Assembly (NCBI RefSeq): GCF_021731785.1
Contig: NZ_JAKFWS010000030.1
Span: 1-33,805, forward strand
DNA length: 33,805 nucleotides
DNA from: Methylocystis sp.
GTDB lineage: Bacteria > Pseudomonadota > Alphaproteobacteria > Rhizobiales > Beijerinckiaceae
Direction: 5' to 3'
This document shows, one piece after another, positions 1 to 33,805 of this stretch (the first letter of the stretch is position 1; every line of letters begins with the position of its first letter). The notes under the pieces are model-generated. The model saw only the letters and a list, made by a program, of their open reading frames with translations. It was not told the DNA's origin and ran no database searches. Position numbers and translations under genes: made by a program.

Positions 1-122
1 AGGAGCATCCGCGCGCGTTCGACCCGGCTCGCCGGTTCTGTCCGCGAACGCGCAAGCCTCATTAACTCCGCCAGGTCGCTCTCCGTAAACGCCAACTCGA
101 TCACTCGACGTGGAGCCGCCAT
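1..122 (-). CDS. IS630-family transposase, N-terminal part (cut by window edge)
   Basis: Read on the minus strand from an ATG at 122, this open frame gives MAAPRRVIELAFTESDLAEL followed by a segment ending RVERARMLL at the window edge, about 40 residues without a stop. From memory it matches the N-terminal helix-turn-helix region of IS630-type transposases (the 'ERARxLL' helix that precedes the HTH). The DDE catalytic part would lie beyond position 1, so activity cannot be judged. The gene points away from prfA, and its start is about 230 bp beyond the prfA stop. Confidence in the family is moderate because only about 40 residues are visible. Confidence 0.6.
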   Translation of the reverse strand, partial: MAAPRRVIELAFTESDLAELMRLARSRTEPASRVERARML

Positions 123-172
123 GATCAACCTATCTCGTTCAGCAAATCGCTGAACAAGTGTATAAACGCAGC

Positions 173-225
173 AGTGCTCCGACGGAATCCACCGCATATG
201 AGCGGATTCAAGGAATCTGAGCACT
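173..225. repeat. Imperfect inverted repeat upstream of the IS630 transposase
   Basis: AGTGCTC (173-179) is the exact reverse complement of GAGCACT (219-225). Inside, GAATCC (185-190) pairs with GGATTC (204-209), and CCGC/GCGG offers an alternative inner stem. It could be the left end of the IS, a dispersed intergenic palindrome, or a hairpin ending prfA transcription. The rest of 123-351 shows no gene. Confidence 0.45.
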
Positions 226-351
226 AGAGAGCGTTCGGCGCAACGGTCGTGCGTCGGCGCACAGGGCGCGATCTGACGTCTGCGATTACGTTAACGCACA
301 GTTGCAAGATCGCGCGCTTCGGCCGCGTCGGGAACGCCACTTGCGGCGCCA

Positions 352-1422
352 TTACGCCTCAGTTTGCGCGAGCAGTTTTTGCTGACGGTCGGTTGTCAGC
401 GCGTCGATGATTTCATCGAACTCGCCCTCCATCACCCGGTCGAGCTTATAGAGCGTGAGATTGATGCGATGGTCGGTGACGCGCCCCTGGGGGAAATTAT
501 ACGTGCGGATTCGCTCGGAGCGGTCGCCTGAGCCAACCTGCTGCTTGCGGTCATCCGAACGTTCCTTGTCGAGTCGCTGGCGCTCGGCGTCGTAAAGACG
601 CGACCGGAGAACATTCATCGCCTTGGCCTTGTTGCGATGCTGCGAGCGCTCCTCCTGCATCATCACCACGATGCCCGACGGAATATGGGTAATGCGGATG
701 GCCGACTCGGTCTTATTGACATGCTGGCCGCCGGCGCCTTGCGAGCGCATTGTATCGATCTGCAAATCCTTGTCGTCGATGGCGACGTCGACGTCCTCGG
801 CCTGGGGCAGCACAGCCACTGTCGCCGCCGACGTGTGGATGCGGCCCTGCGTCTCGGTTTCCGGCACGCGCTGGACGCGATGCACGCCCGACTCGAATTT
901 CAGCCGGCCATAAACGCCGCGACCGACGATTTCGGCGACGATTTCCTTGAAGCCGCCGAGCGCGCCGGCGCTTTCAGACACGATCTCGATGCGCCAGCCC
1001 TTGAGCGCCGCATATTTCTGATAGGCGCGGAAGAGATCGCCGGCGAAAAGCGCCGCCTCGTCGCCCCCTGTGCCGGCGCGGACTTCAAGAATCACGCCCT
1101 TTTCGTCCGCCTCATCCTTGGGGAGCAGCGCCATTTTTAGCGCGCTTTCTGCCGCCGTGAGGCGTTCGCGCGCCGCCTCCGTCTCGCTCTCCGCCAGCGC
1201 GCGCATTTCTGCGTCGAGCGAGGCGTCCGCGAGCATGACGGAAACCTCGTCGGATTCTTTTTGCGCCGCGCGATAGGCGCGAATCCTGTCGACGACCTCG
1301 TCGAGCGCGGCGCGCTCGCGCGACAGGGCGACGAACGCCTGTCCGTCGGCGCCGACGGCTAGCTTGTCGCCGATCTCGTCATAGCGGCGCAGAATGAGGT
1401 CGAGCTTGTCTTGAGCGAACAT
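352..1422 (-). CDS. prfA: Peptide chain release factor 1 (RF1)
   Basis: RF1 releases the finished peptide at UAA and UAG stop codons in the cytoplasm. The 356-residue product has the family length. The GGQ motif that triggers peptidyl-tRNA hydrolysis is at residues 231-233 within [15 protein letters not shown]. The stop-codon reading motif is P-E-T at 187-189, the P-x-T form of RF1 rather than the SPF of RF2. An acidic coiled N-terminal domain occupies about residues 1-100. The start [10 protein letters not shown] at 1422 is chosen because an upstream extension of 42 codons has no family resemblance. It lies 58 bp downstream of ptsP on the same strand, so co-transcription is likely. The usual partner prmC, which methylates the GGQ glutamine and often follows prfA, is not seen; a transposase lies downstream instead. 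Confidence 0.96.
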
Positions 1423-1480
1423 GGGATGATTTTTTCTTTGAGAAATAGTGACGGCGACGGCGTGAAGAAAGAGAGGCCCG

Positions 1481-3745
1481 CTACAGGGGCACGCCGCGCG
1501 CGATCGCATAATCGCGCAATTGCTCGCGCACCGAAGCGCTGCCGTCATCGGATGCGAGCAGCGAGGCGAGAAAAACCTCTGCTTCTTCGAGATTGAGATT
1601 GAGGATCATTGTTTTGACCGGACCGATGGCCGAAGCCGCCATTGACAGCGATCGGTAGCCGATGGCGAGCAACGCCAGCGCCTCGAGCGGGCGGCCGCCC
1701 ATTTCGCCGCACAGGGTCACCGGCGCGTTGTGCCGCACGCCGGCCGCGACGATGCGCTCGAGCGCGCGCAGCACCGGCCGGGAGAGATTGTCATAGCGTT
1801 TCGAAACGCGCGTATTGTCTCGATCCGCCGCGTACATGTATTGCACCAGGTCGTTGGAGCCGACCGACAGGAAGTCCGCGCGCTCGGCGATGAGATCGAT
1901 TTCCCACAGCAGCGACGGCACTTCCACCATGGCGCCGAGCTCCAGCCGGGTTGGCGGCGGATGACGGTGGCGCGTGATGTGACCGAGCTCGCGCAGCGCG
2001 ATCGCCTTCGCCGCGTCGAATTCGGCGACATTGGCGATCATCGGAAACATGATCCGCAGATCGCGACCCGCGCCCGCCTTCAGCATTGCGCGCAGTTGCA
2101 TGCGCAACAGGCCCGGCCTGTCGAGGCCGATGCGGATCGCGCGCCAGCCGAGCGCCGGGTTTTCCTCTTCGATCTTCGCCATATACGGCAGAATCTTGTC
2201 GGAGCCGATGTCGAGCGTGCGGAACGTGATCGCCTTCTCCGGCGCTCCGTCGAGCACGGCTTTGTAAAAGCGATATTGCTCGTCCATGCGCGGAAAGCGC
2301 GGCGCAAGCATGAATTGCAGCTCGGTGCGAAAAAGTCCGATCGAATGCGCGCCGGTCTCCTGCAAATGCGGCATGTCGATGGCGAGGCCGGCGTTCATAT
2401 GCAACGTGATCTCGACGCCGTCCTTGGTGATCGCCGGCACGTCCCGAAGCTTCGCGTATTGCTCCTGCCGTCGCGCTCGCAGCCGGGCCTTTTCGGCATA
2501 GGCGCTCTGCACGTCGGGCTGCGGGCGAACATGCACTTCGCCGGTCGTGCCGTCGACGATGATTGGATCGCCGGTTTCGACGATGTCGATGAGGCCGGGA
2601 ACAAGCCCCACGGTGGCGACGCCGAGCGCCCGCGCGACAATGGCGACATGGCTCGTCGGCCCGCCTTCCTCCAGCACAAGTCCGCGCAGCCGCCTGCGAT
2701 CATAGTCGAGCAGCGCCGCCGGCCCCATTGTTCGCGCGACGATGATGGCGTTTTCCGGCACGCTGTCGCGATCGGCGACATAGCTCTGACCCGTCAGCTG
2801 ATGCAGCAGTCGATTGGCGATGTCGTCGAGATCGTGCAGGCGGTCGCGCAGATAAGGGTCGGTCTGGCGTTGCATGCGCGCGCGCGCGTCGTTTTGAACC
2901 CGCTCGACCGCCGCCTCCGCCGTAAGGCCGGTCATCACCGCTTCACGTAGCCGGCGCACCCAGCCGCGGTCATAGGCGACCATGCGCACAGTTTCGAGGA
3001 TTTCGCGCGGCTCGCCGGCGGCGATGCGGTCGCTATGCGCGACGAGCTCGTCGATCGACTGACGCATTGCGTCGATCGCATGTTCGAGCCGGGCGAGTTC
3101 GGTGGGCATGTCTTCGGCGACGAGCTGCTTGATGACGACGCGCGGCTCATGCAGCAGCACATGGCCGAGACCGACGCCTTCCGCCATCGGCGCGCCCTTG
3201 AGCGAGGCCGGGCGATAGAGCGCAAGATCGCGCGGGTCTTCGATCGCCTGCAATTCGCCGGAGGCGATGAGCTCGGCCAGCAGCATGGCGGTCGTCTGCA
3301 GCGCCTCGATCTCTTCTTCCGAATACACGCGGCGCACCTGGTTCTGCACGACGAGCACGCCGAGCGTGTTGCCGCCGCGCAGAATCGGCACGCCGAGGAA
3401 GGAGTGATAGGCCTCTTCGCCCGTCTCCGGCTTGTAGGAGAATGCGGGATGCTCCTGGGCTTCCGAAAGCGCGAGAGGTTCGGCGCTCTTCGCGATGAGG
3501 CCGACAAGGCCCTCGCCCGCGTGCATCGTGGTTAGATGTACGGCCTCGCGGTTGAGGCCTTCTGTGGCGTAAAGCTCCAAGCGTTGGTCGACGCGTAGCA
3601 CATAAACGGAACAAACTTCCGCGACCATATTTGCGGCGATCTGCACCACGATCTTGTCGAGCCGCGCCTGGGCGCTGACCGGTTCCGCGCTGATTTCGCG
3701 GAGTCGGCGCAACAGAAGGCGAGGGCCGCCGAGAGCGCTTCGCAT
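1481..3745 (-). CDS. ptsP: Phosphoenolpyruvate-protein phosphotransferase, nitrogen PTS enzyme I (EI-Ntr)
   Basis: EI-Ntr takes phosphate from PEP and passes it to NPr and then EIIA-Ntr, a cytoplasmic regulatory relay tied to nitrogen and potassium status. The 754-residue product has an N-terminal GAF domain (about 20-165) that distinguishes PtsP from sugar-PTS PtsI. The HPr-binding helical domain follows (about 175-320). The phosphohistidine domain has H366 in [17 protein letters not shown]. The C-terminal PEP-binding barrel has the DRDNTR segment and the acid/base Cys at about 679 in CGEMGGRP. The start [18 protein letters not shown] at 3745 gives the usual family length; M31 of the longer frame (3805) is an alternative. 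It sits upstream of prfA, as in many rhizobia-like genomes, and is divergent from the EAL gene. Confidence 0.94.
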
Positions 3746-4060
3746 CCAATCCGTTCCCGTTTTTCCCAGAATTTCGTGGGTGGCCGACCGCGAAAAAACC
3801 GCCATACGCCTGTAGATTGCGACAGTGGCTCTCAAGCAGCGTATATTGGCGCCGTCCGCGCTCCGCAAGCGCGGCCAAGAAGCGCAGCGACGCAAGGAGC
3901 ATACCGTTATTGCAAAGCTTGGCGAATCGGCTTGCGGGCAGGGCTGGAAGCCTCTACCACTTGCCCATCAGAGTCTGGCGATGACTGCCTACGCGCTTGG
4001 CGCCCGCCCCCGGCGGCGCGAGACGCGTTTTCCGAGCTTGCGGCTTCGAGAAGAGAATTC
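3746..4060. promoter_or_regulatory. Divergent intergenic region between ptsP and the EAL-domain gene
   Basis: These 315 bp separate two divergently read genes and must hold promoters for both. Open frames cross it from each side, but they are extensions of the flanking genes without family support. I see no clear -35/-10 pair, operator or hairpin that I can defend. Confidence 0.4.
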
Positions 4061-6928
4061 GTGCGTCTGACAAAATATCTGATCGCTCTCTTTTTGCTCG
4101 TCGCATCCGCTCAGGCCGTGGCCATGGAGTCCGTCAGAGTGCCGCAAGGCGCGCGGGCGATCGATCTCACCAATGTGGTCGAAAACCATTCTTCGCAGGG
4201 CGACCGGCTGCAGGTTTCGACCGCGCCTGGCTCGGACGGCATCGTTCGACGCATCGAGGTCGGCGCCAAGGAGGCGGGCAGCCAGCCCAACTGGATCGTT
4301 TTCGCGCTGACCAACGACACGGACGAGCAGATCGAGCGCCTCATCGTCGCGCCCCATTACCGTCTGCAGGGCTCGGGCGTCATCTGGCCCGATCTCGGCT
4401 CGACGCGCATCTCGGCGATTACGGCGAGCCAGGGATTTGCGCCAGAAGCCGTGGACGCCTCGGACGCTGACATTTTCCGGCTGACGCTCGACCCCGGAAC
4501 GACGGTCACCTATGTCGCGGAGCTGCGCACGCCCAACTTGCCGCAGCTCTACTTGTGGGAGCCCTCGGCCTATAAGGATAAGGTGACGAGCCTCACGCTC
4601 TACAAGGGCATCGTCATCGGCATCGCTGGCTTGCTCGCGTTGTTCCTGACGATTGTCTTCGTGGTGAAGGGCGCGGTCATTTTTCCGGCGGCGGCGGCGC
4701 TCGCCTGGGCGGTCCTGGCCTATGTGTGCATCGATTTCGGCTTCTGGGACAAGATTTTCGGCTTCGACGCCAACGCCAACAGCATCTGGCGCGCCGGCGC
4801 CGAGACCGTGCTCTCGGCCACGCTCGTCGTTTTTCTCTTCGCCTATCTGAACCTCAACCGCTGGCATGTGCGCGCCTGGCATGTCGCGGCGCTGTGGCTC
4901 TTGATCCTGTTGGACCTCGTCGGCCTTGCGGTGTTCGACGCGCCGGTTGCGGCCGGCGTTGCGCGCATCTCGCTCGCGACGGTCGCCGTCGTCGGCTTCG
5001 TGTTGATTCTCTACCTCGCGACGCATGGGTTCGATCGCGCCATCATGTTGATACCGACATGGTTCCTGCTGGCCGTCTGGGTGGCGACAGCCGGATTTGC
5101 GGTCGCCGGCTGGATCACCAACGACCTCGTGTCTCCCGCGCTCGTTGGGGGTCTCGTGCTCATCGTGATGCTGATCGGCTTCACGGTGATGCAAAACGCC
5201 TTCGCCGCCGGCGGGCTGTCGCATGGCGCGATCAGCGACGTCGAGCGCAAGGCCCTCGCGCTGACCGGCGCCAATGAGATCGTGTTCGATTGGGACGTCC
5301 CGTCCGACCACATCTATGTCAGTCCGGAAGCGGAAGCGGCGCTCGGACTCGACCGCGGCGGGCTTGAAGGCGCCGCCTCCTCATGGCTCGACCTGCTGCA
5401 TCCCTTTGAGCAGGACCGCTATCGCGCCTGTCTCGACGCCATCCTCGAGCAGCGGCGCGGACGCATTAACCAAGTTTTTCGCCTACGCGCGGCTGACAGC
5501 CACTATCTCAGCTACCGGCTGCGGGCGCGACCTGTGGTCGGCCCCGACGGCGAGGTGATCCGGGTTGTCGGCACGCTCAATGACGTGACCGACGAACGCA
5601 ACGCTCAGGAGCGGCTGCTGCACGACGCCGTGCACGACAATCTCACGGGGCTGCCGAACCGTGAATTGTTCTTCGACCGTCTGGACGCCGCGCTGATTCT
5701 CGCGCGCATGGAAAAGGACGTGCGCCCGACAATCCTCGTGATCGATATCGACCGCTTCAAACAGATCAATGAGCAGGTCGGCATGGCCATGGGCGACAGC
5801 ATTCTCTTGACCGTCGCGCATCGCCTCACGAGGCTGCTGCAGCCTCAAGATACGCTGGCGCGGCTGTCCGGCGACGCGTTCGCCATCATTTTGGTTTCCG
5901 AGACGCACGTGGACCACGTCATCTCGATCGCCGATTCGGTGCGCCGCGCGCTATCGACCCCGGTGCGCTTCACGGATCGCGAGATCGCACTGTTCGCCTC
6001 GATCGGCATCGCGCTCTACGACCCGCAGACCCATCCCGGCGCCGCCGAAATGCTGGAGGACGCTGAAATCGCGATGCGCCACGCCAAACGCTCGGGCGGC
6101 AACCGCATCGAAGTGTTCCGCCCGGCCATGCGCGCGCAGCGTTCGGACCGCGTGACGCTTGAAGCCGATATGCGGCGGGCGTTGGAGCGCAGCGAGATCA
6201 AGGTTTTCTTCCAGCCGATTGTCCGGCTCGAGGACCGCACCATCGCCGGTTTCGAGGCGCTGCTGCGATGGGATCACCCGCGCCTTGGTCGGCTCGAGCC
6301 TTCCGAATTCATTCCCATCGCCGAGCAGACGGGCCTGATCATCGATCTCGGGCTTCTCGCGCTGGAGCGCACGGCGCGCGAACTCGCGGCCTGGCAACGC
6401 GCGCTTGCGGTCGATCCGCCGATCTTCGCTTCCGTCAATCTCTCGTCGCGCCAGCTTTTGCGGCACGACCTTCTGCGCGACGTAAAGAGCGTGCTGATGC
6501 GCAACGATATCGCCAAAGGCAGCCTCAAGCTCGAACTGACCGAGAGCCTGGTGATGGAGAATCCCGAATATGCGGCGCAGATGCTGACGCGCATCAAGGA
6601 GCTCGGCGCGGGTCTTGCGCTCGACGATTTCGGCACCGGCTACTCGTCGCTCGCCTATCTGCAGCGCTTGCCGTTCGACACGGTCAAGATCGACCGGTCC
6701 TTCATCAAGCAGTCCGGCAAAGGCGCTCGCCCGATCATTCTGCGCTCGATCATCGCCCTGGCGCAGGATCTCGGCCTAGATGTCGTCGCCGAAGGCGCGG
6801 AGACCGAGCGGGACGCGATCGAGCTTTATCAGCTCGGCTGCGGCTACGCGCAGGGCTATGCTTTCGGGCGCCCGATCAGCGCCCGGGACGCCCGCCGCCT
6901 CGTCGGGGCCGCACCGGAAGCGGCGTAG
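4061..6928 (+). CDS. Membrane-anchored PAS-GGDEF-EAL protein, probable c-di-GMP phosphodiesterase
   Basis: The 955-residue product starts at GTG 4061, with AAGAGA a few bases upstream, and begins with a signal sequence (KYLIALFLLVASAQAVA). Residues about 25-180 form an extracytoplasmic domain. About seven hydrophobic segments follow (about 180-380), the layout of 7TMR-DISM sensors. A PAS-like domain (about 400-510) leads to a GGDEF domain whose signature reads SGDAF at 603-607, so cyclase activity is doubtful. The EAL domain keeps EALLRW (732-737), NLSSRQ, ELTES, DDFGTGYSS, VKIDRSFI, AEGAET and QGYAFGRP, the residues expected for hydrolysing c-di-GMP to pGpG. The degenerate GGDEF may be a GTP-sensing regulatory domain, as in Caulobacter PdeA. 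The ligand sensed outside the membrane is unknown. Confidence 0.88.
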   Translation: MRLTKYLIALFLLVASAQAVAMESVRVPQGARAIDLTNVVENHSSQGDRLQVSTAPGSDGIVRRIEVGAKEAGSQPNWIVFALTNDTDEQIERLIVAPHYRLQGSGVIWPDLGSTRISAITASQGFAPEAVDASDADIFRLTLDPGTTVTYVAELRTPNLPQLYLWEPSAYKDKVTSLTLYKGIVIGIAGLLALFLTIVFVVKGAVIFPAAAALAWAVLAYVCIDFGFWDKIFGFDANANSIWRAGAETVLSATLVVFLFAYLNLNRWHVRAWHVAALWLLILLDLVGLAVFDAPVAAGVARISLATVAVVGFVLILYLATHGFDRAIMLIPTWFLLAVWVATAGFAVAGWITNDLVSPALVGGLVLIVMLIGFTVMQNAFAAGGLSHGAISDVERKALALTGANEIVFDWDVPSDHIYVSPEAEAALGLDRGGLEGAASSWLDLLHPFEQDRYRACLDAILEQRRGRINQVFRLRAADSHYLSYRLRARPVVGPDGEVIRVVGTLNDVTDERNAQERLLHDAVHDNLTGLPNRELFFDRLDAALILARMEKDVRPTILVIDIDRFKQINEQVGMAMGDSILLTVAHRLTRLLQPQDTLARLSGDAFAIILVSETHVDHVISIADSVRRALSTPVRFTDREIALFASIGIALYDPQTHPGAAEMLEDAEIAMRHAKRSGGNRIEVFRPAMRAQRSDRVTLEADMRRALERSEIKVFFQPIVRLEDRTIAGFEALLRWDHPRLGRLEPSEFIPIAEQTGLIIDLGLLALERTARELAAWQRALAVDPPIFASVNLSSRQLLRHDLLRDVKSVLMRNDIAKGSLKLELTESLVMENPEYAAQMLTRIKELGAGLALDDFGTGYSSLAYLQRLPFDTVKIDRSFIKQSGKGARPIILRSIIALAQDLGLDVVAEGAETERDAIELYQLGCGYAQGYAFGRPISARDARRLVGAAPEAA

Positions 6929-7069
6929 TCGCGGCGCTGCCCAATGACTGGGGTTCGAGCGTGACGCTTCGACTTCGCCGTCAGTGCGAGCGAAGAATTC
7001 GAGGAGCTGCACGTTTAGAAACCTTGCTTCGAGTGATATGAAATTCCCGTTGATCTGTTCGCTGGGCTT

Positions 7070-7176
7070 GTCATTCCCGGCAGGCCGAAGGCCTGACCGG
7101 GAATCCAGAGCCGATCCAGGAACGCTGGTGTTGCTCTGGATTCCCGATCGCGCGCGTTGCGCGCGTCGGGAATGAC
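7070..7176. repeat. Dispersed palindromic intergenic repeat (nested hairpins) upstream of ligA
   Basis: Outer arms GTCATTCCCG (7070-7079) and CGGGAATGAC (7167-7176) are exact inverted copies. Inner arms ATCCAGAGC (7103-7111) and GCTCTGGAT (7133-7141) also match. Each half folds as its own hairpin (TTCCCGG...CCGGGAA on the left). This is the shape of the extragenic palindromes common in alphaproteobacteria. It fills most of the 299-bp gap between the EAL gene and ligA. Confidence 0.75.
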
Positions 7177-7206
7177 GCCCGAGCAGTTCAAGCCGAAATT
7201 GCATGA

Positions 7207-9345
<2,139 letters not shown>

Positions 9346-9377
9346 AATTCAGCGATTGTCGCAGATAGGGGCGTTTT

Positions 9378-9487
9378 CCCTCCCCTCGACGGGGAGGGCG
9401 GCTTGCGAAGCAAGCCGGGTGGGGTGAGTTTTCCATTACCCCCTCCCGATCGCCTGCGGCGATCGATCTCCCCGCAAGGGGGAGGTA
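9378..9487. terminator. Triple-hairpin intergenic repeat, likely bidirectional terminator
   Basis: Three stems lie between convergent ligA and the hydroxylase gene: CCCTCCCC/GGGGAGGG (9378-9385/9391-9398), GGCTTGC-GAA-GCAAGCC (9400-9416), and a CTCCCC...GGGGGAG stem near 9468-9484 with a CGCCTGCGGCG hairpin just before it. The same kind of CCTCCCC/GGGGAGG repeat is widespread in Hyphomicrobiales genomes. No long T-run follows, so a terminator role is inferred from position. Confidence 0.55.
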
Positions 9488-9496
9488 GGGGCGCTG

Positions 9497-10144
9497 CTAC
9501 ACCGCCCTTGTTCCCGGCGTGTCGTCCTTGCGATAGGCCGTGCCGAATACGTAGTCCCACCAGATCGCGTGAACGCCGAAGCCTTTCTCGGCGTCGCGGA
9601 AATGATGCAGCATATGCAGGCGCTTCACTAAGCGGCCGAACTCCGTTTTCGGCTGGCCGTGATGGGTCCAGTAATGCACGCAGTCATAGATCACATAGCC
9701 ACTGATGAAGCCGGCGAGCACCGGCCACGCGAATGTCGCGCCAAAAATCAGGCGGGCGCAGACGAGCGCGATCAGCATGATCGGACCCGAGAGTAGCGGC
9801 GGCATGACCAGCCGCAACGGGTCGTTGGGATAGATGTGATGCACGCCGTGGATAAGAAACTGAAAGCGTGGCCCAAGCTCGAAAGGCAGCGCGAACACGG
9901 TGTGAAAGAGATAGCGGTGGCCGAAATATTCAGTGAGCGTCCAGCCGATGTAGCCGATGGCGACGCCCAGCAAGACGAGCGCCGGACCATTGAGCGTGAG
10001 GGAATAGACCAACAGGCCGAGAATGATCGGACAGTAGACGATCACAGGCGTCAGATGATGCACGCGCGACAGCTTGTCGAGAAGATCGCTTTCAAAGAGA
10101 CGGGGCGAAGCGTCGAGCGCTTGTGTTCTTGCGTCCTGCGTCAT
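9497..10144 (-). CDS. Fatty acid hydroxylase of the FA2H/Scs7 type (sterol desaturase superfamily)
   Basis: This 215-residue membrane di-iron protein carries the histidine clusters of the fatty acid hydroxylase superfamily: H76RYLFH81, H99GVHH103, H157YWTHH162, H177MLHH181 and H192. The stretch FLIHGVHHIYPNDPLRLVMPP (from about residue 96) closely resembles the core of eukaryotic FA2H/Scs7, which 2-hydroxylates the N-acyl chain of ceramides. Four hydrophobic segments alternate with the clusters. Its ATG at 10144 lies 3 bp after the desaturase stop, so it is the last gene of a tight operon. The context suggests hydroxylation of a sphingolipid acyl chain or long-chain base at the inner membrane. 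A carotenoid or hopanoid hydroxylase role is a weaker alternative. Confidence 0.8.
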   Translation of the reverse strand: MTQDARTQALDASPRLFESDLLDKLSRVHHLTPVIVYCPIILGLLVYSLTLNGPALVLLGVAIGYIGWTLTEYFGHRYLFHTVFALPFELGPRFQFLIHGVHHIYPNDPLRLVMPPLLSGPIMLIALVCARLIFGATFAWPVLAGFISGYVIYDCVHYWTHHGQPKTEFGRLVKRLHMLHHFRDAEKGFGVHAIWWDYVFGTAYRKDDTPGTRAV

Positions 10145-10147
10145 GGC

Positions 10148-11140
10148 TTACTCCGCCGGCGACATGGCTTGCGCGTCGCGCGCGGCCTGCGTCACATTTT
10201 CCGACCGCGTTCCCAGCGAATAGGTCGGATCAAAGATGAATGTGACGAGCAGCGCCGTCCAGGAGCGATGGCAGCGCAGATCGTCATAAAACTCCGGCGC
10301 CATCGCTTTCAGTTCCGGCAAACGGTTCCACGGAATCTCGTGAAAATCATGATGCTCGTTGTGGTAGCCGATGTTGAGCGCGAGCGTGTTCAGCGGGCCG
10401 TAATAGTCGAACGTTCCCTGATCGGGGCCGAAGGCGAAATGTTCCTGCAGCCAGCGCGCGCTTAAAGGATGCAGGCCGCCGACCGAGAACCAGAAGGAGA
10501 AGAACAGATAGAGCAGGGCGTTCGGCCCAAACGCCAACAGCACGAAGAGATCGAAAAGGGCGATCACGGCGATATTGACATAGGTCCAGGTTCCCCAGAT
10601 CGGCACCGTGCCTTTCAGCCGCGATAGGCGCGCGAGCTGAATGACGGGAAAGAAGAAAATCCACACCGCCTTGCGCCAAGCGCTATTGCCCACCCATTCG
10701 ACTTCCCAGCGGCTCGGAATGTCGGCGTCGTAGTCGTAAGCGGACAGATGCGAATGATGCTTGATGTGGTAGCAGCGAAAGCCCATCGCCGTCGGAAAGG
10801 CGTTGGGGAGATCGGCGAGGATCGCCGTGCATTTATTGGCGAGCGGGCTGTCGAAGACGCAATTGTGGATCGCGTCGTGGATGATGACGAAATTGGCGTG
10901 ATTGGCGAAGGCGCCGACGCAGATCGCCATCACGAGCGACAGCCACCAATAGGAGAGGCCGAGCGAACCTAAGATCGCGGCGATAACAAGCTGACCGGCG
11001 AAAATCGCCGCCGTGATCTTGAACGTCATGGGATCCTTGCCGAACAGCTCGCGCACCTGCGGATATTTTTCCAGAATCAGCTTGCGCCGCTCGACATGCG
11101 AGCGGTCGGCGCCATTGGCCGTGACCGATATGCCGTTCAT
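10148..11140 (-). CDS. DES1-like sphingolipid delta-4 desaturase homologue
   Basis: This 330-residue membrane fatty acid desaturase has three histidine boxes: HDAIH (88-92), HIKHHSH (125-131) and HNEHHDF (260-266). Several stretches resemble eukaryotic dihydroceramide delta-4 desaturase (DES1): the N-terminal RRKLILEKYPQVRELFGKDP, the GLHPLSARWLQEHF segment, and YYGPLNTLALNIGYHNEHHD followed by a tail with YYDDL-like APEFYDDL. DES1 introduces the 4,5 trans double bond of sphingosine. The ATG at 11140 overlaps the stop of the acyltransferase gene by four bases (ATGA), showing translational coupling. The hydroxylase gene follows after 3 bp. Its exact substrate is inferred; it could act on free long-chain base or on ceramide. 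Confidence 0.85.
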   Translation of the reverse strand: MNGISVTANGADRSHVERRKLILEKYPQVRELFGKDPMTFKITAAIFAGQLVIAAILGSLGLSYWWLSLVMAICVGAFANHANFVIIHDAIHNCVFDSPLANKCTAILADLPNAFPTAMGFRCYHIKHHSHLSAYDYDADIPSRWEVEWVGNSAWRKAVWIFFFPVIQLARLSRLKGTVPIWGTWTYVNIAVIALFDLFVLLAFGPNALLYLFFSFWFSVGGLHPLSARWLQEHFAFGPDQGTFDYYGPLNTLALNIGYHNEHHDFHEIPWNRLPELKAMAPEFYDDLRCHRSWTALLVTFIFDPTYSLGTRSENVTQAARDAQAMSPAE

Positions 11141-12351
11141 GACGTTGCTTCCTGTAGCTGAGTCGCCCTGACGCCGTCGCCTGTGCGCATGGCCTCGCCG
11201 CCGCCGCCGACAGCGAGGCGCTTTTCATAGATGCGATGAATCTTGTCGACCTTGCCGCCGAACATTTCAATCGGCCGGCGCATGTCGGCGTTGCTCTCCA
11301 ACACCCAGCCGGCTTCAAGATGCGGAACGGCGAACTTTGCATAGCGTCGCCGCATCTCCTCGATCAGCGCGAGGAAAATCGCGCCGCCGGTCGCGCTTTT
11401 TTGCAGCGTCTTTCGCGTCCCGAGCAACAGCAGCCGCGCCGACTTGAACTGATGCGAGCGGTATCGCCTAAATGCGCGCAGCCAGCCGAAGGGCAGCAGG
11501 CGGCCGTCGAGATCGGCGAGAATCTCGTTGAGATTGGGAAGCGCGACGGCGAAGGACTGCGGCACGCCGTCGAGTTCGACGACGATGCCGAAATCCTCGG
11601 TCACCAGAAATTGCAGCGCGTCGGCGTCGGAATCGAATTCTTCCTTGGTGAAAGGCACGAAGCCCCAATTGCCGCTCCAGCCATCGTTGAACAGTTCCGC
11701 CATCAGCGCGGTTTCGCCCTTCTTCAAGGCCTTCATGTTCAACGGCCTGAGCTTCAGGCGATTGCGCCATTCGCGGCGCGTCGAAATGCGCGCCGGCTGG
11801 TCGATGTCCGCGCTCGAAATTTCGAAGCGATAGGAGAGGAGGTCTTGCGCCTTCTCATAGCCCAGCGCCTCGATATGGCGCGAGAGATAGGGCGGATGCC
11901 AGGGCATGAAAAACATCGGCGTAGCGTCAAAGCCCTCGACGAGCAGACCACACTCCTTGTTGACCGACGGCGAGAAGGGGCCGTTGATCCGCTCCGCGCC
12001 CCTGGCGCGTAACCAATCCTCAGCGGCTTGCGTCAGCGCGCGCACGACCTCGATATCGTCGACGGCGTCGAGCGCGCCGAATTGCGCATTAGAGGCGCCG
12101 ACCGGCGTGATCTCGGGCTTATAGACCTGCGCCATGATCCGCCCGACCCATTGGCCATCGCGGCGGGCAAGAAACTTTTGCTCCTCGACGAGCTTGTAAT
12201 GCGGGTTGAGCTTATGCGCGAAGACGCTCCATCGCTCAACGTCGAGCGGCGGCGCAAAGCCTTGCGCGCCGGCGTAGAGCAGCCGCGGCAGCCTGCAGAA
12301 GGTCGCGAAGCGCAGGGGGCCATCGACCGGAAGAATCTCGATCCGCGCCAT
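11137..12351 (-). CDS. GNAT-fold acyltransferase-like protein, candidate ceramide synthase
   Basis: This 404-residue soluble protein starts at ATG 12351, with AGGA seven bases upstream; a TTG two codons earlier is less likely. It has the look of the two-domain GNAT-like family: an N-terminal segment with GFAPPLDVERWSVF and FLARRDGQWVGRI, a central NGPFSPSVNKECGLLVEG, and a C-terminal half with LLLLGTRKTLQKSATGG and a closing DKIHRIYEKRL. No direct functional match is known to me. Its place between an alpha-oxoamine synthase and two ceramide-modifying enzymes suggests it attaches an acyl group to the long-chain base. From memory, the bacterial ceramide synthase of Caulobacter is also GNAT-related, but homology to it is untested here. 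It overlaps the desaturase gene by four bases. Confidence 0.6.
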   Translation of the reverse strand: MARIEILPVDGPLRFATFCRLPRLLYAGAQGFAPPLDVERWSVFAHKLNPHYKLVEEQKFLARRDGQWVGRIMAQVYKPEITPVGASNAQFGALDAVDDIEVVRALTQAAEDWLRARGAERINGPFSPSVNKECGLLVEGFDATPMFFMPWHPPYLSRHIEALGYEKAQDLLSYRFEISSADIDQPARISTRREWRNRLKLRPLNMKALKKGETALMAELFNDGWSGNWGFVPFTKEEFDSDADALQFLVTEDFGIVVELDGVPQSFAVALPNLNEILADLDGRLLPFGWLRAFRRYRSHQFKSARLLLLGTRKTLQKSATGGAIFLALIEEMRRRYAKFAVPHLEAGWVLESNADMRRPIEMFGGKVDKIHRIYEKRLAVGGGGEAMRTGDGVRATQLQEATS

Positions 12352-12415
12352 ATGCAAGTCCTAGCGGCCGCGGGGCCTTAATCGAAAGCGTCAAAGTGAC
12401 GCGGGAGGCGGACGC

Positions 12416-12469
12416 CTAGAGCAAGTTCCGAAAAAGTTTACAGACTTTTTCGATTAGAACTTGCTCTAG
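12416..12469. repeat. Long perfect palindrome between the SPT-like and acyltransferase genes
   Basis: CTAGAGCAAGTTC (12416-12428) pairs exactly with GAACTTGCTCTAG (12457-12469). Inside, CGAAAAAGT (12429-12437) pairs with ACTTTTTCG (12444-12452). The result is about 22 bp of stem broken by a 4-nt bulge, in a 177-bp gap within the lipid cluster. It is probably a dispersed palindrome that could act as an attenuator or an mRNA processing and stability element. Confidence 0.8.
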
Positions 12470-12528
12470 CTTAAAAATTTGGCGCGATTTCTTATCGATC
12501 AGACGATTCCGTCTGGTCTGAAAGCACG

Positions 12529-13767
12529 CTAGCCGCCCGCCATCGCTGCGGCGACGATCTGATGCGCCTCGTCCGTCACCGGCGGCATGTCGCGCAGCGT
12601 CTGGATGACGCCGCGGATCTCCGCTTCGTTGTGATTGGCGGAGAAGAAGAAGCGCAATCTTGGCCCATCCTTCGGCACGCCGATGCGCACCACCGGCGGC
12701 ACGTAATAGCCGTTCTCCAGCAGATGCCGCGACGCCCACATCGTCTCGACGTCGCTCGAGAACAGGATCGGCACGACGCCGCGGCCGATCGCCGGCCCGG
12801 TGGAGAAGCCCGCCTCATGCGCCACGGTTCGGAAGAGTTCGGCGTTGCCCGCGAGCTTGGCGACGCGCCAGGTCTCTTCCTGCATCAGCCGCAGCGCGGT
12901 GCGGGCCGCGGCGAGAATGACCGGCGACAGGCCGACGCTGTAAACGAAGCCGGGCAGCGTATAGCGGAACCAGTCGATGACCTGCTTCTTCCCGCAGACA
13001 TAGCCGCCGCAGGAGGCGAGAGTCTTCGACATGGTGCCGACGATGAGGTCGATGCGCGCCGGATCGACGCCCTGATGTTCGGCGAGGCCGCGGCCTGTCG
13101 CGCCCAAGACGCCGAGCGAATGCGCTTCGTCGACCAAGAGCCAGACCTGATATTTGTCCTTGATCGCGAGCAGGCGCGGCAGGTCGGCGGTATCGCCGTC
13201 CATGCTGTAGACGCCTTCCACGACGATGAGGACGTTGCGGTATTCCTGGCGATGGCGCGCCAGCAGATGGTCGAGATGATCGAAGTCGTTGTGGCGGAAC
13301 TTGACGACCTGCGCCGGCGCGCCGTCGGCGCCGGCGACGATGCTGTTATGGGCGAGTTCATCGATGAAGATCGCGTCGCGCTTGCCGCTCATCAGCCAGG
13401 CGATCGTCGTGACATTGGAGAGATAGCCCGAGACCAGCGTCAGCGCGCTTTCCATGCCGAGGAATTCGGCGATCTCGGCCTCGAACGGCCGATGCGTCGT
13501 GCGCTCGCCGCCGACAAGCCGCGAGGCCAGCGCGCCGATGCCGAGGCCGTCGATCTCGCGCTTCGCCTCCTCGCGAATGCGAGGGTGATTCGCGAGGCCG
13601 AGATAGTCGTAATTGGCGAAGCTGACGAAATGCTTGCCCTGCGCCTCGAATTCGGCCCGCAGCTTGTCGATCTGGGCGAAGAACGGATCGCTGAACTCCA
13701 GCAAAGCGTTGCCAGCGAAACGGAACCGCCTTGCCGCGTAATCCTCTAGGCTCTTATGCTTCGTCAC
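12529..13767 (-). CDS. Serine palmitoyltransferase-like alpha-oxoamine synthase
   Basis: This 412-residue PLP enzyme belongs to the alpha-oxoamine synthases, which condense an amino acid with an acyl thioester and release CO2. The PLP lysine is K248 in GTMSKTLASCGG. The cofactor-binding DEAH is at 213-216, a stacking histidine at about 140 (DELAHNS), and FANYDYLGLANHPRI forms the N-terminal motif. The start is a GTG at 13767 with GGA just upstream; no in-frame ATG occurs until about residue 105. Relatives include BioF, KBL, HemA and SPT. The downstream sphingolipid-type desaturase and hydroxylase argue for serine plus a long acyl-CoA or acyl-ACP giving 3-ketosphinganine. The reductase that must follow is not in the window. 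Confidence 0.75.
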   Translation of the reverse strand: MTKHKSLEDYAARRFRFAGNALLEFSDPFFAQIDKLRAEFEAQGKHFVSFANYDYLGLANHPRIREEAKREIDGLGIGALASRLVGGERTTHRPFEAEIAEFLGMESALTLVSGYLSNVTTIAWLMSGKRDAIFIDELAHNSIVAGADGAPAQVVKFRHNDFDHLDHLLARHRQEYRNVLIVVEGVYSMDGDTADLPRLLAIKDKYQVWLLVDEAHSLGVLGATGRGLAEHQGVDPARIDLIVGTMSKTLASCGGYVCGKKQVIDWFRYTLPGFVYSVGLSPVILAAARTALRLMQEETWRVAKLAGNAELFRTVAHEAGFSTGPAIGRGVVPILFSSDVETMWASRHLLENGYYVPPVVRIGVPKDGPRLRFFFSANHNEAEIRGVIQTLRDMPPVTDEAHQIVAAAMAGG

Positions 13768-13938
13768 TTATTCCGCAGTCCCTGAATCACGGGCGCGCCG
13801 CGCGCGATGAGCGAAGAACTCGGGCTCTGAGCGCCCAAGCATTGATCCGGCTGCTTATCATTCCCGCCCCGTCTGCGCCAGCGGCGGCAGTTGGCCGGCA
13901 GGGCTTCGAATCCAGGTTAACGAGGGGTCATCTTCCGC

Positions 13939-14075
13939 GTCATGGCCGCGCTTGTCGCGACCATCCACGCGATGGCACGAGGCAAATGTGAGAACATGAG
14001 CCGAACATACCGTCTCAGCGCGATGCGTTTCGCAATGTACCGGCGTGGATGCCCCGCACAAGGCCGGGCATGACG
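13939..14075. repeat. Inverted pair of dispersed palindromic repeats
   Basis: A unit at 13939-13970 beginning CGTCATGGCCGCGCTTGTCG is followed in opposite orientation by a unit at 14043-14075 ending AAGGCCGGGCATGACG. Each contains its own short stem, and the two together could form a large stem-loop. They sit in the 461-bp gap between the divergent SPT-like gene and ccmA, where no gene is visible. A TCATTCCCG fragment near 13858 resembles the repeat upstream of ligA. Confidence 0.65.
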
Positions 14076-14228
14076 GCTGAAAGAGAGCTGAAATTAACTT
14101 GAGTTCGAAGCTCTGCGCTGGACGGCGGGCGCCGGGCGGAGGCTGGCGCATTCGATCGCAAAGCTCTATGCCCCAAGCGCATGTCGCGCGATGTCGCTCA
14201 ACCCGCTCAGCCGCCCGTCGATGGCGCA

Positions 14229-14846
14229 ATGCGTCTTTGCGTCGAGAATCTCAGCGTGTCGCGCGGCGGGCGCATGGTTCTCGATCGCTTAAGCTTTTCG
14301 CTTTCCTCGGGTCGGGCGCTGGTCGTTACGGGGCCCAACGGCGCCGGAAAATCAACGCTCCTGCGGGCGCTGGCGGGACTCCTGCCGCGCGCCGGGGGCT
14401 CGGTTGGGCTTGCCGGCGGGCCGCCCGAGGCCGAGCTGCCGCAGCAGGCGCATTATCTTGCGCATAGCGATGGAATGAAGGCCGCGCTAACCGTCGAAGA
14501 GAACCTCGATTTCTGGTCGGCCTATCTCGCTCAAACGCCCGACCAGCGCAACCGCACGGTCGAGGCCGCGCTCGGGGTCGTGGGCCTTAGCCATGTCGTT
14601 AGCGCGCCACTCGGCGTGCTCTCGGCGGGTCAGAAACGGCGCGCCGCGCTCGCGCGCCTCCTTGTCGCCTTCCGGCCGCTATGGCTGCTCGACGAGCCGC
14701 TGACCGCGTTGGATCGGGCTTCGCGCGATAAATTCGCCGCCGCCATGCGCGAACATTGCGCGCAGGGCGGGCTGATCGTCGCCGCGACCCATGAGCCGTT
14801 GGGACTGGAAGAGGCGAAGGAATTGGCTCTAGGGAGCGCGGGATAA
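14229..14846 (+). CDS. ccmA: Haem exporter ATP-binding subunit CcmA
   Basis: CcmA is the ATPase of the CcmAB(C) transporter, which drives release of holo-CcmE during cytochrome c maturation at the inner membrane. The 205-residue product has Walker A GPNGAGKST, the signature LSAGQKRRAALARL, Walker B LWLLDEPLTALD and the switch histidine in AATHEPLG. The start MRLCVENLSVSRGGR at 14229 gives the family length; an upstream ATG at 14181 would add 16 unconserved residues, and neither has a clear Shine-Dalgarno. The last four codons after KELA come from an inserted repeat: without it the gene would read on to a TAA just before ccmB. Confidence 0.9.
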   Translation: MRLCVENLSVSRGGRMVLDRLSFSLSSGRALVVTGPNGAGKSTLLRALAGLLPRAGGSVGLAGGPPEAELPQQAHYLAHSDGMKAALTVEENLDFWSAYLAQTPDQRNRTVEAALGVVGLSHVVSAPLGVLSAGQKRRAALARLLVAFRPLWLLDEPLTALDRASRDKFAAAMREHCAQGGLIVAATHEPLGLEEAKELALGSAG

Positions 14847-14994
14847 TGCTGCGTTGCTCTCCGCGGCTCCTTGCCCTCGCCCTTCACCTTACCTCTCGCC
14901 GCCAGCGGGGAGAGGGGTCATCGGCGCCGCGCTTGCCGCCCCCTCTCCCCGCGAGAGCGGGGCGAGGAGAGGCAAGGGGCCGGGGAATTGGCTC
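14819..14994. mobile_element. ~165-bp MITE/REP-like insertion at the ccmA 3' end with 11-bp direct repeat
   Basis: GGAATTGGCTC occurs at 14819-14829, in the last codons of ccmA, and again at 14984-14994. Between them lies a hairpin-rich repeat with arms CCTTGCC (14869-14875) and GGCAAGG (14971-14977) and several CCTCTCCCCGC-type stems. Removing one copy plus the repeat makes ccmA read GAA TTG GCT CGA ATG CCG TAA, ending five bases before the ccmB ATG at 15010. That is normal operon spacing. The simplest reading is a small element that inserted and duplicated its target. Confidence 0.65.
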
Positions 14995-15009
14995 GAATGC
15001 CGTAAGAGC

Positions 15010-15693
15010 ATGGAGTCTAGATTGAGTTCTCCGCTCGCCGCGCTTTTCCTGCGCGAATGGCGCGTCGCGCGCCGTATCGGCGGCTCCGGCGCGATGGGCG
15101 TCGTGTTCTTCCTGACGCTCGTCGCGATCGTGCCCTTCGCCGTCGGGCCAGACCCCAATCTCCTCGCCCGCATCGGACCGGCGATCCTGTGGATCGCGGC
15201 GCTGCTGGCGACGCTGCTCTGTCTCGATCGCCTGTTTCAGGCCGACGCCGAAGATGGTTCGCTCGATCTCTTCCATCTCGCCGAGACGCCGCTCGAACTG
15301 GCGGTGCTGGTCAAATGCGCCGCGCATTGGGCGGCGACCGGCCTGCCGCTCGTTGTCGCCGCGCCGTTTCTCGGCCTCATGCTGCAACAGGAGACGATGG
15401 CGCTTTTAGGCGTCGTCGCGACTCTTCTTGTCGGCACGCCCGCTCTCACTTTGATCGGCGCGATCGGCGCGGCGGCGACCGTCACGGTGCGGCGCGGCGG
15501 CCTGCTGATGGCGCTGCTCGTGCTGCCGCTGACGATCCCGGTGCTGATCTTCGGCGTCTCCGCCGCGGAGGCGGCGAGCGGCGGGACGGTGCCTTTCGAC
15601 GCGCCCTTTGCGATTCTCTGCGCGATCACGCTCGCGGCGCTCGCGCTCTGCCCATTCGCCGCCGCCGCGGCGCTGCGCTACCTCGGCGAATAG
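15010..15693 (+). CDS. ccmB: Haem exporter membrane subunit CcmB
   Basis: CcmB is the membrane partner of CcmA in cytochrome c maturation. The 227-residue product has a short cytoplasmic start (LAALFLREWRVARRIGG) and about six hydrophobic segments. It carries the family segment LLATLLCLDRLFQADAEDGSLD and ends in a small-residue-rich helix with LALCPFAAAAALRY. The start MESRLSSPLAALF at 15010 is taken because the upstream part of the open frame lies in the inserted repeat. ccmC, ccmD and ccmG do not follow here, so the ccm genes are split in this genome. Confidence 0.9.
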   Translation: MESRLSSPLAALFLREWRVARRIGGSGAMGVVFFLTLVAIVPFAVGPDPNLLARIGPAILWIAALLATLLCLDRLFQADAEDGSLDLFHLAETPLELAVLVKCAAHWAATGLPLVVAAPFLGLMLQQETMALLGVVATLLVGTPALTLIGAIGAAATVTVRRGGLLMALLVLPLTIPVLIFGVSAAEAASGGTVPFDAPFAILCAITLAALALCPFAAAAALRYLGE

Positions 15694-15728
15694 AAGCGCT
15701 CAATCGATGCACAGCCAGATCTGCCTCG

Positions 15729-15824
15729 TCAGCCTGCGCGAGCCGGAAAAGCGGCGAGCGTGAAGGCGATGGCGAGCGCCAGGAGCAGCGCCAGATGCAG
15801 TGCGCGGTTTTGCAATCTGGACAT
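15729..15824 (-). CDS. Putative 31-residue membrane or secreted peptide
   Basis: An ATG at 15824, preceded by a good GGGGAG ribosome site about seven bases upstream, opens 31 codons ending in TGA. The peptide is a basic start (MSRLQNR) followed by one hydrophobic segment (LALLLALAIAFTLAAF) and PARAG, so it looks like a bare signal peptide or single-pass membrane peptide. It is convergent with ccmB and downstream of the DUF1772 gene on the same strand. Function unknown; it could be a chance ORF. Confidence 0.4.
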   Translation of the reverse strand: MSRLQNRALHLALLLALAIAFTLAAFPARAG

Positions 15825-15906
15825 TTCTAGACTCCCCTAAAATGCGCGCTCAAAAAAACGCGCGGTGAGTCATTATGAGTGAACCAACGTCCAGCGCCTC
15901 GTCCAG

Positions 15907-16350
15907 TTAGCTGAGAGAGGCCCAAAGGAAGACCAGAGTTGCAGCGCAGCCGAGGGCGGCGCGCACCGAATGTAGCCGCGCCCAGCTCTTGATCAGCTTG
16001 CGGCTTTCCGGCCCAGCTTCGATTGGATCAATCGCCATGAGCCGCTCGTTGACGGGCATGATTTTCAGGAGCGTATAAGGCCAGTTGGCGACTATGAGCG
16101 CGGCGCCTAAAAGCCAGAGCCATTGGCCTGTTTGCCACCATGCCACGGCGCCGAAAACGCCTCCAAGCAACGCGATCGGCGCTTGCATGGCGAAGCCGCG
16201 CTTATAGGCGGGCTTCCATTGTCTCAGCAGACTCTCGTCGTTGAGTTCCAGTCGCGCCGGTTGCTCGGCGACAATGATGTAGAGCGCCGCGCCAGAGAAT
16301 ATGGCTGCGGCGATCAGTGCGAACTGGCCCATAATCATGTCATCGCTCAT
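15907..16350 (-). CDS. DUF1772-like four-helix membrane protein
   Basis: This 147-residue protein has four hydrophobic segments: near residues 8-27, 55-72, 75-95 and the C-terminus. It carries the NERLMAIDP segment after the third helix, which recalls the DUF1772 (anthrone oxygenase-like) family. No catalytic residues are established for bacterial members, so the role is unknown. The ATG at 16350 is followed by two more methionines at residues 5 and 7 that could also serve. It is read in the same direction as the crotonase gene, whose stop lies about 80 bp upstream. Confidence 0.7.
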   Translation of the reverse strand: MSDDMIMGQFALIAAAIFSGAALYIIVAEQPARLELNDESLLRQWKPAYKRGFAMQAPIALLGGVFGAVAWWQTGQWLWLLGAALIVANWPYTLLKIMPVNERLMAIDPIEAGPESRKLIKSWARLHSVRAALGCAATLVFLWASLS

Positions 16351-16428
16351 TTGCGGTCACAACCGCATCGCCGCCGAACCGCTGATTCATTACATGCGCG
16401 CGATCGGCGGGCGCCGCCGGGAGATGCT

Positions 16429-17247
16429 TCAACTTTCCGCCCATGTGGGGGAGCGCTTCTCCAGGAAGGCGCCGATCCCCTCCTTAGCGTCTGCCGCCAG
16501 CATGTTCTCGACCATCACCGCGCTCGCCAGCGCATAGGCTTCCGATAGCGGCTTTTCGCGCTGCTCGTGGAACGCCTTCTTGCCAAAGCGGATCGCTTGC
16601 GGGGATTTGCGCGCGATGAGTTGCGCCAGCGCCAGCGCGCCGGTCCGCGCGCCATCGGCCGAGATGCGGTTGACGAGGCCTATGCGCAGCGCCGCTTCGG
16701 CCCCGATGGGAACGCCGGTCAGCAACATCTCCATCGCGTGCTTAGGCGCGATGCTCCGCGAAACGGCCACAGCCGGCGTCGAACAGAAAAGGCCGATGTC
16801 GACGCCCGGCGTGCAGAAGCGCGCCCGCGGCCCGGCGACGGCAAGATCGCAGCTTGCGACAAGTTGGCAGCCGGCGGCTGTCGCCATCTCGTCGACAGCC
16901 GCGACGACCGGCTGAGGCAGTTCGACGATCTTCTGCATCAGCGCCGCGCAGGCGCGCATCGTCTCCGCAAAGAAGGCGCGGCCACGGTCGGGATCGTTGC
17001 GATGCGCCGTCAGCTCCTTGAGGTCGTGGCCGGCGCAAAAGGCCGGCCCTTCCGCCTGCAGCACGACGACGCGAATGTCGTCGCGGCCGGCGATCGCATC
17101 GAGCCTGCCCGACAGAGCCTCAATCATCGCGACAGACAAAGCGTTGCGCGAGGCGGAGCTGTTCAGCGTCAGGGTCGCGACGCCAGCCGCGGTCTCCAGC
17201 GTCGCGCGCGAGTTTATTTCGGCGTCAAGGGTCATCGCTTCGAGCAT
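16429..17247 (-). CDS. Enoyl-CoA hydratase/isomerase family protein (ECHDC3-like) lacking both catalytic glutamates
   Basis: This 272-residue crotonase-fold protein has the CoA-binding and oxyanion-hole segments FCAGHDLKEL and MATAAGCQLVASCDLA. In true enoyl-CoA hydratase two glutamates activate water. At the matching places this protein has Gln (AGCQLV) and Gly (FCTPGVDIG), so hydratase activity is unlikely. This pattern and the overall sequence recall the ECHDC3-type branch, whose reaction is poorly defined. The ATG at 17247 or one four codons later may be the start. The next gene upstream on this strand is PBP1A, whose stop lies 59 bp away. Confidence 0.82.
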   Translation of the reverse strand: MLEAMTLDAEINSRATLETAAGVATLTLNSSASRNALSVAMIEALSGRLDAIAGRDDIRVVVLQAEGPAFCAGHDLKELTAHRNDPDRGRAFFAETMRACAALMQKIVELPQPVVAAVDEMATAAGCQLVASCDLAVAGPRARFCTPGVDIGLFCSTPAVAVSRSIAPKHAMEMLLTGVPIGAEAALRIGLVNRISADGARTGALALAQLIARKSPQAIRFGKKAFHEQREKPLSEAYALASAVMVENMLAADAKEGIGAFLEKRSPTWAES

Positions 17248-17306
17248 ATAGGCCGGCGGCCGGAGAGACTAAAGTCTCCGGCCGCCGCGTTCGATCTCAT
17301 CTCGAT

Positions 17307-19712
<2,406 letters not shown>

Positions 19713-20058
19713 GAAATATCACCCTTAGAGCGGCCGACGCCGGGCGTCGGCTAGTGTTTCCAATGTCGATTACCGCGTCGCGACGCCGGGGAACGGCCCG
19801 GCCGGCGCGCAGCCGGTTCGTCCGGCTCAGATATAGTGAGCGATCGCGCGTTTTGCGTCGCCTTCTCCAACACGCCCCTTTGGATCGTTCCGCCTTCCGG
19901 CGCGTTCCGGCGTCGGGTCGCCAGCCCGTTGTATGCGAACAACGCCGGAAGCGTTTCCGCAAATATGTGGCGCGGGTCCACGTTTCACTTCGTTCAGCGT
20001 CTGCGACGCCCGGGCGGTCGTGCGTCGCGATCGTCTCGATGTGCCGTAATTTTGTGTT
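19713..20058. promoter_or_regulatory. Upstream region of PBP1A with a near-perfect palindrome
   Basis: GCCGACGCC (19733-19741) and GGCGTCGGC (19743-19751) form a 9-bp stem with a 1-nt centre, about 20 bp before the PBP1A start. It could be an operator or the end of a dispersed repeat. A CTATAT hexamer on the minus strand (19831-19836) resembles an alphaproteobacterial -10 box, but I find no convincing -35. No gene is visible in these 346 bp. Confidence 0.4.
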
Positions 20059-21333
20059 TTATTGTGGGCGCGCCGCGCCTGAAGGGCCATCGGCGGGCGC
20101 TCGCGCCTCTCGGCTGCGCCCGCTGATAAAGGCGTCTACAGCTGCGGCGGCTTTCTGCGCCGCGCGCTCGCGCCATTCCTGGGAGGTCAGCCGGGCGAGA
20201 TCTTTGTCGCTCGAGAGATATCCGAGTTCGAGCAGGACAGAAGGAACGTCAAAGGCTTTGAGAACAACGAAGCCTGCGGATCGGCTGGGATTTTTATTGA
20301 GCGCGCCGACTTCCTTCCAAAAGGAGATCAGCGAATGCGAAAACTGCCGGCTGTAGGAGCGAGTTTCTCGCCGCGTCAGTTCGAACAATATGTCGCCAAC
20401 CTGTTCGGCGTCCGCCTTGCTCTCGAGACCGGCGGCCTGATCGGCGAGATTTTCCTTCTCCGCCATTCGCGCCGCTTCGGCGTCCGACGCGCGCTCCGAG
20501 ACGGTGTAGACGGTCGCGCCTTCGACATGGGCGGCGGCGAGCGTGTCGGCGTGAATCGAGACAAACAGCGAAGCATTGTTTTCACGGGCAATTCGCACTC
20601 GCTCGGCGAGCGGCAGGAACATGTCGTGGTCCCTGGTCAACAGGACGCGGGCTTGGCCGCCCTCGTCGATTTTCTGCCGAAGAGCGCGCGCGAACTCGAG
20701 CACGACATCCTTTTCAAGCTCGCCGTGCTTGCCGGTTGCGCCCATGTCGAGCCCGCCATGGCCGGGATCGATGACCACCACAGGCCGGTCCGTGGGCTTG
20801 TCCGATGGCGGCTTGGCCGCCTGTAGCGGCTGAGCCGGTGGCGGGTCGGCAGGCTGGCGGCGGGCCTGTTCGGCGGCGGTGACGGCGAAATAAGCGGCGC
20901 TGGTCGGCGCGAGTTCAATGACCAGCCGCGGTCCGCCCGCCGTCGGCTCGCTGTCCGCCTTGAGAATTTTGGCTGGGCCCGTGAGATCGATCACGACGCG
21001 CGAGCGACCCGGCGCGAATATGCCGTAACGGTATGATTTTATTAGCTTATCTCCTGGAGCCAGGCCAGCGTTCGCCTCCATGCGAAAGAGCACCTGGGGC
21101 AGATCGACGATGATGCGCGGCGGATTCGCCACCGGATAGGCCGTCACCGGTGGCAGACCCGTAAGATCGAAGAGCAGACGGGAGCGATCGGAAAGCGCCT
21201 CAATTCGGGCCGACAGCGCGGATATTTCCGTCGCCGGCTCGACGGCCGCGGCGGGTCGCGCCAGCGCACCCGCGACCGCGAGCGCAAAGAAAAACAGTCG
21301 TGACGCTCCTGCGCGCAAAGCGATCCTGCTCAC
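20059..21333 (-). CDS. N-acetylmuramoyl-L-alanine amidase with AMIN domain (AmiC-like)
   Basis: This zinc amidase cuts the bond between muramic acid and the stem peptide, usually to split septal peptidoglycan. The start is a GTG at 21333 with AGGGA five bases upstream; a TTG eight codons earlier is less likely. The 424-residue product has a signal peptide (FFFALAVAGALARPAAA). An AMIN domain follows (about 30-140) with RLLFDLTG and RVVIDLTGP, then a Pro-rich linker. The Amidase_3 domain has zinc and catalytic residues in DPGHGG, ELEKD, SIHAD and LLELGYLSS. The AMIN domain targets the enzyme to the division site. The neighbouring PBP1A fits a shared cell-wall role. Confidence 0.92.
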   Translation of the reverse strand: MSRIALRAGASRLFFFALAVAGALARPAAAVEPATEISALSARIEALSDRSRLLFDLTGLPPVTAYPVANPPRIIVDLPQVLFRMEANAGLAPGDKLIKSYRYGIFAPGRSRVVIDLTGPAKILKADSEPTAGGPRLVIELAPTSAAYFAVTAAEQARRQPADPPPAQPLQAAKPPSDKPTDRPVVVIDPGHGGLDMGATGKHGELEKDVVLEFARALRQKIDEGGQARVLLTRDHDMFLPLAERVRIARENNASLFVSIHADTLAAAHVEGATVYTVSERASDAEAARMAEKENLADQAAGLESKADAEQVGDILFELTRRETRSYSRQFSHSLISFWKEVGALNKNPSRSAGFVVLKAFDVPSVLLELGYLSSDKDLARLTSQEWRERAAQKAAAAVDAFISGRSREARAPADGPSGAARPQ

Positions 21334-21976
21334 GTTCGTCCCTAACTGGTCCGGCAATCGCCGATTTTGAAAGAGGGGCCTTAACGCATCGTTAGCTTAT
21401 CCGAAACCCTACTGCTCGGGGGACCTTTCTCCGCAAATTTTTTGGTGAATAGCTGAGCCGGCGCTTGCGCCGGCCGAGAGCGATCGATATGTAGAGAGAA
21501 AGCTGCGGAATTCTAAGGCGCGATATTTGCCGCGCGGTGCGGCCGTCAAGTCGGGCCAACGGAATTTCGGGACAGTTGACATGTTTCCGTCACGCCGCCC
21601 AGCGCAGGTCGTGACGTTTAGTCGCCGCCTTAGGGCGTCGCGAAAGGTTTTTTGACGATCTCATGGCGAGGACCGTGAAAGGCGCGAGAGTAGACCTTTT
21701 CTCCGTGCGGCTTGTCCGCGCGGCGGGACGGAGTTTCGCCGAAAACATGGCCTCTCGGCTTGTTCGTCATTTCTCGGGGACGCAGCGTGACGCGCTTCGT
21801 CTTCCTTCCGGCGCGCGCGCCGGCCAGCGTATCGCAGGCCTTAGGCCTGTCTCCCTTATCCTCACAACAAGCGTTCGCGCCATGAGGCTGCGCCAAAGAG
21901 CGGTCGCCGAGTCCCCACTTGGACTCAGGCTTGCCCCGTCGGCGCCATTGCGCGCGGCGCTGCAGAAGAGTCCCCC
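21334..21976. promoter_or_regulatory. Divergent region between amidase and rne, including the rne leader
   Basis: These 643 bp hold no supported gene. GCCGGCGC-TT-GCGCCGGC forms a hairpin at 21457-21474. A TTGACA hexamer near 21576 could be a -35 box for rne, but its -10 is weak. A GAGTCC...GGACTC hairpin lies near 21909-21924, about 50 bp before the rne ATG. RNase E genes in other bacteria carry long leaders through which the enzyme controls its own mRNA; the length here would allow that. Confidence 0.4.
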
Positions 21977-24913
21977 ATGGCCAACAAGATGCTCATCGAC
22001 GCCTCCCACCCGGAGGAGACCCGCGTAGTCGTTCTACGCGGAAACCGCGTTCAGGAATTCGATTTCGAGGCCGCTGACAAAAAACCGCTGCGCGGCAACA
22101 TATATCTCGCGAAGGTCACGCGCGTAGAGCCGTCGCTTCAGGCCGCCTTCGTCGACTATGGCGGAAACCGTCACGGCTTTCTGGCCTTCGCCGAAATCCA
22201 CCCTGACTATTACCAGATTCCTGTCGCCGACCGGCAGGCGCTGCTCGAGGAAGAGAGTCGCGCCCATCAGCAGGCCGAAGAAGAAGAGCGCGCGCCACAT
22301 GGCCGCGGACGCCGTTCGCGCCGCCGCCAATACGAGGGCGCCGAAAAGCGCGCCAGCGCCGACGAGACCGTGACGAGCGAACGCATCGACGATTCGGTGG
22401 CGACGTCGATCGTCATCGAGGACCAGGCCGAGACGGCCTTCGCCGATGCGCCGGACCTTGCAGCCGAGTCGGAAGCGACTGTCGCGGCGTCGCCTGTCGC
22501 GATCGAGACGCTCGCCGTCGAGCCTCGCGGCGCTGACGACGAGGAAGCGGCGGCTCAAGTCGAGCGCCCCGCCAGCCCGACTGCCGTTGAGCCGAGCGAG
22601 GAGGACGATCAGCCGATCCTCTCGGCGCCTCATGAGCAGATTTCCGTCGACCCCGCCGGCTTTGGCTCGGTCGAGACCGGCGATGCCGACGAGTTCATGC
22701 TGCAGGCTCCCGAGCCTGATCATGAGTTGAAAGCGCGCCGGCAGGACGAGCGCGACGCGGCGCGTGACCGCGCCCGCGAGGAATCAGACGACGAGACGGC
22801 GGACGTCCACGCCCGCGTCGAAGCTCCGGCTGAGGAGCACGACGAGGAAGAGCACGACGATGAGGAGGATCACGTCGAGCACATTGGCGGTGACGCGATG
22901 GATGAAGCGCCCTATCGCGCGCCCCGTCCGCGCCGCCAGTACAAGATTCAAGAGGTCATCAAGCGGCGTCAGGTGCTGCTCGTTCAAGTCGTAAAGGAAG
23001 AACGCGGCAACAAGGGCGCCGCGCTCACGACCTATCTTTCGCTCGCCGGTCGCTATTCGGTGCTGATGCCCAATACGGCTCGGGGCGGCGGCATTTCGCG
23101 GAAGATCACCGACGGCGCCGATCGTAAGCGCTTGAAGGAGATCGTCCATGATCTCGAAGTGCCGGAGGGCATGGGCGTCATTCTGCGCACGGCGGGCGCA
23201 ACCCGCACCAAGCAGGAGGTCAAGCGCGACTTCGAATATTTGCTGCGTCTATGGGAGAGCGTGCGCGAACTGACGCTGCGTTCTTCGGCGCCGACCCTCG
23301 TTTATGAGGAAGGTTCGCTCATCAAGCGCGCCATCCGCGACCTCTATGGACGCGACGTCGAGGAAGTGGTCGTTTCCGGCGAGGACTCCTATCGCGAGGC
23401 TAAGGACTTCATGCGCATGCTGATGCCGAGCCACGCCAAGAACGTGCGCCTGCATCGCGAGCCATTTCCGATTTTCGCCGAAAGCGGCGTCGAGGCCCAG
23501 CTCGACGCGATGTTCTCCAACCATGTCACGCTGAAATCCGGCGGCTATCTGGTCATCAACCAGACCGAGGCGCTTGTCGCGATCGACGTGAACTCGGGGC
23601 GCTCGACTCGCGAGCACAATATCGAGGACACGGCGCTTCGCACCAATCTCGAGGCCGCGGACGAAGTCGCGCGGCAGTTGCGGTTGCGCGATCTCGCCGG
23701 TTTGATCGTCGTCGATTTCATCGACATGGAAGAGAGCCGCAACAATCGCGCCGTCGAGCGACGGCTCAAGGACGCGTTAAAGAGCGACCGCGCCCGCATT
23801 CAGGTCGGACGCATTTCGCATTTCGGATTGCTCGAAATGTCGCGTCAGCGCATCCGCGCCGGCGTCGTCGAAGGCTCGACGGTGCCGTGTCCGCATTGCG
23901 CCGGCGCCGGCCATGTGCGGTCCACCGCTTCCATTGCGCTGCATGTGCTGCGCGTGCTGGAGGAGGCGCTTGTCAAGAGCGCGGCGCATGACGTGACGCT
24001 TCGCACCCGCGCTGTCGTGGCGCTCTATATCCTCAACCAGAAGCGCGCCCATCTGCAGGAGTTGGAAAGCCGCTTTGGCGTGCATATCACGGTGGCCGCT
24101 GACGATACGCTGACAGGCGCGACATATCACGCGCTTGAGCGCGGCGAACTCGCGACCGGACCGCGGGTGTCGCAGCGTGATGCGCCTTTGCGCGTCGATT
24201 CGATTCGCGCCGAGCCTCTTGAAGAAGAGATGATTGAAGAAGCCGCCGTCGGTGAAGTGTTCGAGGCGGAAGAGGAGGGCGACGAGGCGGGCGACGAACC
24301 GCGCCGGCCCGAGAATGGCGTCCGGCCGCAATTTGGCGCCGAGGACGAAGGCGCATCGCGCGGTCGTCGTCGCCGCCGTCGCCGCGGCCGCGGCGGCGCA
24401 CAAGGCGGCGACCAGCAAGCGCCCGGCATCGAACAACCGTCCGATGAAGGTCTCGCGTTCATGGCGGCGATCGAGGGCGCGCCGGCTCCAGCCGAAGAAC
24501 GTCCTGACCGGCGCGGCGGCAGACGCGGCGCCAGCCGCAGTCCCGACCGTGGCCCTGGCCGTTGGCGGCGATCTGCGCCCCTGCCGGAGGAATTCAAGGA
24601 TCCTTCCGCGGTCTTCCCGCTCGACGAGATGGGCGAGCGCGCTCAGGAGCTGATGTCTTCACGCGCAGCCCCGGCGCCGGAGTTTCTTCCCGCAGTCCCG
24701 GTAAACGGTACCGAAGTTGCGCCGCCTGCAGACGAGCGCGTTCGGGAGACGTCGGCGGAGATCGTTTCGCGCGAGCAGCCGCCGGCGCCTGAGCCGACGC
24801 CGCGGCCGGTCGTCCAGCGCGAGGCGACGGAAGTCGTCATCACCCAGGCCGACCCCAATCGTCCGAAGAAGGGCGGCTGGTGGCAGCGGGTGCGCACGCC
24901 ATTTGGCGGTTAG
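21977..24913 (+). CDS. rne: Ribonuclease E
   Basis: RNase E makes the first cuts in mRNA decay and processes rRNA and tRNA precursors, acting as the scaffold of the RNA degradosome. The 978-residue product opens with MANKMLIDASHPEETRVVVL. Its S1 domain is split by an insertion of about 225 mostly acidic residues (about 95-320) and resumes at YKIQEVIKRRQ. Catalytic aspartates are D537 (IDVNSGRST) and D580 (VVDFIDMEE). The zinc-link cysteines are C638 and C641 (CPHCAGAG). The spacings of 43 and 58 residues match E. coli RNase E. The C-terminal tail is disordered, with an arginine run ([12 protein letters not shown]), and ends with GWW at 967-969. That motif is known from Caulobacter RNase E as the PNPase-binding site. 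Confidence 0.96.
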   Translation: MANKMLIDASHPEETRVVVLRGNRVQEFDFEAADKKPLRGNIYLAKVTRVEPSLQAAFVDYGGNRHGFLAFAEIHPDYYQIPVADRQALLEEESRAHQQAEEEERAPHGRGRRSRRRQYEGAEKRASADETVTSERIDDSVATSIVIEDQAETAFADAPDLAAESEATVAASPVAIETLAVEPRGADDEEAAAQVERPASPTAVEPSEEDDQPILSAPHEQISVDPAGFGSVETGDADEFMLQAPEPDHELKARRQDERDAARDRAREESDDETADVHARVEAPAEEHDEEEHDDEEDHVEHIGGDAMDEAPYRAPRPRRQYKIQEVIKRRQVLLVQVVKEERGNKGAALTTYLSLAGRYSVLMPNTARGGGISRKITDGADRKRLKEIVHDLEVPEGMGVILRTAGATRTKQEVKRDFEYLLRLWESVRELTLRSSAPTLVYEEGSLIKRAIRDLYGRDVEEVVVSGEDSYREAKDFMRMLMPSHAKNVRLHREPFPIFAESGVEAQLDAMFSNHVTLKSGGYLVINQTEALVAIDVNSGRSTREHNIEDTALRTNLEAADEVARQLRLRDLAGLIVVDFIDMEESRNNRAVERRLKDALKSDRARIQVGRISHFGLLEMSRQRIRAGVVEGSTVPCPHCAGAGHVRSTASIALHVLRVLEEALVKSAAHDVTLRTRAVVALYILNQKRAHLQELESRFGVHITVAADDTLTGATYHALERGELATGPRVSQRDAPLRVDSIRAEPLEEEMIEEAAVGEVFEAEEEGDEAGDEPRRPENGVRPQFGAEDEGASRGRRRRRRRGRGGAQGGDQQAPGIEQPSDEGLAFMAAIEGAPAPAEERPDRRGGRRGASRSPDRGPGRWRRSAPLPEEFKDPSAVFPLDEMGERAQELMSSRAAPAPEFLPAVPVNGTEVAPPADERVRETSAEIVSREQPPAPEPTPRPVVQREATEVVITQADPNRPKKGGWWQRVRTPFGG

Positions 24914-26073
24914 GCGCTGAGCCAGGCCTCCAGCCGGGCGACGCCCTCGCGTAACTCTGCTTCCGGGCCGGCGTATGAAATCCGCAGCGTATGCCCGCCG
25001 CGGCGCGGATCGAAATCGAGGCCGGGCGTCGTCGCGACGCCGGCTTCATGCAGCATTCGCCGACAGAATGCGATTGAGTCGTCGGTGAATCGCGACACGT
25101 CGGCGTAAATGTAAAAGGCGCCGTCGGGCGGCGCGAATTTGTCCAGTCCGACGCGAGGAAGGCGATCCAGCAGGAACGCCCGATTTCGCGCATAGACGGC
25201 GCGGTTGGCCTCCGATTCGTCGCTCGCGTCGAAAGCGGCGAGGGCCGCTCGCTGCGATAAGGTCGGCGCGCAGATCGCGAGCGACTGCTGCAGGCGCTCG
25301 AGCGGACGCATCAATTCCTGCGGCGCGACGAGCCAGCCGAGCCGCCAGCCGGTCATCGCGTAATATTTCGAGAAGGAATTGATGACGAGCGCGCGATGCG
25401 AAAAGCGCAGCGCCGTTTCCGCGCGCATCCGATATTCGAGTCCGTGATAGATTTCGTCGGAGACAAGGACGATTCCGGTTTCCTCGCAAAAGGCGCAGAT
25501 TCGCGCCAATTCTTCGCGCGCAATCATCGCGCCGGTCGGATTGGCCGGACTCATGCAGAGCGCGCCGTGAAGCCTTCCGTTGCGATGAGCGGCTTCGAGG
25601 ATCGCAGCGGTGGGCGCAAAGCGCGTCTCTTCGCCCACCTCGAGCAGGACCGGCTCCAGGCCGAGCGCGCAAAGAATATTCGCGTAAGCCGGATAGCCGG
25701 GGGCGGCGACGGCGATGCGCGCGCCCGGGTCGAACGCCGCGAGAAAGGCGAGCAGAAAGCCGCCGGAGGAGCCCGTTGTGACAATGACCCGGTCGGGCGC
25801 GACGTCGACGCCATAGCGCTCGCCGTAGTGACGCGCAATGCGCGCGCGCAGCGGCGGGTCGCCGAGCGCCTCGCCGTAGCCGATGTATCCGTGGCGCAGC
25901 GCTAGAGCGGCGGCTTCGCGCACCCGTAGCGGAGCGGCGACGCCGGGCTCGCCCAGTTCCAAATGAATGATGCTGCGACCGGCGCGCTCCAGCGCTTTGG
26001 CGTCGCGCAGCACGTCCATCGCCATGAAGGGCGCAATATTGGAGCGATGGGAAGGCGACAGGGGCAAGTTCAT
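24910..26073 (-). CDS. Class I/II PLP-dependent aminotransferase
   Basis: This 387-residue fold-type I aminotransferase has the PLP lysine in NSFSKYYAMTGWRLGW, the Asn of SPANPTG, the Asp of SDEIYHGLEY and the carboxylate-binding Arg in HTLRISYAG. It resembles the aspartate/aromatic aminotransferase-like group. The amino donor cannot be told from the sequence. The ATG at 26073 opens MNLPLSPSHRSNIAPFMAMD. Its TAA stop overlaps the rne TAG stop in the four bases TTAG, so the genes are joined tail to tail with no terminator between them. Confidence 0.9.
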   Translation of the reverse strand: MNLPLSPSHRSNIAPFMAMDVLRDAKALERAGRSIIHLELGEPGVAAPLRVREAAALALRHGYIGYGEALGDPPLRARIARHYGERYGVDVAPDRVIVTTGSSGGFLLAFLAAFDPGARIAVAAPGYPAYANILCALGLEPVLLEVGEETRFAPTAAILEAAHRNGRLHGALCMSPANPTGAMIAREELARICAFCEETGIVLVSDEIYHGLEYRMRAETALRFSHRALVINSFSKYYAMTGWRLGWLVAPQELMRPLERLQQSLAICAPTLSQRAALAAFDASDESEANRAVYARNRAFLLDRLPRVGLDKFAPPDGAFYIYADVSRFTDDSIAFCRRMLHEAGVATTPGLDFDPRRGGHTLRISYAGPEAELREGVARLEAWLSA

Positions 26074-26175
26074 ACAATGGTTCTATTGCCAATCTCGCTC
26101 GGGCGCACGCTTTCGCGGCCGCGCGCCATATTATCTAGGCAGCGCGAATCGCGCAGCGCATTTCAAGGAGCCGTC

Positions 26176-26517
26176 GTGGCCGACAGCCGTGATTTCCGGC
26201 GCATCGCAATGTCTCTTCAAGGAACGAGCGAAGCGCCGCATTTCGACAGAACCGCCTTCAAGGCCACTCGGATCTACGCGACTCTCGCCGCCGACGGGCT
26301 GACGGCGAATGTGAAATTCCTTCCAGAAGAGCAGGCGTTCAAATGCATGATGGCGCCGCAAGCGTTTGCGCCCGTCGCCAACGCCTGGGGGCGGCAAGGA
26401 TGGACGACGATTTTGCTCGCAGCGATCGATGTCTCAGAGCTGCGCGGCGCGCTTGAAGCAGCTTGGCGTCACGCGACAAGGAAAAAGACTGCAAAGAAAA
26501 ACCAATGTACGAATTAA
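26176..26517 (+). CDS. MmcQ/YjbR family protein
   Basis: This 113-residue protein starts at GTG 26176 with AAGGAG five bases upstream. The segments DFRRIAMSLQGTSEAPHF, RIYATLAADG, VKFLPEEQAF and FAPVANAWGRQGWT followed by LRGALEAAWR fit the YjbR-like fold. This is a small, often DNA-binding-like family without a firm function. A longer open frame upstream is ignored because it lacks family resemblance. The last 13 bases overlap the start of the MgtC/DUF4010 gene, so the two are probably translated from one mRNA. Confidence 0.82.
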   Translation: MADSRDFRRIAMSLQGTSEAPHFDRTAFKATRIYATLAADGLTANVKFLPEEQAFKCMMAPQAFAPVANAWGRQGWTTILLAAIDVSELRGALEAAWRHATRKKTAKKNQCTN

Positions 26518-27821
26518 CCGCCGCCGAGCTGATCCAGAGACTGTCGATCGCTCTGGCGATCGGCTTGCTCATTGGTCTGGAGCGAGGTTGGGTTGCACGC
26601 GGCGAGGCGGAAGGGGAGCGCGCCGCCGGTCTGCGCACGCATGGGCTTGCCGGCCTGCTTGGCGGCGTGTGGGGCGCAATCGTTCAGCCTTACGGCGCTT
26701 CGGGCGTCGTCGCTTTGGCGATCGCCTTTGTTTTCGTCGGCGCATTGATCGGCGCTTATCGCTATCGCGAAAACGTGCACGACGAGACCTTTGGCGCGAC
26801 GACCGCCGTCGCGGTCTTGCTTGCGTTTTCGCTCGGAGCCTTTGCCGTCATCGGCGACATTCAGGCGGCCGTCGCGGCGGCGGTGGCGACGACGGCGATT
26901 CTGGCGCTCAAGACGTTCTTGCATCGATTCGTCGAGCGCATCACCTGGGACGAGTTGCGCTCCGGTTTGGCGCTGCTCGTCATGAGCTTCATCCTGCTTC
27001 CGGTTCTGCCCAATCGCGCCATCGACCCATGGGACGCGGTGAATCCTTTCGAATTGTGGCTGATGACCGTGCTGATCGGCGCAATTTCCTTCGCCGGCTA
27101 TATCGCCGTGAAGGTGATCGGTTACCGCCGCGGCGTCGCCATCGCCGGCATGGCGGGCGGACTGGCGTCCTCGACCGCCGCGACGGCGGCGATGTCGCGA
27201 CTGGCGCGCGAACATCCGTCGCAGATTGACGCGTCCGCCGCAGGCGCAATTTTTGCGAATGCGGTGATGGCGCCGCGCATCATCGCCGTCGTTGCCGTCA
27301 TCAGTCCAGCGCTGGCCTGGCTCCTGGCGCCGCCGGTCACTGCGGCCGGCGTTGTTTTTGCGCTCGCGGGCGTTTTCCTGCTGCGGCGAAGCGCCGGCGA
27401 GCGACCGGGGGAATCGAACAGCATCACCGTCGCCAATCCGCTCGATCTTGGCGCGGTGCTGAAATTCGGCGCGCTGCTCGCGACGGTGATGGTCCTCTCG
27501 CGACTCGCCACACATTTTGCCGGAAGCGCTGGCGCCTATGCTCTCGCCGTCGCTTCCGGCGTCGTGGACGTCGACGCGATTGCGCTCACCATGGCGCGCC
27601 TCGGCCCAACCGAGATCGGCACAAGAGCCGCGGCGGGCGCGGTCCTGCTGGCGCTGCTGTCGAACACGGCGTCGAAAGTCGTCATGGGCTCAGTGATCGG
27701 CGGCGCCGGGATGGGACGCCGACTCGCCGCCGTTTCGATTCTCGCGGTCGCTGGAGCCCTCGTGGCGCTGTGGCTGTCGGGCTTTGCCGGCCTTCCGGAC
27801 TCGCTCACACGGCCGCAGTGA
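26505..27821 (+). CDS. MgtC/SapB-DUF4010 membrane protein
   Basis: This 438-residue integral membrane protein starts at ATG 26505, inside the end of the YjbR-like gene. The N-terminal part with [17 protein letters not shown] and [11 protein letters not shown] matches the MgtC/SapB domain. The C-terminal part with [22 protein letters not shown] and [21 protein letters not shown] matches DUF4010. About a dozen hydrophobic segments are visible. MgtC-type proteins are linked to magnesium limitation in pathogens, but the role of these long two-domain forms is unknown. The 3' end overlaps trxA tail to tail by 17 bp. Confidence 0.85.
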
Positions 27822-28125
27822 TCCACCGCGACAATTCGCCCTTGGGGGCGGCGCCGACCTTTTGCGCCGCGGCCTTGCCGTCCTTGAACAGAATGAGCGT
27901 CGGAATCGACCGTATGCCAAGCTTGCTCGCCACGGCGGGGTTTTCGTCGATGTTGAGCTTGACGACTTTGATCTTTCCCTTCATTTCCGCGGCGATTTCT
28001 TCGAGCGCCGGGGCGATCATGCGGCAGGGACCGCACCACTCCGCCCAAAAATCGACAACGACCGGCTCGGCGGATTTGAGCACTTCCTGTTCGAAAGTCG
28101 CGTCAGTGATTTTTTGCGTAGACAT
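27805..28125 (-). CDS. trxA: Thioredoxin
   Basis: Thioredoxin 1 reduces protein disulfides in the cytoplasm, using electrons from thioredoxin reductase. The 106-residue product starts at [11 protein letters not shown] (ATG 28125, AAAGG six bases upstream) and has the redox site C31-G-P-C34 in AEWCGPCRM. The buried Asp (VVVDFWAEW), the cis-Pro of SIPTL and the conserved KDG turn are present. An upstream in-frame extension of 20 codons is not conserved. Confidence 0.97.
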
Positions 28126-28273
28126 TGCCGGCCTTTCGGTGGGACTTCTTTGCTGCACGTGCGCGGAAGGTAAGAAGCGGGTCATCGCCCGTCAAGGCGA
28201 TGGCCTAACCGCGCTGGTTCAGGCCTGAGAGAGACGCTTTGCCGCGGAGAAATTCCTGTGGCGCTACTAGTCG

Positions 28274-28511
28274 ACGGAAACACAAAGAGCGGGGATGGCG
28301 TCCCGCCACTCCCCGCTCTTCGGCACCCCGTCCTTAACCAAACTGAAACGCCAAGCTCCGAAGTCTTAAGTCGCTCCGATGGCCCGTTCGCGGACTCATG
28401 CGAGCCTCGGCGAACCGCGTTCTGTTCGGCGTCCTCCCCGACTTGGACCGTAGCTGGGCCTAATTCCCGCGACGCGTTCGACGCTTAGGCATTTACCCAA
28501 CCAACCTGGCG
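28274..28511 (-). ncRNA. Structured RNA candidate, possibly 6S RNA
   Basis: No protein fits the 546 bp between pccB and trxA, yet the minus strand has RNA-gene features. A GTGACA / 16 nt / ATAGTG promoter-like pair lies at 28545-28518. A long rod-like fold includes GTTCGC/GCGAAC (28386-28391 / 28410-28415) enclosing GGCTC-GCAT-GAGTC (28393-28406). A strong terminator hairpin ends it. The minus-strand run CATCGGAGCGACTTAAGACT recalls the 3' side of the 6S central bubble in E. coli. RNase P, SRP and tmRNA hallmarks are absent. The 6S identity is a guess; the presence of a transcript is more likely. Confidence 0.4.
28285..28320 (-). terminator. Strong intrinsic terminator of the RNA candidate
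   Basis: AAGAGCGGGGA (28285-28295) pairs exactly with TCCCCGCTCTT (28310-28320), and TGGCG/CGCCA extends the stem inward around a TCC loop. On the minus strand the hairpin is followed by TGTGTTTCC; on the plus strand no T-rich tail follows. It therefore points toward trxA and ends a minus-strand transcript. Confidence 0.7.
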
Positions 28512-28581
28512 AGCGAACACTATGACAAAACGGGTGGCCTGTCACTTCAAAAATGAAGCACTTTGGCGAATTTTGTGATGA

Positions 28582-28609
28582 GGCGCCGTCGATTTAGGCG
28601 GACGGCGCC
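28582..28609 (-). terminator. Hairpin downstream of pccB
   Basis: GGCGCCGTC (28582-28590) and GACGGCGCC (28601-28609) form a 9-bp GC-rich stem with a 10-nt loop, about 60 bp after the pccB stop. No U-run follows, so termination may need Rho, or the hairpin may protect the mRNA end. A smaller CTTCA/TGAAG hairpin lies near 28545-28558. Confidence 0.5.
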
Positions 28610-28671
28610 GCGGCGCCAAAATCGCCCCAACGCGAGTATCGAGGCGGTTGGCGCGGCGGCGTTGCAGCGCG

Positions 28672-30207
28672 TTACAACGGGATGTTGTCGTGCTTCTTCC
28701 AAGGATTCTCCAGCTCCTTGTGACGCAGCAGCGCGAGCGCGCGAGCGATTCGTTTGCGCGTCGAACGGGGCATGATCACTTCATCGATGTAGCCTCGCTC
28801 AGCGGCGACGAATGGCGACAGGAATCGGTCTTCATATTCCTTGGTGCGTTGAGCGATCTTCTCGGGATCGCCGAGGTCGGAGCGGAAAATGATTTCGACT
28901 GCGCCCTTGGCGCCCATGACGGCGATCTGCGCCGACGGCCAGGCGTAATTGACGTCGCCGCGAAGATGTTTTGACGCCATAACGTCATAGGCGCCGCCGA
29001 ACGCCTTGCGCGTAATGAGGGTCACCTTCGGCACCGTCGCTTCGGCGTAAGCGAAAAGCAGTTTCGCGCCATGCTTGATGAGACCGCCATATTCCTGCGC
29101 CGTGCCGGGCAAGAAACCGGGCACATCGACGAAGGTGACGATTGGAATATTGAAGCAATCGCAAAAGCGCACGAAACGCGCCGCCTTCTTGGAGGCGTCG
29201 ATGTCGAGCACGCCGGCGAGCACGAGCGGCTGATTGGCGACGAAGCCGACCGTGCGCCCTTCGATGCGGCCGAAACCGATCACGATATTGCGCGCGTGCG
29301 CTCCCTGGATTTCGAAGAAGTCGGCTTCGTCGACGACCTTATGAATGAGTTCCTTGATGTCGTAGGGCTTGTTGGGATTATCCGGAACAATCGTGTCGAG
29401 CGAAGCATCGACGCGGTCGACCTCGTCGAAAGCCGTCCACTCCGGCGGCTCCTCCTGATTCGAGGACGGGAGAAAATCGATCAGCCGCCGCATCTGCAGC
29501 AGCGCTTCGACGTCATTGTCATAAGCGCGATCGGCGATCGAACTCTTGGTGGTATGCACCGAAGCGCCGCCGAGTTCTTCCGCCGTCACCGTCTCGTTCG
29601 TCACAGTCTTCACGACGTCCGGTCCGGTCACGAACATGTAGCTCGTGTCGCGCACCATGAAGATGAAATCCGTCATCGCCGGCGAATAGACGTCGCCGCC
29701 GGCGCAGGGGCCCATGATCACCGAGATTTGCGGAATGACGCCAGACGCAAGCACATTTCGCTGGAACACTTCGCCGTAGCCGCCGAGCGCCGCGACGCCT
29801 TCCTGAATGCGCGCGCCGCCGGCGTCGAAGAGGCCGATAATCGGGGCGCGATTTTTGAGCGCCATGTCCTGCAGCTTGGTGATCTTTTGCGCGTGAGTCT
29901 CCGAGAGCGAGCCGCCGAAGACGGTAAAATCCTTGGCGAAGACGAAGACGGCGCGGCCGTTGACGGTTCCCCAGCCGGTGACGACGCCGTCGCCCGAGAT
30001 TTTCTCGCCCTGATCCATCCCGAAATCGGTGCAGCGATGAGCGACGAACATATCGAACTCTTCGAACGATTCGTGATCGAGCAGAAGTTCGATTCTTTCT
30101 CGCGCGGTGAGCTTGCCGCGAGCATGCTGCGCTTCGATGCGCTTCTGTCCGCCGCCCAGCCGTGCGGACGCGCGCCGCTGTTCGAGCCCGTCGAGAATAT
30201 GTTTCAT
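28672..30207 (-). CDS. pccB: Propionyl-CoA carboxylase beta chain (carboxyltransferase)
   Basis: PccB moves CO2 from biotin to propionyl-CoA, giving methylmalonyl-CoA. In serine-cycle methylotrophs this step belongs to the ethylmalonyl-CoA pathway that regenerates glyoxylate. The 511-residue product starts at [20 protein letters not shown] (ATG 30207) and has the two crotonase-like carboxyltransferase domains. The first carries [20 protein letters not shown] and [17 protein letters not shown]. The second carries [33 protein letters not shown] and MGAKGAVEI. It ends [13 protein letters not shown], close to known PccB tails. The biotin-carrying alpha chain is not in the window. An acyl-CoA carboxylase with other short-chain substrates is possible. 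Confidence 0.93.
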
Positions 30208-30247
30208 GTTTTGGCCTGTTGCTGATGATGACTGATGTCGTGCGCGG

Positions 30248-30910
30248 CTAAAGATTGCGCGAGCCAAGCCGCCAGCGCGCGATGTCGGCGCCGGTCAACA
30301 TGTAAAGCCTGTCGGGCGACGTCCGCTCGGCGAGCTTCACGAGTTCGGTGCTGACGCCCATCATCGCCGCATAGCGCGAAAGCGTCTGGAGCATGCCGCC
30401 ATCGTCCAAATTGCGCTCGCGAACGAATCCGCCTTCGGCCATGTCGAAATTGGTTGAATAGTTGAACATGCGGTGCACGCCGACGCTGCTTTGCGCTGGT
30501 ATGACGCGCTTCCTGCCGCCCATCAGCGCATAGACGCACGCCGAATAGCAGCGGCCCGAAACGAGCGCCATCGTGTGCGATTGATCGGCCGCGGGACGAG
30601 CGACGATCACCGCCATGCCGAGCTTGCGGAGGGCCTGGCCGAGCTCCATCGAGGCGACGACCTTGCCGCCGGGCGAGTCGAGCAGCACAATTCCACGAAT
30701 ATTGCCGCCGCGAGCGTTTTCGCGCACGAAGGCGAGAAAGGCGTCGGGCGTCGCTTCGCCGATTTCGCCTTGCGCCGCGATCACCTGGGGGCAACTGGCG
30801 CCGCAGCCGCCCGAATTCAGGCCGACGACGCGAAAGCTCATCTCCTCGGCGCGCGCGGATGAGGCGGCGGCGACGCACAGAGCGAGCAGGACGGTCTTGA
30901 TCAGTTTCAT
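30248..30910 (-). CDS. Secreted ClpP-fold protein (COG3904-like)
   Basis: This 220-residue protein starts at [21 protein letters not shown] (ATG 30910), a signal peptide cleaved near residue 21. The body has the ClpP/crotonase-type fold marks: [12 protein letters not shown], then S123 in [14 protein letters not shown] where the ClpP nucleophile sits, and H146 in SVGVHRM. An Asp partner is not clear. Four cysteines (near 36, 40, 121 and 125) could form disulfides in the periplasm. The substrate is unknown; such proteins are often called predicted periplasmic proteases. It lies 40 bp upstream of pccB on the same strand and could share its transcript, though no common function is evident. Confidence 0.75.
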
Positions 30911-31003
30911 CCAGACGGCCTTTTTTGGTCCGAGCAGCCTAAAGCGAATTCCCGGGTCTTGGAACACCAATGCCCCCGCCGCGCGGCGCCGCTCCAAAGA
31001 TGC

Positions 31004-31050
31004 TGGTGGGCGGTGACGGTCTCGAACCGCCGACCCTCTCGGTGTAAACG
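31004..31050 (-). pseudogene. Truncated tRNA-Val(TAC), 3' half (attachment-site remnant)
   Basis: Read on the minus strand, this fragment runs from the anticodon loop TTTACAC (anticodon TAC) through the stem half CGAGA, variable loop GGGTC, T arm GGCGG-TTCGAGA-CCGTC and acceptor strand ACCGCCC, to A-CCA. The 5' half is missing: the sequence before the anticodon loop gives only a partial stem match and no GGGCGGT start. A 3' half that stops at the anticodon is the usual displaced copy left when an element integrates into a tRNA gene. The integrase next door fits. Confidence 0.85.
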
Positions 31051-31080
31051 AAGGGAACGCTGATTTCCCGGCTTTTCTCA

Positions 31081-31197
31081 TGCTTCCCCGTGCTTCCCCC
31101 ACATTGACAAGTAGCTGATTTCAGGTGACTCTCCATTTACTGCTCGTTTCCGGGAATGGATATTGTTTCCTGTGTCCTGCTTCCCCGGTGCTTCCCC
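31081..31197 (+). repeat. Four copies of TGCTTCCCC near the element end, candidate integrase arm sites
   Basis: TGCTTCCCC occurs at 31081-31089, 31091-31099, 31178-31186 and 31189-31197: two close pairs about 90 bp apart, between the tRNA fragment and the integrase start. Direct repeats in this place are typical of arm-type sites bound by the N-terminal domain of tyrosine integrases. The role is inferred. Confidence 0.55.
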
Positions 31198-31209
31198 GGA
31201 CCTTTCCTA

Positions 31210-32490
31210 ATGCCAAAGCTCACGAAGCGGATCGTCGACAGCCTAGCGCCCAAGCCAGACGGCGACGTGTGGTCATGGGATAACGAATTGCGAGGTTTCG
31301 GCGTCCGCCTGAAACCATCGGGCGCGGCCTCTTATGTCGTTCAATACCGAACGGCGCAAGGGCGCACCAGGAGACTGGCTTTCGCCAAGATCGGGACAAT
31401 CACGCCCGACGAGGCTCGGACAAAAGCCAAGCGGCTGCTGGCGGCTGCCGAATCGGGCGGCGATCCTTCCGCCGAGCGCCACGAGGCGCGTGAGGCGCTA
31501 ACCGTCGCCGAGCTTTGCCAACGCTACTTGGCGGCTGCCAACTCTGGCCTCGTTGCGACACGCTTTCGCAAGCAAAAGGCGCAATCGACCATTTACAACG
31601 ACAAAGGCCGCATCGCGCGACACGTCGTGCCCTTAATCGGCGACAAAGTCGCCCGCGCCCTCACCAGGGCGCAGGTCCAGCGGATGGCCGACGCCATCGC
31701 CGCCGGGAAAACAGCCGCCATTATAAAGACCGGAACGCGCGGACTCGCCATCGTCGAGGGCGGCGCTAGCACGGCGGGGCGAACCGTCGAGTTGCTCGGC
31801 GGCATATGGACATGGGCCGAAAGACGCGGCTTCGTCAGCGGCCCAAATCCTACGCGCGGCGTTGAAAAGCATCGCGGCGAGCCTAAGGACCGCGTCCTGA
31901 CGCCGGACGAGCTTGCAAAGCTTGGGGCCGCATTGCGCGATAAGACGGCGATTTACCCTATGGCTGCCGCCGCGGTTCGCTTGATTGCGGTCACAGGTCT
32001 ACGGCGAGAAGAAGCTGTCGGCCTGAAATGGGGGGAGATTGACGCTGCGACGCAATGCTTGCGACTTGAATCCACGAAGACCGGTCGCTCCATGCGCCCT
32101 ATCGGCAAGCCGGCGCTGCAATTGCTCGCAAGCCTTCCGCGCCTTCACGGCGAGTGGGTTTTCCCGAACCAACTGGGGACCGGGAGCGCCGAACTGAAAA
32201 AACAAATAGCCGCCATCTTCGACGCAGCAGGGCTGAACGACGCACGCTCGCACGATCTTCGCCGCACATTTGCGAGCGTCGCAGCGGACGAAGGCTACGG
32301 CGACTCGACGATCGGCGAAATGCTCGGGCATGCCCGCCGCGGAGTGACGGCCCGGCATTATATCCGCCGGCCAGACGCGGCGTTGATCTGTGCCGCCGAC
32401 AAGACGGCCGAGCGCATTGCGCGTGCGATGGACGGGACGCGCAGCGGCGACGTTGTGGCGTTGAAGAAAACAGGCGGCGACGCCGCATAA
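31210..32490 (+). CDS. Tyrosine-type site-specific integrase (P4-like, DUF4102 N-terminus)
   Basis: This integrase inserts and excises the element at a tRNA gene. The start is [20 protein letters not shown] at 31210. The 426-residue product has an N-terminal DUF4102 arm-binding domain (about 1-85, with [13 protein letters not shown]), a SAM-like core-binding domain (about 95-205) and a C-terminal catalytic domain. The catalytic set looks complete: R265 (TGLRREE), K290 (STKTGRS), H348 and R351 ([10 protein letters not shown]), H374 (MLGHARRG) and the nucleophile Y384 (TARHYIRR). It is read away from the tRNA-Val fragment, in the direction of the element interior. Confidence 0.95.
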
Positions 32491-32581
32491 ACAGACGCGC
32501 AGGGATAGGCCGGCCAGCCGACAAGCGAGAACGTCCACTCGTTTCCCTGCGCTTCCATTGGACGCTCGCGAAGGACGCGCG

Positions 32582-33205
32582 ATGCTGATTATAAAAAAAC
32601 CAACTGAAGAAGAGCAGTTAGAGTTTGTCAGGACTCTCATAAAGAGAGACGAGCGAGAATATAGTCGCGCTTCCACGTCGGACGCAGATTTAATTACAAG
32701 ATTTAAGATGTTCGTCGAACTTGAGCCTTTTGCTTTAAACGCCATCGAAAATGCGAATTGTTGGGGACGCGTTCTTTCCTCGGAAGAAGAGGCAAGGTTC
32801 GCTAAATATGAAAAAACTATACGTGCTTGCTACTCAGTAATTGTTAATTCAATTTTGCCCCTCGATGAAAAGGACATAGTCCTTCGCAGCCTTAAGGCTG
32901 CAATGTATATCGGGCTGCAAGCGCGACTTAATCCTAATGGGGTTCAAAAGAAAATACGTCGCCGCCAAAGCGAACAGGGAAATGCTGCAAAATTAGAAAA
33001 ACGCGAGGCGCTCTTGCGCGCAATCCTTGCGGACGCCAAAGAAAACAATCTGACGCTTGCGGTGAGCTTAGAATTCGCGCGCTCAATTCGTGACGACATT
33101 TGCAAACGCCTCGGAACGGACAATGCAGAGGGCAGTTGGCCTAGCCCCGGCACAATCAAGAGCGCAATATCCACAATAAAGCGAGGTCAGAACCCGGGGT
33201 TCTAA
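32582..33205 (+). CDS. Hypothetical protein of the integrative element
   Basis: This 207-residue protein is not recognised. The start MLIIKKPTEEEQLEFVRTLI at 32582 is chosen over one eight codons upstream. The sequence is mostly helical and charged, with no signal peptide or membrane segment. A basic stretch (KKIRRRQ) and a heptad-like region (AAKLEKREALLRAILADAKE) lie in the second half. Codon use is clearly more AT-rich than the chromosomal genes, a sign of recent transfer. Its stop codon lies inside a hairpin. The function is unknown; a regulatory or replication role in the element is only a guess. Confidence 0.7.
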   Translation: MLIIKKPTEEEQLEFVRTLIKRDEREYSRASTSDADLITRFKMFVELEPFALNAIENANCWGRVLSSEEEARFAKYEKTIRACYSVIVNSILPLDEKDIVLRSLKAAMYIGLQARLNPNGVQKKIRRRQSEQGNAAKLEKREALLRAILADAKENNLTLAVSLEFARSIRDDICKRLGTDNAEGSWPSPGTIKSAISTIKRGQNPGF

Positions 33206-33240
33206 CCCCATGAAAGGTCAGAACCCAGGGTTCTGACCTT
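33185..33240. terminator. Tandem hairpins at the 3' end of the hypothetical gene
   Basis: The first hairpin pairs GGTCAGAACCC (33185-33195) with GGGTTCTAACC (33197-33207), with one mismatch, and contains the stop codon. The second pairs AAGGTCAGAACCC (33214-33226) with GGGTTCTGACCTT (33228-33240) exactly around a 1-nt centre. The shared GGTCAGAACCC arm shows that one is a copy of the other. A terminator is possible, but no U-run follows; an operator or element-specific repeat is also possible. Confidence 0.65.
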
Positions 33241-33321
33241 CGGGCCTATTGGCGACGAGCAAATTGTTAGTAAATGCTTCCGCTGTTCCTGGCTTCTCCA
33301 GGCGTTTCGATGGGAACAGCA

Positions 33322-33549
33322 ATGGACGCGACACAATTCCTCCGCCGCGATGCTGCGGCAATTTACCTCCGACAGCGATACGGTTTTGGCTCGGCGCGCA
33401 CCTTAGCCAAGGGCGTGGTGACTGGCGATACGCCTGAATTTCACAAGGCAGGGCGCCTCGTCCTTTACACACGCGAGGCGCTCGATCGGTGGGCGCTTGA
33501 CAAGATCGGCGCGCCGCGGCGCTCAACTTCCAACACGACGGCAGCGTGA
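33322..33549 (+). CDS. AlpA-like helix-turn-helix protein (excisionase/regulator candidate)
   Basis: This 75-residue protein starts at MDATQFLRRDAAAIYLRQRY (ATG 33322, GGGAA close upstream; ATG 33310 is an alternative). The pattern AAAIYLRQRYGF...RTLAKGVVTGDTPEF followed by GRLVLYTREALDRWALDKIG is that of small winged-HTH proteins of the AlpA/excisionase type that accompany integrases. It probably controls excision or element gene expression. Confidence 0.75.
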   Translation: MDATQFLRRDAAAIYLRQRYGFGSARTLAKGVVTGDTPEFHKAGRLVLYTREALDRWALDKIGAPRRSTSNTTAA

Positions 33550-33553
33550 CGCC

Positions 33554-33805
33554 ATGGCCTCGACACAAAAGAACCCGGACGCGGGGGGCGTCCGGGCTCG
33601 GGAATTGTTCGGTTGCGTTGCGGCGCTGAACGATTCTGAGAATACTCATCGCGCGTCCCCGCCGCAAGAATTTCCGCCCCGCGCGACGCTGGCCCGCTGC
33701 TGGCCGGGGCTTCGCGTCAATCGCCTGACGTGGCGCTGGGTCGACGTCGCCAGCGGCAGGCGTGGCGACAGCATCGAGACGTTGCTGGCCTTCCTCGGCG
33801 AGGCG
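33554..33805 (+). CDS. Partial open reading frame running off the window
   Basis: An ATG at 33554, four bases after the HTH stop, opens 84 codons without a stop to the window edge (MASTQKNPDAGGVRARELFG to FLGEA). The segment RCWPGLRVNRLTWRWVDVASG follows a low-complexity start. No family is recognised. A hairpin covers the first codons, so the true start could be different or the frame could be fortuitous. Confidence 0.4.
   Translation, partial: MASTQKNPDAGGVRARELFGCVAALNDSENTHRASPPQEFPPRATLARCWPGLRVNRLTWRWVDVASGRRGDSIETLLAFLGEA
33574..33596 (-). terminator. Hairpin with T-rich tail on the minus strand
   Basis: CCCGGACGC (33574-33582) and GCGTCCGGG (33588-33596) form a perfect 9-bp stem with a GGGGG loop. 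On the minus strand it is followed by TTCTTTTGTG, the form of an intrinsic terminator for leftward transcripts entering from beyond the window. On the plus strand it would sit within the partial ORF. Confidence 0.5.

Follow-up and report, generated by a model that had tools for sequence, protein, structure and literature searches.

Do four adjacent genes at positions 9497..13767 of a Methylocystis sp. contig (NZ_JAKFWS010000030.1, assembly GCF_021731785.1) make a ceramide and finish it with enzymes of a eukaryotic kind? Ceramide synthesis is known in bacteria, and the pathway described in the available parts of the published work ends at dihydroceramide. Unsaturated, hydroxylated ceramides are made by animals, plants and fungi; as a membrane lipid of a bacterium, such a molecule would be unusual. 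Such a pathway was proposed in a sequence-only reading of the window (the whole stretch of DNA analysed, 33 805 nucleotides). The ceramide interpretation was supported by the comparisons described here, and the block probably makes and finishes a ceramide.

Layout of the block

The four genes are reading frames in the same orientation on the minus strand, as had been claimed. They encode an SPT-like alpha-oxoamine synthase (AOS; 12529..13767, 412 aa, GTG start), a CerS/YghO-family N-acyltransferase (11137..12351 from its ATG), a DES1-like desaturase with an N-terminal Lipid_DES domain (DES; 10148..11140, 330 aa) and an Scs7/FA2H-like fatty acid hydroxylase reduced to the catalytic domain (FAH; 9497..10144, 215 aa). 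The acyltransferase frame opens with a TTG at 12357, from which the protein has 406 aa; the ATG at 12351 lies 6 bp inside. A gene caller based on codon usage picked the same four genes; its training set was seven genes of the window, AOS and the desaturase among them.

The last three genes had been described as coupled and both junctions were seen: the acyltransferase stop and the desaturase start share a 4-bp ATGA overlap (11137..11140, minus strand, read from the sequence), and 3 bp separate the desaturase from the hydroxylase. The gap between AOS and the acyltransferase ATG is 177 bp, compared with 39–78 bp (to called starts) in the eight relatives measured. It holds a palindrome with 13-bp arms (12416..12469, minus strand) that would form a strong hairpin; positions 12400–12530 fold with an MFE of -48.9 kcal/mol (z -5.8). 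Among 281 loci, the window's own two (L001 and L005) are the only ones with both arms; L016 and L139 have one arm each.

Desaturase and hydroxylase

The desaturase scored 36.9 bits against the Pfam domain Lipid_DES (curated cut-off 23) and has the architecture Lipid_DES + FA_desaturase. This genome has one copy of Lipid_DES; the domain was found in 2 of 385 genomes of the class (this one included) and in none of 14 control genomes. The three predicted histidine boxes were all located (H88DAIH92, H125IKHH129 and H260NEHH264), and their eight histidines are invariant in 14 aligned rows. By its Lipid_DES domain and these boxes, the protein is a member of the sphingolipid desaturase family, and delta-4 activity is predicted. 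Eukaryotic DES2 is bifunctional, and within a ceramide pathway the DES1-like enzyme could likewise be bifunctional, or a C4-hydroxylase, giving phytoceramide instead of the 4,5-unsaturated product. This is unlikely in our view: delta-4 desaturase was the commoner label among the listed matches, all labels being automatic.

The hydroxylase matched PF04116 (59 bits), the sole Pfam domain in its 215 aa. Its only solved-structure match at E <= 0.001 was Scs7 (4zr1, 86.9 bits over residues 21–210). Twelve histidines are invariant in eight rows and the Scs7 histidine pattern is present. An N-terminal cytochrome b5 domain is usual for FA2H and Scs7; the Pfam scan of the 215 aa found none.

Acyltransferase

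Over 381 of its 406 residues the acyltransferase shares 38.6% identity with E. coli BL21 YghO (E 3e-89), and 46 columns are invariant in an alignment of 13 rows. YghO and CC_1154 are described, in the available parts of two reports (PMC9386255, PMC11324152), as acyltransferase genes of dihydroceramide synthesis, YghO being a published candidate for the ceramide N-acyltransferase. As to the earlier designation 'GNAT-like', the relative P0196 exceeded the cut-off for Acetyltransf_1 (GNAT); the window protein itself gave no Pfam domain match. Homology to a published member over nearly the whole length corrects this designation, and places the protein in the known bacterial ceramide synthase (CerS) family.

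Synthase

AOS scored 162.7 bits against PF00155. Its best solved-structure matches were the serine palmitoyltransferases 8guh and 3a2b (210.7 bits), and over 382 columns it shares 33% identity with E. coli BL21 Spt. The proposed PLP lysine, K248, was confirmed: it lies within GTMSKT and aligns with the PLP lysine of the SPT, BioF, Kbl and ALAS rows. In its active-site motifs, DEAHSLGVLG and GTMSK, the protein resembles the Spt rows and not the BioF, Kbl or ALAS rows. A grouping of the synthase with BioF/Kbl, which would have spoken against the pathway, did not appear in the tree; AOS fell outside BioF, Kbl and ALAS and formed a separate clade together with PKS-linked synthases, the split from those three being weak (77/83). 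AOS was below every NCBIfam SPT equivalog cut-off (NF047599, 289.4 against 500; NF047600, 273.6 against 640; NF047603, 203.3 against 670), whereas a canonical Spt (L131) reached 587.9 against the cut-off of 500. AOS differs from the canonical Spt type.

These scores and the company of PKS-linked synthases would also suit an enzyme making another aminoketone (an alanine- or glycine-derived 1-deoxy base, or an alpha-hydroxyketone precursor), so that the block would yield an N-acylated aminolipid and no classical sphingolipid. The Spt-like motifs and the CerS, DES and FAH partners, which suit a ceramide, make this improbable. The SgaAB arrangement of Pseudomonas fluorescens MYb115 argues in the same direction: in the available part of the report, this PKS-AOS pathway is stated to make sphinganines and SgaB to have SPT activity (PMC12134224). 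The likeness to SgaAB is one of arrangement and was drawn through AOS relatives with 42–45% identity, which come in the same order after a large PKS-type gene (a type I PKS in L128, the single one domain-scanned). The window AOS, unlike SgaB as described there, has no PKS next to it: none was found among the window genes domain-scanned, or beside the block in 11 loci of the genus (judged by length and BLAST labels). It has instead CerS, DES and FAH, plus an ACP-KS-dehydratase-SDR cassette elsewhere in the genome.

Conservation and co-occurrence

A chance arrangement is ruled out, because the four-gene order was retained in 11 of 11 further genomes of the genus that were opened; in L126 the block is intact though both flanks differ. 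AOS was present in 24 of 25 genus genomes. Cultured bacteria with the block include Methylocystis rosea SV97 (L140), Methylocapsa acidiphila B2 (L151) and Methylocella tundrae (L158). A survey of co-occurrence in related genomes had been suggested in the sequence-only reading. Across 199 family genomes, with AOS matches below 419 bits (the PKS-linked type) omitted, DES was present in 52, AOS in 54 and both in 51, and AOS and DES lay within 5 kb of each other in 46 of the 51. Three genomes had AOS without DES and one DES without AOS; the searches scored the best 19 or the best 9 candidates per genome, depending on the search, and absences are not absolute. Co-occurrence is given as plain counts; Fisher values ignore shared ancestry and were set aside.

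From at least 515 places in named genomes, 80 DES loci were kept. Within the DNA examined around each, at thresholds of 100 bits (60 for FAH), AOS/SPT was found in 48, AOS/SPT with CerS in 42, FAH in 36 and all three in 29. The DNA examined held no AOS/SPT around 32 of the 80, several stretches being short, and no FAH around 11 of the first 25. Such loci would fit a reading in which phospholipid or hopanoid-related substrates are the targets of DES and FAH, as ordinary acyl-lipid enzymes that lie next to a ceramide operon by history only. Several observations render this very unlikely. Lipid_DES is over its cut-off and rare, and the window genes are joined by the 4-bp overlap and the 3-bp gap. 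Moreover, in Verrucomicrobiota, Acidobacteriota and Bacteroidota, similar DES and FAH are joined to an SPT of another type and to other head-group genes. The carriers are soil Verrucomicrobia plus one representative of the Acidobacteria and a Saprospiraceae MAG, where a different SPT and CerS accompany the pair; the order is DES-FAH-SPT-CDP-alcohol phosphotransferase-CerS in the Verrucomicrobia and Acidobacteria loci and DES-FAH-SPT-CerS-CerR-like in the Saprospiraceae locus (L203).

It is scarcely credible that AOS is instead an additional enzyme for biotin or heme, in a cell that makes no sphingolipid. The top NCBIfam score of AOS is to BioF (340, below the cut-off of 426 and higher than its SPT scores), but another BioF-like gene of the genome (343 bits, below cut-off too) adjoins genes for AAA_26 (BioD-type) and for a class III aminotransferase (BioA-type). 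The genome also carries two ALAS genes that pass the cut-off, and the tree placement and partner genes disagree with this reading.

A second locus

A ceramide pathway calls up a search of the genome for an ACP and a ketosphinganine reductase, and the search was answered in part. This genome gave no convincing match to AcpR, AasR or CerR (best scores 23.6, 303 and 46.5 bits; the corresponding scores in G028 are 48.6, 495 and 175 bits). The AasR-like 303-bit match sits in a 965-aa frame with an ACP-like stretch, and G006 carries the block without that match. A candidate ACP and a candidate SDR were found in a second locus (G000:C28), which contains ACP, KS, dehydratase, SDR, GT21 and GT2 genes. 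Eight genus genomes, this one included, were opened at this locus; all seven of its genes were called in seven of them and six in the eighth.

The KS clade of the second locus (KS matches below 500 bits omitted, apart from one in G551, truncated and scoring 370 bits) is present in 50 of the 52 DES genomes. KS lies at most 12 kb from DES in 15 of the 49 family genomes with compared positions, a count that leaves out G551, where both are present. Nine genomes, all from one genus, also have the KS core but neither DES nor AOS of the block type; SDR, GT21 and GT2 are not beside KS in the two opened. In G481, from another genus, AOS (52%) and an SDR (42% to the C28 SDR) overlap by 4 bp, beside CerS, ACP, KS and MaoC; unrelated SDRs reach 33–34%, so 42% is modest. 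The PDB matches of the C28 SDR are generic SDRs. The second-locus GT21 matched the solved ceramide glucosyltransferase 26qf at 111 bits, a control GT21 of the same genome scoring higher (147 bits), and G022, which has no AOS, carries a GT21 with a profile score near that of the control. The second locus offers a candidate acyl carrier, a candidate ketosphinganine reductase and candidate enzymes for adding sugars.

Comparison with known ceramide systems

With the Rhodobacterial system (Caulobacter crescentus, E. coli BL21; Spt, AcpR, AasR, CerR, CerS) the block shares an SPT-like AOS and a CerS homologue over nearly its whole length. It differs in the addition of DES and FAH, in the coupling of CerS to these modifiers, and in a genome with no convincing AcpR, AasR or CerR, where the second locus offers a different ACP and an SDR as candidates. 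With eukaryotic finishing (DES1/DEGS1 and FA2H/Scs7, then ceramide glucosyltransferase) it shares the Lipid_DES + FA_desaturase architecture and an FA_hydroxylase domain matching Scs7, a likeness drawn from domain matches. The window hydroxylase differs in having no cytochrome b5 domain, and the acyltransferase in being of the bacterial family.

Proposed pathway

The protein families, the conservation of the block, the association with CerS and SPT genes in other phyla, the lack of convincing AcpR, AasR or CerR matches and the co-occurrence and adjacency of the second locus were read directly from sequence; from these we infer the substrates, step order, regiochemistry and head group as follows. 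AOS would condense serine with an acyl thioester, perhaps on the second-locus ACP, to 3-ketosphinganine. The CerS-family acyltransferase would N-acylate the product, before or after reduction of the 3-keto group by the second-locus SDR. The DES1-like enzyme would insert the 4,5 double bond and the Scs7/FA2H-like enzyme would 2-hydroxylate the N-acyl chain; GT21 and GT2 may add sugars. The 4,5-unsaturated, 2-hydroxylated product is a chemical prediction.

A wider proposal, to which we give slightly less than even weight, is that at least three phyla assembled a eukaryote-like finishing kit (DES1-like and FA2H-like enzymes) around different SPT types and head-group enzymes, that the products in Methylocystis and related bacteria are 4,5-unsaturated, 2-hydroxylated glycosylceramides, and that a dedicated ACP-KS-SDR cassette replaces AcpR, AasR and CerR. 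If true, the eukaryotic finishing enzymes have bacterial counterparts, possibly bacterial ancestors, and their origin would become testable.

Candidate genes (SDR, ACP, KS and GT21) can now be named for the steps left open by the window alone. An operon carrying eukaryote-type finishers would offer simple bacterial models for DES1 and FA2H and would matter wherever soil or sediment studies take these lipids as markers of eukaryotes. Unsaturated, 2-hydroxylated sphingolipids would then be predicted in methanotrophs and in soil Verrucomicrobia.

Gene organization and flanking DNA

Re-reading of the sequence and gene calling recovered the four co-oriented genes described in the sequence-only reading, all on the minus strand. 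In transcription order, they encode an alpha-oxoamine synthase (AOS, 13767..12529), an acyltransferase of the ceramide synthase family (CerS, 12357 or 12351..11137), a desaturase (DES, 11140..10148) and a hydroxylase (FAH, 10144..9497). Coupling of the last three genes was likewise found: the acyltransferase and desaturase genes overlap by ATGA and a 3-bp gap separates the desaturase from the hydroxylase. The block is flanked by housekeeping genes, with ligA on one side and, on the other, genes for an ABC ATPase (ccmA-like), CcmB, an anthrone-oxygenase-domain protein, an enoyl-CoA hydratase, a class A penicillin-binding protein and an amidase. The anthrone oxygenase domain (PF08592) is carried by a small protein (15907-16350) encoded between ccmB and the enoyl-CoA hydratase gene. 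The genome (G000) comprises 197 contigs totalling 4.2 Mb.

Within the AOS-CerS gap, a palindrome of 54 bp whose arms measure 13 bp (12416-12469) forms a very stable predicted hairpin (region z -5.8), with no T-run after it. Because this gap measures 177 bp here versus 39-78 bp in eight relatives, the palindrome looks like a recent insertion, with a possible effect on how strongly the last three genes are expressed. At the window edge, a phage-type integrase gene (PF00589) followed directly by an int-alpA RNA (RF02996, 32498-32564) occupies 31156-32564 and points to an integrated element.

Assignment of the four proteins

AOS was assigned by domain search to the aminotransferase class I/II family. 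Its closest solved structures are serine palmitoyltransferases (SPT) and it shares 33% identity with Spt of E. coli BL21; none of the NCBIfam equivalog cut-offs, for SPT and BioF alike, was passed. In a 32-row tree, AOS and three PKS-linked synthases shared a clade of 16 rows (100/100). Grouping with BioF/Kbl, which the sequence-only reading had named as evidence against its proposal, was not seen: BioF, Kbl and ALAS lay outside the clade, with only 77/83 for the separating split. The DEAHSLGVLG and GTMSK motifs resemble those of the Spt rows and not those of the BioF, Kbl or ALAS rows. Relatives of AOS at 42-45% are encoded beside a PKS, as is SgaB of the SgaAB sphinganine pathway of Pseudomonas fluorescens MYb115, for which SPT activity and a gene adjoining the PKS are reported (PMC12134224). 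By analogy only, this activity supports serine condensation as the first step.

The acyltransferase had been described as GNAT-like. This holds for one relative, which matches GNAT; the protein itself has no Pfam domain and is akin to YghO/CerS (38.6% identity over 381 residues with YghO of E. coli BL21). YghO is listed as the acyl-CoA N-acyltransferase in dihydroceramide synthesis (PMC9386255) and its Caulobacter counterpart is named CerS (PMC11324152). The DES1-like desaturase carries Lipid_DES and FA_desaturase domains, each over cut-off, and its best named relatives include several Methylocystis. The hydroxylase has an FA_hydroxylase domain with histidine motifs matching Scs7, and two forms of Scs7 were its only solved-structure matches at E <= 0.001. 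Its likeness to FA2H/Scs7 covers the catalytic domain only, cytochrome b5 being absent in the domain search.

Conservation within the genus and family

An AOS orthologue was found in 24/25 genus genomes and is missing from G022 (89% complete). The four-gene order was the same in all 11 other genus genomes opened, with both flanks changed at one locus (L126) and one flank at another (L125). The co-occurrence survey proposed in the sequence-only reading was performed on 199 Beijerinckiaceae genomes: 52 carry DES, 54 carry an AOS of this clade and 51 carry the two together, at most 5 kb apart in 46 of these. AOS occurred without DES in three genomes (G444, G481 and G569) and DES without AOS in one (G551, 76% complete).

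Desaturase loci in named genomes

Named genomes were scanned with the desaturase alignment, and 80 loci were analysed among at least 515 confirmed places. Among the first 25 (59-96% identity), AOS and CerS accompany DES in 24, the exception (L161) beginning inside the desaturase, and FAH in 14, once on the other strand (L151). Among the other 55 of these 80 loci, SPT/AOS was found in 24, SPT with CerS in 18, FAH in 22 and all three in 15. No SPT was seen in the surrounding DNA of 31/55, many of them Bacteroidetes and several with short DNA; these count against an association of DES and FAH with ceramide genes.

Soil Verrucomicrobia, Chthoniobacterales and one Acidobacteria MAG usually have the genes in the order DES, FAH, SPT, CDP-alcohol phosphotransferase (identified by Pfam scan in L168 and L185), CerS, from which L186 and L196 depart; the SPT of these loci belongs to another tree clade than AOS of the window. 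A Saprospiraceae locus (L203) has DES, FAH, SPT, CerS and a CerR-like epimerase (27%, 124 bits). These gene orders indicate that the desaturase and hydroxylase accompany ceramide genes though the SPT differs. Directly upstream of one Verrucomicrobial DES-FAH-SPT-CerS cluster (L173) lies an MMPL-family gene (6853-8940), a possible lipid transporter. DES loci of Afipia sp. (L206) and Rhizobiales dw_265 (L214) contain LptF/LptG permeases (domain-scanned in L206) together with GT4-type glycosyltransferases, an SDR (both scanned in L214) and AOS (53% and 42%), which suggests a further glycosphingolipid cluster equipped for its own export.

Canonical partners and the second locus

The pathway is not a member of the Rhodobacterial ceramide system (Caulobacter crescentus, E. 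coli BL21). No convincing orthologue of its partners CerR and AcpR was found in G000 (best matches 46 and 24 bits); AasR had one good match (303 bits, 965-aa frame), absent from G006, which has the block. In G028 and G038, two comparison genomes from the same order, AasR reached 495 and 473 bits and AcpR 49 and 46 bits; CerR reached 175 bits in G028 and 97 bits over half its length in G038. On contig C2 of G000 (L136, 6542-9367), a large protein combines an ACP-like stretch with an AasR-like (34-35%) acyl-AMP-ligase part, and two more AasR-like ligases are encoded after it. This is a different acyl-activation cluster, for which G006 gave no match.

The search for an ACP and a ketosphinganine reductase proposed in the sequence-only reading yielded candidates in a second locus of G000 (contig C28, L259, 8663-14324), which encodes an ACP, a ketoacyl synthase (KS), a small protein, a MaoC dehydratase, an SDR, a GT21 and a GT2. 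Of eight genus genomes opened, G000 among them, seven have all seven genes called and one has six. Judged by KS positions, the distance between this locus and DES is about 42-84 kb in six genus genomes and at most 12 kb in 15 genomes from other genera. It adjoins the block in L150, where one further SDR directly follows FAH; in Beijerinckia sp. L45 (L163), AOS, CerS and DES have as neighbour a version that lacks GT21. G481 carries AOS and CerS but gave no DES match; there, the AOS gene shares 4 bp with an SDR gene, and CerS, ACP, KS and MaoC adjoin the pair. This SDR is 42% identical to that of C28, where unrelated SDRs reach 33-34%. In G584, about 4 kb separate AOS from consecutive genes for ACP, KS, SDR and a distantly related CerS (32%). 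On these gene arrangements, the C28 SDR is the strongest candidate for 3-keto reduction, and the C28 ACP is a candidate for the acyl carrier.

In one genus, nine genomes have the KS without DES or AOS of this type, two of them with a PKS-type AOS match. Since SDR, GT21 and GT2 are absent beside the KS in both genomes opened, the ACP-KS-dehydratase core has another use in that genus. A second ketoacyl synthase of G000 (contig C52, L271, 5896-7119), 69% identical to that of C28, has no other cassette gene beside it; such an extra copy was found in 9/10 genus genomes searched.

A GT21 gene is also present in Methylocapsa acidiphila, directly after DES. Against a solved ceramide glucosyltransferase, the GT21 of the second locus scored 111 bits and another GT21 of G000, taken as control, 147 bits, and G022, without AOS, has a GT21 with a profile score similar to the control; for these reasons glycosylation of ceramide by GT21 is at most plausible.

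Proposed pathway

Judged by CerS and gene context, the block belongs to a bacterial ceramide pathway, and by its domains the desaturase belongs to the DES family. This gene family has already been seen, since automatic labels of its relatives in one source read 'sphingolipid delta-4 desaturase'. No published description of such an operon was found in an incomplete coverage of the literature, and the setting is new as far as this search shows. With all substrates inferred, the pathway probably proceeds as follows: AOS would condense an acyl thioester with serine to 3-ketosphinganine, the CerS-family acyltransferase would perform N-acylation and the SDR of the second locus the reduction, DES would introduce a putative 4,5-desaturation (or alternatively a hydroxylation at C4), FAH would 2-hydroxylate the N-acyl chain, and GT21 and GT2 of the second locus would add sugars.
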